Program-made: the position numbers and the translations under genes
In this document: positions 1 to 56,271 of the stretch, one piece after another
Layout of the letters: the number at the start of each line of letters is the position of its first letter
Numbering within the stretch: the first letter of the stretch is position 1
Assembly (NCBI GenBank): GCA_020352495.1
Contig: CP070677.1
Coordinates: forward strand, 3,948,090-4,004,360
DNA length: 56,271 nt
Direction: 5' to 3'
DNA from: Candidatus Latescibacterota bacterium
GTDB lineage: Bacteria; Krumholzibacteriota; Krumholzibacteriia; WVZY01
Notes under the pieces: generated by a model
Seen by the model: only the letters and a program-made list of their open reading frames with translations
Database searches by the model: none
Told to the model about the DNA's origin: nothing

Positions 1-570
1 ACACTCGGCACACATCCCATTCCAATTTTGCGCGTTTCGCGTCCAATGAAGCCAGTCATGGGATGGAATGTCCTGATTCGGGTAAAGGTAAAACCATTCA
101 TCGCGTTCGGTGTCCCACGCGATCGTGAGCGCCTGAAGACGCCCGCCTGGGAAGGGAACGAGATACTGCTGCAATGGCTCGACCCCAAGCGTACACCTTA
201 TTTCGAACTCACGAGTCTCGCCGCCCGGTCCCTGTGTCCGGACGAAGAACTTACCGTTTTTCTCATAGAACCGTGCTGTGATGTCACGGTAATCGAATGT
301 CGCATTGTCGAAATCGCCGAGGACGGTGGTATCCGTGGCGACCGCCATCGAATGGTCGTGGTGAGACCCCTGCCAGGCCTCGTACTCCTTTTTGTGACAA
401 CCGGCGCACAGGTCCCGGCCGACGAACGTCGCCACCGGACTCCGTGGCGGCTGGCGCACGCTCCGTCCATACATCTCCTTTAGTAAGTACGCGGGCACGG
501 ATAGGACCATAACCGTCGCGGCAACTAGTGCGGCCGTTCTCCAACTATGCAAATCGCTGCCGTTCATCAT
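1..570 (-). CDS. Multiheme c-type cytochrome, 3' part outside window
   Basis: The gene reads leftwards and runs off the left edge, so only about 190 N-terminal residues are visible. Translation of the minus strand gives a start at 570 (a second ATG follows at 567), a hydrophobic signal/anchor near residues 10-27, then CAGCH, a c-type haem-binding motif, followed by HHDHSMA. Further on are GVEPLQQYLVPFPGG, QALTIAWDT and an LHW..QNWN segment. The last visible residues are CAEC, most likely the start of a second CxxCH. These sequences are typical of periplasmic multiheme cytochromes that often carry C-terminal TPRs. It lies 79 bases after the Rieske gene on the same strand, so it probably carries electrons from the cytochrome bc complex. 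The number of haems and any TPR part cannot be seen. Confidence 0.85.
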   Translation of the reverse strand, partial: MMNGSDLHSWRTAALVAATVMVLSVPAYLLKEMYGRSVRQPPRSPVATFVGRDLCAGCHKKEYEAWQGSHHDHSMAVATDTTVLGDFDNATFDYRDITARFYEKNGKFFVRTQGPGGETREFEIRCTLGVEPLQQYLVPFPGGRLQALTIAWDTERDEWFYLYPNQDIPSHDWLHWTRNAQNWNGMCAEC

Positions 571-649
571 GGAAACATTCGCCGTCTTTTCGGGCGCTTT
601 TTTTTCAACCACCACTGATCGGTGTGCACCTGTGGAACACCCACGGTCA

Positions 650-1201
650 TCACGCGTAGGTGACCTGTGTTGGGTCGAACGATCTTCTTTTTTTCACTTG
701 GCGCGTGTCCACCTTGACGATCCGATTCTCGATTCTCACGGGGTAGAGGTCGAGCGCACGGGGTGCCGGTGGGTCCAGCACGTCACCAGTGATATCGAAC
801 GCTGAAGCGTGGCAAGGACAGACGAAGCTCCCCTCGTCGGCGTTCCAGGGGACCGTGCAGCCAAGGTGCGTGCACTTGCGCGAAAGCGCGAGGAAGCCGC
901 CGTTTTCCAACCGCGCAAGATAAAACCCGCCCTCGGGGAAGGCCGTCACTGTATCTGGCTCGAACCTTTCGATCGGCCCGGCGATCACGATGGTATCGTT
1001 CTCACCGTCGCGTCGTGTCCTGCGTGGCCTCACAAAATCGAGCGCAATCGCGAGGTATTCGAGGAGCGCCACCCCTCCTATCACCAGCCACAGTTTCCCA
1101 AGAAATGAACGACGTGAGATTCTGACTTCGCCGGGCACGTCCGCGCTTGCAGACGGAACCTTTGTTTTTGGTCGCGTCGCCTTATTCTTCTTACCAGCCA
1201 T
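650..1201 (-). CDS. Rieske [2Fe-2S] protein of a cytochrome bc complex
   Basis: Membrane-anchored iron-sulfur subunit that takes electrons from quinol and passes them to a cytochrome c. The 183 residues begin with a basic region and a twin-arginine motif (SRRSFLGK, residues 29-36) ahead of one hydrophobic helix (about 37-56), as expected for a Tat-exported, N-anchored Rieske protein. The two cluster-binding boxes are complete: CTHLGC (Cys110, His112, Cys115) and CPCHAS (Cys128, Cys130, His131). Cys115 and Cys130 would form the stabilising disulfide. It follows the cytochrome b gene by 61 bases and precedes the multiheme cytochrome gene. Usually Rieske comes before cytochrome b; here the order is reversed. 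Identification is firm; the electron acceptor is inferred from position. Confidence 0.95.
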   Translation of the reverse strand: MAGKKNKATRPKTKVPSASADVPGEVRISRRSFLGKLWLVIGGVALLEYLAIALDFVRPRRTRRDGENDTIVIAGPIERFEPDTVTAFPEGGFYLARLENGGFLALSRKCTHLGCTVPWNADEGSFVCPCHASAFDITGDVLDPPAPRALDLYPVRIENRIVKVDTRQVKKRRSFDPTQVTYA

Positions 1202-1262
1202 CTCTGTTGGCCTATCCGCAGCTCGGGATCGAGTCCGTGATCGTAACCGTATCTCTCATATG

Positions 1263-2654
1263 CTACAGGCTCCACGGCCACACGAGCGCCATCCGCGGAC
1301 CTCGGAACCAGATTTCCGTGATTGTTAGAATCACGAACGCCACCGAAAGCAGCACAAATACGAATTGCACAACCTCATTGTTGGAGGCGGAGTATCGCCT
1401 TTTCAAAAACGCACAGTAGCCGGTTAAGGCGGCACCGAGGATTGTAGCGGGCAAGACACCGTTGCTTACGACCGGGGATACGCCACGCATCCACGCATCC
1501 CAATCGATCCAATACTCATCGGCCACGATGAAAACCGGCGTGATAAAAAGCGCCGTTAGTGCCGCGACGAGCCCCAACCGCCTGCCTTCGCGGGACATCA
1601 TAAATATACCCGACGTGTCTTTTTCGTATCGAATGTATGGTATGAAGAAAAGCCCCAGCGCCCCCAACAACGGGATGATGACCACTGCGAACAAGGGATC
1701 GAAATGAATAAGCAATTCTTGGAACCCCAGAAAGTACCACGGCGCTTTGGCCGGATTGGGGCTCATACCCGGGTTGGCCGCTTCTCCCAACGGGGCGTCA
1801 AAAACAACCGATAGCACCATAACGAAAGCGATGAGCACGAGCGCTACCGAGAACTCTCGAAGCAAGAGATGCGGGAGCGTGAGTGCCTGTTCGGGTTTCT
1901 CTTCCTTCTCTTCGCCGGGCGATCGCGGGATCACCACCCCACCGGCTTTTCGAATGCGCCAGAAGTGGAACATCATAAGCACGATGATGAGAGCCGGCAT
2001 CACCGTTGTATGCGTCGCATAAAAATTGACAAGCGTTGTCGATCCGATTTCCGTCCCACCTCGGACCACATCCTGAAGCCATTCGCCAATAAAAGGTGCG
2101 TATCCCATCATCCCCGTGACGATCGTGATGGCCCAGTAAGAGAGCTGATCCCATGGCATGAGATAACCGGTGAAGTTCGACACCAAGACACAAAACAGCA
2201 GCAAGAGGCCGAGCACCCAGTTGAACTGGCGCGGAGGGTAGTAAGCCCCGGTCAAATACACCCTGATCAAATGAAACGTGACGAGGACAATCAGAAGGTT
2301 GGCACTCCAGTAATGGATATTTCGGATGAGTTTGCCAAAAAGCAGATTGGTTTGCAGATTGGCGATCGAGTCGTAGGCGTACCCCGGTGACGGTTCGTAC
2401 ACGAACATGAGGAGCACACCTGTCGCCGCGAGGACGAAAAAGAGGGTCATCGACATACCCCCCAATCCCCAAGTGTGGGTGTATCGCAGATTCTTGGCGG
2501 GAAGACGAACCGGCCGGAAATGGAGCAACAGGTGACTCAGAACAATCAGCTTTCGGTCGGAATCGTCACGAGGGTAAACGGGGCCTCGGAAAACGGAATG
2601 CCAAAACCGACGAAGGAGTCCCGATTGCGATTCGGTCTTTTTGAGATCGCTCAT
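1263..2654 (-). CDS. Cytochrome b subunit of a cytochrome bc complex
   Basis: Integral membrane quinol-oxidising subunit that binds the two b haems. The 463-residue protein fuses the b6-like N-terminal half and the subunit-IV-like C-terminal half. Haem ligands are visible in IHYWSANLLIVLVTFH and in ATHTTVMPALIIVLMMFH. The quinol-site motif, PEWY in mitochondria, reads APWY within KAPWYFLGFQELL, a variant I know from b6f-like and anaerobe bc complexes. About ten hydrophobic segments are apparent. The start at 2654 lies 44 bases after the sulfatase stop, so the genes may be co-transcribed. With the Rieske and multiheme cytochrome genes it forms a three-gene quinol:cytochrome c oxidoreductase unit. 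Confidence 0.95.
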   Translation of the reverse strand: MSDLKKTESQSGLLRRFWHSVFRGPVYPRDDSDRKLIVLSHLLLHFRPVRLPAKNLRYTHTWGLGGMSMTLFFVLAATGVLLMFVYEPSPGYAYDSIANLQTNLLFGKLIRNIHYWSANLLIVLVTFHLIRVYLTGAYYPPRQFNWVLGLLLLFCVLVSNFTGYLMPWDQLSYWAITIVTGMMGYAPFIGEWLQDVVRGGTEIGSTTLVNFYATHTTVMPALIIVLMMFHFWRIRKAGGVVIPRSPGEEKEEKPEQALTLPHLLLREFSVALVLIAFVMVLSVVFDAPLGEAANPGMSPNPAKAPWYFLGFQELLIHFDPLFAVVIIPLLGALGLFFIPYIRYEKDTSGIFMMSREGRRLGLVAALTALFITPVFIVADEYWIDWDAWMRGVSPVVSNGVLPATILGAALTGYCAFLKRRYSASNNEVVQFVFVLLSVAFVILTITEIWFRGPRMALVWPWSL

Positions 2655-2698
2655 GTCGTCGCGTTGTACACCGGAGCGAATTCTGAGTCGAGCCGGTT

Positions 2699-4195
2699 CT
2701 AATTATTCTCAAAACCCGGGTAGGTGAACTCCCCATGCCACGGCATCGAGTCCCACCCCCCGTCCCGGCCAAACGCCCGCGGATCACCCGTCTCTTCGAG
2801 ATATGCCCGCAACCGGCGCCACAATTCTCTCTTTGTGTCGGTATATTCGGGGTCCGACGCAACGTTGACGAGTTGATCGGGATCCTTTTCCAGGTCGTAC
2901 AGTTCTTCCTTCGGGCGTTTACCGTAACAGAGGTCGAAGAAATACCTGCCCTCGTCGGAGTCTTTCATTTCGAGGATCGCGAGCTTTGGCCGGTACTCTC
3001 CGGGAGGATCAGCGTAGTGCGGAGGGTCCCCTGCCGGCCATCTGTCCGGTGCGAAGTTGCGGATGTAGAGAAATTTGTCGGTGCGGATGGCGCGCATCGG
3101 GTAACCCACATTTCCCTCACGATAAGGAGAATGCCGTTCGCGACCCGTAAAAACCTGCCTTCTCGTGGCGTCGATGGATCCCGAACGGTCTGAAAGAAGG
3201 ATGTTGAGCAGACTTTTTCCCGTCACGTCCTTAGGTATCTCGACACCCGCAGCCGCCAAAAAGGTCGGGGCGATGTCGGTGAGACTGACAAGATCATCGA
3301 TCACCCTTCCTCCAGTCATTTTTTCCGGCCACCAAATTGCCAGCGGAACCCGCGTGCCTAAGTCGTAGAGAGTAGCCTTTGCTCGCGGAAAATCAATGCC
3401 GTTGTCACTCGTGACCACAATGATCGTGTCGTGTAATCTATGATGACTCTCTAACAGCTTGAGCATATTCCCCAAATCTCTGTCAAATGCCTGGATCTCG
3501 AAGAGATAATCGACCAGGTATTCGCGCATCTCCGGCGTGTCCGGTACATGACGCGGCACGACGACATCCTGTGGATCCATCCCACCTTCTCTCTGGGCGG
3601 CGCCCTTCCGATATGGTGGGTGGGGTTCTGTGCTCCCGAACCAGAAGCAGAACGGTTGGTCGTGCGGCAGATTCTCCAGGAAATTGCGAAAATTGAGCAC
3701 GTTGAAAATCGTTTGGCTGTAAGAATTTCCCGCAGGATTTCTCGATCGGCCGCACGCCTCAATGTCACCGGGAGACCACCCTTTGCCCGTGAAACCGACT
3801 TTGTATCCCGCAGCTTCCAACAGATCGGGGTAGACATCGAACTCGTTGCGGAGCGGTCCACCTTGGTTGGCCGCGTCCTTGAGTCTCCAGATCTGTTGCC
3901 CTGTCAACAAGGCCGCTCGTGAGTTTGAGCACGACGGAGCAGCCGAGAAGACTCGGGTGAAGAACACGCCCGAACGAGCCACTCTGTCAAAGTGGGGCGT
4001 TTTGACAACCGGATCGCCAGCGATGTGCGTGTGCAGCCACGACTGGTCATCTGATATCGCGATAAAGATGCTAGGCGGTCGCATCGTTTCTTGGCGGGAT
4101 GCGCGTGGCAGAAAAATAACAAGCAGAAGAACACCGGCAATGGCAACGAGTGCGCCAATTATGCCAAAAAGCCTTTTTCCAGTCCGATTCCTCAT
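2699..4195 (-). CDS. Sulfatase (formylglycine-type), membrane-anchored
   Basis: Arylsulfatase-superfamily hydrolase of 498 residues, closest in appearance to the N-sulfoglucosamine sulfohydrolase-like branch. One N-terminal hydrophobic segment (about residues 10-30) suggests export or membrane anchoring. Metal-binding residues are seen in the start motif ISDDQSW and in VVTSDNGIDFP. The formylglycine motif lies in APSCSNSRAALLTGQ. The nucleophile Cys and the Arg are present, but the third position is Asn where Pro, Ala or Ser is usual, so maturation by formylglycine-generating enzyme is likely but not certain. An AGGAG sits 8 bases before the ATG at 4195. It is the first gene after a strong minus-strand promoter and precedes the bc genes by 44 bases, a neighbour with no obvious functional link. 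Confidence 0.88.
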   Translation of the reverse strand: MRNRTGKRLFGIIGALVAIAGVLLLVIFLPRASRQETMRPPSIFIAISDDQSWLHTHIAGDPVVKTPHFDRVARSGVFFTRVFSAAPSCSNSRAALLTGQQIWRLKDAANQGGPLRNEFDVYPDLLEAAGYKVGFTGKGWSPGDIEACGRSRNPAGNSYSQTIFNVLNFRNFLENLPHDQPFCFWFGSTEPHPPYRKGAAQREGGMDPQDVVVPRHVPDTPEMREYLVDYLFEIQAFDRDLGNMLKLLESHHRLHDTIIVVTSDNGIDFPRAKATLYDLGTRVPLAIWWPEKMTGGRVIDDLVSLTDIAPTFLAAAGVEIPKDVTGKSLLNILLSDRSGSIDATRRQVFTGRERHSPYREGNVGYPMRAIRTDKFLYIRNFAPDRWPAGDPPHYADPPGEYRPKLAILEMKDSDEGRYFFDLCYGKRPKEELYDLEKDPDQLVNVASDPEYTDTKRELWRRLRAYLEETGDPRAFGRDGGWDSMPWHGEFTYPGFENN

Positions 4196-4311
4196 TCGGC
4201 ATTACTCCTACCGTGACTGATGTCGGCTTCTTCGGGGGGTCCCGAGAAATCACCGATACGCTGCCCTGGAGAGATCCCCGCCTCCGTGTTCGCACGTGAT
4301 AACCGTTGCGT

Positions 4312-4341
4312 ATTATATCACCTGCCGTGCCCGTTCATCAA
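4312..4341 (-). promoter_or_regulatory. Sigma70-like promoter for sulfatase-bc operon
   Basis: On the minus strand a TTGATG -35 box (4336-4341) is separated by 18 bases from a perfect TATAAT -10 box (4312-4317). Transcription would begin about 110 bases before the sulfatase start. Confidence 0.6.
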
Positions 4342-4673
4342 ATTCCATCGTGCGCAAACCGAATCCGGCCGCTGTGTGACGCCTTGGTCACGGCCTATTC
4401 TGTCTTTATGTCTCCCGCAGGCGTCCTCGTTGGCGATTCTCCTTTTTTACCCTCGTAGCATGAACGCATGTAGCCCGGTGATCGGGTTCGAATGCGTGAC
4501 ATCAACGGGGGCATGCACCGCTGTGCCAGACTGGGACGCATCGAGTGGTACGCCTGCGCCCGAACGGTGTGTGGATGTCACCGCCACGCCCTCGATCTTC
4601 GGACCAGATTTCCGACATACTTCGATTTGTGAACGCATGATCAACCCGTCACATTGTTCGCCGCCAAAACTGT

Positions 4674-4703
4674 TTGACCCCGAGAGTCATCGAATTGTAG
4701 AAT
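4674..4703 (+). promoter_or_regulatory. Sigma70-like promoter for molybdoenzyme operon
   Basis: TTGACC (4674-4679), an 18-base spacer and TAGAAT (4698-4703), each one mismatch from consensus. The predicted transcript begins about 50 bases before the ATG at 4764, which has GGGAG at 4752-4756 as ribosome binding site. Confidence 0.6.
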
Positions 4704-4763
4704 GGGGTCTCGCATACGTCGCCGGAAGTAGCCACGTCACTTATTCCACACGGGAGTCAACCG

Positions 4764-7442
4764 ATGGCCGTTACACCCCAGATCCCAGTTGAGGAAGATG
4801 TTTGGATCCCAACCAGTTGTGGTCAATGTTACTGCATGTGCGGAATCAAGGCTCGCCGGCAAAACGGCGTCATCACCGAGGTGATGGGAAATCCGGATGC
4901 CCCCACCGGTAGAGGCCACATTTGCGTCAAAGGTCTTGCGGCACCGCAACTGCTCTACGATCCATATCGTGTCAACTATCCCCTCAAGCGCACCAATCCT
5001 GAAAAAGGGCTTGGGGTCGATCCGAAGTTTGTGCGCATCTCGTGGGACGAGGCGCTCGACATAGTGGTCGGGAAGCTCAAGGAATGCCACGAACGTGATC
5101 CGCGAGGCGCTTTCTTCCAAGCAACTACGACCCAAGCCTCTGAGATCCGTTTTGGGGTCATCGGCTTTATGAAGGGGTTCGGTACACCCAACTATTGGGT
5201 ATCGGGGGGGGGACTGCACTGCGGCAACGGTGCGCACTTCATGAACGGCAGCATGCATGTGGCGTGGTCGATCATCCCCGACTTTGCCCACTGTAATTAT
5301 GCGCTGAATTTTGGTTGCTCCAAGGGACATGGTGCCGGTCATGTGGCCGTACAAAACGCCACACAGGTCGCCGATGCCCGTGCTCGTGGTTTCGAGAATG
5401 TCGTTTTCGATCCGTTCCAGAGTGCGCAAGCGTCAAAAGCGCACGAGTGGGTGCCGATACGCGTGGGCACCGACGGCGCTCTCGCCCTGGGTTTGGTCAA
5501 CTCGCTTCTCAACGAGCACGGTATCTATGACGCCGAGTACCTGATGTACAAAACCAATGCCCCATATCTGATTCGACCCTCCGACGGGCGTTATATGCGT
5601 GATGGCGACACGAATAAACCGCTTGTCTGGGACCTGGTCGACAACTGTCCCAAGGTGCACAACGATCCGTCGGTCACCCGGGTCGAGTACGAGGATGTCG
5701 CCCATGAGGTCGCATTGAGGGGGACCTACAATGTCAATGGCACCGAGTGCCGTCCGGCTTTCGAGCTCCTGAAAGAACACGTCAAAAAGTACACGCCCGA
5801 ATACGTGGAGAAGATTACATATGTGCCTGCCGCGACGGTCAGCCGTATCGCCAAGGAGTTTGGCGAGGCGGCCGAAATTGGATCGACGGTGACGATCGAG
5901 ACAAGCAAGGGTCCAAAAAAGATTCCCAAACGTCCCGTAGCGACTCACTTCTTCCGCGGCAGCCAGGGGCACACCAACTCGGGTTGGACGTGTCTGTCGA
6001 TCGATATGGTCAACCACATCGTCGGGGCCGCCGACACCTACGGGAGTTCGATGGGGTTGGGTGCGGCGGTTTGCAGCGGCTACGAAGGAACGGGCAAACC
6101 GTACCAGATCCCGTACCCGTGTCCGGACGGACTGCTGGTCGCGGGGGCGTGGGTCTACGACCACAAGCCCTATCCGATGCGTGTGCCAAAGCCGCCGACA
6201 CGGCTCGATCTGCACGACATGTTCCCGACTTCGATCTACAACGCGTTCACCATCACGGACCCCCGATGGTTTGAAATGTTGGAACGGTTCGACATACCAT
6301 ACCGGCCGGATGTCATGATCAACTTTGGCTCCAACTCTGTGATGACGATGGGCAACTCGGAGACGGTCACGGAAAACTTCTTGAAAAAGTTCAACTTTAT
6401 CTTCTCGTTCCAGCTCTACATCACCGAGTTCGAAGAGGCCGTCGCGGACATTGTGTTCCCCGACACATGTTTCCTCGAGCGTTACACACCGGCGGTCAGC
6501 TTCCCATCGACATTCTCGCACCCGCAGGGTGAGGACGATTGGGGCTGGACGATCCGGCAGCCGGTCGTCGAGCCGCTCTTCGAACGGCGCGATTTCAACG
6601 AAGTCATGGTGGATATCTGCAAGCGCATGGGCATCCACGGTAATTTCTACAAGGGACTCAACGATTCGATTGGCGTGCGTTACGGCGGTGAGATGAACGA
6701 GAAGTACAAGCTCGTCGAAAACGGTAGCGTCTTCCACTCGTGGGAAGATATTACCGACCGCCTGTTGAAGGATCGGTTTGGCGATGATCACGGTCTCGAA
6801 GATGTCCGAAAAAAGGGTGTGTTCACCTGGCCAAAGAAGAAAGAAGACGTTTATTGGAAATGGTTCAACCCGTCAAGGGTGCCGATCTATTTTGAGTACT
6901 TCATCGACTCCGGTGAACAGATCGATAAGCTTTGGAACGAGTACGGTGGAAAGGATTTCTTTGACTTCGACTGGTCGCGATTCAAGGCGCTTGCTGACTG
7001 GTATCCATGCCCGACCCACACCGAAAAAAATCCCGAGTACGATATGCACACGTTTTACTGGCGCGCGGTGATGCACTGCAACTCGATGACACAGCAAAAC
7101 CCGTATCTCGATGAGTGCGGACAAGAAGATCCCAACGTCTACGCGGTGCAGATGCACGTGGATACGGCAAAGAAAAAGGGAATCGCCGACGGCGACAAGG
7201 TCTGGTTGGAGAACCCTCAGGGTCATCGGGTCAGGGGGTGGGTCTCGCTTAGTGAGGGGATCGAACCGAGCCACCTGGCCATCGCCGCCGTCGCCGGTCA
7301 CTGGGGCAAGTTCATGCCCATTGCGAAGGGGAAGGGCACGTTTTTCAACGACCTGGTCGAGATGGATCTCGGACATACCGATCCGCTCACATTCAACCAG
7401 GACATATGCGCCCGCGTGAAGATCTACAAGGCAGAAGAGTAG
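4764..7442 (+). CDS. Molybdopterin oxidoreductase catalytic subunit (DMSO reductase superfamily)
   Basis: Catalytic subunit of a complex iron-sulfur molybdoenzyme, 892 residues, binding a [4Fe-4S] cluster and bis-MGD. The N-terminal cluster motif is complete: Cys19, Cys22, Cys26 and Cys54 (C-x2-C-x3-C-x27-C). Later segments such as RISWDEALD, a GSQGHTN stretch near residue 400 and a C-terminal molydopterin dinucleotide-binding domain (around YLDECGQEDP and KGIADGDKVWLENPQGHRV) fit the superfamily. A GGGLHCGNG segment near residue 155 could hold the Mo-ligating Cys. No Tat signal is visible, so the enzyme may face the cytoplasm. The operon order A-B-C(NrfD)-FdhD resembles polysulfide/thiosulfate reductase and phenylacetyl-CoA oxidoreductase (PadBCD) types. 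The substrate cannot be assigned. Confidence 0.92.
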   Translation: MAVTPQIPVEEDVWIPTSCGQCYCMCGIKARRQNGVITEVMGNPDAPTGRGHICVKGLAAPQLLYDPYRVNYPLKRTNPEKGLGVDPKFVRISWDEALDIVVGKLKECHERDPRGAFFQATTTQASEIRFGVIGFMKGFGTPNYWVSGGGLHCGNGAHFMNGSMHVAWSIIPDFAHCNYALNFGCSKGHGAGHVAVQNATQVADARARGFENVVFDPFQSAQASKAHEWVPIRVGTDGALALGLVNSLLNEHGIYDAEYLMYKTNAPYLIRPSDGRYMRDGDTNKPLVWDLVDNCPKVHNDPSVTRVEYEDVAHEVALRGTYNVNGTECRPAFELLKEHVKKYTPEYVEKITYVPAATVSRIAKEFGEAAEIGSTVTIETSKGPKKIPKRPVATHFFRGSQGHTNSGWTCLSIDMVNHIVGAADTYGSSMGLGAAVCSGYEGTGKPYQIPYPCPDGLLVAGAWVYDHKPYPMRVPKPPTRLDLHDMFPTSIYNAFTITDPRWFEMLERFDIPYRPDVMINFGSNSVMTMGNSETVTENFLKKFNFIFSFQLYITEFEEAVADIVFPDTCFLERYTPAVSFPSTFSHPQGEDDWGWTIRQPVVEPLFERRDFNEVMVDICKRMGIHGNFYKGLNDSIGVRYGGEMNEKYKLVENGSVFHSWEDITDRLLKDRFGDDHGLEDVRKKGVFTWPKKKEDVYWKWFNPSRVPIYFEYFIDSGEQIDKLWNEYGGKDFFDFDWSRFKALADWYPCPTHTEKNPEYDMHTFYWRAVMHCNSMTQQNPYLDECGQEDPNVYAVQMHVDTAKKKGIADGDKVWLENPQGHRVRGWVSLSEGIEPSHLAIAAVAGHWGKFMPIAKGKGTFFNDLVEMDLGHTDPLTFNQDICARVKIYKAEE

Positions 7443-7490
7443 TAACACATGAGTCAAGACGTCGCAGAGTCGTTACGAACGGAGTTAGAC

Positions 7491-8117
7491 ATGCCACGCT
7501 ATGGAATGGTCATCGATCTAAAGAGATGCTACGGCTGCTACGCGTGCAGCATGGCGTGCAAAACCGCGAACCACACACCACCGGGTGTTTTCTGGGCCCG
7601 TGTTCTTATGGGCGAGGTGGGCACGTACCCCAATGCCGTCCGTCAAGCCCTTCCCGTATTGTGCATGCAGTGCGAGGAACCGTCATGTATGGAGGTGTGT
7701 CCGACAGGCGCCACGCAAAAACGAGATGACGGAATCGTAATTGTGGACAAAGAAAAGTGCATGGGGTGCAAATACTGCATCATGGCGTGTCCGTACGGCG
7801 CGCGGTATAGCGTGGAGGAATGGGAGAGCTATTTCCCCGATGGGCTTCCGCTGACGCCGTTGGAGGAGTTTCAAAAAAAGGCGTGGGAGGAAAAGTCGGG
7901 TGTCGGAGTGGCGACAAAATGTGATTTCTGTCTGGATCGAATCACCAATGGAAAAGAGCCAGCGTGTGTGGAGGCGTGTCCGGCCAAGGCACGGATATTT
8001 GGAGATCTAGACGATCCCAACAGCGAAGTGTCTATTCTCATAAAGAAAGAGCGGGGACAGGTTTTGAATCCGGAGTTTGGCAACAAACCGAAAGTCTACT
8101 ACCTTCTTCCGAGGTGA
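7491..8117 (+). CDS. Four-cluster [4Fe-4S] ferredoxin subunit of the molybdoenzyme
   Basis: Electron-transfer subunit (B subunit) linking the molybdenum subunit to the NrfD-like membrane subunit. The 208-residue protein carries sixteen cysteines in four groups: CYGCYACSMAC, CMQCEEPSCMEVC, CMGCKYCIMAC and CDFC...CVEAC, the classic PsrB/DmsB/NrfC arrangement. I place the start at 7491 (MPRYGMVIDLKRC), because GGAG lies 7 bases before it and homologues begin similarly. An upstream in-frame ATG at 7449 would add 14 residues and sits only 7 bases after the previous stop with a weak ribosome binding site. No Tat signal is present, as in the catalytic subunit. Confidence 0.93.
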   Translation: MPRYGMVIDLKRCYGCYACSMACKTANHTPPGVFWARVLMGEVGTYPNAVRQALPVLCMQCEEPSCMEVCPTGATQKRDDGIVIVDKEKCMGCKYCIMACPYGARYSVEEWESYFPDGLPLTPLEEFQKKAWEEKSGVGVATKCDFCLDRITNGKEPACVEACPAKARIFGDLDDPNSEVSILIKKERGQVLNPEFGNKPKVYYLLPR

Positions 8118-8174
8118 CAGACGAGAACGGTAGTAAGCCCCGGAATCAACAGAACATCATTTGGGAGAAGCCCT

Positions 8175-9152
8175 ATGGATCCGAAAGTCAATGGTCAGCT
8201 GCAGCGTGAGTGGGGTTGGCTCATCGCCACCTATCTGTTTCTTGGAGGGGTCGGCGGTGGGGCATATACGATCGCCGCGATCAATAGTTTTTTGGGAGAG
8301 AGCCTCGAGCTATCGACGACGGTGGGGTTGTGGATCGCCTTTCCGGCCCTCCTCGTTGGGACGCTCTTTCTCATTGCGGATTTGGGTTCACCAAGCCGGG
8401 CCGTTCTCGCCGGGATGAAACCGAGAACGTCCTGGATCGCCCGTGGCACGTGGATTATTACCATCTTTATGATCTTGTCGTTTCTACATCTGATTCTTCA
8501 TCAATTCACAACTGTCGGTGAGGCGGCCGGCGGAGCCACGGCGATCAACATCATTGCCGTCGGGGGAATCGTGTTCGCCATCGGCACGATGGCATATACC
8601 GGTATCCTGCTCGGTGCGTCCAAAGGGATACCGTTCTGGCGCACCGGTGTGGTGCCCGTTGTCTTTGTGATCTCAGCTGTGGTGACGGGTCACTTCGCCA
8701 TCATGCTTGGAGTGACATTATTGAGCAATACCGCCGACACACTAGTTCCCCTTCGGACAATGGCTCTGGAAGCGGCCGGACTGGTGATTCTGGAGGTGCT
8801 GGCCATATTGTTCTTCCTTCAGGCGGCTTTTCGGCAACCCGACCCAAGGGAATCAGCAGAGCGCATTCTCCGCAAACGTATGTTCGTCATCGGATACTTT
8901 GTTCTGGGTTTGGCCGTCCCGCTCATTCTGATGATCGTTGTGTATCGTTCCGCGCCCGACGCTGCCGCCGCCGGCATGTTCCCCGCCATCACAATCGGCG
9001 CGCTGCTCGGTCTTCTCGGCGGTCTGATTCTCAGGCAGGCGGTTTTGATTTGCGGCGCTTTGCCAACACTCAATATGGCGGGTTTCGAGTTCCGTCGAAT
9101 TCACCGGCCCAAGGAGCCGAAACCGGACATCGGTATGCTCCCACCCCAATGA
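8175..9152 (+). CDS. NrfD/PsrC-like quinone-interacting membrane subunit
   Basis: Polytopic membrane subunit of 325 residues that would exchange electrons between the quinone pool and the ferredoxin subunit. About eight or nine hydrophobic helices can be counted, beginning with LIATYLFLGGVGGGAYTIAA, the typical first helix of NrfD proteins, followed by ADLGSPSRA, a short family motif. A GGGAG precedes the ATG by about 8 bases. It is third in the molybdoenzyme operon, 57 bases after the ferredoxin subunit. Whether the complex reduces or oxidises quinone is not evident from sequence. Confidence 0.92.
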   Translation: MDPKVNGQLQREWGWLIATYLFLGGVGGGAYTIAAINSFLGESLELSTTVGLWIAFPALLVGTLFLIADLGSPSRAVLAGMKPRTSWIARGTWIITIFMILSFLHLILHQFTTVGEAAGGATAINIIAVGGIVFAIGTMAYTGILLGASKGIPFWRTGVVPVVFVISAVVTGHFAIMLGVTLLSNTADTLVPLRTMALEAAGLVILEVLAILFFLQAAFRQPDPRESAERILRKRMFVIGYFVLGLAVPLILMIVVYRSAPDAAAAGMFPAITIGALLGLLGGLILRQAVLICGALPTLNMAGFEFRRIHRPKEPKPDIGMLPPQ

Positions 9153-9221
9153 TGCCGATAATCGGCGAACTCACCACGACCAACGGCAATTCATACAAAG
9201 ACGGAATCCAGGGGGTCGACG

Positions 9222-10061
9222 ATGAATGAGCCAGACAAGCGTCCTGAGGCTCTAAAAAGCGTGCGCGCGGATCGTATCTCGACGGGGGATGCCTCCAAAC
9301 AGTCGGAGGAAGAGGATGTCCTCGTCGTCGAAGAGACTGCGGTTACGATCGATATCGGAGGTTCGGAGACGTACACGGTTTTGTGCACGCCGACCGACTT
9401 GCGAGCGATGGCAGCCGGTTTTCTTTTTACCGAAGGTCTGCTCGAACGAGTGTCCGACATCAAAGCTCTTCGGAAGTGCAAAGACGATCCCCATATGCTC
9501 CGAGTGCAGCTTGCCGGAGACGTACCACGAGATCGTGATGCCGGTCGGAATCTGTTGATCGTTTCCTCGTGTGGGGTCTGCGGCAGTGAAAATCTAAAAG
9601 AACGCCTCGACGCGTTGCCACGGGTGGGCGACACGTTGCGTGTCCGCGCCGAAGTCCTTCGTTCGGTCAACGGCGCCCTTCGAAAACGACAGAAGCTCTT
9701 CGAGGCCTGCGGGGGAACACATGCGGCGGCGGTGTTCGATAGAGACGGGACGATCCTATCCTGTGTCGAGGATGTTGGCCGCCACAACGCCTTAGACAAA
9801 GCCGTCGGAAAGTGTCTGCTTGCCGGCATCGAGACGGCCGGTCGCGGTGTGGCGCTCAGCGGCAGGCTCAGTCTCGAAATGGTCGCCAAGTGCGCGAGGG
9901 TGGGGATAGAGGTGGTCACCGCCGTATCCGCCCCCACGTCGCTTGCGATCGACGTGGGCCGCAGCTGCAACATCACGTTGTGCGCATTTGTTCGTGAGAC
10001 ACGCGCGACAGTGTTCACACATCCCTCTCGTGTGATAGTCGAGGACGATTCCGCAGCTTGA
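9222..10061 (+). CDS. fdhD: FdhD, molybdenum cofactor sulfurtransferase
   Basis: Accessory protein that carries sulfur from a cysteine desulfurase to bis-MGD, giving the sulfurated cofactor needed by formate dehydrogenases and some relatives. The 279-residue protein contains the conserved CxxC pair in SSCGVCGSENL (Cys117, Cys120), TEGLLERVSDI, and the downstream GGTHAAAVFD, EDVGRHNALDK and SGRLSLEMVAK segments typical of FdhD. It has an AGGGGG ribosome binding site and lies 69 bases after the NrfD-like gene. Its place in the operon suggests that the molybdoenzyme upstream requires sulfurated cofactor. That is an inference from context. Confidence 0.95.
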   Translation: MNEPDKRPEALKSVRADRISTGDASKQSEEEDVLVVEETAVTIDIGGSETYTVLCTPTDLRAMAAGFLFTEGLLERVSDIKALRKCKDDPHMLRVQLAGDVPRDRDAGRNLLIVSSCGVCGSENLKERLDALPRVGDTLRVRAEVLRSVNGALRKRQKLFEACGGTHAAAVFDRDGTILSCVEDVGRHNALDKAVGKCLLAGIETAGRGVALSGRLSLEMVAKCARVGIEVVTAVSAPTSLAIDVGRSCNITLCAFVRETRATVFTHPSRVIVEDDSAA

Positions 10062-10137
10062 GGCGAATCACCGCCAAAACTGTGCTATACTGTTGATGGC
10101 AATCATATTTGACCATCGAATCGTACGAGGAGGTTTT

Positions 10138-10683
10138 ATGAAAAGAATCTTACTGGTAGCGATGGTATGTGCGCTGGTGGTAAGCCCGGCATTTGGTCAG
10201 GCGGGGAGCATCGGACTCTTCTCTGATGTCACTGGCACGGACTGCAACTTGTACGATCAACAACAAGGATTGTGTTCTTTTCATATCGTCCACGTGATGT
10301 CACCGGGCGCGACGGCGTGTCAGTTCTCTGCTCCCCAACCGGCATGCCTCCAGGCAACGTATCTTTCGGATACCTTCCCTATCATGGTGGTAGGGAACAC
10401 GCAGACCGGTGTCGCCATCGGTTATGGCGCGTGTGTTTCCAGCCCGATTCACGTGGGAGACATCAACTACTTCTGCCAAGGCCTCACCGCCTCCTGTTGT
10501 TACTACCCCGTGCTTCCGGATCCAAATATCCCATCGGGTCAGATTGACGTCATGGACTGCAATCTCAATCTGGTCTATGCCACGGGTGGTGTGGGGATCA
10601 TCAACCCCGATGAGAGTTGTGAGTGTGATGTTGCCGTTGAGGATTCAACGTGGGGTGCGGTGAAAGCGTTGTACATGGAGTAG
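10138..10683 (+). CDS. Small cysteine-rich secreted protein of unknown function
   Basis: I recognise no named domain. The start at 10138 is set by AGGAGG at 10128-10133; an upstream in-frame ATG at 10093 lacks one. The first 20 residues form a clear signal peptide ending AFGQA. The mature part, about 160 residues, has eleven cysteines, including a CC pair in ASCCYYP and a CEC near the end, and it closes with VEDSTWGAVKALY. I have the impression that this C-terminal pattern recurs in small secreted proteins of FCB-related candidate phyla, but could not check. It is probably extracellular or periplasmic and disulfide-bonded. A TATACT box at 10086-10091 may be its -10 element; no good -35 was found. 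Confidence 0.8.
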   Translation: MKRILLVAMVCALVVSPAFGQAGSIGLFSDVTGTDCNLYDQQQGLCSFHIVHVMSPGATACQFSAPQPACLQATYLSDTFPIMVVGNTQTGVAIGYGACVSSPIHVGDINYFCQGLTASCCYYPVLPDPNIPSGQIDVMDCNLNLVYATGGVGIINPDESCECDVAVEDSTWGAVKALYME

Positions 10684-10806
10684 ACTGCCTTCCAGTCCGA
10701 GTGCCGAAGTCCATCCTCTGGGGAATCATGCGTTCGAACATCGCGGTGTATCCGCGCTTCGGCGTAATCTAGTACGTATGGAAAAGGTAACGATCGTCGC
10801 GGATTG

Positions 10807-10824
10807 CCCGTAAGGGATTACGGG
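10807..10824. terminator. Hairpin between convergent genes, possible bidirectional terminator
   Basis: A perfect 7-bp stem (CCCGTAA / TTACGGG) with a 4-base loop lies between the convergent secreted-protein and CoA-transferase genes. There is no U-run on either side, so termination is only suggested by position. Confidence 0.35.
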
Positions 10825-10833
10825 TTGTGATGG

Positions 10834-12051
10834 CTAGTCCGAGTCAATCACACTCTGTGCCTTCAACGCCTCGATCTGATCGGGTCGGTAGCCCAACACA
10901 TCGGTCAGCACTTCCTCGGTATGTTCGCCAAGAAGCGGTGGGTGCATGCGAACGACACCGGGCGTTTCCGAATTCTTGATCGGAATGCCGGCCAGACGGA
11001 GCGTGCCGATGGTCGGATGGGGCACTTCGACGATCATATCACGGTGTTGCACCTGCGGGTCGGCGAATAGATGTTCCATATTATTGACGGGGCCGCAGGG
11101 GATTGCCGCTTCCACCAGCATTTCCATCCACTCGTCACAGGTCTTTTGTGCGAACAACTCGTCGATGAGCGGCAGGAGCACGTCGCGATTCTCGACGCGC
11201 TTTGCATTGGACCCGAATCGCGGATCATCCAGCCACTCCTTCTTACCGACGAGCCTGCAAAAGTTGACCCACAGTTTTTGGTTCGCCACTGCGATGGCGA
11301 TGGGACGATCTTGGGTGTGGAACACTTGATAGGGAACGATCGACTCGTGAGCCGTGCCCCACCGCGTCGCCTCCTGACGGGCGACAAGGTAGTTGCTGGC
11401 GATGTTGGCAAGACCCGAGATCTGCGCATCGAGAAGGCTGATATCGAGGTACTGCCCCCGCCCGGAGCGTTCCCGCCACAGCAGCGAAGAGGTGATTGCG
11501 CCTGATGCGTAGATGCCGGTGAGCACATCGGTGATCGCCACACCAACCTTACACGGGTTTCCATTTCGCTCACCAGTGATGTGCATCAGACCACCAACCG
11601 CGGAGAGTACCATGTCATAACCCGGCCGGTCCCTGTACGGACCGTCCTGGCCGTAGGCGGTGATTGAGGCGTATACGAGACGCGGGTTGAGGGCGCGAAG
11701 CGACTCGTAGTCCAGACCAAAGCTTCTCATCAAACCGGGTGTGAAGTTCTCTACGAGGACATCGGAGACCTTGGCCATTTCACGCACGAGTTCGGCGCCC
11801 GCCGGTTTCTTGAGATCGACGACAATCGATTTTTTGTTGCGGTTGCAGCAGAGATAGTAGGCGCTCTCACCCCCTGCGAAGGGTGGTCCCCAGGTTCGTG
11901 TATCGTCGCCCGTGCCGGGCCGCTCGACCTTGATCACCTCGGCGCCTTGATCTCCCAGAATCATTGTGCAGTAAGGGCCGGCGAGGATCCGGGACAGATC
12001 GAGTACCCGGTACCCGCTCAGTGGAAGCTCGTTTGTGGAAGTGTTATTCAT
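10834..12051 (-). CDS. CaiB/BaiF-family CoA-transferase
   Basis: Class III CoA-transferase that moves CoA between carboxylic acids. From the ATG at 12051 the protein is 405 residues, the usual family length. An in-frame extension upstream to 12288 is rejected because it has no homology-like content and a promoter lies inside it. The N-terminus GYRVLDLSRILAGPYCTMIL, then VDLKKPAG, ENFTPGLM, RPGYDMVLSAVGGLM (Asp146 is the expected catalytic aspartate) and a C-terminal QVQHRDMIVEVPHP region are all characteristic. The gene stands alone between divergent and convergent neighbours. The substrate is unknown; a link to the nearby molybdoenzyme, some relatives of which act on CoA thioesters, is only speculation. 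Confidence 0.93.
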   Translation of the reverse strand: MNNTSTNELPLSGYRVLDLSRILAGPYCTMILGDQGAEVIKVERPGTGDDTRTWGPPFAGGESAYYLCCNRNKKSIVVDLKKPAGAELVREMAKVSDVLVENFTPGLMRSFGLDYESLRALNPRLVYASITAYGQDGPYRDRPGYDMVLSAVGGLMHITGERNGNPCKVGVAITDVLTGIYASGAITSSLLWRERSGRGQYLDISLLDAQISGLANIASNYLVARQEATRWGTAHESIVPYQVFHTQDRPIAIAVANQKLWVNFCRLVGKKEWLDDPRFGSNAKRVENRDVLLPLIDELFAQKTCDEWMEMLVEAAIPCGPVNNMEHLFADPQVQHRDMIVEVPHPTIGTLRLAGIPIKNSETPGVVRMHPPLLGEHTEEVLTDVLGYRPDQIEALKAQSVIDSD

Positions 12052-12121
12052 AATCGGTTCGGGCTCGTTTCGCCAACAACCTTCGTGCCGTGCCGGGACC
12101 ACGGGGCGCGACCCGTCTGGC

Positions 12122-12150
12122 AGTCTAACATCCGGTCTCATTTTTGTGAA
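12122..12150 (-). promoter_or_regulatory. Sigma70-like promoter for CoA-transferase gene
   Basis: On the minus strand TTCACA (12145-12150), a 17-base spacer and TAGACT (12122-12127). It lies 71 bases upstream of the chosen start at 12051, supporting that start over the longer frame. Confidence 0.45.
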
Positions 12151-12307
12151 CAACTTCTCGGTTTCGTCTTTTGGAATACCGCGGCACCAACCGCCTGCTC
12201 TACTATCCGTCTCTCTTTGGATTGAAGGGATCCATACCGATCGGGTGTTCGAAGGGACCGCACCCGCATTCTCGACTCGGTCGATCAAGATTCTTCAAGA
12301 AAAAAGA

Positions 12308-12336
12308 TTGAATCCACCGCCACACACTCGCATAAT
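12308..12336 (+). promoter_or_regulatory. Sigma70-like promoter for the six-gene operon
   Basis: TTGAAT (12308-12313), a 17-base spacer and CATAAT (12331-12336). The leader to the ATG at 12463 would be about 120 bases. Confidence 0.5.
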
Positions 12337-12462
12337 GAGTTGGCGTAAGGACACGAGAAAACGCGGTACCCCTCGTTGGGAGAGCAAGGGAGAAATCTCT
12401 CTTCTTGGCGTCAGCATTCCAAGCTTTCCCGGAAAGCATCTCTGGAACTCGAGGAGATAGGG

Positions 12463-13998
12463 ATGCAGGTTATCTGTATTTCCCGCGGAACACTTACCGG
12501 TGGCAAGGTTCTAGCCGAACGCCTGGCCGGCGCGTTGGGTTACCCGTGTTTGAGCCGCGAGGATCTGATCGAGGCTGCCGTCAAGGAAGGGATCCATGTC
12601 GGCAAGATCGAAATGGCCATGGTCAAGGGAAGAGGATTCAGTGATCGGCTGGTCCTCGAACGTGAACACTATCTTGCCTTCACCCGTGCTTATTTGTGTG
12701 AGCAGGCCCTGAAGGGTCAACTCGTCTATCACGGTCGGACTGGGCATTTGCTACTGCCCGGTGTCGACAACGTGCTGCGCGTGCGCGTGGTGGCGGACCA
12801 GGAATACCGCCTCAAGGCCGCGATGCAGGCGCTCGGACTAGAGAGGGAGAAGGCGCGCCGTTACGTGGAGGAAGTGGATGAGGACCGAAGACAATGGGTC
12901 CACACAATGTACGGCGTATCCTGCGATGACGTCTCCCAATATGATCTGATCGTCAGCCTCCAGCAGTTCAGTGTCGAGAACGCTGCCGCCGGTCTAACCG
13001 CCATCGCCCAGCTCCCCGACTTCCAGATGACACCGGCCTCGCGTCAGGCAGTAGAGGACCTGCGCCTCGGGGCCAAGGCGAGGGTGTTCTTGGCCCGCGA
13101 CGACCGGACATACAGGGCAAGCTTCAAGGTTTCGGCCAGCGACGGTGTGATCACAGTTACCTACCTTCCACAAGATGCCGGTCTGGCCGAGTCGATCCCA
13201 CCGGTGCTGGAATCATTGGAAGGATATCGGTCGATCCGGACCACTATGGCTACTAGCAACATCCTCTGGATTCAGGAAGTCTACGATCCAACATCCGAAG
13301 CATTCCGCAACGTGGTTGAGGTAGCCACCAAATGGGGTGCGGCGGTGGAACTCATGCGACTCGCACCGGGGAGTGCAGAAGGTGCCGCTGCCCCGGGGGA
13401 GGTATTAGAAGCGTTCGACGGGACCATCCCACAGATACAACCTTCCTCGCGTGAATACAACGGTGGTATCGAGGATGACGTGGCGGAGGGCGGGCAAAGG
13501 ACGTGGGCCGAAAATGGGGGATTGAAGCAGACGGTCGAGGAACTCGCGAGGCAGGGTAGGTCGGCGGGAGGCCGTGAAGTCAGAGGAAGCCAGACCCATC
13601 TTCTTGAGATGATCGACCGAAGCGTCCCTTATACGATGGTGGTAGTGGGTGACGTATTCCTCTCGAAGGGCTCCGCCGCCCAGTTGAGGTTGGCACGCGA
13701 GTTCCGCAGCTACCTTGCGGACAACATCAAGACTCCTGTCGTCGCAACGGACGAGCTAAAGGCCCAGTTCCTTTTCGGAAAGCGTGACCTGTTCCGCCTG
13801 ATCGGGTATCTCGCCGTAGTACTTGTGATCTACTTCCTCGTGTTCACTCATCAGAGGCAGATCTTGAGTTTCTTATCCGGGGAGGGATGGGTAATGAAGG
13901 TCGTTGCCGCAGTCGTGGTGTTTTTGTTCGTGCCGATTGTTGCCTATTCGTATGGCACCGTGTCCCGATCGTTCTTGAAACTGATCAAGATCGAGTGA
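12463..13998 (+). CDS. Cytidylate-kinase-like P-loop protein fused to BON-like, USP-like and membrane segments
   Basis: First gene of the six-gene operon, 511 residues from the ATG at 12463, which follows GAGGAG by 6 bases. Residues 1-190 resemble the cytidylate-kinase-like (AAK_33) family: CISRGTLTGGKVLAERLA takes the place of the usual ISRxxGSGG loop, and LVYHGRTGHLLLPGV follows. Residues about 195-260 resemble a BON domain. About 265-460 look like a universal-stress-protein fold interrupted by a low-complexity linker: ILWIQEVYDPTSEA at its start and SVPYTMVVVGDVFLSKGS near its end. Two hydrophobic helices (about 438-456 and 472-492) close the protein, putting the nucleotide-binding part in the cytoplasm at the membrane. 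A true nucleotide kinase would be soluble, so a sensory or regulatory role with the adjacent permease is likelier. Domain calls beyond the kinase are my inference. Confidence 0.85.
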   Translation: MQVICISRGTLTGGKVLAERLAGALGYPCLSREDLIEAAVKEGIHVGKIEMAMVKGRGFSDRLVLEREHYLAFTRAYLCEQALKGQLVYHGRTGHLLLPGVDNVLRVRVVADQEYRLKAAMQALGLEREKARRYVEEVDEDRRQWVHTMYGVSCDDVSQYDLIVSLQQFSVENAAAGLTAIAQLPDFQMTPASRQAVEDLRLGAKARVFLARDDRTYRASFKVSASDGVITVTYLPQDAGLAESIPPVLESLEGYRSIRTTMATSNILWIQEVYDPTSEAFRNVVEVATKWGAAVELMRLAPGSAEGAAAPGEVLEAFDGTIPQIQPSSREYNGGIEDDVAEGGQRTWAENGGLKQTVEELARQGRSAGGREVRGSQTHLLEMIDRSVPYTMVVVGDVFLSKGSAAQLRLAREFRSYLADNIKTPVVATDELKAQFLFGKRDLFRLIGYLAVVLVIYFLVFTHQRQILSFLSGEGWVMKVVAAVVVFLFVPIVAYSYGTVSRSFLKLIKIE

Positions 13999-14029
13999 GG
14001 CTTGGGACACTGCGCCCAGGAGTTAGAGT

Positions 14030-15136
14030 GTGAATTTCCTGCTTACAAACTTCATAGAGTTGGATCTCGTGACCGCCCTGCAGGTGATCCTGCTGGGGTT
14101 CATCGGTGGAACGCTCAGTGGGTTCATCGGGAGCGGTGGGGCCTTTTTCATGACCCCGGGGATGATGAACCTTGGCGTCCCTGGGATTGTGGCCGTCGGC
14201 AGCAACATCACGCACAAATTCGGTAAGGCGATGATGGGGTCGAAAAAGCATAGGGAGCTCGGCAATGTAGACCGGCGGCTGGGCGCTTTCCTTGTTCTGA
14301 CGTCCTTCATTGGCATTCGAATCGCCGTGTGGATCAACAGCGCGCTGTTCGAAGGCGGAGGGGACGGCCACGGTAGCGGCACGAGCGCCGCATCAAACCT
14401 CTACATCAGCGCAGTATTCATATGTATCCTCTCCGTTGTGGCGATATCGATGCTGCGGGATGCTCTCCGATCCCGCGACACTACGGCCGCAGACGGGCCC
14501 TCTAGAAAAATCGCGAACTTATTGGCCCGGCTCCACATGCCTCCTGACATTCGGCTGCAGGTGGCGGACGTCAGGGTTTCCCTGTGGGTACTCCTCGGGG
14601 TGGGTCTCGCCACCGGGTATTTAGCCGGGACAATCGGCGTGGGGGGATTCATCGGTGTGCCGGCCATGATCTACGTGATCGGTGTCCCTACCGCTGTGGC
14701 CGCCGGGACTGAGCTGTATCTCGCCATGTTTATGGGAGCGTTCGGAGCGGTCAACTATGCTTACGGTGGCTTTGTGGACATCCGGTTGACGCTCCTTTTG
14801 TACCTGGGTTCTCTGGTGGGACTCTTCATCGGCGCCTACGGGACCAAGGTCGTGAAGGAGGTCATGATCCGCAGCGTCACCGGAGTAACCATTCTCCTGT
14901 GTGTCGTAAGCCGGTCCGTCGCCGTTCCCGCCTACCTCCGTCAGCTCGGATGGATCGACATGAATCCGGAGTGGGATGCTTACTTCAACCAAGCCAGCAA
15001 AGTCATGCTGTTCGTGGCGGGTTTCGTCGGCGCCGGAATCATCCTGTACAATGTGACCAGAGCCTACAAACGGCGAAGGCGCATTGTTGCCACACTGATC
15101 GAAGCGCCGAAGCCCTCCGCCGGTTCTCATGGGTGA
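14030..15136 (+). CDS. TauE/SafE-family membrane permease
   Basis: Membrane protein of 368 residues in the sulfite/organosulfonate exporter family, which moves sulfite, sulfoacetate and other small anions. The start is GTG at 14030, preceded by AGGAG at 14018-14022. Two internal repeats show the family motif: GFIGSGGAFFMTPGMM in the first half and GTIGVGGFIGVPAMIYVIG in the second. About eight membrane helices are apparent, with a charged cytoplasmic loop between the halves. It lies 31 bases after the kinase-like gene and ends 5 bases before the next start, so it is firmly in the operon. The substrate is not evident. Confidence 0.92.
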   Translation: MNFLLTNFIELDLVTALQVILLGFIGGTLSGFIGSGGAFFMTPGMMNLGVPGIVAVGSNITHKFGKAMMGSKKHRELGNVDRRLGAFLVLTSFIGIRIAVWINSALFEGGGDGHGSGTSAASNLYISAVFICILSVVAISMLRDALRSRDTTAADGPSRKIANLLARLHMPPDIRLQVADVRVSLWVLLGVGLATGYLAGTIGVGGFIGVPAMIYVIGVPTAVAAGTELYLAMFMGAFGAVNYAYGGFVDIRLTLLLYLGSLVGLFIGAYGTKVVKEVMIRSVTGVTILLCVVSRSVAVPAYLRQLGWIDMNPEWDAYFNQASKVMLFVAGFVGAGIILYNVTRAYKRRRRIVATLIEAPKPSAGSHG

Positions 15137-15141
15137 CTTTC

Positions 15142-16725
15142 ATGAACTGGTTTCACAGGATCCTTCACCGCTCCAGCCAGAGAGAGGATGCGATTCTACT
15201 GCTCAACCTGCGTTGCACGCGGTTCCGTCAACTCGTAAGAAACTATGGCAAGATCTTGGACGCGCTCGCCGATGCCGCTGATAAGCAGGGAGGAGACTAC
15301 ATCCTCGACAGGCAATACACCGTTTCACTATCTGAAGTCGTGCTCGATCTAACCGAGGCCATAATTTTCGACCTGAATATCCTGGCGGGAGACCGCTACG
15401 ATTCGTTTTATCACCTGCTCGATCGATTCCGGTCAGAGGTCCGAGACACCATCGCTATGGAGAACGGGGTAGACGGGCCTCCGAGTTCGGGGATGAGGGA
15501 GGCCGCGAAGGTTCGAACACCCACGTCCACGGAGGCGTTGAACAAACTCGCCAAGGCCATTGCGGAATCCCGGGTGCTCTATGAGCGTGTGGGACGGGTC
15601 GCCTGCCGGGGAGTGGCCGCTGGTCCCGTCTTCAATCTGGAGACCGAGGACAGTGCGGACGCGTTTACGGAGGGGGCGGTGATGGTTGCCTCGGACATCG
15701 TGCCGGATGACGAGTTCATCCGGCTGATGAGGCAAGCGTCGGCCATTCTCATCGATCTCGGGGAGCCCGCCGGGGATGCCGCAACGTTGGCAAGAGAGTT
15801 CGGAATTCCGACGATCGTGGGACTCGCGGACGCCAGCAAGCGGCTGGAGACCGGATCCGAGGTCACAGTTGACGCGGACGAAAATACCGTCTATCAAGGC
15901 TGGATCCAGGAACTCCTCGAGTATTACAAAACCGAGCGGCTGGATCAGGAGGAGGAGACGGAATACAGGATCTTACGTAGACTCAGACGGCTGATGTTCG
16001 CTCTGACGCTCGAGAAGGATGCCGAAACCGGCGCGGAACTCGGCGATTGCAGGACCCTCCATGATCTCGTTCATGTCGCCCACGAACTAGCGGGCGACGC
16101 CCAGTTCGAACTGATCACGAACCTCCGCGATTTCAAAAAGACGTCCACGAACCTCGTAACCATCAGCAACATTCCTTTCTACGTAATCGATGTGGGGGGT
16201 GGGCTGGCCCAAAGCGATCGGGGCGCAGCCAGTCCAGACGTGACCGAGATTAGCTCCCTCCCCATGCGTATGTTTGTCCACGGGATGGATCAGATATTCC
16301 GGGAAGGACCGCAAATGCCTCAACCCGGTGTCTTGCCGTTGTCAGTGATGGCCACGGTCACTGAGGAGCATGCTAACATGATCGTCCAACAACCCGGCGG
16401 CTTTGATATGGTCGACTCTATGATCGGCGAAAGCAGGGATTCCAATCACATCTACTGTCGCTTTGCCTCCACGACCCAAGGAAACGAGGACAAAGCCGTG
16501 CGCGGGGCGGTGGCCTGCGAGATACTTTCGCGGCTTGATTTTGCGGCGGCCCAAACGACCCGGGCCACCGCGGCGTGGCTCAGTGGGGTTCCCCGAAGCG
16601 ATATGGAGGAGCGCCTCACGATCATCGGCCGCCTCGGCGCTTACCTACTGGAAGCGGATGCTACCGGATGGGATGGGACTTCGAGAGACGCGTATGTGAA
16701 CACTTTCATAACCCGGCACGTATAG
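15142..16725 (+). CDS. PEP-utilizer-like protein with catalytic His replaced by Asp
   Basis: A 527-residue protein, third in the operon. I start it at 15142 (GTG at 15133 is possible); longer frames overlap the permease gene. Residues 1-100 are helical (LNLRCTRFRQLV, DLNILAGDRYDSFYHLL). Residues about 145-250 form the mobile swivelling domain of PEP synthase/PPDK enzymes, but the segment that reads GGxTSHAA in active enzymes is GEPAGDAATLAREFGIPTIV, so the phosphoryl-carrying His is Asp212 (GAT codon). No ATP-grasp domain is present. Residues about 280-527 form a C-terminal domain that resembles the end of the 859-residue protein two genes downstream. It is probably a regulatory paralogue of that protein rather than an enzyme. 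Confidence 0.85.
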   Translation: MNWFHRILHRSSQREDAILLLNLRCTRFRQLVRNYGKILDALADAADKQGGDYILDRQYTVSLSEVVLDLTEAIIFDLNILAGDRYDSFYHLLDRFRSEVRDTIAMENGVDGPPSSGMREAAKVRTPTSTEALNKLAKAIAESRVLYERVGRVACRGVAAGPVFNLETEDSADAFTEGAVMVASDIVPDDEFIRLMRQASAILIDLGEPAGDAATLAREFGIPTIVGLADASKRLETGSEVTVDADENTVYQGWIQELLEYYKTERLDQEEETEYRILRRLRRLMFALTLEKDAETGAELGDCRTLHDLVHVAHELAGDAQFELITNLRDFKKTSTNLVTISNIPFYVIDVGGGLAQSDRGAASPDVTEISSLPMRMFVHGMDQIFREGPQMPQPGVLPLSVMATVTEEHANMIVQQPGGFDMVDSMIGESRDSNHIYCRFASTTQGNEDKAVRGAVACEILSRLDFAAAQTTRATAAWLSGVPRSDMEERLTIIGRLGAYLLEADATGWDGTSRDAYVNTFITRHV

Positions 16726-16806
16726 ACCGCAGTTCCGTCGGTGAACAAAGCGGTTCTGACGACGAATGCGATGTAGAGACGCAAGAGAAAAAAAGGAGAA
16801 CCGTCC

Positions 16807-17208
16807 ATGAATGGCAGCCTCCAGATTATGTTGGTGGATGACGAACCGATCGTGGGAAAACGACTCAAGCCAGCTCTGGCCAAGTACGGGTTAGAAGTCG
16901 AGGTGTTCGAGGACGGCCCGGGGGCACTGCGAAGACTTCGGGAAAAGGAGTTCGATATCGTCGTGACCGACGTGAGAATGGAGGATGTGGACGGAATGCA
17001 GGTGCTCGAGTACGTGCTCGCCAATTCCAAACGCACAAAAGTCATCATTATCACCGGATACGCCACCGTGGAGGTTGCCCGCGAGGCCTTGGTAAAGGGG
17101 GCGTTTGATTTCATTGCCAAGCCCTTCAAGCCGGACGATCTACGGGCGGTGATAGACAGGGCCGCAAAAGCCCTGGGTCACCCGGGGATCAGGAAGTCCG
17201 ACGATTAA
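16807..17208 (+). CDS. Stand-alone receiver (CheY-like response regulator)
   Basis: Single-domain receiver of 133 residues, with no DNA-binding or enzymatic output domain. Phosphorylation residues are complete: the acidic pair in VDDEP (Asp11, Asp12), the acceptor Asp55 in VTDVRM, Thr83 in IITGYA and Lys105 in AKPFKP. AGGAG precedes the ATG. The stop overlaps the next ATG by one base, so it is translationally coupled to the PEP-synthase-like gene. The likely phosphodonor is the histidine kinase at the end of the operon. Output must come from protein contact, perhaps with one of the PEP-type proteins. Confidence 0.92.
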   Translation: MNGSLQIMLVDDEPIVGKRLKPALAKYGLEVEVFEDGPGALRRLREKEFDIVVTDVRMEDVDGMQVLEYVLANSKRTKVIIITGYATVEVAREALVKGAFDFIAKPFKPDDLRAVIDRAAKALGHPGIRKSDD

Positions 17209-19787
17209 TGACAGTACCATCGGCCCTCTCGGATTATTCCGAGCCGGAGGTGGGAGGCATGCGGTTCAAACCACGAGGTGTTTCAGGAGACTCGACCCGA
17301 ATCGATCCGATTCACCGGCGCAGCCGCATCCTGCGCCGCTTCCTAGCTGCCAACAGCGAGTTGTTGGAACTGATGGCGGACCTCGAGACCGACCTCAATC
17401 ATCTGGAACCTGGTGAGTCCCACATCCGACAACCAATTCTCCGGCTCCTCGAAGGATCGCTTCTCCTTGCAGAGAACCTGAATCTGCTGACACGCGACAG
17501 GCACAAGGCCCTTTACGACGCCCAACGGACCATCGAGAAAGAGGTCCGCGGATATCTCAGTGCCGCTGCTCCGTCGGCTGATCGGCCGCTCGTGATCCCC
17601 CTGGACAAGGCAAGCAGTGGGAAAGTGCGGGACGTGGGGGGGAAAGCGGCACGACTCGGCGAACTCCGAGTCGTGATGTCTGAAATTGTCCCACCGGGTT
17701 TTGTGATTTCCACATCCGCCTACCGGCTATTCCTGGAACGGAACAATCTCCATGAACAGATTCGGGGACTCCTCAAAGACCTTAGCTTTATCACCGAGCG
17801 AGATCTCTTCCGCGAGCGCACAGCTACTGTCCGCTCGCTCGTGGAGGCGAGCCCTGTTCCTCGGGAAGTGGCGGAAGCCATTGCCAACGGAATCATGCAG
17901 TTTCCTTTACCGTGGCCCTCCCACTGGGCCGTCCGGTCCAGCGCCGTCGGAGAGGACGGCCGCTTGAGCTTCGCTGGGCAGTTTGACAGCTTTTTGAATG
18001 TACCACGAGACGAGCTGCAGGACGCTTACAGGAAGGTGATCGCCAGCCGCTACGCCGACCGGGCGGTGTTGTACCGGCTGGCGGGAGGGTTCACAGAGGT
18101 GGACACACCCATGGCAGTTCTCTTTATGCCCATGCTCGATGCCCAGTCGGCAGGAGTCTTGTATACGCGGGATCCGGCCGACGAATCCGCGGACCTGATG
18201 CTGATCAACTCGGTTCACGGGCTGGCGGACCAGCTGGTTCAGGGGCGTGCACTGGCCGACATCTTCGTGGCGAGTCGAAGCCAGCCGTGGAAGGTGGTCG
18301 ATCAACAACTGGCCACTCGCCCCAAGATGCTCACGACAACCGTCGAAGATGGTGGTGACCGGACCGCGCCTTCCGAATCCTGCGACGGTCCTTCTCTTTG
18401 CGGAGAGGACCTGCGGCTCCTCGTGGAGATCGGCCTCAAAATCGAGCGGCGCTTTGGACGGCCCCAGGACATTGAGTGGGTGCTCACGAAAGAAGGACGA
18501 CTGATGGTGGTTCAGGCGCGCCCGCTGCGAACGGAACACCGCCCTGTGCACGGGGGACAGTCCGTTGAAGTTCGCAACGCGCTGATGGAAGGAGGAGTGA
18601 CCATCTTTCCCGGACGCACGGTCGGCCCGGCCTATGTTGCTCGCACTTCCGAACAACTCGCGGAAGCCCCCGAGAGGGCCATCCTCGTCGTGGAAGACGC
18701 CACACCGGAGATCGGTGCGGCAGTTCCGTTTCTGGCGGGTCTCATTTCAGAACGTGGCAATCCTGGCGGTCATGCAGCCACGCTTGCCCGTGAATTCGGG
18801 GTGCCCTCACTTTTTGGGGTCGAGGGGGCCATCGATCTTCTCCAGACCGGACAGGTCCTCAGCATCGATGCAACACACCGGAAAGTGTTCGAAGGAGCCC
18901 TCTGGCCCGAAGTGGAAGAAAGGGTCGAAGTGAGGATGCGGCGGGCCCGCACGGGCGAATCGGTCGGCCCGCTCCATGATTGGCTGCTCACCCTCAATCT
19001 GACCGACCCACTCTCCGTGTCGTTCCGCGCGAGCAAGTGCCGGTCCGTTCACGACATCATTCGTTTCGCCCATGAGAAAGTGGTGGCTGCGGTATTCGAC
19101 TTGGGAGACGAGGCCGTCACGCGAGGACAGAAGGCGGTGCGGCTGGATTCCAAAGTTCCGTTGGGTCTAACGGTGATGGATCTCGGGGGAGCCTTTCCGA
19201 AAACGGATAAGCCCAGGCGATCGTTGACACCCGAGGAGATCGACTCACGACCTTTCCAGGCTCTGTGGCGAGGAATCGCAGATCCCGCTGTGAGTTGGGC
19301 GGGCCGCAGCAGGGTCAGTGTGTCCGGCTTTGCATCGGTGATGGTCAAATCCGTGACCGATCCCTATGGTTCGATCCGCCAGCTAGGAGAGCGCAACTAT
19401 CTGATCGTCTCTCCCGAGTATCTGAACCTCAATGCCAGGCTGGCCTATCACTTCGCCATGGTGGATGCGTTCGTATGCGAAGTTCCGGAAAACAACTACG
19501 TGAACTTTCGATTCCGCGGCGGTGCCGCGAGCGCGGAAAGGAGGGATCTTCGTGCGCGCTTCCTCGCCGAGGTTCTCCTCAATTCGAAGTTCGGCGTGAA
19601 CCGGCGCGGGGATCTTGTCACCGGCTGGCTCCGCCGTCATTCCAGGAATGAATCGGAAGAAGGGCTCGCCCTGCTCGGCAGACTCATGGCCTGCGCCCGC
19701 CAACTCGACATGTTGATGGACAACAAAGGAGCTCTCGATCGCTGTGTGGAGCGATTCCTCGAGGGGAATTATCAGGAATTCGCGTAG
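17208..19787 (+). CDS. PEP-synthase/PPDK-like protein with shared N- and C-terminal domains
   Basis: An 859-residue protein with an intact ATP-grasp (PPDK_N-type) domain at about 125-445: VRSSAVGEDGRLSFAGQFDS, SAGVLYTRDP and GRPQDIEWVL followed by LMVVQARPL. The swivelling domain (about 460-565) keeps the phosphocarrier His522 in GNPGGHAATLAREFGVPS. The PEP/pyruvate barrel of true PEP synthase is absent; instead there is an unassigned region (about 580-859) with CRSVHDIIRFAHEK, VMDLGGAF and NNYVNFRFRGG, matching the end of the 527-residue paralogue. Residues 40-120 are helical and also match it. It could phosphorylate its own His from ATP, passing phosphate to an unknown partner. Chemistry is inferred. 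Confidence 0.88.
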   Translation: MTVPSALSDYSEPEVGGMRFKPRGVSGDSTRIDPIHRRSRILRRFLAANSELLELMADLETDLNHLEPGESHIRQPILRLLEGSLLLAENLNLLTRDRHKALYDAQRTIEKEVRGYLSAAAPSADRPLVIPLDKASSGKVRDVGGKAARLGELRVVMSEIVPPGFVISTSAYRLFLERNNLHEQIRGLLKDLSFITERDLFRERTATVRSLVEASPVPREVAEAIANGIMQFPLPWPSHWAVRSSAVGEDGRLSFAGQFDSFLNVPRDELQDAYRKVIASRYADRAVLYRLAGGFTEVDTPMAVLFMPMLDAQSAGVLYTRDPADESADLMLINSVHGLADQLVQGRALADIFVASRSQPWKVVDQQLATRPKMLTTTVEDGGDRTAPSESCDGPSLCGEDLRLLVEIGLKIERRFGRPQDIEWVLTKEGRLMVVQARPLRTEHRPVHGGQSVEVRNALMEGGVTIFPGRTVGPAYVARTSEQLAEAPERAILVVEDATPEIGAAVPFLAGLISERGNPGGHAATLAREFGVPSLFGVEGAIDLLQTGQVLSIDATHRKVFEGALWPEVEERVEVRMRRARTGESVGPLHDWLLTLNLTDPLSVSFRASKCRSVHDIIRFAHEKVVAAVFDLGDEAVTRGQKAVRLDSKVPLGLTVMDLGGAFPKTDKPRRSLTPEEIDSRPFQALWRGIADPAVSWAGRSRVSVSGFASVMVKSVTDPYGSIRQLGERNYLIVSPEYLNLNARLAYHFAMVDAFVCEVPENNYVNFRFRGGAASAERRDLRARFLAEVLLNSKFGVNRRGDLVTGWLRRHSRNESEEGLALLGRLMACARQLDMLMDNKGALDRCVERFLEGNYQEFA

Positions 19788-19813
19788 GATCGGAGGATAA
19801 TCGAAGGCGGATC

Positions 19814-21319
19814 ATGGACTATTCAGCACCGGACGAACGCCCTATCACTGATGCTGTCAAAACCGAGGCGCAACGGGCTCTGAAGGAACGCCCGAGCTTT
19901 TCGATTCGTACGCGAATCATTCTCGGATTTCTCATGCTTTTTCTGTTTAGCCTGGGTATCAACATCACGTCGGTAATCATGTTAACACGCATCCAGAGCA
20001 AGCTCGGATTTCTGGAATCCGCGAGCAGCTACACATTCGAAGTCCAGCAGGCCCGCCGGTTCGAGAAAAACTACTTCTTGTATCGGACAAACCTGGCCGA
20101 CGCTCGGGAACACACCTACCGTGCGAGGGAGATCCTTGAGGGGGACAGGGAAGAGATGGCCTCCGTTGTGGGTGTTGCCCATTTCGAAACGATGGCGCGT
20201 CATGTGGATCGTTACGAAGAACTTTTGAGTAGGCTCGAAGAACCGAATGAGAAACGCGGGGGTGACTCGCCGCCTTACGAAGAAATCGAGGAAGAGCTTC
20301 GCGAACACGGCGCGGAAATGATCTCAGTTGCCGGGCAACTGTTGGCAAAGGAACGCGAGTCCGTAGAGAACATGCTTCAGGCATCCAAACGGATCTTGAT
20401 CTTTATTATCCCCGTGCTGTTCATCGTGATTGTTTATGTTGCCAACTTCATTGCCCGACAGATGCTTCAGCCCTTGAACCGGCTCATGGCGGACACGCGT
20501 CGTATTGCCGATGGAGATTTCACACCCATTACGCCGCGCCGTCGCTATCGGGACGAATTCACGGAGTTGGCCATGGCCCTCAATCACATGTGGCACCAAC
20601 TTGTTCACCGCCATGATCTGCTCGTCCAGGCACACAAGCTCAAGGCGGTCGGTACACTTACCGCTGGTGTGGCGCATGAACTCAACAACCCGATCAATAA
20701 CATCATGCTTACGGCATCCATGCTCGAGGAGGACTACAAGAGTCTGTCGGATCGAGAACGGCTCGACATGGTCAGAGATCTCCTCGACCAGGCAGAACGG
20801 TCCCGGATCATTGTCCGCAGTCTCCTCGACTTCGCTAGGGAGAGCGAGTTGAAAACCGGCCTCCTTCAGATCCGGGACCCGATCGAGGACGTTCTCCAGC
20901 TTACATCGAACCAGATCAAGCTCTCAAAAGTAAAGGTCGTCCGACAGTTCGCGGCAAACCTCCCGCCATTCCATGGAGACCCGCACCAGATCAACCAGGT
21001 ATTCCTGAATCTGGTGCTCAACGCCATTGACGCGATGCCTCATGGCGGGACCCTCACTGTCACCACCAGAATCGCTGACGAGCGAGACTACATCATGGCG
21101 GAAATCACCGATACCGGTGTGGGGATCCCGGAGCATGTGCTTACCAATATCTTTGACCCGTTCTTTACGTCCAAACCCACAGGCAAAGGTACCGGCCTTG
21201 GGCTTTCGGTTTCTCTGGGGATCATCCAGAAGCACGGTGGGGAAATCCGGGTGCGAAGCCGTACCGGCGAGGGCACGACTTTCACGATACTGCTGCCCAT
21301 GGCCAAGGTACCGGCCTAG
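19814..21319 (+). CDS. Membrane sensor histidine kinase with HAMP domain
   Basis: Last gene of the six-gene operon, 501 residues. A first membrane helix (about residues 35-58), a helical periplasmic sensor region of about 135 residues, a second helix (about 195-215) and a HAMP linker are followed by the dimerisation/phosphotransfer domain with VAHELNNPINN (His288). The ATP-binding domain has NLVLNAIDAM (N box), DTGVGIPEH (G1), FDPFFTSKPTGKGTGLGLS (F and G2 boxes). The catalytic core is of the NtrB/nitrogen-type family. The obvious partner is the stand-alone receiver two genes upstream. The periplasmic part has no domain I recognise, so the signal is unknown. Confidence 0.94.
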   Translation: MDYSAPDERPITDAVKTEAQRALKERPSFSIRTRIILGFLMLFLFSLGINITSVIMLTRIQSKLGFLESASSYTFEVQQARRFEKNYFLYRTNLADAREHTYRAREILEGDREEMASVVGVAHFETMARHVDRYEELLSRLEEPNEKRGGDSPPYEEIEEELREHGAEMISVAGQLLAKERESVENMLQASKRILIFIIPVLFIVIVYVANFIARQMLQPLNRLMADTRRIADGDFTPITPRRRYRDEFTELAMALNHMWHQLVHRHDLLVQAHKLKAVGTLTAGVAHELNNPINNIMLTASMLEEDYKSLSDRERLDMVRDLLDQAERSRIIVRSLLDFARESELKTGLLQIRDPIEDVLQLTSNQIKLSKVKVVRQFAANLPPFHGDPHQINQVFLNLVLNAIDAMPHGGTLTVTTRIADERDYIMAEITDTGVGIPEHVLTNIFDPFFTSKPTGKGTGLGLSVSLGIIQKHGGEIRVRSRTGEGTTFTILLPMAKVPA

Positions 21320-21383
21320 GTCGAGAACGGTTCCTAGGCACACGCCGAGAAGCGCCTCGCGGGCCGCCGGACCGACGCAAGCC

Positions 21384-22649
21384 CTAGAGTCTACTATCGA
21401 CGATCTTTGGGTCGAGAAAGGATTTCACGTCGAATATGACGCCGTTTGATTTCTTTAGCGATGTGACATCGAGTTCCCGAAACTTGTCGTGGGCGACGGC
21501 GAGGACAACGGCGTCGTAGGCATCCGGTTCTATGTCGCTCGGTTCGATGAGGGAGAACCCATACTCCTCGACAACCTCCTCACTCTCTGCCCACGGGTCG
21601 TGAATCTCCACTTCGCAACCGAAATCTCTCAGCTCTCTGACGACATCGACCACGCGTGAGTTACGGATGTCGGGGCAGTTCTCCTTGAAAGTGACACCGA
21701 GGACGAGCACGCGCGCACCCCGCACCCTGCGGCCCTTGTCGATCATCATTTTGACGACTTTGTTGGCGATGAAAATGCCCATGTTATCGTTGATACGTCG
21801 TCCGGTGAGGATGACCTCGGGGTGGTAGCCGATCTCCTCGGCCTTGTGAGTGAGGTAATACGGGTCTACGCCAATGCAGTGGCCGCCCACAAGACCGGGC
21901 CGGAAGGGGAGAAAGTTCCACTTGGAACCCGCCGCCTCGAGCACTTCGATCGTGTCGATCCCAAGCCGCTCAAAAATGAGAGCGAGCTCGTTGACAAAGG
22001 CAATGTTAATGTCGCGCTGGGAGTTCTCGATGACCTTCGCCGCTTCGGCGACCTTAATCGAGGAGGTTGGATGCGTGCCTGCGGTGATGATCGACTTGTA
22101 GAGCTCGTCCACTTTGCGCGCCATCTCGGGGGTCGAGCCGCTTGTGACCTTTTTGATCTTTGGGAGGGAGTGGTTTTTGTCCCCCGGGTTGATGCGTTCG
22201 GGGGAGTACCCGCAGAAGAAATCGTCGTTAAACGTGAGGCCCGAGAGCCGCTCCAGAATTGGCACGCAGAACTCCTCGGTGCAGCCGGGATAGACGGTTG
22301 ATTCGTACACGACGACGTCGTTCTTTCCGAGTACCTTCCCGACCGTCTCGGTCGCCCCCTCGAGGGCGGTTAGATCCGGACGGTTGTGTTTGTCGATTGG
22401 TGTTGGCACGGTGACGATGTACACATTGCACGTTCGGATGTCCTCTGTGTTAGTGGTTACGCGAAGCCGCGCGGCCGCCCGAATATCCTCGGGAGTCGTC
22501 TCGAGCGTGCGGTCGATCCCTTGTTGGAGCTCCTCGACCCGCCTGCTGTTGATATCGAAGCCAATCGTTTCGTACTGCTTGCCGAACTCGACCGCGAGCG
22601 GGAGTCCCACATAGCCAAGCCCGATCACCGCGATTTTGTCGTTATCCAT
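21384..22649 (-). CDS. Nucleotide-sugar dehydrogenase (TviB/WbpA type)
   Basis: NAD-dependent enzyme that oxidises a UDP-N-acetylhexosamine to its uronic acid for surface polysaccharide synthesis. The protein has 421 residues from the ATG at 22649, which has AGGAG 6 bases ahead; an ATG at 22676 adds nine residues and has no site. The N-terminal Rossmann motif is KIAVIGLGYVGLPLA. The central region has YESTVYPGCTEE, FCGYSPERINPGDK and KVIENSQRDINIAF. The catalytic Cys258 lies in GGHCIGVDPYYL. The C-terminal domain has GVTFKENCPDIRNSR, typical of the Vi-antigen VipA/TviB branch. No glycosyltransferases are adjacent. The exact sugar is not certain. Confidence 0.93.
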   Translation of the reverse strand: MDNDKIAVIGLGYVGLPLAVEFGKQYETIGFDINSRRVEELQQGIDRTLETTPEDIRAAARLRVTTNTEDIRTCNVYIVTVPTPIDKHNRPDLTALEGATETVGKVLGKNDVVVYESTVYPGCTEEFCVPILERLSGLTFNDDFFCGYSPERINPGDKNHSLPKIKKVTSGSTPEMARKVDELYKSIITAGTHPTSSIKVAEAAKVIENSQRDINIAFVNELALIFERLGIDTIEVLEAAGSKWNFLPFRPGLVGGHCIGVDPYYLTHKAEEIGYHPEVILTGRRINDNMGIFIANKVVKMMIDKGRRVRGARVLVLGVTFKENCPDIRNSRVVDVVRELRDFGCEVEIHDPWAESEEVVEEYGFSLIEPSDIEPDAYDAVVLAVAHDKFRELDVTSLKKSNGVIFDVKSFLDPKIVDSRL

Positions 22650-22957
22650 CGCGCACTCCTGTTTTGACCGTCCCACGTTTCACGAGAACTTCGGTAAAAA
22701 GGGTGAAATATTAACATCTCACGGTCTCCTTGTCCATTTAGAAAGCCGCTGAGGCAACGCGACCGTCAGCCGCTCCAAGGGCCGAGAAACACGGAACGTT
22801 GCGGCGTCTCCAAGCGTGCGAACAACTCTCGCCGAACAAAGACGTTGGTCGTTTCTACGAGGATCGGAAGCTGGCGTCGGTTGTACGTCCGGTCACGCCA
22901 CAGGTGGGATTCGAGACTATCCTTAGAACAGTCGTGGCGTCAAAGTGCAGAAGTAGC
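22650..22957. other. Intergenic region after heparinase-like gene
   Basis: About 308 bases between two minus-strand genes. Apart from the promoter at 22708-22736 I see nothing convincing; no strong terminator follows the heparinase-like gene. Confidence 0.5.
22708..22736 (-). promoter_or_regulatory. Sigma70-like promoter for nucleotide-sugar dehydrogenase
   Basis: On the minus strand TGGACA (22731-22736), exactly 17 bases, TAATAT (22708-22713). Transcription would start about 50 bases before the ATG at 22649. Confidence 0.65.
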
Positions 22958-25636
22958 CTATCTCAACAGAACGAGCTTCGTAGTTTCTGAAGACCCTCGA
23001 GATTGGATTCTTAGGAAGTAAACGCCGCTTGCTACAAGGAGTCCGTTCTCATTTGTACCGTTCCATTCGAGCGTGCTGATCCCCCGTGGTAAAACATCAT
23101 GCCAGAGCTTCTTGACCAGCCGGCCATTGGGGTCGTAGATCGTTGCTTCAACATCGGCTCCTTCGGGAATCTCTACCAAAACCACCGTTGAGGGATTAAA
23201 TGGATTGGGTTGAACCGTCGCCCGGACGAAGAAATCAGGCCGTGGTTTTTCGACGACGCCCGTTACCGGGTCCCGGGTGAGATATCCGCCTTGGGACACA
23301 ACGTGGATCTGTTGGTTTTTGTAGAACACCTTGTCTGCACCCGGAGCGTAGAATGTAAAATCCGCGTCGTAACGGTCGATATGAATCACGTCACCCGATA
23401 ATCCGCAACTCACCCGGCCGTTCAAAACGCTCACATATCTCGTGCCCTTATAAGTGAGCTCGCTTGCGTCCACCAAGAGATACTTGGTCAACCGCGCACC
23501 CTCCAGCTTAACGAGGGCGAGCGGGGCATCTGTTGTTATCGAGTCATTTGATGCCGCCGTAGTCACTTCCTGTCTGATGTTGGGAGGCTGATCTGTGACA
23601 ACGGGCACGCTCACAGGGTATTTGACGGTTCCACCAGTCGTGTTACGGACGAATACATCCGTTATCCCCCCACCCCAATTCAGCGTGAGCGTATAGCCCC
23701 AAGAATAGGCTTGTTTGCTGACCAATGGTGTCGTTGTCGATTGATCCGCGGGGAAGAGGAGCAAATCGAATTCAGGGCTCGTTTCTGTGACCGAGAGCGA
23801 GAGGACCACTGCGTCGGGCTCGTCGTTTTTGTTATCGAATGGTGTGACAGTCGGCTGAAGCGATTCGAAAGGAGGTTCGATGACGTGGATGTCGAGACGG
23901 CTGGTGTCTTTTGATATTCGTATCGGGTTTGTCGATGCATCGACCGAGTTTGTAACATGTGTGTGCATTCGCCAGTCGTACTCGTGGGAGAGACCGTCCT
24001 TTTCGATATCGTCGATTATGATGAAATACGGTGGAAGGGAACTGTCATGAACGACGAGAACCGTTCTATATGCATAGTTGACCGGATTGCCACCATCATA
24101 TCCCCAAGACCAGTCCTGCCCCATAAATGGCACGTTACGCCAGTTCCACCTGCTGTATGTCGTGTATGCTCTGGTTAAATCACTGGAAAGATAATCCGCA
24201 AAGTCGGTCAACAAAAACTCCCGCATCACACCATCCGTGCCAATCGAAAGACCGGCGTTGTGTTGGCCCAGGTCGTCGATCAGGACGATGTTGTGAGCCT
24301 CGGTCTGTTTGGCCGTTACACCTGGCCCATGATCAATAGCAAACTTGGCGCCGTAACCACAGAGGGTAAATTGCCCCTGATCTTCCTGTGCGTGCGCGCC
24401 CTGGAAAACACCCGCGTAGAAGCTAAAGAGCACGTCTTTCGAACTCGGACCCATCTGCCAACCGGAGCGGTAATAATAGAGTCCGCGGTGATCCCAAAAG
24501 AGACTTTTGGGCAGGACGCTCTCGGGCTGTACGGGTGGGAGTGTTTGGTTCCAAATGACCGTCGCTGCGTTGTCCGCCTCGAGCTCCCAATCCCACCCCT
24601 CATCACCGGCCGTGTGGTCCCAAATCCATGACGAAAGGCTGCTCCCCCACTCGGTCTGCGCCCAATCGAAGTACGTGTGATGGCGGGAAAGAATGTAATC
24701 CTCATACGCGCAGTCGTTGAGATTGTTCGTCCGTCCCGAGCCCTCTGGAAGAAGCTCATAGGCAAACCATTTCTCCATGTTCCGGATTCGGTTGATCGTC
24801 GAATAGTCATATCCGTCATATCGTTTCCTGGCATGAGAGTAATAAATGAGCATTCTCATGCTCCAGCCACCGTAGACAAGACCTTCGTTGTATGCTCCGT
24901 TTTCGTCCAACTGGTGGGTCAGCCACGCAGTTATGATCTCGTCCGCGAAGTCGAGTGCCGCCATGATTCTCGCAGGGTCGGTCTCTTCTTCCAGACAGAT
25001 CGCCGCCATACCGAGAGACGACGCAATCATCATGCTCCGATTACCCAAATAGGGTCGATAGAGCCAGACTTCATAGTTTTTGTCCGTTGTCATATGATCG
25101 ATATAGGAAGTGATTTCGTTTCTCACATAATCCCTCTCGGATTCCGAGCTGTTTTCGAAAAACATGTCATACCCAAGAGCCAGAGAGCGGAGGCGGAGCG
25201 AGGACCCGAAATCGTCCCTCTCGACGTCGCAGGAGTCGGCGATGTAGAGCGTTATGTCGCGGCCGATGGCGAGGGGGGCGGGATCCTTTGGTGTCTCCAG
25301 GTATCCCGCCAGCCCAAGATTGGGGATCGTATTGAGTCCGTAATCGCTTTCGAGAAGATCCTCTATGCTGAGGCCGGGGTAGATTTGTTCGGCGGCGTGT
25401 CGAATGAGCGCGTAGGCGTCATCATCGTTTCCGTTGTCGCGCACCTTTTGAAAAAGGGAAGGTATCTCCGCTGTCGTGAAAAGAAGACGAGGGTGATGGG
25501 CGTTGTACAACGAGTCGGTGAGCTGAGGCTGGGTCTCGGCCCCACGGCCGCTCGCGGATCCGGGGGTGACCCCAAAAAACGGAGCGAAGATGCACAGCAG
25601 GAGAAGGCTGTTGATGCGGTGGGAGAAAGGTGTCAT
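22958..25636 (-). CDS. Secreted heparinase II/III-like protein with C-terminal sorting domain
   Basis: Large exported protein, 892 residues, resembling heparinase II/III-type polysaccharide lyases. A signal peptide occupies about residues 1-30. The N-terminal half is an alpha-helical toroid-like region (ARLLFTTAEIPSLFQKVR style opening, RPYLGNRSMMIASSLGMAAI, QLDENGAYNEGLVYGGWSMR). The middle holds the beta-rich part with FSFYAGVFQGAHAQEDQGQF and HNIVLIDDLGQ. The last 85 residues are a FlgD-like/type IX-style sorting domain: VQPNPFNPSTVV, DPNGRLVKKL and SGVYFLRIQ. It probably degrades a uronic-acid-containing glycan outside the cell. The family is assigned from overall pattern; the exact substrate is unknown. 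Confidence 0.82.
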   Translation of the reverse strand: MTPFSHRINSLLLLCIFAPFFGVTPGSASGRGAETQPQLTDSLYNAHHPRLLFTTAEIPSLFQKVRDNGNDDDAYALIRHAAEQIYPGLSIEDLLESDYGLNTIPNLGLAGYLETPKDPAPLAIGRDITLYIADSCDVERDDFGSSLRLRSLALGYDMFFENSSESERDYVRNEITSYIDHMTTDKNYEVWLYRPYLGNRSMMIASSLGMAAICLEEETDPARIMAALDFADEIITAWLTHQLDENGAYNEGLVYGGWSMRMLIYYSHARKRYDGYDYSTINRIRNMEKWFAYELLPEGSGRTNNLNDCAYEDYILSRHHTYFDWAQTEWGSSLSSWIWDHTAGDEGWDWELEADNAATVIWNQTLPPVQPESVLPKSLFWDHRGLYYYRSGWQMGPSSKDVLFSFYAGVFQGAHAQEDQGQFTLCGYGAKFAIDHGPGVTAKQTEAHNIVLIDDLGQHNAGLSIGTDGVMREFLLTDFADYLSSDLTRAYTTYSRWNWRNVPFMGQDWSWGYDGGNPVNYAYRTVLVVHDSSLPPYFIIIDDIEKDGLSHEYDWRMHTHVTNSVDASTNPIRISKDTSRLDIHVIEPPFESLQPTVTPFDNKNDEPDAVVLSLSVTETSPEFDLLLFPADQSTTTPLVSKQAYSWGYTLTLNWGGGITDVFVRNTTGGTVKYPVSVPVVTDQPPNIRQEVTTAASNDSITTDAPLALVKLEGARLTKYLLVDASELTYKGTRYVSVLNGRVSCGLSGDVIHIDRYDADFTFYAPGADKVFYKNQQIHVVSQGGYLTRDPVTGVVEKPRPDFFVRATVQPNPFNPSTVVLVEIPEGADVEATIYDPNGRLVKKLWHDVLPRGISTLEWNGTNENGLLVASGVYFLRIQSRGSSETTKLVLLR

Positions 25637-25673
25637 CTTGCCGCCGGTTCGAATGGAAGCGGTTGCTTATGCG

Positions 25674-25702
25674 ATTTTATCGCGAATTTGGTCTGAAGTC
25701 AA
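25674..25702 (-). promoter_or_regulatory. Sigma70-like promoter for heparinase-like gene
   Basis: On the minus strand TTGACT (25697-25702), 17 bases, TAAAAT (25674-25679). Each box has one mismatch from consensus. The leader to the ATG at 25636 would be about 30 bases. Confidence 0.6.
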
Positions 25703-25807
25703 CGCATTGAAGACTGTCCGCCGACTTTGGATTGTGAACGTCTGTGGATGCTGTCGAGGCGTCTCGCAACAACGGCTTTACGTCCGTCAGCTCGAATTCG
25801 ATATCAC

Positions 25808-27109
25808 TCAGCTGATCGGTTTGCGTCTACTTGACGAGAGTCTGTCATGCTCTCCCGTGTCGATGATCTCCCGCAGATGACGGACGACCGACCACACGTC
25901 GTGGTAGGTCGAGTAAAGCGGCGAGGGAGCGAACCGGATCACGTTGGGTGGTCTGAAATCGGCCACCACTCCGCGAAGATCCAGTGCCTCTTTGATACCA
26001 AGCGCACCATCATGTCGCGTTAGTGCGACATGCCCTCCTCTCCGTCGGGGTTCGCGCGGCGTCACGACCCGAAAATCGTATGGCGCTTGGGAGAGGAGTT
26101 CGTCTGTGAGATAGATGAGATACGAGGTCATCCGGAGCGATTTTTCGCGGATCTGCTCGATGCCCGCTTCGTTTATCACTTCGAGTGATCCCGCGACTGC
26201 AGCGGCTCCTAGGATACCTGGGGAGGACACCTGCCAGCCACCGGCGCTCTTGGCGTGTTCGAAATCGAGATTCATATCGAACTGACGCTCTTTTACATAA
26301 CCGAACCAGCCTGCGAGCCCGGGGTCACAATCGAAATGTTTGCGGCCCAGGAAAATAAACGCGGGAGCCCCGGGTCCGCCGCAGAGATATTTGTAGCTGC
26401 ACCACATCGCAAAATCGATACACCAGTCATCGAATCGGTGTGGGATGACACCGACAGAGTGAGAACAGTCAAAACCGATCATGATGTCGCGCTCATGCGC
26501 GGCCGTCGTCAGCCGTTCGATGTCGAGCAATTGACCGCTCCGATAGAAGACCGAAGGCAGGTGAACGATGGAAACGTCGTTGGCCATCGCATCGATGATG
26601 TTGTCCTCACTGACGATTCCTGACTCGTCTGGCTCTACAAGAATGAGGTGTTCGCGCCAGTCGAGACCGTGAAGGGATATCTGACTCTTGAGTGCGTAGA
26701 TATCCGTTGGGAAATCCATCGTGCTGGCGATGATCTTTTTTCTTCCAAGGGCGGGACGGTAGAAGGTACTAACAAGCGAATGAATATTGAATGTCGTCGT
26801 TCCCGTGCAGATCACCTCGTCGGGGGATGCGCCGACCAGAGCGGCAGCCACCTCACCGGTTCGCTCGGCCAAGTAGAACCACGGAGGATCTCCATCGAGC
26901 CAGCCTCCGATTCCGAGGTTCCGCCACTCCTTGATTACCCCGCCGACCGCCTGAGCGGCGGTCTTTGGCATAAGCCCGAGCGAGTTGCCAAGCATGTAGA
27001 TCTTGCCGGGGATCATGTCAAAACGCTCGCGCAATGATGCCAGCGGATCGTTGGAATCGAGCCGTCGCGCGAACGATTCGTCTGATTTGAAGGTGTCAAT
27101 TGCTGTCAT
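25808..27109 (-). CDS. kynU: Kynureninase
   Basis: PLP enzyme (EC 3.7.1.3) that splits kynurenine to anthranilate and alanine, or 3-hydroxykynurenine to 3-hydroxyanthranilate. With the start at 27109 the protein has 433 residues. Visible motifs are YMLGNSLGLMPKTA near the N-terminus, TGTTTFNIHSLVSTFYRP, MIGFDCSHSVGVIPH, the PLP-lysine segment WCSYKYLCGGPGAP (Lys240) and GGWQVSSPGILG. The C-terminal domain has RGGHVALTRHDG and VIRFAPSPLY. A longer frame to 27172 is rejected because a TATAAT box lies inside it. No other tryptophan-catabolic or NAD-synthesis gene is near. Confidence 0.95.
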   Translation of the reverse strand: MTAIDTFKSDESFARRLDSNDPLASLRERFDMIPGKIYMLGNSLGLMPKTAAQAVGGVIKEWRNLGIGGWLDGDPPWFYLAERTGEVAAALVGASPDEVICTGTTTFNIHSLVSTFYRPALGRKKIIASTMDFPTDIYALKSQISLHGLDWREHLILVEPDESGIVSEDNIIDAMANDVSIVHLPSVFYRSGQLLDIERLTTAAHERDIMIGFDCSHSVGVIPHRFDDWCIDFAMWCSYKYLCGGPGAPAFIFLGRKHFDCDPGLAGWFGYVKERQFDMNLDFEHAKSAGGWQVSSPGILGAAAVAGSLEVINEAGIEQIREKSLRMTSYLIYLTDELLSQAPYDFRVVTPREPRRRGGHVALTRHDGALGIKEALDLRGVVADFRPPNVIRFAPSPLYSTYHDVWSVVRHLREIIDTGEHDRLSSSRRKPIS

Positions 27110-27121
27110 GTTCGACGTGTC

Positions 27122-27149
27122 ATTATAAATGATCTGTGAGAACCCGCAA
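27122..27149 (-). promoter_or_regulatory. Putative promoter immediately upstream of kynureninase
   Basis: On the minus strand a perfect TATAAT (27122-27127) follows a weak TTGCGG (27144-27149) by 16 bases. The -10 box ends only 12 bases before the ATG at 27109, so the transcript would have almost no leader. Confidence 0.4.
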
Positions 27150-27173
27150 CTAACAAAGACCGGAGTCATCATA

Positions 27174-27214
27174 ACAACCGCCCCGGCAGACCTCGCCAGG
27201 GCGGTTGTGCTTTT
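27174..27214 (+). terminator. Strong hairpin between protease and kynureninase genes
   Basis: A perfect 10-bp inverted repeat (ACAACCGCCC at 27174-27183 and GGGCGGTTGT at 27199-27208) encloses a 15-base loop. On the plus strand it is followed by GCTTTT; on the minus strand, in which the protease gene is read, it is not followed by a U-run. It may still stop or stabilise the protease transcript. Confidence 0.4.
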
Positions 27215-27260
27215 CCTGTTCGGCGCTCACGAATTACGGGAGCGCAACATGCGGGGACGC

Positions 27261-30200
27261 CTACTTGATGAGCATCATCTTCCTGGATTCCGTCATATCT
27301 CCCGCTTTTATCCGGTAGATATAGATCCCGGAGCTCAATGATGACGCATCAAATTCCACATGATGAGGACCGGCATCCTTCGATTCATCGACAAGCGTCG
27401 CGACTCTCCGACCCGCAATGTCGAAGATCTCGAGTCTGACGTGTGATGCCTTCGCCAGGCTAAACGAGATCGTTGTCGTCGGGTTGAACGGGTTCGGATA
27501 GTTCTGCGATAGCGAGAACCGATGGGGTGCGAGCGGCTCACTGGTCTTCATGACGGCGATGTCACCCGCGGTGGCGCCACCGGTCAACCCGCGGAACTCG
27601 ATCTCGTCGATATAAACGTCATCCGCGTTACCGCTGGCGTCGCACATAAAGCGTAGCCTGGCATTGGTCGAGTAGTTGTACGTGCCTTTGGGAATCGACA
27701 CCACCTTGTTGTAGAAGACTCCGTTGTCAAAATCGATCCCCTGGGCGTACACCGCGACGGTGTGCCAGCTAAACCCGTCGTAGTACTGCACCCAGAAGTC
27801 TTCATTGGAGTTGTCCATGCTCTGGGCGCGGAACCAGAACTCGACCTCCAGATCGGCATAACCTGTCACGTCGTAACCAACGGTGTGGTAAAACGAGGAC
27901 GCCACACCGCTGTTGTCCTGGATGTCCGCTGCGGCGATGCCCTGGTGGGCATATGTTCCACCGGTGTAGCGAGAACAGTCACCACCACCGTCCGTGTAGC
28001 TGCCCCAGCCGCCTTCGAAATCATCATACGTTATGACCGTCCAACCACCCGCGCTCACCGTGATGTAATCGGTCTTTGTTTCCGTGTCCTCTCCGACAGC
28101 GTTGGTCGCCGTTAGGGACACCGTATACGTGCCCGTGGCGGTGTATTCGTGTGACGGGTTCTGTTCGGTCGACGTACCGCCGTCACCAAACGTCCAGCTC
28201 CAGCTCGTGGGACTGCCCGTTGACTGGTCCGTGAAGTCAACCGTGAGCGGCACGGCACCCGACGTGGGACTTCCGACGAACTCCGCCACCGGAGGCGATG
28301 GTCCCACCGCGGTGACACTGATATCGTCGTACGCGTGACCATCCGTCGTGATCGGATAGTTGTCATACTGTTGGAACTTGATGACGAAGGTGTTGGTCAG
28401 GCTCAGACCGTTCGCTGCAGCAAGCGCGTCCACATCAAGCGTGAAATTATTCCACACGTTGTTCGTGTAGCTCGCGCTGTTCAGATCCTGAACCTTCACA
28501 AAGCTCGAGCCCCCGTTATCGGAGAAGTAGACACCGTCCTGGCTGTGGGTTTCATCGCTAAAGTCCTTCCACCAGAACTCTAGGTCCACGTCAGTGTGGG
28601 GGGCCAGGTTGACATGCAACCACGCCTCGTTTTGTGAGTAGGTGCCACTGGTTGTAACGTCCATGACCATGTGATAGGAACCGGAGTGCGGCGTATTGGA
28701 TGTGAGGAGTCGAATACGCCCGTTACCGGTGCTCGCCGTGGTCCAGTACTCGTCGAAGCTGCCCGACTCGAAGCCCGTTGTGTATGGCAGACTGGCGTAT
28801 CCGCTGCTCGGCTCGGTCACGGTGATGTAATCGGTCTTTGTCTCCGTGTCCTGTCCGTGGGCGTTTGTTGCCGTCAGGGACACCGTATACGTCCCGGGGT
28901 TAGTGTACTCGTACGACGGGTTCTGAGCGGTCGACGTGCCGCCATCACCAAACGTCCAGCTCCAACTCGTGGGATCGTTCGTCGACTGGTCGGTGAAGTT
29001 AACCGTCAGCGGCGCGTCCCCCGACGTCGGATTGCCAACGAACTCGGCCACAGGAGGCTGCGGTGCCGTCACGGTGATGTAGTCCGTCTTTGTCTCTGTG
29101 TCCTGTCCGTACGCGTTTGTTGCCGTCAGGGACACCGTGTACGTCCCGGGGTTGGTGTACTCGTATGACGGATTCTGCGCGGTCGACGTGCCGCCATCAC
29201 CGAACGTCCAGCTCCAGCTCGTGGGATTGCCCGTCGATTCATCGGTAAAATCAACTGTCAGCGGAGCTACCCCCGAAGTCGGAGTGCCGCTGAAGGCGGC
29301 CACCGGCGGCGGCGGCTCGGTCACGGTGATGTAGTTTGTCTTTGTCTCCGTGTCCTGTCCGTACGCGTTGGTCGCTGTCAGGGAAACCGTATATGTGCCC
29401 GCGGCGGTATATTCGTACGACGGATTCTGTGCGGTGGATGTGCCGCCGTCACCAAAGGTCCAGCTCCAGCTCGTGGGATTACCCGTTGACAGGTCAGTGA
29501 AGTCAACCGTCAGGGGTACGAGACCCGATGTCGGATTACCGACGAAGTCTGCCACCGGAGGAGGTGGTGTCGATGCCGTAACACTGATATCGTCGTACGC
29601 GTGACCATCCGTCGTGATGGGATAGTTGTCATACTGCTGGAACTTGATGACAAAGGTGCTGGTCATGCCCAGACCGTTCGCTGCAGCAAGCGCGTCCACA
29701 TCAAGCGTGAAATTATTCCACACGTTGTTCGTGTAGCTTCCACCGTTCAGATCCTGAACCTTGACAAAGCTCGTGCCGCCGTTATCTGAGAAGTAGACAC
29801 CGTCCTGGGTGTGTGTTTCATCGCTGAAGTCCTTCCACCAGAACTCAAGGTCTACGTCGCTTTGTCCGGCGAGATTGACGTGCAGCCACGCTTCATTTTG
29901 TGTGTAGCCGCCGCTGGACGGATCGTCCATCACCATGTGATAGGAACCGGAGTGCGGGGTATTGGTTGTGAGGAGTCGGACACGACCGTCATCGGTGCTC
30001 GTCGTTGTCCAGTACTGATCGAAAATCCCCGACTCAAAGCCGGTGGTATAGGGCAATGTGGCATAGCCACTGCCCGGTTCGGTTACATGGATATAGTCCG
30101 TCTTCGTCTCGTCGTCGGATCCGTAGGCATTGGTAACGGTCAACGTAACCGTGTAATAGCCGGGGTTGTTATACGTATACGACGGATTCTGTGCACTCGA

Positions 30201-31880
30201 CGTCCCGCCGTCACCAAACGTCCAGCTCCAGCTCGTGGGGCTGCCCGTTGACAGATCGGTGAAATCAACCGTCAGCGGTGCATCGCCGCTGGTTGGCGAG
30301 CCGGTAAACGCCGCTGTCGGTGGGGTCGGTCCACCGCCGCCCACAGCCGCTTCGGCGTCAACCATGCCATAGCCGCTGTAGCGGTCCCAGCCTGCGCCGG
30401 ACTCGACATTGATAATGTCGATCGCGTTGTTGACGAGCTGGTTACGTATTTGCGCCGGTGTCCAGGATGGATTCTGGGATTTGATGAGTCCGCAGACACC
30501 CGCCACATACGGCGTGGCGCACGACGTGCCGTTGAAAAACGGCTCGTAGTCTCCCGGCCGATAACCACCGCTCCCGGCGATATCCGTTGTGGGTAGAATC
30601 GTCGGACCGAGAATGTCCACGGCACCTGCCGCATCCTGGCTGTTCGGTCCGTAGTTCGATCCCCACCAACGCTCACCGTCACAGGTGTAGCCGTTGGGAT
30701 CGGGATTGACACCGGGGTTGCACTCGGAGGAGTTGCTGCTGCTTCGCTTGCGGTCACCGCAGGGCGAAGCGGCACCCACACCAATCACATACGCGTGATT
30801 TGCCGGATAGCTGATGTAGGAATAGTTGTCGTTGCTGGTCGCGGCCAGTATGACAACACCGGCGTTGTGTGCATACGTTATGGCTGCGTCCGTTGCCGGA
30901 TCGTTGCTGACGTATGCACCAAGACTCACGCTGGCGATGTCGGCGCCGTTATCCGCGGCATAGTAAAAGGCGTTCTCGATGGAACTAAAATACATTGTCC
31001 CGGCGCTGTTGGCCACCTTGAGCGGCATGATACGGCAGCCGGGTGAGGCGCCGCAGGCGCCGCGAGCGTTGTTGACCAGAGAGGCCGCCACCCCGGCTCA
31101 ACACGTGCCGTGACCGGCCGCTGCGGAGTTGTCGTCCGGATTGCTGTCGTTGTCCCCAAAGTCGTAACCGCTCACCAGGCTCAGGTCGGGGTGGTCGATG
31201 TCGACACCCGTGTCGATAATTGCGATGAGGATGCTTGAGCTGCCAAAACCCTGGCTTGCATCCCAGGCCGCTTCGGCATTGGCGTCAAAACCGGGTGTGC
31301 CCACCGGCGGTCCGGTGTGGTCCCAGGTTCCTCCCCAATCATAACCGGGCAGCTGGCCTGTGTTGTTGTGACCCCAGTGATCGGGGTAGAGGGGATCGGT
31401 CGGCACGACTGCGGGGAAGGCCACCCAGTCTGGTTTGGCATACTCGACGTTGGGGTCCGCCGCGTAGCGTTTGACAATCTCAAGAATGTCGGAGCCCATC
31501 GGCAATTCGAGCATGTACCAACGATCAATACCGAGCCGCGTCTCTTCGGCTTTGTTTTTCAGCTCGATATATGGACGCGAGATTCTGACGACGCCGATTT
31601 GTCGAGATAAGGCGTCCACCGATGTAATTCCGGTTTGGGGACCGGCCGGTGCGGCGCCTCTCTGGAGGTCGATGTTCAATTTGGAGTGCTCGAGGGCGTC
31701 TTCGGTAAACTTGACCAGGATTCGGTCGGGTGCGTAAGGATTGATAGTCTCGGCTGCGGTGACAAAACCCTTCTGCACCGGTGAGAACTCGCGTGGTGCG
31801 GTGGGTGCAGCCGAGGTGCCGAGGAGAGGCACAAGAACAAATATCAGACAAACAGACAAGATGAGTAATCGTTGCTTCAT
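27261..31880 (-). CDS. Secreted subtilisin-like (S8) protease with PKD domains, interrupted by one in-frame TGA
   Basis: A 1,539-codon gene, starting at 31880 with AGGAG 5 bases ahead. Order: signal peptide (1-25), propeptide, S8 domain with Asp223 in AIIDTGVDIDH, His257 in GHGTC and Ser453 in NGTSCATPYVAG, five PKD domains (each with a WSWTFGDGGTS core), three jelly-roll-like modules and a C-terminal sorting domain (NYPNPFNPTTTI, DIAGRRVATL, SGIYIYRIKAG). Codon 261 (31098-31100) is TGA, directly after GHGTC, and the same frame continues as AGVAASLV without a shift. Relatives have GHGTxCAGV, so the TGA replaces the usual Cys. It could be a nonsense mutation, a sequencing error or recoding. 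All other catalytic parts are intact. Confidence 0.88.
28050..28802 (-). repeat. Internal duplication in protease gene, copy A (jelly-roll plus PKD)
   Basis: This segment and 29316-30068 are near-identical copies at a constant offset of 1,266 bases, encoding one jelly-roll-like module (GYASLPYTTGFESG at its start) followed by one PKD domain. Boundaries are approximate. Confidence 0.75.
29316..30068 (-). repeat. Internal duplication in protease gene, copy B (jelly-roll plus PKD)
   Basis: Second copy of the repeat described for 28050-28802; it begins GYATLPYTTGFESG. Many stretches of over 40 bases are identical between the copies. Two further PKD-coding blocks lie between them. Confidence 0.75.
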
Positions 31881-32730
31881 AGCTACTCCTAACCGTTTGT
31901 GTCTTTGACCCGGGGTCCGGCTGCTGCTTGGCCGATTCGTCCGGGCATATGGCGGGGAATGACACGGGACGCCATCTGCGTCCCCTTCGGCTGGATACTG
32001 CTCGTACTCCTCCTTTCGTTGAAGGTCACGAACCAACGTCGCACCCCTGGTTCCTCCGTTGGGAACGGCCAGGAGCCCGCACTGCAATGTTGGAACATCT
32101 CGGTGGGTGAGTAGTCTCGCCGATTTATGGTGACAGACGCCGTCCTCCGGCGGCGTGACAAACGGGGTGGCTGGCACCGTCGTTTGTGTCATCGGCGTGA
32201 TTCGAAGCCTACTACACGAAAGACCTCGCCATCCACAAAAATGATTTGAAAAATGTTTGCGGAGGACCGGTCAGAAATATTGGGGAGACACGCGACGCTT
32301 GTCAGACTCCTTTCCCGCGGCCAGTGAGACAACGGAACCGTTGCGAAACATTTCTGGAATTTTTTTTCAACAGGTGGCGGTATCAAACGGCTCGAATCGG
32401 AGCAAAACGGTTTGTTGTATGGATCCTGTTTATAGTTCTCGGGAGAGGTGTCATGATCTATTGACAGTTGGTAGCGAGGTAATGAGAAGGTGCGAAGCTG
32501 ACACATCGAGGCCTCCATCGACTTCGATTAGGTCGTATCTGGTTTTACGAATTTGTGATGGGGCCGATCTGGCTCGTCGACTTCGGGCCGAATCCCGCCG
32601 TGCCAGCGATCCCCGAGGGTCTTGACGTCTGGGACGTCCGGGGTTAGTGTGTGTATAAGTAAGACACGGCGCGTCCGCGTGGTGGCGTCGAGACACGGTG
32701 TGAATTCACCCAAATCGGAGGTATCGTAGG
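31881..32730. other. Long intergenic region upstream of protease and metal-uptake operon
   Basis: About 850 bases without a supportable gene. It is divergent: the protease is read leftwards and the metal operon rightwards. Possible RNA structures in the protease leader include a 7-bp perfect hairpin (GGGACGC / GCGTCCC, 31966-31984). Near the metal operon, GACGTC occurs twice three bases apart (32624-32638) and TATAAG lies at 32653-32658, but I could not pair it with a -35 box at normal spacing. A run of eight T lies near 32350 without a stem next to it. Confidence 0.5.
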
Positions 32731-33141
32731 GTGTGGTTAAAAAAAGACGAGTTCAAACGTTCGGTGACACTGGCGCTGACTGTGTGGTTCGCCCTAACGG
32801 CTGCGCTCGTCCAGAGTCTTCATAACCACCGGAGCGACGAATCCGCAACGACGGATTCGTGCCCCACTGTCGGCAATCACCTCCAATCCGGGGCTGGTAT
32901 CTATAGGGACGCAACGTGGTTGACAACTGCCGGCACGCATGAGCTGAATTCACGGATTCACCTCGATTACTGCCCAGCCTGTCTCTTTCTCAACCACTGC
33001 CACCGCGGCGCCGTTGTGTCCGAGGTGCACATCCCGACGCAGGACCCGGACGAGCATCTGTTTCAGTGCGTTGATTCTCGTTATTCCGCTCCGTTTACCG
33101 GCTTCTATTCTTCCCGCGCGCCTCCGATCTCCGTTACATAA
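32731..33141 (+). CDS. Small exported His/Cys-containing protein at head of metal operon
   Basis: A 136-residue protein starting with GTG at 32731, with GGAGG at 32717-32721. A hydrophobic signal segment lies at about residues 11-29, followed by SLHNHRSDES and, further on, a CPACLFLNHCHRG motif in which Cys and His residues could bind a metal ion. It resembles in layout the small DUF2946-type proteins of metal-resistance loci, but I cannot assign it to a family. It is 97 bases upstream of the porin gene and may be the first gene of the zinc/manganese-type operon. It might act as a periplasmic metal chaperone or sensor. That is inference. Confidence 0.65.
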   Translation: MWLKKDEFKRSVTLALTVWFALTAALVQSLHNHRSDESATTDSCPTVGNHLQSGAGIYRDATWLTTAGTHELNSRIHLDYCPACLFLNHCHRGAVVSEVHIPTQDPDEHLFQCVDSRYSAPFTGFYSSRAPPISVT

Positions 33142-33238
33142 CAGAATCTTTTGCCTGTTCTAGTCTGCGGATCCACACCAGCGTCCAGTTGGTGGTTCCG
33201 TCATGTGCTTTGTTGGTACCTTCAACAGAGGTGCGCTT

Positions 33239-34549
33239 ATGCGAATCATTACCATATCATTAGTGTGTTTTATGGTCGTTTCCATTGCCGGAATCGCACC
33301 GGTTTTGGCGCAAGAGAGTTCCCCGCAGGAAGAGGAGGAGAAAAAGACAGAGGAAAAGGATCTCGAAGCGCTTCGTCGCGCCGCCGACGTCGAAGCGACA
33401 AAGGAAGAAGAAGCCAAAGATACAGAGGAAAAAATCGTTTTCGAATCGGGGAATCTGGGGCTCCAGGCGCTCAATCCCGAGATTAGCGTCACGGGCGACA
33501 TGCTCGGGAATTACCAGTCCGGCGATGACGATGCTGTCGACTGGAACACTGTCTTCCGCACACTCGGTCTCCATCTCGAAGCTTACCTGGACCCGTACTC
33601 GCGCTTCAAAGCCGCAGTACCCGTCTCGACCGAGGGCGTCGAACTCGGTGAGGCGTATTTCACACGGTATGGTCTTCCGGGGAACACAAACGCCACGCTT
33701 GGCAAGTTCCGGCAGCAATTCGGCGTGGTAAACCGCTGGCACAAACACGGCCTCGACTGGTTCGATTTCCCGTTGGCACTGAGGTCGGTGTTCGGTCCGG
33801 GAGGGCTCAACCAGATCGGTCTGTCCCTCGAGTGGGGCGCTTCGACCGGCCCCGTCACTCACGGCTTGATGGCGCAGGTGAACGACGGCGCCAACCCGCG
33901 GATATTTGGTCGGAACACGAGAAACCGTCCCAGCATTCTTGGACGCTACACGGCGTACCAGGATCTCTCGCCGAGTACTTATCTCGACATCGGGTTGACC
34001 GGATTGGTCGGCTGGAACGACGCGTGGACCACCGTCGAGACCCTTGTCGATACCACCATCGAAAGATCTTTTGACGATCCACGGCTCGTCGCCGTCTACG
34101 GAGCCGATTTGGTTCTTGTGTGGGAGCCCACCGGCCGCATGCGTTACCGCAACATACAGTGGCGTAGCGAAGCATACTTCGTGAACAAGGAGATATACGC
34201 CCCCGATAATTCGGGCCGCGATCGGCTCAACCCGTGGGGGTTCTACTCGCTGATCCAGGCAAAAGTGTCGCGCACCGTCGAAATCGGTATCCGCTACGAC
34301 TACTTCGAACCCGAGACAAAGGACTACGCATCCCTTAACGACGAGTTATCACTCGTTCCCCTGGCCGTCACCGAAAGCGACGCCTACCGGCACCTGGTGG
34401 GCACGTGGTTGACCTGGTGGCAGAGCCCCTTTGTCAAATTCAGATGCGGATATTCGTACGAAGACGGCACGGGGACCGGACCGGATACCCATCTGGCCCA
34501 ATTCCAGATCGTGTTCGCCGCCGGCCCACACAAACACGAACGTTATTAG
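33239..34549 (+). CDS. Outer-membrane beta-barrel porin of the metal-uptake operon
   Basis: A 436-residue protein with a signal peptide ending VLAQES (about residue 25), then a strongly charged Glu/Lys-rich stretch of about 40 residues (probable coiled coil) and a barrel region rich in alternating aromatic strands, such as LGLHLEAYLDPYSRFKA and GIRYDYFEPETKDYA. Its C-terminus, HLAQFQIVFAAGP, fits a barrel end. The start at 33239 is preceded by AGAGG. It is 20 bases upstream of the binding-protein gene, so it probably lets metal or a metal chelate through the outer membrane. Similar barrels accompany zinc ABC genes in other Gram-negative bacteria. The ligand is unproven. Confidence 0.78.
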   Translation: MRIITISLVCFMVVSIAGIAPVLAQESSPQEEEEKKTEEKDLEALRRAADVEATKEEEAKDTEEKIVFESGNLGLQALNPEISVTGDMLGNYQSGDDDAVDWNTVFRTLGLHLEAYLDPYSRFKAAVPVSTEGVELGEAYFTRYGLPGNTNATLGKFRQQFGVVNRWHKHGLDWFDFPLALRSVFGPGGLNQIGLSLEWGASTGPVTHGLMAQVNDGANPRIFGRNTRNRPSILGRYTAYQDLSPSTYLDIGLTGLVGWNDAWTTVETLVDTTIERSFDDPRLVAVYGADLVLVWEPTGRMRYRNIQWRSEAYFVNKEIYAPDNSGRDRLNPWGFYSLIQAKVSRTVEIGIRYDYFEPETKDYASLNDELSLVPLAVTESDAYRHLVGTWLTWWQSPFVKFRCGYSYEDGTGTGPDTHLAQFQIVFAAGPHKHERY

Positions 34550-34569
34550 AAAAGCGAGGAGTCATCGTC

Positions 34570-35649
34570 ATGAAAAGGTCGTCATTATTGATAGCGTTGC
34601 TCACCACGATTGTCGTGTTCGCAGGACACGCACACGGCACACAGAAGCTCCGGGTCGTTACGACGTTACCGGACTACAAGTTCATCGCCGAGTTCATCGG
34701 TGGCGATCGTGTCGTCGTGGCCGCGATCGTTCAGGGTGACCAGGATGCCCATTTCATCCGACCCAAACCGTCGTTCGTTACGCTTGTCCGCGACGCCGAT
34801 CTGTTGATCTCGACCGGTCTCGACCTCGAGCTGTGGCTGCCAACCGTCGTGAACAAGTCGGGTAACACGCGTGTACGCAGCGGGGAGCCCGGCTACGTCG
34901 CCGCGTCACAGGGAATGAAACTGCTCGAAAAACCCAAGGTGATGTCCCGCTCGGAAGGGGGCGTCCACATTTACGGTAATCCCCACGTCAATTGCAGTCC
35001 GATCAACATGAAAGTCGCCGCCCGCAACATCACTATCGGGCTGATCAAGAACGACCATGAGGGAAAAGACTACTACAACGGCAACCTCGAGAAGCTACTC
35101 GACAAAATCGATCGGATGCTTTTTGGTGATGAGCTGGTGGAGTTCATAGGTGGCGAGACACTCTGCAAGCTCGCCGAGAAAGGGACTCTGATCTCTTTTC
35201 TCCGCGAACACGAGTTCCGTGACAAACCGCTGGTCGACTACCTCGGTGGTTGGGTGGCGGAAATGATGCCGCTGCGTGGGACGCCGATCGTCACCTATCA
35301 CAAGAACTGGGTTTACTTTGTTCGTCTGTTTGGACTGGAAGAGGCCGGGACCATCGAGCCCAAGCCTGGGATCCCCCCGTCGCCCAAGCATGTGACCAAT
35401 CTCGTCGAGCAGATGCGCGCGCGGCAAATCAAAATCCTGCTGGCCGCCAACTATTTCGACGAGCAAAAGATCCGAACCGTGGCGGGTCGTGTGGGCGCCG
35501 AGCCGGTGATCGTCCCGCTGTACGTCGGGGGTGTCCCCGGTGTCACCGACTATTTCCAGCTCGTCGAATTCTGGCTCGACGGCATGCTGGCGGCGGCTTC
35601 GAACAAGGGTCTGATAGACAATGAACGGGTCGGATGGAGGTCGAAATGA
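34570..35649 (+). CDS. Zinc/manganese-type ABC transporter substrate-binding protein (ZnuA-like)
   Basis: Periplasmic binding protein of the A-I (ZnuA/PsaA) family, 359 residues from the ATG at 34570, which follows GAGGAG. It has a signal peptide (about 1-24) and LRVVTTLPDYKFIAEFIGGD, the usual first strand. Candidate metal ligands are the His in DAHFIRPKPS, the His in GNPHVN and the His in VTYHKNW, with an acidic residue near the C-terminus. The long His-rich loop of many zinc-specific members is absent. The stop overlaps the next start as ATGA. Its permease partners follow directly. The metal, Zn or Mn, cannot be told. Confidence 0.9.
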   Translation: MKRSSLLIALLTTIVVFAGHAHGTQKLRVVTTLPDYKFIAEFIGGDRVVVAAIVQGDQDAHFIRPKPSFVTLVRDADLLISTGLDLELWLPTVVNKSGNTRVRSGEPGYVAASQGMKLLEKPKVMSRSEGGVHIYGNPHVNCSPINMKVAARNITIGLIKNDHEGKDYYNGNLEKLLDKIDRMLFGDELVEFIGGETLCKLAEKGTLISFLREHEFRDKPLVDYLGGWVAEMMPLRGTPIVTYHKNWVYFVRLFGLEEAGTIEPKPGIPPSPKHVTNLVEQMRARQIKILLAANYFDEQKIRTVAGRVGAEPVIVPLYVGGVPGVTDYFQLVEFWLDGMLAAASNKGLIDNERVGWRSK

Positions 35650-36458
35650 CGGGTAGTCTAGGTTTCTTTGTCGTGCAGATGACCCTGATCGCCGTGGTGC
35701 TCGTTCTTCACACGTACATGGGGCTGCACATCATCCGGCGGACGATCATCTTTTGCGACCTCGTGCTTGCTCAGCAGGCCGCGTTGGGCGCACTCGTCGG
35801 TATCGCGCTGGGCGTCAGGTACGCGACGGGTGGCTCTTATGGCGTGTCGCTTATTACCGTTCTAATCGGTTCGGTGTTCCTTACCGTGATCAAGCCAAGA
35901 AACAGGTTGATACCACGCGAAGCGGTGATCGGTATCATGTTTGCATTGGCACTTGTGGCGTCGCTTTTACTCGGGGACAAGATCTCCGGTCGCGGCGCCT
36001 ACGTGACAAAGACCCTCGCAGGGTCGATGTTATGGGTCAACTGGAAACTGGTTTGGATTACCGTCGTCGTATACCTGTTGCTAATTGCTTTTCATTTTTG
36101 GTTTCGGGATAGATTTATAGGGCTTTCCGAAAATCCAGACGCGGTCAAGAACCAACGGCTATGGGACTTTTTGTTTTTCGCCACGCAGGGGATTATCACC
36201 GTGATGGTCGTTCCCATCGCAGGGGTTCTCTTGGCGTATTCGTTTCTCATGATACCGGCCGCCATCGCGGGACTGTTCTCCAAGGGGTGGATCCGCGCGG
36301 TGATCATTGGTTGGACGGTTGGGTTGGTGGCATGTCTGGTCGGGTTGGTCGCCTCGTACCACTGGAACCTGCCATATGGGCCCAGTTTGGTGCTGTCACT
36401 GGGATTGTTTTTTCTCGTGGCTGTCGTGCTCCGGTCCGTCCGGACACGGGCAGCATGA
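35646..36458 (+). CDS. ABC-3 family metal permease, first copy (ZnuB-like)
   Basis: Membrane subunit of 270 residues for a zinc/manganese ABC importer. The chosen start at 35646 overlaps the upstream stop (ATGA) and has GGAGG at 35637-35641; an earlier in-frame ATG at 35634 lies within that site. About eight hydrophobic helices are visible. Family features include MGLHIIRRTIIFCDLVLAQQ near the N-terminus, REAVIGIMFALA and AGVLLAYSFLMIPAAIA near the C-terminus. It is followed 19 bases later by a second, longer permease. Confidence 0.9.
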   Translation: MTGSLGFFVVQMTLIAVVLVLHTYMGLHIIRRTIIFCDLVLAQQAALGALVGIALGVRYATGGSYGVSLITVLIGSVFLTVIKPRNRLIPREAVIGIMFALALVASLLLGDKISGRGAYVTKTLAGSMLWVNWKLVWITVVVYLLLIAFHFWFRDRFIGLSENPDAVKNQRLWDFLFFATQGIITVMVVPIAGVLLAYSFLMIPAAIAGLFSKGWIRAVIIGWTVGLVACLVGLVASYHWNLPYGPSLVLSLGLFFLVAVVLRSVRTRAA

Positions 36459-36477
36459 CGGAAGGAGGCGCTAGGAC

Positions 36478-37824
36478 ATGGTGGAAGTCATCAGTGTTCA
36501 GGGGTTGCCGTTCCTTTCCTGTCTGGTTATGCTCGCAATCCTTGTGTACATCGGCATTCACGTCCTCAAGCGTGAGGTTATTTTCATTGATATCGCGTTG
36601 GCACAGATCGCCGCCGTGGGTGCCATTGCCGCCCATGTGGCGTTTCACTGGCACGGTCACTCGATCTACGCACACGTCCTCGCACTGGGATCGACGCTGA
36701 TCGCCGCGGCGTTCTTCGCGATCGTTCGACGTCGTATTGTCGAGATCCCGTTGGAAGCGGTGATCGGTGTGTCCTATGCGGTGTCCGCTGCCGCTGCGCT
36801 TTTTATGGTGGGTGTTGCCCCCGGCGGACACGTCCACATCCACGAGATGCTTGCCGGCAGCATCCTGTGGGCGACATGGAGCGACGTCTTGTGGAGCGCC
36901 GGTGTTTTTGCCGTTGTGGGCATGTGCTTCGTCTTGTTCCGCAAGCCGTTCCGGACCATCTCCGAGAGTTACGAAAGCGCGATCGCATCAGGGTACAACA
37001 CGTTGGGATGGGATTTTCTGTTCTACGCGCTTCTGGGCGTGGTAATAACGGTGGCGGTTCGGATCGCGGGGGTCGTGGTTGTGTTTACGTTTCTTATCAT
37101 CCCGGCCACGCTGTCGGCTGCGTTCGCCTCGGGTTGGACCGTTCGTCTCGCCATCGCGTGGGTGGCTGGCGCCGTGTCCGCCGCGCTTGGGCTCTTGTTC
37201 GCCGACCGCTATGACTTTTCGGTCGGTCCCGCCATCGGTTTGTTTCTTGGCGCCGCGCTAGTCGTTGTGGGCTTGCTCCGACTGGCCCGGACGCCCAAGA
37301 TCGCCACGGCTACGGCGTGGCTTGCCATTGCTGTGATCCTCGGTGTGTGGTTCGGCGCCGGCACCGGTTCGACCGGCGCGATGGAGACAGATGTGACCCG
37401 GGCCACGGACGACGGTTCGGCGACGAAATTCGAGCCGCATACCTTCACCCACTCGCACGGACACGATCACGAGGCGGTTGGGATCGAACACACCGAGGAG
37501 GGTGAAACCGAGGGCATCGACGAAACGCGGTTGGCATCCGTCTCCGACGCGCAGCAGCTGGCGTCGATCTATGCAGAGGCCACCGACGTGGAAGAGCGGA
37601 GTCTTGTCGTGTGCCGGCTACTCGACGTCGACGCACAGTCCGGTGTGCGAATGGCGTTGGGTTTTCTCGAGGGCGATCCCCCGTTGTTGTTTCGGCGGAC
37701 GGTTGCGGACAAGCTGGAGGCGGTCATCGGGCGGCCGATTGACTACGACATTGACCAGCCGTTTGAGTCGGCGGCCAATCAAAAGGTCGTGGGAGAGCTG
37801 AAAAAGGAGTTGGGGGTGCAATAG
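36478..37824 (+). CDS. ABC-3 family metal permease, second copy, with His-rich tail
   Basis: A 448-residue permease of the same family as the gene before it, with matching segments: IGIHVLKREVIFIDIALAQI, LEAVIGVSYAVSAAAAL and GVVVVFTFLIIPATLSA. The first 300 residues carry about nine helices. Unlike ordinary ABC-3 permeases of about 270 residues, it continues with a His-rich stretch (HTFTHSHGHDHE, about residues 320-335) and a soluble C-terminal domain of about 100 residues (LASIYAEATDVEERSLVVC, LEAVIGRPIDYDIDQP). The tail may bind and sense metal. No ATPase gene follows; the next gene is a prenyltransferase 178 bases away. Confidence 0.88.
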   Translation: MVEVISVQGLPFLSCLVMLAILVYIGIHVLKREVIFIDIALAQIAAVGAIAAHVAFHWHGHSIYAHVLALGSTLIAAAFFAIVRRRIVEIPLEAVIGVSYAVSAAAALFMVGVAPGGHVHIHEMLAGSILWATWSDVLWSAGVFAVVGMCFVLFRKPFRTISESYESAIASGYNTLGWDFLFYALLGVVITVAVRIAGVVVVFTFLIIPATLSAAFASGWTVRLAIAWVAGAVSAALGLLFADRYDFSVGPAIGLFLGAALVVVGLLRLARTPKIATATAWLAIAVILGVWFGAGTGSTGAMETDVTRATDDGSATKFEPHTFTHSHGHDHEAVGIEHTEEGETEGIDETRLASVSDAQQLASIYAEATDVEERSLVVCRLLDVDAQSGVRMALGFLEGDPPLLFRRTVADKLEAVIGRPIDYDIDQPFESAANQKVVGELKKELGVQ

Positions 37825-38001
37825 TCACACCGCTATTGCACTCATCCGGGTTACGGTTTACCTTTGTGGCATGCCGGACGGGTCTCACCGTCCGAAGCGA
37901 GCGAAATCGTTTAACTCATCGGTGTGTCCGAAGTGGGGCACGTTTTGGCGTGTCACCGGTTTCAAACTCACCGGGATAGCCCAAAGGCAAGGACCCTTGA
38001 T

Positions 38002-38895
38002 ATGAGCAATCTGAAATACATACTCGGCCCAATGCGTCTCCCATTCTTGATCCTTACTCCCGCGTGTGTTGTGTTGGGACTCGGCACGGCTGTTTGGTCG
38101 TTTGGAGATGTAAGCGTTTTTCATTTTGTGTTGGCGCTCGTTGGAGGGATCTCCGCTCACATCAGTGTCAACGCCTTTAATGAGTACTTCGATTTCAGGA
38201 GTGGCCTGGATTTCAAGACCCAGCGAACTCCCTTTAGCGGTGGTAGCGGCACGTTGCCCGCAAAACCCGAACTGGCACGACAGGCCCTGACAACAGCTAT
38301 CGTGAGTTTCGCGGTAGTGTGTTTGATAGGTCTTTACTTTCTTTCGGTGAGAGGCATGGCACTTCTTCCGCTTGGTGTTGCCGGGCTGCTCGTTGTCGTC
38401 GTTTATACGCCCTGGCTTGCACACAATCCGTATATTTGTCTGATTGCCCCCGGGCTGGGATTTGGCTCACTGATGGTCGTGGGCACGCACTTTGTTCTCA
38501 CCGGTGAATATTCATGGACGGCCTTTATCGCCTCATTTGTGCCGTTCTTCCTGGTTAGCAATTTGCTCTTGCTCAATCAATTTCCGGATGTGGAAGCGGA
38601 CCGTAGTGTGGGGCGAAAAAACTTCCCGATTGTTGTCGGTAGACGCGCCAGCAGTCTGATCTACGGTGTGTTTCTTTTGCTGGCGTTTCTAACCATAGTC
38701 CTAGGTGTCCTACTCGAGTATCTGCCCGCCATGAGTCTCATCGGTTTGATCGCGTTGGGACTGGCTCTCCCCGCCTTTTTGGGTGCCTATCGGTATGCCG
38801 AAGACGTCAAACGGCTGATTCCGTATTTGAGCTTGAACGTCGTTATCAATATTGTCACTCCCGTGCTGGTAGCCATCGGGCTGTTTGTGGGATAG
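38002..38895 (+). CDS. UbiA-family prenyltransferase
   Basis: Integral membrane enzyme that joins a polyprenyl chain to an aromatic or other acceptor; MenA (menaquinone) type is the most likely role. From the ATG at 38002 the protein has 297 residues and about eight or nine helices. The first Asp-rich motif is NAFNEYFDFRSGLD (N-x4-D form) and the second is NQFPDVEADRSVGRKNFPIV, both needed for Mg-diphosphate binding. An upstream extension to 37924 lacks family content. No other quinone gene is adjacent, so the acceptor cannot be fixed. Confidence 0.87.
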   Translation: MSNLKYILGPMRLPFLILTPACVVLGLGTAVWSFGDVSVFHFVLALVGGISAHISVNAFNEYFDFRSGLDFKTQRTPFSGGSGTLPAKPELARQALTTAIVSFAVVCLIGLYFLSVRGMALLPLGVAGLLVVVVYTPWLAHNPYICLIAPGLGFGSLMVVGTHFVLTGEYSWTAFIASFVPFFLVSNLLLLNQFPDVEADRSVGRKNFPIVVGRRASSLIYGVFLLLAFLTIVLGVLLEYLPAMSLIGLIALGLALPAFLGAYRYAEDVKRLIPYLSLNVVINIVTPVLVAIGLFVG

Positions 38896-39224
38896 ACAGA
38901 GCCTGACCTCGATCTCTCAGCGATCACTCCCAAACAGCGTCGCGATCCGAACACCGCACCCTTCCTATCCCCGCTGCCTTCAACATTTTTCTTTTTCGGA
39001 GACCCTGGGTCTCCCACCCACGTCCGAACCGTCTTGTCAGCGAGCCCAACTGCAGTCCGCATGGTGACCGCCGCTCACATGTTGCCAGCGTCCCGGCTTT
39101 CACCGTCCGGCGGTGCCACCCCATAACGGGGTGGTGTGATGATTTTGTGATAATTTAACGGTAAAATAGAACAAGGAACGTGTGGTTCCTACGACCGATT
39201 TCGCCTACCCAGGGGGGTAAGATT
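38896..39224. other. Intergenic region with hairpins upstream of deiminase-like gene
   Basis: About 329 bases. Three small perfect inverted repeats lie here: GGAGACC / GGTCTCC with a 3-base loop near 39000, CACCG / CGGTG near 39101-39115, and CCACCCC (39116-39122) / GGGGTGG (39128-39134). The last pair sit side by side and could end the prenyltransferase transcript or form a leader structure. A GATAAT at about 39149 and AGGGGGG before the ATG at 39225 suggest a start of transcription nearby. Confidence 0.45.
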
Positions 39225-41261
39225 ATGCAGCGAAATGCGAAGAGATATGTGCGTTCAATAGCAGCGGGGATCTTGGTCACCGGGCTTTTGACGGTGTTGG
39301 TGTCGGCGGGCGTTTTTGCGCAGACGGATGTCAGCGAGGAAGAAGAACTCAATCTGCCGATACGCCTCACCGACGAAGAAAAGACACGGCTCCACGAGAT
39401 CGGAATGAACCAAGTGGCAACTCCGCCACCGCCGGGTCCCGTACGCAAATGCGCCGAATGGGAACCTGTAACCGGGGTGCTCGTCCGGTACAACTACGGT
39501 TTTGGGTTGCCCTACGGGGTTCTCCAAGAGTTCGCCGAGGACATCACGTTACACGTCCTGTGCAGATCCAGCCAACAGTCAACCTGTTGGGACAGATTGG
39601 AGACCAACGGTGTGAACATGGCCAATGTCGTTTTGATCGACATTCGTACGAACTCGATTTGGACACGCGATTACGGGCCGCAAATTCACTTCGCGAACGG
39701 TGTCTGGTGCATCACGGACCTCGTTTACAACCGGCCGCGTCCCGAAGATGACGATGTACCCTGGCAGTTGGGGACTGAATGGGGCTGTGCGGTCTACGGA
39801 ACGGACCTTGTCCATAGTGGCGGAAACTTTATGGCGGACGGGCACGGAATCGGCTTTTCCACAGATATGGTCTGGGACGAGAATCCTGGCCTGACCCACG
39901 CGGAGATTGCCCAAGAGATGGAGGACTTTCTCGGGATCACAAACTATATAGTAGTTCCCGACATCAATCCTTTGGGGATCCATCACATCGACTGTTGGGC
40001 AAAGCTCTTGAGCGAGGAGACGATTCTGGTGCAAGAAGTCGCGTCCGGCCACGCATTCTATGACGCGCTCGAGGACAGAGTCGCCTATCTCGAAACACTC
40101 ACCAACTGCTATGGAAGACCCTACAACATCGTACGTGTGTACTGCGGTGACATCGGAGGGGGTGATGTCGCCGCCTATACGAACTCACTCATCCTCAACG
40201 ACAAGGTGTTCGTGCCAACCTTTGGCATCAGCAGCGACGCGACGGCGCTCGCCACTTATCAGGCCGCGATGCCCGGCTACGAAGTTTTTGGGTTCGAAGA
40301 CGGCTGGCTTGAGGACGATGCCATCCACTGCCGCGGGATGGAGATCCACGATCAGTACATGCTTGTGGTCGATACCAATCCAATCCAGGACATGGAAGTC
40401 AGCTACACTGACTATCGGGTGGATGTCTACATCGACGACCGCAGTGAAACGGGTCTTGTCACCGATTCGCTCCTCGTATGCTGGCGTGTAGAGGGGGAGC
40501 CTGACTTTGAGTCCATTGTGATGGAAGGCGCCGCCGATCCTGATTCCTACTACGCAGATATCCCCATTCAGGGAGATTCGGTGAACGTCGACTATTACGT
40601 GTTCGCCAAGGACAATAGTGGTCGGAGGTCCACGCGTCCCATGGTGGCGCCCGCCGCCTGGTACACGTTCAACACCGGTATTCTGTCGACCGTCGCTACT
40701 CTACTGCAAAGCTATTCGGCTGTTCTCGACGAGTTCGGTGTTACAATCAGATGGACACTTGCTCAAGCGGGAGAGAACATGCAGTTTGCTGTGCATCGCG
40801 CCGAAGCAAGTGAAGGAACATTCGAGGAACTCGTAGCACCCGAGATAGTCGGCGACCACCTCGCCTTCTCATTCGAGGACCGGAGTTGCGAACCTGGGAA
40901 ATCCTATCGGTACCGTGTTGTGGTCGAGGATGAAGAGGGACGAAGGATTCTCTTCGAGACCGAATCTATCTCTACGCCCGTGGTGCCACTTGCGTTGTAC
41001 CAGAATCACCCCAATCCGTTCAACCCCTTCACGTCGATCAAGTACTTCCTGCCCCACGCGGACCATGTGACACTGGAGATCTACGACGTCTCCGGGCGGC
41101 AAGTGGTTTGTCTCGTGCGTGGTGAACGGGAGCAGGGTCTTCACACGGTGGAGTGGGATGGCCGGGATATGAATGGGAACACGGTTAGTTCGGGCACCTA
41201 TTTCTACCGTCTCAGAGTCGGGAAGGAGACGATATCGCGAAAGATGATCCTCCTGAGGTAG
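39225..41261 (+). CDS. Secreted peptidylarginine/agmatine-deiminase-like protein with sorting domain
   Basis: Exported protein of 678 residues in the Porphyromonas-type PAD family (guanidine-group-modifying enzymes). The start at 39225 has AGGGGGG ahead; a signal peptide ends near residue 28. Catalytic residues are visible: Asp149 in IWTRDYGP, His in IHHIDCWAK, Asp in IGGGDVAAY and the nucleophile Cys369 in IHCRGMEIHD. After the catalytic domain there is a beta-sandwich-like region (about 385-580). The last 85 residues form a sorting domain (NHPNPFNPFTSIKY, DVSGRQVVCL, SGTYFYRLRVG). It probably converts protein arginine to citrulline, or deiminates agmatine, outside the cell. The choice between these is not settled. 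Confidence 0.88.
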   Translation: MQRNAKRYVRSIAAGILVTGLLTVLVSAGVFAQTDVSEEEELNLPIRLTDEEKTRLHEIGMNQVATPPPPGPVRKCAEWEPVTGVLVRYNYGFGLPYGVLQEFAEDITLHVLCRSSQQSTCWDRLETNGVNMANVVLIDIRTNSIWTRDYGPQIHFANGVWCITDLVYNRPRPEDDDVPWQLGTEWGCAVYGTDLVHSGGNFMADGHGIGFSTDMVWDENPGLTHAEIAQEMEDFLGITNYIVVPDINPLGIHHIDCWAKLLSEETILVQEVASGHAFYDALEDRVAYLETLTNCYGRPYNIVRVYCGDIGGGDVAAYTNSLILNDKVFVPTFGISSDATALATYQAAMPGYEVFGFEDGWLEDDAIHCRGMEIHDQYMLVVDTNPIQDMEVSYTDYRVDVYIDDRSETGLVTDSLLVCWRVEGEPDFESIVMEGAADPDSYYADIPIQGDSVNVDYYVFAKDNSGRRSTRPMVAPAAWYTFNTGILSTVATLLQSYSAVLDEFGVTIRWTLAQAGENMQFAVHRAEASEGTFEELVAPEIVGDHLAFSFEDRSCEPGKSYRYRVVVEDEEGRRILFETESISTPVVPLALYQNHPNPFNPFTSIKYFLPHADHVTLEIYDVSGRQVVCLVRGEREQGLHTVEWDGRDMNGNTVSSGTYFYRLRVGKETISRKMILLR

Positions 41262-41606
41262 TCCCGTTACCTTGGTGAGGTCTTGTAACCTATTGGATCT
41301 GAATCAGTTGCGGGGTCTACGACTCACACTGGAACACTATATGCAACCTGCCCCTAAGGCGGGCCAAAGGTCCTTGTGACCCTGAGTCCGGCTAGCGTCA
41401 AGCGGGGGCAGGTTGCTTGCGTAATGTCGCATACGAACCTCACGTAAGAGAATCGGGTTGTGATCATCGATTGCCCCGGTGACGTCGATCGGGTGATCAA
41501 ACCCGAGCCTCTTTGAAAGCGACCCTCCCCCGACGATCGTCGAAACCCTCACGCCGACACGGTGTGAACCGTACGGTTTTCGCCAACCGCGGCAACCTGA
41601 AACACG
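41262..41606. other. Intergenic region containing a structured element
   Basis: About 345 bases between the deiminase-like gene and the OmpR-type regulator. It contains the 74-base inverted-repeat element listed separately and further weak pairings (TCGGGTT / AACCCGA near 41455-41505). No coding region is supported. Confidence 0.5.
41343..41416. ncRNA. Possible structured RNA element, 74 bases
   Basis: A perfect 12-bp inverted repeat (GCAACCTGCCCC at 41343-41354, GGGGCAGGTTGC at 41405-41416) encloses 50 bases that can form an inner GGTC/GACC hairpin and a partial stem between CGGGCC and GGCTAGC. Neither strand has a U-run after it, so it is not a simple terminator. I do not recognise it as a known riboswitch. 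It is 190 bases ahead of the regulator gene. Confidence 0.35.
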
Positions 41607-42326
41607 GTGATGATCATGGGGGACTCGCAAAAAATCCTCGTCGTTGATGACGATCCATCTGTCGTTCGACTGATCAAGAAATACCTCAAAGAAGAAGGCT
41701 TCGAGGTTCATGGGTCTCAGGGAGGGGACGACGCCGTAGAACGCTTTTTCGATGAGGAGTATCTCCTAGTAATTACCGAGTGGACGATTCCCGGCCTTTC
41801 TGGGATTGAGGTTTGTCAGCATATCCGGGCCTTCGATGAGCACACACCGATCATCATGTTGAGCCACCGGAAGAGCGTCCGTGACCGAATCCGGGGATTC
41901 GATGTAGGCTGCGACGATTACATCGCGAAACCGTTCAACATCCACGAGCTGGTCGCTCGAGTCAAGGCAGCGCTCCGCAGATCCGAACGCGGACAACGAA
42001 CTACGGACCGCTTGCTGGCGTCGAAACGCATCAAATGCGACGGTCTGGTGATCGATCCGGTCAGGCGTCTGGTTAAGGTAAATGACATGCGCGTCGATCT
42101 TTCCGTCAAGCAGTACAGTCTTCTTTTGTTGTTGGCGTCAAACCCGGGTAAGACCTACTCGCGGCGACAACTCCTCAATCTTCTGTGGGATCGAAATGCC
42201 GAGGTCTACGAACATACGGTGGACTCGCACATCAATCGGCTTAGAAAAAAAATAGAGAAGAACCCCGGTTCACCCCGATACATTCTCACTGTCTGGGGGG
42301 TCGGCTACCGTTTCAACGAGCGATAA
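41607..42326 (+). CDS. OmpR-family response regulator with Glu at the phosphorylation site
   Basis: Two-domain DNA-binding regulator of 239 residues. The start could be GTG at 41607 or ATG at 41610 or 41616. The receiver domain has the acidic patch VVDDDP, Ser86 at the Thr/Ser switch position and Lys108 in IAKPFN. The phosphorylated Asp is replaced by Glu58 in LVITEWTIPG (GAG codon), so normal phosphorylation is not expected and the protein may act as constitutively on. The C-terminal winged helix is intact: LSVKQYSLLLLLASNPGKTY, RRQLLNLLW and YILTVWGVGYRF. No histidine kinase gene is adjacent, which agrees with kinase-independent control. Confidence 0.92.
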   Translation: MMIMGDSQKILVVDDDPSVVRLIKKYLKEEGFEVHGSQGGDDAVERFFDEEYLLVITEWTIPGLSGIEVCQHIRAFDEHTPIIMLSHRKSVRDRIRGFDVGCDDYIAKPFNIHELVARVKAALRRSERGQRTTDRLLASKRIKCDGLVIDPVRRLVKVNDMRVDLSVKQYSLLLLLASNPGKTYSRRQLLNLLWDRNAEVYEHTVDSHINRLRKKIEKNPGSPRYILTVWGVGYRFNER

Positions 42327-42479
42327 GCTGTCTCCTCGCCTTTCATTTCCGATACCGGTTGGCATCCCCCTAGGAAGTCGGGACTGCTGAAGTGAATCCG
42401 AACCGACAACCCGGATCCCGCCTAACTAAAAAGCAAGATTCGGGTGGGCCTTATGTCTAAAGTCTAATATGCTTCTGAC

Positions 42480-43337
42480 ATGAACGATCGAGACTTTTCA
42501 CAACAGGCAGAAGACTATCGGCGGATAGAGCAGGCAATCAGGTTTGTAGAGGCCAATTTCAGGTCTCAACCAACTCTGGATGAGATCGCAAAGAGCGCAC
42601 ATCTGAGCAAATTTCATTTTCACAGATTGTTCAAGCGATGGGTGGGTATCAGTCCCGTTCAATTCATGCAATACCTAACGCTGGAATACTCAAAGCGGAG
42701 ACTGGCGGAGTGTGCCAGTCTTCTCGATACCTCACTGGACGCGGGGCTTTCGGGCCCGAGTCGTCTCCATGACTTGTTTGTCACGTTCGACGCAATGACA
42801 CCAGGCGAGTTCAAAGTTCTCGGGGCGGGCCTGAAGATCGGGTATGGTTTTCATCCCACGCCCTTTGGGGAATGCCTTCTTGCTACGACGAGGAGAGGAA
42901 TTTGTCATCTTGGTTTTGTCGATGACGGCAAACGGCAGGCGACGCTCGATCAGCTCGAACAAGAGTGGCCGGAGGCGCTTGTTGTTGAAGACAACACCAA
43001 CACTGGATCTATTGTGAACCGAATATTTGCCTCGGAAAAAACAAAGGCAACTGTTCCGTTCCATTTGTTGTTGAAAGGAACGAATTTCCAGGTCAACGTG
43101 TGGCGGGCGTTGCTGGCGATTCCCAGAGGCAGTGTTGTGAGCTACCAGGACATTGCGGCTCATATCGGGCATCCCAAATCCTTCCGCGCCGTTGCCGGCG
43201 CTATTGCCCTCAACCCCGTGTCTTATCTGATTCCGTGTCACCGAGTGATCGCAAAATCCGGAGAGACGCATCGGTATCGTTGGGGAAGTGCGAGAAAAAA
43301 GGCAATCTTGGGATGGGAAGCCGCCGGGATTGGTTAG
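42480..43337 (+). CDS. Ada-like AraC-type regulator fused to O6-alkylguanine-DNA alkyltransferase
   Basis: A 285-residue fusion. Residues about 15-110 form an AraC-type helix-turn-helix domain (TLDEIAKSAHLSKFHFHRLF, GISPVQFMQY). Residues about 115-285 form the methylguanine-DNA methyltransferase with the acceptor Cys253 in LIPCHRVI and RALLAIPRGSVVSYQDIA ahead of it. The N-terminal phosphotriester-repair domain with the metal-binding Cys residues of E. coli Ada is missing, so it repairs O6-alkylguanine but probably cannot sense methylphosphotriesters. A TAATAT box at 42465-42470 lies only 9 bases before the ATG. Confidence 0.93.
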   Translation: MNDRDFSQQAEDYRRIEQAIRFVEANFRSQPTLDEIAKSAHLSKFHFHRLFKRWVGISPVQFMQYLTLEYSKRRLAECASLLDTSLDAGLSGPSRLHDLFVTFDAMTPGEFKVLGAGLKIGYGFHPTPFGECLLATTRRGICHLGFVDDGKRQATLDQLEQEWPEALVVEDNTNTGSIVNRIFASEKTKATVPFHLLLKGTNFQVNVWRALLAIPRGSVVSYQDIAAHIGHPKSFRAVAGAIALNPVSYLIPCHRVIAKSGETHRYRWGSARKKAILGWEAAGIG

Positions 43338-43349
43338 CGCGGCACCCGT

Positions 43350-45047
43350 TCAGACGGGCTCGTGCTCGCGCTCTGCCAATTTGAGCAATGATCGTCGGAG
43401 CTTTCGGTGCGAGTCCAAAAGCCGCACGTAGTCCGACTCTCTCCGTCCGCCCTTGGCTCGGGCCACGCGGGCCAGGGCGCGTTTTTCCTCTCGCGTCCAA
43501 CGCTCGACCCCCGGCAAGGCAAGCATCAGCGGGCTCCAACGCTTCCACGCCAGTCGTTCGTCCGGGGTGAAGCCACGGAACGAGCGAACCCCGAGTAACT
43601 GAGCCGCCTTTTGCGCGCACTCTCGCATCGCCCGTTCACGATCCGCCCCATACCGAAGCGCAATGTAACGCGACACGGCGAGCGCAATGTTCTCGAGCGA
43701 AATCAGCCCACGGATGTCTTTGCGCGGGCGACCGGCGAAGAGAAACATGTTCTTCGACGAGAGCCGATTGAGCGTAGCCAGACTCGAGCGATGTTTCGGG
43801 TTTTTGCGCATCCGCGCGAGTTCCGACCGCAAAAGTCGCTTCACCTCGGGATCCATCGGTCGGAAGTCGAGCTTGTAGTAGAACCACCACGCTCCGGACT
43901 TGAGACCTTCCGGATTGTCGTGACCCATTTGATAAGGATCCACCGTAAAGGCGTCGGCGCCAAAAAGGTGCCGCATCATGGCGAGCACGCGGCCGTAGAC
44001 GCGAGCGGCCTCGCCGCCCCGGAAGGTGTCAAAGATGTTGTAGGCCACTTCTGTTGAGTTGAAATACGAGCTGGAAAGGACGTATCCCATCGGAATGCCG
44101 TTCTTGAGAGTAAGAAAGCCATAGACCGAGTCCAACATGAGACGTTGCTTGGGAAGCAACCCGAAGGCGGCGAACTGGAGTCCGTCGTCGAACTCGACGA
44201 GACGTACATCGTTCTTGTCCGAAAACTGGAACGCGTAGAGATCTCGGCTCCGTGTTACCATCGCCTCCCTGGTCATCTCGATGAGCTTTTGTCCTTCGCG
44301 TGGCGAGACCGGTCGTACGGCACGCGGTTTGCGGAGACACTCCTTTCGCAGGTCGGGTCGGGATCGGTCCAAGGGACGTGTCTGGAACACCACCGGCGAT
44401 GGTTTGTAGCGGGCGCCGGTGCGTGCGGGTGTTCCGGGTCCTGGGGAGAGCCTGTATGGAATGTCAAGCTCCTCGTAAATCGTCTCCCGGATGGCCTCAT
44501 CCGCCCGGGCCTTTGCCACCCGGCGAATGAGAAATCCGGCATCGGTTTCATCGGGGTGCCTCAGCCAATCCAATAACTCCCGGGGGTCGAGTTCGCTCTC
44601 ATCCAGAATGAGGCTCTCACAAAAGGGAAGCAGCGTGTAGAGCAGTATCCGGAGATCGTCTTGGCGTTTGAATTCCTTCCAATCGATGGAAAGACACCCG
44701 GGCCACTTTGTTTCCAACCACAGCGCGGTCGACCAGTAGAACGAGTAGTAAATGGGTGTGCCTTCGATTCCAGTGTCTTCGAGTGCATTGGCGAAGCGCC
44801 GAAGATCGGAGCGCTCGGCGAAACGATTTAACATCCGTTCCACCTGCGTCCGTATCCGCCGGCTATCCGGATAGGCGTGGAGGAAGCTCAACACCTCGTG
44901 CAGGTCGCGGACTTCCGTTGGTTTGGACAGACGGCGCAGGTCGAGTTCCCGTAACAGTTCGAGTTTCCGTCCGGCTGAATCGACCGAGTGCTCATCTCTG
45001 ACTCTTTTTAGCCGTTTGAGAAGTCTGGTAGCGCTGACTTGCACCAT
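43350..45047 (-). CDS. Unknown protein with possible acyltransferase-like domain
   Basis: I cannot assign this 565-residue protein to a named family. It has no signal peptide or membrane helix and is rich in Arg and Lys. The N-terminal 170 residues are helical. Residues about 290-420 include FGLLPKQRLMLDSVYGFLTL, GYVLSSSYF, YNIFDTFRGGEAARVYG and DPYQMGHDNPEGL followed by SGAWWFYYKLDFRP. The ending is like the last strand of GNAT acetyltransferases (...LYxKLGFRP), so that part may be an acyltransferase domain. The C-terminal 130 residues are basic and helical. It ends 12 bases after the Ada-like gene's stop, in convergent orientation. The start at 45047 lies after GAGAGGGG. Confidence 0.85.
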   Translation of the reverse strand: MVQVSATRLLKRLKRVRDEHSVDSAGRKLELLRELDLRRLSKPTEVRDLHEVLSFLHAYPDSRRIRTQVERMLNRFAERSDLRRFANALEDTGIEGTPIYYSFYWSTALWLETKWPGCLSIDWKEFKRQDDLRILLYTLLPFCESLILDESELDPRELLDWLRHPDETDAGFLIRRVAKARADEAIRETIYEELDIPYRLSPGPGTPARTGARYKPSPVVFQTRPLDRSRPDLRKECLRKPRAVRPVSPREGQKLIEMTREAMVTRSRDLYAFQFSDKNDVRLVEFDDGLQFAAFGLLPKQRLMLDSVYGFLTLKNGIPMGYVLSSSYFNSTEVAYNIFDTFRGGEAARVYGRVLAMMRHLFGADAFTVDPYQMGHDNPEGLKSGAWWFYYKLDFRPMDPEVKRLLRSELARMRKNPKHRSSLATLNRLSSKNMFLFAGRPRKDIRGLISLENIALAVSRYIALRYGADRERAMRECAQKAAQLLGVRSFRGFTPDERLAWKRWSPLMLALPGVERWTREEKRALARVARAKGGRRESDYVRLLDSHRKLRRSLLKLAEREHEPV

Positions 45048-45224
45048 TGGTTAACCCCTCTCGATGCAATATAGACGGATGCGCGACACAGAATGCGCCG
45101 CCGCGCGTAATAGACACGGGATGGATATGATTGTGCCCATGTGGATGTCGTTCGTCAAAGAGGCTACTACGAACCTTGCCTCTGAGCAACAATTAAGCGT
45201 GCCCCCACGGAGCAACGGCATGGG

Positions 45225-46684
45225 TTACACCTTTTGCGTTTTCCAACGCCCCCACCGAAACACGATTGTCCCGGCGATACCCATTGCGGATTCGGCAATC
45301 AAAATAGCATAGAATACACCACGTTCTCCAAAGCCCAGCGGTAGCGCAAGCGCGTAGGCCAAGGGAAGCTCCAACAACCAGAAGCAGAAAAAGTTGATGA
45401 TGGTGGGAGTCTTGGTGTCTCCTGCGCCATTGAACGCCTGCGCCATCACCATACCCAAAGCGTACATGAGGTAGCCATAGCTGAGGATGCGAAGACAATC
45501 GGCGCCTATGGCGACGACACCCGGCTCATCGGTGAACAGGCGGACAAAGAATGTCGAAAACAGGATGAACACAATGGCCACCAAGCCTAGAAATACCATA
45601 TTGGCCAATGCGCTGAGCCACACCGACCGTTCGGCGCGATCGGGTTTGCCCGCGCCCAGGTTCTGACCGACCAGAGTCGCCGCCGCGTTCGCCATCCCCC
45701 ACGAGGGAAAAAGGGCAAAGACGATGATCCGGACCGCAATCGTGTAACCGGCTAGGGATACGTCGCCAAACACCGACATGATCCGCACGAGCCCGATCCA
45801 ACTCGCCGTGGCGATGATGAACTGCCCGATTCCGCCGAGGGAGACGCGAACCAACTTCAACATCACGCGTGGCGCAAGACGGATGTCTCTTCTGGACACA
45901 CGGATTCGTCCACCTCGGCGTGACATCGTTCGTAGCTGATACGCAACGCCGATGCCGCGACCAATCGATGTGGCCACAGCCGCCCCGGCGATACCGAGTT
46001 GGGGGAACGGTCCCCATCCAAAAATCAGACACGGATCCAACACGATGTTGATACCGTTGGCCAACCAGAGCACACGCATGGCGACCGCAGCGTCGCCGGC
46101 GCTTCGAAACACGGCGTTATTGATGAACAGCATCATGATCACTGCGTTCGTTCCGAGCAGGACGGCTGTGTACGACCGGTTGGCGGTAATAGCGGACGGG
46201 TTCATACCCATCGCACCGAGCAGTTCGGGCGCAAAAAATATCCCCAGTGCGGCAATTGGGATAGTTGTAAAGACACCGACCGCCATTGCCTGACGGCGGT
46301 AACAGCCGCATCGCGATGACGCTTCTCGCCAACCCGCCGCGCCACCAATGCCGTCGTGCCCATACTGAGCCCGACGGCGATGGCGTACACAATCGTCAAG
46401 ATCGATTCAGTCACACCGACGGTTGCCACCGCATCGGGACCGAGTTTCGAGACAAAGAAGATGTCGACGACTGCGAAAACCGACTCCATGGTCATTTCCA
46501 GAACCATGGGGATCGAGAGCAGCAAGATAGCGCGTCCCAGCCCGCCCTCGGTAAAATCTTCCTCGGTGCCGCGGACGGCTGTTTTGATGTCGCGCCATAA
46601 CTGGCGGAACCCGCCGTCGTTGTGTGCAGCGTTCGGCTCGGTAGGATCGATTTGCCTTATGTCGGTCGATTGATTCAAGGTCAA
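45225..46684 (-). pseudogene. MATE-family efflux transporter, split by a frameshift
   Basis: Multidrug/toxin exporter of the MATE family, driven by Na+ or H+. The 5' part (from 46684) begins with a soluble stretch, then LGRAILLLSIPMVLEMTMES and VDIFFVSKLGPDAVATVGVT, and stays in frame to AVTAVRQ near 46285. The frame then shifts: the family continuation MAVGVFTTIPIAALGIFFAP is read in the next frame from 46286 to the stop at 45225. One base appears to be missing at GGCAATGG. The remainder is intact, with the usual 12-helix pattern and DTKTPTIINFFCFWLLELPL in the second half. It may be a true pseudogene or a sequencing error, since all the rest looks functional. Confidence 0.75.
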
Positions 46685-46782
46685 CCTGGCCTTTGGTATG
46701 GTTACGCGGCCAAATGGAACTCGTTGATCAAACAGCGAAACAGGGGAGAAGGGAAAGGTAGCGAAGAGATGCGCGTTGTGCG

Positions 46783-46826
46783 AGTGGCGTGGTTATTACA
46801 GTGGCGTTGTGGAGCGGAAGTGGCGT
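46783..46826. repeat. Three direct repeats AGTGGCGT upstream of MATE gene
   Basis: AGTGGCGT occurs at 46783-46790, 46800-46807 and 46819-46826, with starts 17 and 19 bases apart. A minus-strand TAATAA at 46793-46798 lies between the first two, so the repeats would overlap a MATE promoter and could be operator sites. Confidence 0.5.
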
Positions 46827-47019
46827 GTTAGCGCCTGATCTCGACCTACCACCCTTCAACTAAAACCAATATCAGGCTCTGTCGTTATCATGTAAGTCTC
46901 CTGTTATGGACCCTCGGCCCGACAAAGTGTATGTGGCAAGATAACAGATTCGCCGCTCAAATCAATCAAAAAATTGTACGGATTCGCAGCCGTTTTTCCC
47001 GTTCGATGTGGCAAAAGCA

Positions 47020-47048
47020 TTGAAAAGATTAGGGAAAAGGTTTACACT
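47020..47048 (+). promoter_or_regulatory. Putative promoter for secreted PKD-like gene
   Basis: TTGAAA (47020-47025), 17 bases, TACACT (47043-47048). It is 168 bases before the ATG at 47216, so the leader would be long; a second possible -10 box, TATACT, lies at 47141-47146. Confidence 0.35.
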
Positions 47049-47215
47049 ATGTGTTACCGAAGACAACCGGAGGAAGCGGCATCCTTGGTGGACAAAAACA
47101 TCATACCGGTCCCGCCGAAGCATCCTACCGGGGGGTGAACTATACTGTGGATGGTTCGAACACTCCTCGTTGAACACATCCTTGCGCTGGACTCATCGAC
47201 AAGGGGGGTCACGTC

Positions 47216-49543
47216 ATGAGAGATATCGCTATTCTATTGACTATCATAGGCTTGCTCAGCTGTCTTGGGGGCGACGCCATATGTGAAGACATATATTTCG
47301 AAGGCTGGGAAGGAGGCACCACCGGCGGCTGGGAGGCCAATGACCCGGCCAGTGTGGTGTCCGTCGGGACATCCGGTGGCAATCCCGGCGGCTATTTGGG
47401 TATTCAGGGTGAATCCCAGAGCTCCGTACGAATCGGGGCTCTTACGACGATCCCGGAGGCAACGGGCGATTACTGGGCCTCGGGTGTTGGAACAATATCG
47501 TTCGATGTCCGGCTTGTCAGTGGCTGGTACTTTCACGTCTGGCTCCGGATCTGTGGTGTGGGCAGCGAATCCAAGGGTTGGCTCTATCGTCTCCCGAATC
47601 CGTATGAGGTGGGGAGTTCGTGGAGTTCGGTGACGATTGGGCTGGATTCCGCTTGGGATGATTCGCAGGCGGATCTTGCCGGATGGTTCCGGGAGCGGGG
47701 CGCACTCGGCTTTCACGAGACCATGGCGAACGTCGGCGCCGTGGAGATTCTGTGCTTGGCGATGGAGTCGGTCGATGTTCGAATCGACAATTTTCGCCTA
47801 GGACCTACCCAGCGGTGTTACGAGGACCTGCCCGATCCGGTCGTGAGATTCAAAGGCAAGAGCGTTGCGGGTGACTTTTTGATCAGATGGGACTTCGAAA
47901 TACAGAATTGGGCGGATTATCCGGCGGAGATGTTCTTGCCGTCACCCGACCTGCCCCCGTGCGGCTCGAATCGGGCCGCTCCCAGGACGAAGTATCGTTT
48001 TGTGCGTTCGGACGGCGAATTTCTCGCTTCGTCCTGTGGGGTGACGAATCCATCGATGCTCCAGGATATCTTCTTCACGGGCAGCGACATCGGATCACCT
48101 AATGTCTATGTCGAGCTGATTGACCGACGCTGCAATATGGTTTACAGGTCGAACACGGTGTCGACGGTATTCACAAATTCAAAACCTGTGGCAAATGCAG
48201 GCGAAGATCAGATCGTCGAATGCGCGGGGGCGACGACGCCTGTCACGTTGGATGGCTCGCTATCCAGCGATCCGGACGGCCACGACATAACGTTCGAGTG
48301 GCTCGTACAAGGCGTCAGAATAGATGATCCGACGGCACCGGTCACGGTGGGGCACTTTCCACCGGGAACCCACCACGTGGCTTTGAATGTGTCGGACGGA
48401 TTGACCCAATCCACAGACGTAGTCGAAATCACTATTGTCGATACAACACCACCCGACCTCCATGTCGATGTCAACCGCAGGGTGTTGTGGCCGCCGAATC
48501 ACAGGTACTTCGATATTCAAACGACGGTAGTCGTGGATGATGCCTGTGGTGAGGTACTCAACGTCGTTTTGACGAACATCTTCTCGCATGAGTCGGGCAA
48601 GCATGGGGACATACCGGTATCGGACGCGGTGCGCAACGCGCAGTTCGGCACTTTGGACACCGACTTCGAACTTCTCTCGGAGCGGGACGGCCGCGGATCC
48701 GGCCGGGAGTACGGTATCGTCTACATGACATTGGATAGAGCGTTTAATCTGACCTCCGATACGGTGTATGTCCACGTCCCTCATGATCAGTCCGGTCACG
48801 CGTTGGCGGCGTTGGGCTTTAGTGCCGACGGGAGAGCACTCAAAGCAGGGACGGCGCAATACGCGCTCGTCGTGCCCTCCCAGGCGGGGCGCGGTTCACA
48901 CCCGGGCTTCGACGCGACAACGATCGATGTCAAAGGATCTCAAGTCGGCAGCAGCCGAGGCGCGTTGTCACCCGAATCTGCATATCTTGGGGATGTCGAT
49001 GGCGACGGTCTCGAGGACATCGTTCTGTTTTACCCGACGGATGAGACTGTTCGATTGCTTCGGCTGGCACAAGACGAGGGTGACGATATCAGCTTTTACT
49101 ATCGTGGTGACGCCGGTGAGATCTACACCGTGTTGAACATCTTTGATCTGGGGAAACCGGTGTCGATTGTGATGGCAGACCTGAGACCTGTTGAAGGCTA
49201 CGGGGACGGCGTGGCGAAGAAGGATCCTCGTCTCGAGTTGAGACTCTCAGAGCCGTCACGACGAGTCGAAGCCTCCCTGGATCGGGCGTATCCCAATCCC
49301 TTCAATCCCAATATCGTTCTCACTTACTCGCTCTCCGTAGGTGGAGTCGTGAGACTAGATGTGTTTGACGTGAACGGCCGGCTGGTGCGGCGAGTTACGT
49401 CGGGCGAGAGACCCGCCGGGTCACACACCGTGTCTTGGGATGCCCACGACGACAGCGGGATTCGTGTTTCGTCGGGAGTTTATTTCGCGAGGCTTCAGTT
49501 CAAAAACGTCACCCAAACCCGAAAGATCGTGCTCTTGAAGTAA
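47216..49543 (+). CDS. Secreted protein with jelly-roll, PKD-like and C-terminal sorting domains
   Basis: A 775-residue exported protein with an N-terminal hydrophobic signal (about 1-22) and an AGGGGGG ribosome binding site. Residues about 25-195 form a beta-sandwich of the carbohydrate-binding or MAM-like kind (YFEGWEGGTTGGWEAND, then VDVRIDNFRLG). Residues about 325-405 form a PKD-like domain (PVANAGEDQIVECAG, LDGSLSSDPDGHDITFEW). A VDGDGLEDIVLFYP segment near 595 resembles an FG-GAP-like or dockerin-like calcium loop. The last 85 residues are a sorting domain (RAYPNPFNPNIVLTY, DVNGRLVRRV, SGVYFARLQF). No catalytic domain is evident, so adhesion or glycan binding is the likeliest role. Confidence 0.8.
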   Translation: MRDIAILLTIIGLLSCLGGDAICEDIYFEGWEGGTTGGWEANDPASVVSVGTSGGNPGGYLGIQGESQSSVRIGALTTIPEATGDYWASGVGTISFDVRLVSGWYFHVWLRICGVGSESKGWLYRLPNPYEVGSSWSSVTIGLDSAWDDSQADLAGWFRERGALGFHETMANVGAVEILCLAMESVDVRIDNFRLGPTQRCYEDLPDPVVRFKGKSVAGDFLIRWDFEIQNWADYPAEMFLPSPDLPPCGSNRAAPRTKYRFVRSDGEFLASSCGVTNPSMLQDIFFTGSDIGSPNVYVELIDRRCNMVYRSNTVSTVFTNSKPVANAGEDQIVECAGATTPVTLDGSLSSDPDGHDITFEWLVQGVRIDDPTAPVTVGHFPPGTHHVALNVSDGLTQSTDVVEITIVDTTPPDLHVDVNRRVLWPPNHRYFDIQTTVVVDDACGEVLNVVLTNIFSHESGKHGDIPVSDAVRNAQFGTLDTDFELLSERDGRGSGREYGIVYMTLDRAFNLTSDTVYVHVPHDQSGHALAALGFSADGRALKAGTAQYALVVPSQAGRGSHPGFDATTIDVKGSQVGSSRGALSPESAYLGDVDGDGLEDIVLFYPTDETVRLLRLAQDEGDDISFYYRGDAGEIYTVLNIFDLGKPVSIVMADLRPVEGYGDGVAKKDPRLELRLSEPSRRVEASLDRAYPNPFNPNIVLTYSLSVGGVVRLDVFDVNGRLVRRVTSGERPAGSHTVSWDAHDDSGIRVSSGVYFARLQFKNVTQTRKIVLLK

Positions 49544-49566
49544 GCGAGTTTCTTTGGATTCAAAAG

Positions 49567-49607
49567 CCCGGGCATCGAGCTGATACATACTCGATGGCCG
49601 GGTTTTT
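49567..49607 (+). terminator. Rho-independent terminator after secreted PKD-like gene
   Basis: Stem arms at 49567-49579 (CCCGGGCATCGAG) and 49590-49602 (CTCGATGGCCGGG) pair over 13 bp with one mismatch, a 10-base loop and five T at 49603-49607. It lies 23 bases after the stop codon. This is the clearest terminator in the window. Confidence 0.9.
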
Positions 49608-49803
49608 GTTTCTCTGGAACGCGTTGTTGCCTACCGCTCAGACGGCCGGTTACCAGAGTTACTTGGACACGTGATGGTTTTGTACCAGAGCGTCGAATAG
49701 CAAGTGCTTGACAAGACCTCGCTGAAGATGGAAGTCTCAAAAATCTTCGGCGATCGTTGTCTCCTGTTGCGAACCCGTAAACGAGGCCGATGGGTCGGAG
49801 AGA

Positions 49804-50805
49804 GTGGATCCGAATCGATCGAGTAACCGACCGTTTTTCAATCGGCCAAATCAAATGGATAGCACGTCAATTCACCGTCTAAACGCGGACAGGCCGCTCA
49901 GATACTATCGAAAACTGCTCTGGGTCGGTCTCAATCTGTTCAACAACCGACTCCTCCCAAATGCGAGCGGTCAAAATCTGGTAATACGGGATTTTATTGC
50001 GGATACCTCGGACGAAAAATGGTGTCAGACGGACATCAAGAGTTCCCCATCCAGGAAGCTAAGCGATCTGTTCTGGCTGCAACTACCCTGGGGGTGGATC
50101 AAATCGGAGCTGGGGAGTATCAACATCCTCGACACGGGTTGCGGCTCCGGCGACTACGGCGTCAAGCTACAGTCCTTTTCCAACGGTCGGATAACCAGTT
50201 ACACGGGTGTTGATATAGCTCCAAACGACAACTGGCAAGTTCTAACGGATGCACACCCGAATTTTCGATTTCACACCATGAGAGGTGAGCAAGTACTGGA
50301 TCGCATTCCGGAAGAAACAAATTTTATCATGTCGCAGTCGGCCATAGAGCATTTCGAAAACGATTTGCTGTATTTCAAAAACCTCCGTGAATTCATAAGG
50401 CAGAAATCGAGCGGAATTGTCCAGGTTCATCTTTTCCCTTCCGCCGCTTGCCTTTTTCTGTATCGGCTTCACGGTGTACGGCAGTACACGCCAAGAACGG
50501 TATCTTCGATCACGCGTCTGTTCGAACCGTTCTCATACTCGGTCCTCTTTCGACTCGGTGGACGACAGTGCAACTCACTTCACAAGGAGTTCATCACAAA
50601 GCCGGTGTATATTCGAAACATCGAGGATTCTCGCGATACCAGGACCGAGGAATACGATTCGAGGTTGCGTGAAGCAATAGCCAATGACAATGCGTCACAG
50701 AGGCGAGAAGCGGCCTTTTATGCGTTGGTTATACACTCTCACTATCGCGAGAAGTTCTTTGAGAACGCTGATTCTCACGATGCGAAGATGGATTCGCATT
50801 CCTAG
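49804..50805 (+). CDS. SAM-dependent methyltransferase
   Basis: Class I methyltransferase of 333 residues from a GTG at 49804 (GGAG just ahead), or 316 from the ATG at 49855; the second has no obvious ribosome binding site. The SAM-binding motif I is INILDTGCGSGDYG; TGVDIAPNDN follows as the acidic second strand, and MSQSAIEHFENDLLYFKN matches the later motif seen in Methyltransf_11/23 proteins. The C-terminal part is unassigned. Base composition looks more AT-rich than the neighbours, suggesting recent acquisition. It precedes a membrane phosphohydrolase/sulfatase-like gene and a sulfotransferase gene, so a role in surface glycan modification is possible. Confidence 0.8.
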   Translation: MDPNRSSNRPFFNRPNQMDSTSIHRLNADRPLRYYRKLLWVGLNLFNNRLLPNASGQNLVIRDFIADTSDEKWCQTDIKSSPSRKLSDLFWLQLPWGWIKSELGSINILDTGCGSGDYGVKLQSFSNGRITSYTGVDIAPNDNWQVLTDAHPNFRFHTMRGEQVLDRIPEETNFIMSQSAIEHFENDLLYFKNLREFIRQKSSGIVQVHLFPSAACLFLYRLHGVRQYTPRTVSSITRLFEPFSYSVLFRLGGRQCNSLHKEFITKPVYIRNIEDSRDTRTEEYDSRLREAIANDNASQRREAAFYALVIHSHYREKFFENADSHDAKMDSHS

Positions 50806-50875
50806 GGCAGGTCGTCAGGGATCGTCACCGCACAATGAGTTCTCAGTCTATCGAACGTCGCCGTCCACCAAAATC

Positions 50876-53647
50876 TCACTCTATGTAACCCAGAGACCGT
50901 AGCTGCTTTAGGGTCTCACGGTCGACTCCCAGCGCCTCACCACCCGTGGGCGCGACGATGTCATGCAGAGAGGCGTATGTCTGGAGGTATCTCTTTGCCA
51001 ATCTTCGGCTCAAGAACTTGAGTCGAAAATCCAAAACGAACTCGTTGAGATATCTCGATTCGTCCGGATCGTTTGTCAGATCGAAGATGAGATTCTTTTC
51101 GGGGATCAAATGGTAGTCACCGCAATGAATGCCCAGTTCTCCAAAACGATCTCCCTCGATAAACACCACTCTGTCGCGAAACGTCTCTGCGGACTCTCCC
51201 TTGGCGAGGGGCAGAAGGCTTCGGCCTTGAAAGAGCAACGGGTCGGGCTCGAGGTCTACAGCGTCGAGCACGGTCGGTAGAATGTCGAGGATCTGAACCT
51301 TTTCGGCCACTCGGACACCGGAGGGAAATCCGGGTCCGATGATGAGGAGGGGTATGTGTGTTCCCTGTACGAACGGTGGGGGGCGATGCTCCCACATACC
51401 ATGTTCACCAAAGTATTCACCGTGATCGGCCGTGACAATGAGAATCGTGTTCTCGAGGACACCGCTCTCGTCGAGCATCTTTACAAAACGGCCCATGTGA
51501 AAATCTCCATACTCGATCTCACCGTCGTAAAGGGCCGTTCGTGTCTCGCTAGTCGGCGACGAGAGCCATGGAGGATCGAGTCCTTCATGCCATGATTCCG
51601 GCGTCCCCGGCGTTGCGGCTTCGAAATAATGTCGATATGGCTCCGGTGGATCATAGGGTCCGTGGGCGTCCATCGTATGGATGTAGAGAAAGAAATTTCG
51701 ATCGGCGTTTTCTCGGATCCAACTCTGCATGAGGTCGCCGATAAGGAACTCGGCGTCGGGTGGTGTGACGTCACTCCCTCCCTCTCGGGCGATTCGACTC
51801 GCGGTAAACAACCGTGAGAATCCCTGATGCGTCCCCGAATACGGCCCCGCGTTCGGGTTTGTCGTAAACGCGGCCGTCGTGTATCCCATCAGGCGGAGAA
51901 TCTCGGCCATGGTCGGGAACTCCTTGGGAAGCACATCACCGACATGACGGACTCCCGTGGCCGAGATGGGATTGGAGGAGAAGAGACTGGGAACCGAGTG
52001 TTTTGTCGTCGTGCCGTTCGAATAGGCCCGATCAAAAAGCGTTCCCTTGGTCGAGAGACTGTCAAAAACCGGTGATGTATCTCGAGTATAGCCATAGGCC
52101 CCAAGATGGTCTGGACGCAGAGCATCTACCAGAAAGATCACAACATTTGGGTCTCGAGCGCGTTCGCCCAAAAGGACCGGATTGCACCAAAGTCCGAGGC
52201 TCCGTTTTTCCGAAGATGTTTTGAAGCTGACGTCGATTTCGTTTCCCGCCCACGGTGCAAGGTCGACCTCGTGATCGGACCATCGTGATTCGTTTGCCAG
52301 CACTTCCGAGAAGACGCTTTGCTCGCTTCCGTCGTGTCCGACGACGATTTCGAACGTGATCGGAATATTGGTATCCGACGTGGCAAGACCGAACAAGAGG
52401 CGGGGGCGCTCGCGGGGTACACTCACCGAATACGTGATACGAGACGGAGTGGCGACAAAGAGTACCGGTCGTATATCGTCATCGACGTTTTCGTAGCCAA
52501 CGTCGAACGGGACACCACCGAGAACTGCATTCGTGCGGTCGAGGACACGAAAGGATTCGATTTCGACTCTGGCGTCCCGGTCCGAGGGAATGATCCAGAA
52601 ATGATCGATTCGTTCTTTACCACGGTATCCAATTATGCGTTCTTTGATCTCGTACGATGCCGATTGTCCGGACGGAGCAAGTGGGATCCGGATGCCGTGG
52701 TGATGCCGGTCGATGTCTTCCTCCTGACCCCAAAAAACCTGAAAGTAGCTGCCTGAAGAGACCTTCAAGGTGATCACCAAAGACCCCACAGCGGACGCAT
52801 CGAGGCCCAACGGCTGCTCCGTTCTCAGCAAGGTTTCGGCGCGGTAGTTGGGGAAGATCTGGGACCCTTCGGAAATCTCGTAAGTCAACTCCTCGGATTC
52901 GGTCGCGACGAACTTGCCGTCTCGGGGAAGATCAAAGAGGACTCCTTCGACGAAGTCGATCTTTGGTGCCTCGAGCGTTTTGATGTCTTTGAGATGTTCG
53001 TCGAACCGATAGATGGAATTCAGCTTCGCCCGTGCGTTCGCCGCGTCGACGATATCGAGTGGATCGAGCATTTTCCATTCTTCCGGCCGTCGGTCCAATT
53101 CGCTCATCACCATTTCGATGGATTCTCGGATCTCTCCGACTTTCTTGCGGTGACCGGGGATGATCTGGGGCAGCGCCGCTGCCACGACGACTGCGACGAG
53201 AAGAATCACATGTGAGACGATGATCGCTCGTTTCGAAGTAATGAACGTGAAGAACAAAAGGCTTGCTCCAACAACCACTGCGATCAAGCCCGATAGCTCT
53301 TGTGGGCGCGGAGCGCGAGGATAGATCCAAACCATAAGACAACCCACGAGCAACATCGCAATCCCGAGAATGGCTACAATGATCCGGTTCCTCATACTCA
53401 CGCGACGCCGCGGTTCCACCAGAACACGTCTGTTGATAAAAAAGACAATCCCCAGAAATGCGAACACTCCCAGTATCAAGACACCGCCGATGATGACGGG
53501 GTTTGTGGGGAGGTAGTTCAAGAGGGACGCGAACGATTCGTCCTGGATCACGATACGGAGTCGCGAGCTAAATAGACTGTGGAGAATCAGCGCCCAGAAC
53601 AGCAAACCAAGAAACAAAATTATGTTGAAGCGATATCTTGAACTCAT
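50876..53647 (-). CDS. Membrane alkaline-phosphatase-superfamily enzyme (sulfatase-like fold)
   Basis: A 923-residue protein. Residues about 1-170 contain five membrane helices. A large extracytoplasmic beta region follows (about 200-490), then a sulfatase-like domain (about 500-810): VIFLVDALRPDHLGAYGYTR, LYIHTMDAHGPYD and ILIVTADHGEYFGEHG supply the metal ligands. The nucleophile region reads SNGTTTKHSVPSLFSS with no Cys/Ser-x-Pro-x-Arg, so formylglycine cannot form; a Thr nucleophile, as in phosphoglycerol or phosphoethanolamine transferases, is likelier. The family's usual sulfatase label should be treated with care. The C-terminus ends LKQLRSLGYIE, as in many enzymes of this group. Confidence 0.85.
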   Translation of the reverse strand: MSSRYRFNIILFLGLLFWALILHSLFSSRLRIVIQDESFASLLNYLPTNPVIIGGVLILGVFAFLGIVFFINRRVLVEPRRRVSMRNRIIVAILGIAMLLVGCLMVWIYPRAPRPQELSGLIAVVVGASLLFFTFITSKRAIIVSHVILLVAVVVAAALPQIIPGHRKKVGEIRESIEMVMSELDRRPEEWKMLDPLDIVDAANARAKLNSIYRFDEHLKDIKTLEAPKIDFVEGVLFDLPRDGKFVATESEELTYEISEGSQIFPNYRAETLLRTEQPLGLDASAVGSLVITLKVSSGSYFQVFWGQEEDIDRHHHGIRIPLAPSGQSASYEIKERIIGYRGKERIDHFWIIPSDRDARVEIESFRVLDRTNAVLGGVPFDVGYENVDDDIRPVLFVATPSRITYSVSVPRERPRLLFGLATSDTNIPITFEIVVGHDGSEQSVFSEVLANESRWSDHEVDLAPWAGNEIDVSFKTSSEKRSLGLWCNPVLLGERARDPNVVIFLVDALRPDHLGAYGYTRDTSPVFDSLSTKGTLFDRAYSNGTTTKHSVPSLFSSNPISATGVRHVGDVLPKEFPTMAEILRLMGYTTAAFTTNPNAGPYSGTHQGFSRLFTASRIAREGGSDVTPPDAEFLIGDLMQSWIRENADRNFFLYIHTMDAHGPYDPPEPYRHYFEAATPGTPESWHEGLDPPWLSSPTSETRTALYDGEIEYGDFHMGRFVKMLDESGVLENTILIVTADHGEYFGEHGMWEHRPPPFVQGTHIPLLIIGPGFPSGVRVAEKVQILDILPTVLDAVDLEPDPLLFQGRSLLPLAKGESAETFRDRVVFIEGDRFGELGIHCGDYHLIPEKNLIFDLTNDPDESRYLNEFVLDFRLKFLSRRLAKRYLQTYASLHDIVAPTGGEALGVDRETLKQLRSLGYIE

Positions 53648-54004
53648 GGATTCGAACCTCTCAGCGGAGTCTCGTCTCTCTGCGCCCAGGTGTTCCCACC
53701 GGGCTCGGACGAACTCGAGACAAAGGCAACGAGCTCGGTGGGTGTGGTTTCGCGTGTCGATGAATGATTCACAAAACGAATGACCGTCATACCGTACGCG
53801 AGGGGTAGTGGACTGTCAATTCGATTTCCATCACCGCTGGACAGCCCGTGAGTGTCGCGCTACCATTGGTTACCCAGTCTTCCGCGGCAACAGTTTGTGG
53901 TTTCACTTGGTCGTTGGTTTGCCTGGTTTTGCCGATAGGCTGGTGAGCTTTTGGCGATTCGTCGGCCGACGTTACGTGTTGGTGTAACTCAGCGGGGCAA
54001 GTCT
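53648..54004. other. Divergent intergenic region upstream of sulfotransferase
   Basis: About 357 bases between divergent genes. I could not find a promoter pair of good quality for either gene. A TTG at 53951 would add 18 residues to the sulfotransferase; I prefer the ATG at 54005. Confidence 0.45.
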
Positions 54005-54985
54005 ATGGTTGGACCCGTTTTTATTGTTGGCTGTGAGCGCTCTGGTACGACACTTCTCGGGCTGATGCTGATGCAGACCAAGGAGCTTCACATCGTCCAC
54101 GAGACCCGCTTTCTGACCACGCTACGGGAGAGGGCCGAGGAATATGGGGATTTTACGCAGCCTCACCAGAGGTGGTTTTTTCTGCGGGATCTTCAGCGCG
54201 AACCAGCGACGATGACGACGTCCGCGTTCGCCTCTTTTGATCTCGATCTGCCGGACGCGGAACAGGCGTTGCGTGCCGTTGCGCCGGCAACCTACCCGGA
54301 GGCCGCGGCCGCGCTCTACCAAGCGGCTACGACCAAAACTGGAAAGAAGCGGTGGGGAGACAAAACCCCCCGTTACGTCACACACATAGACTGGCTTTCC
54401 CAGGCCTATCAGACAGGCCAGTTTCTCCACGTTATTCGAGACGGACGAGACGCGGCCGTCAGTATCACAAAAGCCCGCTGGCAGCCGAACCTTCGCCGGG
54501 CAGCGGAACATTGGGCGCATCAAGTAACCATCGGGCGCCGGATGGGCGCCGAGCTTCCCGACGACCGGTACCGGGAACTCAAATTCGAGGAATTGGTCGA
54601 ACGGCCCGAAGATCAACTCCAACGCGTCACCGGTTGGTTGGGTGTGGAGTACTCGGCCTCCATGTTGAAATTCTTCGAGAAGACCGAACAGCTTCTGCCC
54701 AAGGAGCACATGGACCTTTTTGAAGAGGCCAAGAAACCCGCCAACGTTGCCCGCGCCTATGCATGGAAGAGGTCGATGAGCAATGCCGATGTGGCCGACG
54801 TCGAGGAAATTGCCGGGGCGACACTTGAGGCGTGCGGGTACACGCTCACCGGTCACGAGGTATCACGGCGGCGCAAGATCGAGCGATCTCTGATCGGCGT
54901 GCTGAGACCTGGTCTAAAAACCCTCCGTTCCGGGTTGAGAAGTCGAGGTTCTCTCACAAATCTATCGGACGGCGAGGACGATTGA
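54005..54985 (+). CDS. PAPS-dependent sulfotransferase
   Basis: Transfers sulfate from PAPS to a glycan, lipid or other acceptor. The protein has 326 residues from the ATG at 54005. The 5'-phosphosulfate-binding loop FIVGCERSGTTLLGLML starts at residue 6, as expected for the family; a longer TTG start would put it unusually far in. The segment RWGDKTPRYVTHI is typical of bacterial Sulfotransfer_1/3 proteins, and the 3'-phosphate-binding motif is LHVIRDGRDAAVS. The C-terminal region has the usual basic patch. It lies in a neighbourhood with sulfatase-superfamily and methyltransferase genes. The acceptor is unknown. Confidence 0.93.
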   Translation: MVGPVFIVGCERSGTTLLGLMLMQTKELHIVHETRFLTTLRERAEEYGDFTQPHQRWFFLRDLQREPATMTTSAFASFDLDLPDAEQALRAVAPATYPEAAAALYQAATTKTGKKRWGDKTPRYVTHIDWLSQAYQTGQFLHVIRDGRDAAVSITKARWQPNLRRAAEHWAHQVTIGRRMGAELPDDRYRELKFEELVERPEDQLQRVTGWLGVEYSASMLKFFEKTEQLLPKEHMDLFEEAKKPANVARAYAWKRSMSNADVADVEEIAGATLEACGYTLTGHEVSRRRKIERSLIGVLRPGLKTLRSGLRSRGSLTNLSDGEDD

Positions 54986-55215
54986 CATGCAGTCGTCCGA
55001 ACTCCGCGGTCGACGGAAGCGCCGACCGCGAGGGATCGTGGGGGTGCGCCGGCGAGTTCCGCAGCGCGCCGATGCCGCCAGTTGTGGCGGAAGTTCTCGC
55101 GACGTCCAATCGGCGCGCGAGGACTGTTTGAGCCGCCGTACCTCCACGATTCCCGAGCCAGATGCTCCACTGCGGTTCCGATCCTGACGAATCGATGTCA
55201 ATCCGCCTCGCCGTC

Positions 55216-56271
55216 CTATTCTTTCCTCGCGAACTCCGACCCTTCGCGCCATTGCGGAAAGTCGTCTTCCATACACAGCCTGAGGCCGATCTTGAAGAAC
55301 AGCTTCGCATCTTCGACGATTCCCGACAGGTCGGCGGTGCTTGGATCATATTCATCGCTTGGTCTGTGGTAGTGGTGTGCCCAGAAATCGCCAATCCTTT
55401 TGCTCGTCCACTCTCGTCCGTGTTCGGCGTGATCGCTCCATCCCTTGACAAACAGTGCCGGCACCCCGGCTTTGGCAAAACTGAAATGATCGGTACGGAA
55501 ATACATCCCATTCTCGGGGAACGGCTCGGGGGTCACATATCTGTCCTGTTCCACGGCCGCCTTCTCGACATAATCGTCCAGCTCGGATTGCCCATACCCG
55601 TAAATCGTGACGTCTCTCATTCTTCCCAAAGGCAAAAAGAGTTCATAGTTGAGGTTTGCTACGGTTTTGGGCAATGGGAAAACGGGATTGTCAACATAGT
55701 AGGCCGAACCGAGCAGGCCGGATTCCTCCGCGGTGACGGCGATGAACAGAACCGATCTTAGTGGCGTGGCGTCGAGCTTCGAGAAAGCCTTGGCCGTTTC
55801 CAACATACACGCGACCGGAAGCGCGTTATCCGCTGCGCCATTGTAAATGGAATCGCCGTCGATCGCGGGACCAACTCCCAAATGATCCCAGTGTGCCGTG
55901 TAGATGACACATTCATCCGCCCTCTCCGATCCCCGGAGAATCGCCATGACGTTTCGAGAGGTCGCAAACTTGAAGCTGTTCTCGATCGACAAACTGATCC
56001 GGGCATTCAGTTGTATGGCCCGAAACCCGGGTCTTGCGGCCGATTCGACCACCGACTCGAAATCCTTCTCCACCTTGTCGAAAATCTTCCTTGCCGCTTC
56101 GGTGGTGATCCAACCTTCGAGGGCACATCGCGACATGTTTTTGTCCTCCGACTGGAGAACAAGGTCCGCGCCCGCAGCGCCGTTCTGCAAAACCGTCCAG
56201 GGGTAGCCGGCCGCTCTTGTTTCGTGGATCACGATGACGCCCGTTGCGCCCTGCCGTGCCGCCTCCTCGTA
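55216..56271 (-). CDS. M28-family zinc peptidase, 5' part outside window
   Basis: Metallo-aminopeptidase of the M28 family, reading leftwards from beyond the right edge; about 351 residues are visible. The first residues (AARQGATGVIVIHETRA) belong to a PA domain inserted before or in the peptidase. Zinc ligands of the catalytic domain are visible in YTAHWDHLG, in the GAADNA segment, at VTAEESGLLG, in YFRTDHFSF and in YHRPSDEYD. The frame stays open to base 56271, so the start and any signal peptide lie outside. The stop at 55216 is 230 bases from the convergent sulfotransferase stop. Probably exported and active on peptides in the periplasm or outside. Confidence 0.92.
   Translation of the reverse strand, partial: YEEAARQGATGVIVIHETRAAGYPWTVLQNGAAGADLVLQSEDKNMSRCALEGWITTEAARKIFDKVEKDFESVVESAARPGFRAIQLNARISLSIENSFKFATSRNVMAILRGSERADECVIYTAHWDHLGVGPAIDGDSIYNGAADNALPVACMLETAKAFSKLDATPLRSVLFIAVTAEESGLLGSAYYVDNPVFPLPKTVANLNYELFLPLGRMRDVTIYGYGQSELDDYVEKAAVEQDRYVTPEPFPENGMYFRTDHFSFAKAGVPALFVKGWSDHAEHGREWTSKRIGDFWAHHYHRPSDEYDPSTADLSGIVEDAKLFFKIGLRLCMEDDFPQWREGSEFARKE

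Follow-up and report, generated by a model that had tools for sequence, protein, structure and literature searches.

A cytidylate-kinase-like protein, an anion permease, two proteins related to PEP synthase and a two-component pair are encoded one after another in the genome of a Candidatus Latescibacterota bacterium, which raises the question of whether these genes form a real unit and, if so, how a sensor, a dikinase and a permease might work together.

Layout of the operon and the A-B pair

We analysed the 56,271-nucleotide stretch of DNA that carries these genes (the window), and its ORF calls confirmed a six-gene operon on the plus strand at 12463-21319. The gaps from gene A to gene F are 31, 5, 81, -1 and 26 bases; the D/E overlap reads TAATG, in which the start codon of E lies over the stop codon of D. 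These coordinates agree with an earlier note on this DNA, which had described six tightly packed same-strand genes with gaps of 5-81 bases and a one-base overlap. The operon is flanked upstream by a gene for a family III CoA-transferase and downstream by one for a UDP-glucose/GDP-mannose dehydrogenase, both on the opposite strand. The operon had also been placed behind one good promoter. A promoter-like site does occur on the plus strand at 12308-12336 (TTGAAT-17-CATAAT, 9/12 matches), but sites of this type were found 5 times in 12.8 kb against 4.8 expected from shuffles, which is not above chance and removes the ground for that claim. Further upstream, genes for a molybdopterin oxidoreductase, an Fe-S protein, NrfD and FdhD lie in a row as a respiratory complex (4764-10061, plus strand), and a 196-residue ORF without a Pfam match, whose 5' part is signal-peptide-like, is located between FdhD and the CoA-transferase (10093-10683).

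Gene A (12463..13998, plus strand, 511 aa) carries a Cytidylate_kin2 domain at residues 3-165 (Pfam PF13189, 2.8e-31), a weakly BON-like stretch at residues about 196-258, a region without domain assignment at residues about 290-440, and two C-terminal transmembrane stretches predicted by hydropathy. Its P-loop in the window is GTLTGGKV, a motif that is not kept in the orthologs (16 full-length sequences). Compared with (d)CMP/cytidylate kinases, the orthologs do not conserve a Walker A P-loop with Ser or Thr at its end, and A scored 21.4 against the cut-off of 102.1 of the equivalog TIGR02173. Judged from these sequence features, A is probably a membrane-bound pseudokinase. The BON domain that had been assigned to A retains a weak profile match (OsmY, E=0.0011 over profile positions 196-258) and has no Pfam BON match. 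The USP part assigned to it was rejected, since Pfam Usp matched 0 of 17 A orthologs and hhalign gave a probability of 0.2% for A against the neighbouring USP-like proteins.

Gene B (14030..15136, plus strand, 368 aa) encodes a TauE/SafE (TSUP) anion permease with 8 hydrophobic segments by hydropathy, and it matched PF01925 at 2.8e-35, with 122.6 bits against the curated cut-off of 32.6. All 15 B orthologs that scored above 430 bits adjoin a full-length A. Counted from the side of A, where only genes whose sequence continues on the B side were testable (n=15), the same TauE subfamily adjoins A in 15/15 loci, and a receiver then follows. By sequence comparison, B is a member of the TauE/SafE family that differs from it as a subfamily of its own, tied to A. 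In its 4.3 Mb, the host genome has just 4 TauE genes that pass the family cut-off. A second A-like gene, limited to the N-terminal part, is paired with a TauE gene at another locus of the host genome (L133, 8826-11157), where a small conserved protein adjoins them.

Domains of the dikinase-like protein E, its paralog C and the two-component pair

Gene E (17208..19787, plus strand, 859 aa) encodes a PEP-synthase-like dikinase with Pfam matches to PPDK_N (4.2e-67) and PEP-utilizers (3.7e-15). An N-terminal helical domain, which is also present in C, was delimited from the AlphaFold2 model and alignments at residues 34-120 (17307..17567). It is followed by the ATP-grasp (PPDK_N) domain at residues 142-445 (17631..18542), with conserved K146, R243, E423, Q436 and R438, and by a swivelling mobile domain at residues 488-557, in which the family alignment predicts His522 (18771..18773) as the phospho-carrier. 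The C-terminal domain, at residues 590-859 (18975..19784), replaces the PEP/pyruvate TIM barrel; all four features are on the plus strand. Across 99 E proteins the catalytic residues of ATP-grasp are conserved, the position of His522 is His in 98, and the C-terminal domain, some 270 residues long, is invariant at H615, H622, H748, R782 and D834.

No Pfam match and no significant PDB sequence match were found for the C-terminal domain. Because structure matches of the full-length E model were dominated by PEP synthase and rifampin phosphotransferase, we folded this domain alone. The resulting AlphaFold2 model had a pLDDT of 86, and Foldseek gave no match to PDB or viral structures at E<=0.001; as modelled, the domain matches no solved fold. 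E thus has ATP-grasp and the swivelling phospho-His domain in common with PEP synthase, pyruvate phosphate dikinase and rifampin phosphotransferase, whereas the N-terminal helical domain is an addition and the C-terminal domain is unrelated to the TIM barrel of PEP synthase and PPDK or to the rifampin-binding domain. The assignment of E as an ordinary PEP synthase was rejected, since its score with the equivalog TIGR01418 was far under the cut-off (248.9 against 739.75 bits) and no fold match was obtained. Two related proteins were also seen, a 636-residue E paralog whose C-terminal part runs into X (L024, host genome 1112000-1131000, at 9469-11379) and a C-terminal-domain-only protein, again with a run of X, whose gene precedes those of a histidine kinase and a receiver (L025, 9852-10769).

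Gene C (15142..16725, plus strand, 527 aa) is an E paralog with a PEP-utilizers mobile domain by Pfam. It keeps the N-helical, PEP mobile and C-terminal domains of E, and ATP-grasp is absent. In the alignment of GEPAGDAATLARE against GNPGGHAATLARE, the codon for residue 212 (15775..15777, plus strand) encodes Asp where the catalytic His of the mobile domain would stand, a replacement that speaks against C as an active swivel-type phosphocarrier. C therefore looks like a dead paralog of E, so that the two PEP-type proteins listed in the earlier note are both present and are not equivalent. C-like genes in the same place in four other loci (L163, L166, L171, L173) and elsewhere in two more (L031, L034) have lost the mobile domain too; what their proteins retain is the N-helical part together with a C-terminal domain that has degenerated. 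Gene D (16807..17208, plus strand, 133 aa) encodes a receiver domain only, with a Response_reg match (Pfam PF00072, 1.6e-29) over residues 7-116 of 133 and no output domain. Gene F (19814..21319, plus strand, 501 aa) encodes a membrane sensor histidine kinase, in which hydropathy predicts two transmembrane stretches with about 145 residues between them, followed by the HAMP, HisKA and HATPase_c domains (Pfam).

Gene order in other phyla and the Desulfovibrio nitrate cluster

Members of the Desulfobacterota and Myxococcota show the gene order of the window, A-B-(C)-D-E-F, again. Two loci read A-B-C'-D-E-F (L163, L166), one reads A-B-D-E-F (L034), and two read A-B-C-D up to the contig end (L171, L173). 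Since the same order is found in other phyla, the six-gene set is beyond chance assembly and is a real conserved unit; the search for co-occurrence that the earlier note had proposed thus found the families adjacent in other genomes. Full-length A was present in 2 of the 80 genomes from the host's phylum, in 10 of 395 from the phylum to which L102 belongs (Thermodesulfobacteriota by name) and in 4 of 237 from that of L034 (Myxococcota by name). Of the 15 A-B loci read, 12 showed no E in the interval that runs from the receiver to F or to the end of the contig (three of the 12, L123, L171 and L173, are cut there), indicating that the A-B-D-F core can do without E. This means that E modifies the core without defining it. 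In the E tree, the window protein groups with those of L163, L166, L034 and L030 (support 100), and three more bacteria of the host's family have E-like genes that fall elsewhere. The patchy distribution suggests horizontal transfer or loss.

We also scanned named genomes for the C-terminal domain of E with a three-sequence alignment as the query, a seven-sequence one being too divergent. The scan gave 164 places, and the best 80 of them were mostly in Deltaproteobacteria. Of these best 80 of the 164 places, 41 have a TauE gene within 8 kb of E, 44 a receiver and 48 a histidine kinase. A small receiver was found directly beside E in 40 of 98 cases.

It had been held that none of these families normally work together and that no described pathway has this set. 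However, TauE, histidine kinase, receiver and PPDK_N protein are found together in a published nitrate cluster, DVU0251-DVU0245 of Desulfovibrio vulgaris and Dde_0597-0605 of D. alaskensis (Korte 2014, PMC4001038). DVU0251-0245 encodes TauE, a hypothetical protein, PtxB, a histidine kinase, a receiver, a PPDK_N/PEP-mobile protein and a dual-specificity phosphatase. D. vulgaris transposon mutants of the TauE, receiver and dikinase genes grew equally with or without 100 mM nitrate, G20 mutants were mildly sick on thiosulfate, and a leaky thiosulfate transporter was proposed by Korte et al. 2014 (PMC4001038). We found the order TauE-x-PtxB-HK-receiver-E-phosphatase in 9 of the 10 Desulfovibrionales loci read (L206-L215), far past the two strains of that paper, and the gene set of the nitrate cluster, by Pfam, in one further locus (L088). 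Among 120 Desulfovibrionales genomes, the E family was present in 107, with up to 8 matches per genome, and the dual-specificity phosphatase in 68.

The nitrate cluster and the window operon have in common a TauE protein, a membrane histidine kinase, an output-less receiver and a PPDK_N plus PEP-mobile protein, and in both the receiver gene adjoins the dikinase gene. Judged by gene order (L206-L215) and gene set (L088), the dikinase of the nitrate cluster belongs to the E family and has the same C-terminal domain. The two differ in that the cluster contains a PtxB-type periplasmic protein, a conserved hypothetical protein and a dual-specificity phosphatase, none of which is among the six window genes, whereas A and C are found in the window operon and not in the cluster. 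Moreover, the cluster TauE is of another subfamily than B, its histidine kinase has PAS, and its E protein falls in another clade. Apart from the nitrate cluster of Korte 2014, no other description of this gene set was found in the papers searched. Taken together, the window operon is a conserved variant of the nitrate-cluster kind, not a set without precedent. The E family is widespread in Desulfovibrionales, yet it has no assigned reaction and carries a domain that lacks a solved relative. Its presence in a nitrate-resistance cluster of sulfate reducers bears on the control of oil-field souring, and linking the cluster phenotype, so far an orphan, to a TauE/kinase/receiver core that several phyla conserve makes it testable as a signalling pathway.

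A possible route from sensor kinase to permease

We tentatively favour the reading, at slightly below even confidence, that the sensor kinase/receiver pair acts via the His-swivel dikinase to set the activity of the TauE-type permease. From the domains and the gene order, F would sense a periplasmic signal and phosphorylate the stand-alone D. Because D has no output domain, its output would be a protein contact, and the closest candidate partner is E, because the E start codon overlaps the D stop. As the conserved residues and known relatives suggest, ATP-grasp of E would load the beta-phosphate of ATP onto His522, and phospho-His522 would swing to the C-terminal domain and hand the phosphate to an acceptor there. 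C may compete for, or scaffold, the contacts of E. The end point would be the permease B, always paired with the putative membrane pseudokinase A, and D and E would set its transport activity, not its transcription. A narrower version is in our judgement on the doubtful side: here the receiver would be the switch of a His-swivel enzyme whose acceptor domain is new, and this enzyme would phosphorylate an operon protein (e.g. the A-B pair) to gate the permease.

The invariable A-B pairing, the conserved gene order, the catalytic residues of E and the TauE, receiver and histidine kinase genes near E all argue for the sensor-to-permease reading as a whole. By analogy, so may the nitrate cluster, where mutants of the TauE, receiver and dikinase genes share one phenotype, nitrate resistance. 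The suggestion of the earlier note that the receiver and the PEP-type proteins control the permease survives to the extent that it fits these phenotypes (PMC4001038). Against the sensor-to-permease reading, E went undetected in 12 of the 15 A-B loci, and the common Desulfovibrio phenotype could come from transcription polarity or from a metabolite made by E. Other PPDK-derived enzymes whose roles have changed offer analogous precedents: rifampin phosphotransferase; HpeHI, which acts on small molecules (PMC12167813); and VadK of Mycobacterium tuberculosis, for which the abstract reports autophosphorylation, a role as a regulatory histidine kinase and control of a pathway (PMC13400623). VadK is PPDK-derived like E, and the abstract links it to neither a receiver nor a TauE permease.

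The metabolite alternative can be spelled out: B would move a small anion or organic acid, E would phosphorylate the substrate or its product in the C-terminal domain, and F and D would only signal the presence of the substrate. The characterised relatives with a swapped third domain (rifampin phosphotransferase, HpeHI) do act on small molecules, the invariant residues of the C-terminal domain resemble an active site, and the multiple copies per genome would fit a variety of substrates. However, other metabolic enzymes are not conserved with the set, and both the frequent position of E directly beside a small receiver and the C paralogs, which have lost the catalytic parts but not the C-terminal domain, suit regulation better, so that we consider a metabolic E unlikely. 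The genes may instead share no more than stress induction, with D acting on a distant partner such as the sigma-54 regulator often nearby and E acting independently. A sigma-54-type response regulator does occur near the operon in many loci, and E is missing from many A-B-D-F operons; in the window, however, no such regulator adjoins the operon, the pairing of the receiver with E and of A with B holds across phyla, and the mutant phenotypes of the Desulfovibrio TauE, receiver and dikinase agree, which makes mere co-induction quite improbable. Ordinary phosphoenolpyruvate synthesis, with the operon as a carbon-metabolism island, would account for the PPDK_N and mobile domains and for PEP synthase as the best match of E, but the shortfall at the equivalog cut-off and the replacement of the PEP/pyruvate TIM barrel by a domain without a PDB match leave it hardly credible. 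A sulfite or sulfonate catabolic operon was rejected because sulfonate enzymes are absent among the six genes. If the narrower version of the sensor-to-permease reading is true, its receiver-switched dikinase would be a new kind of signal output and a new form of transport control, widespread in sulfate reducers.

A second arrangement of the E family was also observed in sulfate reducers. It consists of a histidine kinase, a sigma-54-type regulator, TauE, Alph_Pro_TM (PF09608), E, a receiver and a protein of ~275 residues without assignment, and it was seen in L033, L041, L047, L051, L078, L093 and others, with parts that vary by locus.

Follow-up and report, generated by a model that had tools for sequence, protein, structure and literature searches.

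A putative pseudo-dikinase encoded beside its intact paralogue in an operon of two-component and TSUP transporter genes

The protein P0001, encoded within the window (by which is meant the whole stretch of 56,271 nucleotides analysed here), belongs to a family of PEP-synthase-like dikinases and carries Asp in place of the phosphocarrier His of its PEP-utilizer domain. The reading preferred here, to which we would give a probability of roughly 0.6, is that it is a pseudo-dikinase derived from the first (copy A) of a tandem pair of such proteins, and that it has been kept as a non-catalytic partner or regulator of the intact paralogue P0002, of the two-component proteins of the same operon, or of both. 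Judged from its sequence, it is almost certainly enzymatically inactive. The genes concerned are these:

12376..13998, forward strand: cytidylate-kinase-like protein with a C-terminal hydrophobic extension (PF13189)
14030..15136, forward strand: TSUP (TauE/SafE) anion transporter family protein, 5 bp upstream of P0001 (PF01925)
15142..16725, forward strand: P0001, the putative pseudo-dikinase, 527 aa, with an N-terminal helical region, a PEP-utilizer domain and the family C-terminal domain, and no PPDK_N/ATP-grasp
16807..17208, forward strand: receiver-only response regulator between P0001 and P0002 (PF00072)
17208..19787, forward strand: P0002, the intact partner, 859 aa, with PPDK_N at residues 142-445, PEP-utilizers at 488-557 and a C-terminal domain as in P0001
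18771..18773, forward strand: codon of His522 of P0002, the phosphocarrier His retained
19814..21319, forward strand: sensor histidine kinase, HAMP-HisKA-HATPase (Pfam)

TSUP, response regulator and histidine kinase genes are thus all present around P0001 in the window, and among the best 10 loci (L057-L066), several of which end at contig ends, TSUP was found in eight and response regulators in all ten. The cytidylate-kinase-like protein has a long C-terminal extension containing two hydrophobic stretches, and so may serve as a sensor anchored in the membrane and not as a CMP kinase.

Within P0001 itself, the following can be distinguished:

15142..15486, forward strand: N-terminal region, homologous to the N-terminus of full-length A copies (blastp)
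15469..15561, forward strand: stretch where full-length homologues hold a PPDK_N/ATP-grasp domain of about 300 residues, absent here
15664..15882, forward strand: PEP-utilizer (swivel or mobile) domain, residues 175-247 (PF00391, E 1.6e-14)
15775..15777, forward strand: Asp212 codon, GAT, replacing the phosphocarrier His (alignment to homologues and solved PEP synthases)
15925..16722, forward strand: family C-terminal domain, with no Pfam or PDB match and a profile unrelated to the EI/PPDK TIM barrel
16072..16074, forward strand: His311, where 171 of 175 homologues have Arg; the four with His are those that also lack the phosphocarrier His
16399..16401, forward strand: Gly420, at the position of the LGYHF His that 171 of 175 homologues have

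Asp212 sits within GEPAGDAATLAREFG and aligns directly on the His of the GGxTSH/CHAA motif in three solved PEP synthases (8a8e, 9dae and 2ols), so that the replacement proposed in an earlier note on this DNA is borne out; the partner two genes downstream does, as that note also held, keep its His, residue 522, in the equivalent segment, GNPGGHAATLAREFG. The two proteins are paralogues, with 24% identity over 387 residues including the C-terminal region, and the description of them as an active and an inactive member of one operon gains further weight from what else P0001 is missing, namely the ATP-grasp domain and conserved C-terminal residues. PF00391 is its sole Pfam domain; PF01326 (PPDK_N), which matches P0002 with an E value of 4e-67, gives no match in P0001. 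The gap lies between about residues 110 and 140, and upstream of it residues 7-100 match the A copies by blastp with E values of about 1e-9 to 1e-10. Two whole-alignment attempts that laid this N-terminus on the ATP-grasp domain were set aside, and the N-terminal homology was taken from blastp.

Changes are also found in the remaining domains. Out of 45 columns that are at least 90% conserved in the family, 14 are changed in P0001 (the family median being 1), among them His212 → Asp, Arg311 → His, Tyr410 → His, His420 → Gly and Asp474 → Arg, while C303, H307, D308 and H314 are kept. P0001 does have the PEP-utilizer domain and the family C-terminal domain (LNL...CRTxHD...), with a profile match spanning the whole core; all four members of the family catalytic set (PPDK_N, phosphocarrier His, Arg311 and the His of LGYHF) are missing, and for this reason it is regarded as a derived, probably non-catalytic member. 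Established work has shown that PEP synthase, PPDK, RPH and HpeH cannot do without their swivel His (PMC12167813), so that P0001 would be incapable of canonical transfer.

The wider family has a consistent organisation, full-length relatives comprising an N-terminal helical region, the PPDK_N ATP-grasp domain, the PEP-utilizer domain and a C-terminal domain of about 260 residues marked by the motifs (N)CRTxHDxxRFxHEK, LGYHF and NYIxFRF. For this last domain no Pfam match was obtained in 12 members, and no PDB match was found beyond the swivel domain; profile-profile comparison gave the C-terminal domain a probability of only 0.1-0.3% against the PPDK and Enzyme I TIM barrel, as against 98-99% for the swivel domain. 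Strictly speaking, then, the family does not consist of PEP synthases, its C-terminal domain bearing no likeness to the TIM barrel. Members were found in 142 of 395 genomes of a Nitrospirota draw (E <= 1e-25), an upper figure because this threshold also lets in some matches to the swivel domain only, and in 145 of 395 of a Desulfobacterota draw (E <= 1e-60), often several to a genome in both; these are sample figures from genome draws, with phylum names following the seed records. In the window's own phylum, of which 80 genomes were searched, the family is absent from most genomes: members with the C-terminal domain were found only in the window's own taxonomic family, and no P0001 orthologue was found in any of the 80, whether of the same genus or family or beyond. 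P0001 used as a single query against genome contigs gave 18 pattern matches and no relatives. Among the Nitrospirota and Desulfobacterota matches there is also a recurrent larger class of about 1060-1090 aa, carrying extra sequence relative to the usual 850-900 aa, and one further family member (G168:C1:641523-642716) has an in-frame TAA inside the match.

Column statistics were drawn from 175 distinct sequences covering the core, with the presence of PPDK_N scored by profile. Column 212 holds His in 171, Tyr in three and Asp in one, and column 311 holds Arg in 171 and His in four; all 171 sequences with His212 also have Arg311. Loss of His212 and the change of Arg311 to His thus occur together in 4/4 His-less proteins and never apart in this sample. 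PPDK_N is detectable in 168 of the 175, every one of which has both His212 and Arg311, and the seven without it are P0001, the three Tyr-bearing proteins (L203/L268, L297 and L298), L280 and L287 (the same as L204 and L205), and L159. Several short members (L139, L159, L206, L207 and contig-edge cases) were not reckoned among the natural short forms because they are split or truncated, with a PPDK_N frame adjoining or cut by a contig end. In L206 (7005-9430, reverse strand) PPDK_N (366 aa) and the swivel plus C-terminal part (443 aa) form separate neighbouring frames meeting at one base; either the gene is naturally split there or the sequencing introduced a frameshift. Two apparent natural fragments were likewise dropped, each bordering on a 100-N gap: G000 2116004, which consists of the C-terminal part by itself, and G000 1121696, a paralogue with a truncated C-terminus. 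Of the family copies in this genome, two (L040:2507-2606 and L296:5911-6010) border on a 100-N gap each, and what the one lacks is roughly what the other has; they are possibly one gene broken in assembly. The short members at L204:6945-8573 and L205:7527-9167 have no PPDK_N and keep the phosphocarrier His, Arg311 and every conserved residue; as in HpeH, their phosphate may come from an ATP-grasp domain on another protein.

As to ancestry, Nitrospirota clusters provide the most informative comparison. In these a cytidylate-kinase-like gene, a TSUP gene (50-62% identical to that of the window) and a response regulator gene are followed by tandem full-length copies, A and B. The best matches of both the N-terminus and the core of P0001 are A copies, with E values for the core down to 1e-57, and IQ-TREE places P0001 in the A clade (a 27-row branch, SH-aLRT 97), on an end branch which, at 2.68 against a median of 0.29, is the longest among 133 members. 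In three related A copies (L217, L218 and L219) Asn stands at the otherwise near-invariant His of LGYHF, with the phosphocarrier His and Arg311 kept. Three alternative topologies were rejected by AU tests: one making P0001 the sister of P0002, as a recent P0002 duplicate would be (p 0.027), one uniting the Asp and Tyr His-less types (p 0.021), and one uniting all the short forms (p 4.7e-5); given the long branches, the first two of these p values are moderate. Two independent origins of His loss, one for each type, are thus favoured by the tree and these tests. Because the syntenic first copies of Nitrospirota are full-length and carry His, P0001 would most simply be a disarmed orthologue of copy A, and Asp212 a derived loss rather than something ancestral to this operon position. 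For the same reason, the check suggested in the earlier note, which asked whether Asp is shared by all paralogues at the equivalent position, gives a negative answer.

The Tyr-bearing proteins constitute a parallel case. They come from three species of one Nitrospirota family and share 70-80% identity; all three keep the Tyr, His311 and Asn314, and none has PPDK_N. The dN/dS values of 0.16/0.82, 0.17/0.90 and 0.10/0.31 (about 0.20, 0.19 and 0.32) indicate purifying selection. At all three loci the gene is found in the order PAS histidine kinase, pseudo-dikinase, dCache-PAS histidine kinase, receiver-only regulator, an order established from the similarity of neighbouring frames in the three genomes and, in one genome, from Pfam domain assignments too. 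Full-length copies with the His occur at other places in two of the three genomes. The resemblance to P0001 extends to the truncated architecture, the lost phosphocarrier His, the change of Arg311 to His and the setting amid histidine kinases and a response regulator, whereas the differences are that this form belongs to another clade (of independent origin), has Tyr rather than Asp, has Asn for His314, and keeps the His of LGYHF. It provides the best evidence that such proteins can be useful without catalysis and, because a separate lineage has independently evolved and keeps a disarmed copy, it suggests that the task of such a protein lies in control and not in enzymatic work.

Several known systems invite comparison. 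PEP synthase of the E. coli PpsA type (8a8e, 9dae, 2ols) has a homologous swivel domain, in which the His/Asp site can be aligned unambiguously, and shares with the intact relatives of P0001 the order PPDK_N then swivel domain; P0001 differs in having neither PPDK_N nor the His, and the whole family differs in that its C-terminal domain is not the PEP-binding TIM barrel (PF02896). A resemblance in gene content is seen with the Desulfovibrio nitrate cluster (DVU0246 / Dde_0604), where TauE/SafE, histidine kinase and receiver-only regulator genes likewise surround a protein with PPDK_N and PEP-utilizer domains (PMC4001038). DVU0246 (a gene of 2235 bp, about 744 aa) is likened to the intact family of P0001 by gene content alone, and no His-less paralogue is reported in that cluster; insertions in it lead to nitrate resistance, and those who described it proposed that it functions in the uptake of thiosulfate (PMC4001038). 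HpeHI, CreHI, PpsAB and rifampin phosphotransferase resemble the family in combining ATP-grasp, a swivel His and a third domain that is not a TIM barrel, and in the two-component small-molecule dikinases ATP-grasp can be a protein of its own (PMC12167813). However, the swivel domain is C-terminal in HpeH and RPH, and HpeH keeps the essential His, where P0001 has D212, so that P0001 does not qualify as a His component of the HpeH type. Finally, the PEP-utilizer domain of Bacillus PykA has a regulatory rather than a catalytic role (PMC9009071), in which it would resemble P0001, but its TSH motif is intact and it forms part of a fusion with pyruvate kinase. A search for literature on His-less PEP-utilizer pseudo-enzymes found nothing relevant.

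On the preferred reading, P0001 goes back to the full-length first copy (A) of a tandem PEP-synthase-like pair, in an operon with TSUP, response regulator and histidine kinase genes, and in the course of its descent the ATP-grasp domain, the phosphocarrier His and two or more of the near-invariant residues of the C-terminal domain have gone. The architecture, the residue losses, the place in the A clade, the gene neighbourhood and the purifying selection on the parallel case are observed, and the role of the protein is inferred from them. Given the losses, P0001 would neither take phosphate from ATP nor carry phosphate on His. Its N-terminal helical region and C-terminal domain may bind and tune P0002, the two-component proteins of the operon, or both, and those two-component proteins would probably govern use of the TSUP transporter. 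Gene neighbourhood and analogy are what point to a regulatory role; the regulatory or scaffolding function put forward in the earlier note accordingly stands as the best fit, and as a suggestion.

There are clear alternatives. The most serious, though still unlikely, is that P0001 is a recently inactivated copy A heading for loss and without present function. P0001 is a singleton whose branch, the longest in the family, also fits decay, as do the loss of 14/45 conserved positions and the absence of an orthologue in the same genus or family; on the other side, a whole domain has been lost cleanly in frame, the 527 codons that remain are free of stops and have native codon usage (which counts only against advanced decay), and purifying selection acts on the parallel Tyr lineage, in which the same losses have taken place.

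Two other proposals would give Asp212 itself a function. It might be an acidic phosphate acceptor, as the earlier note had also offered, with either the histidine kinase or the ATP-grasp domain of P0002 supplying the phosphate in trans: receivers show that Asp can be phosphorylated, and the ATP-grasp and His-bearing swivel domains of HpeHI can work as separate proteins (PMC12167813). Against this, the independent His-less lineage has Tyr, Arg311 has gone together with the His in both lineages whereas the short proteins that keep the His (L204/L205) also keep Arg311, and substitutions of the His abolish activity in HpeH and RPH (PMC12167813); the proposal is thus quite improbable. No more can be said for Asp212 as a permanent phosphomimetic, which would lock the swivel domain in a phospho-like state and give a constitutive signal. 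There is a precedent in B. subtilis PykA, where Asp in the TSH motif of the PEP-utilizer domain was used in this way and altered regulatory function (PMC9009071), but the Tyr of the parallel lineage does not fit, and the loss of near-invariant C-terminal residues suggests that the phosphoryl site is no longer used. Lastly, a single C-to-G miscall (CAT → GAT) could indeed turn His into Asp, but sequencing or assembly error is hardly credible and is not the explanation for all the changes, because the missing PPDK_N and 13 other conserved-site changes are independent of codon 212, and the window has no N runs.

A broader and more tentative idea, doubtful on present reckoning, is that PEP-synthase-like dikinases have been disarmed recurrently, at least twice, shedding ATP-grasp, the phosphocarrier His and the matching C-terminal Arg to become dedicated non-catalytic regulators, whether of the active paralogue or of the histidine kinase and response regulator, and that this class controls anion-transport signalling in anaerobes. 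All this said, the dikinase family is large, often multi-copy within a genome, and tied to two-component genes and TSUP transporters, and we know of no biochemical function for it. The loss, twice over, of the His together with one C-terminal Arg suggests that Arg311 belongs to the phosphoryl-accepting site, and a natural pseudo-enzyme offers a handle on the role of the family C-terminal domain. If the kinase of the Desulfovibrio nitrate cluster belongs to the family, a genetically tractable host exists.
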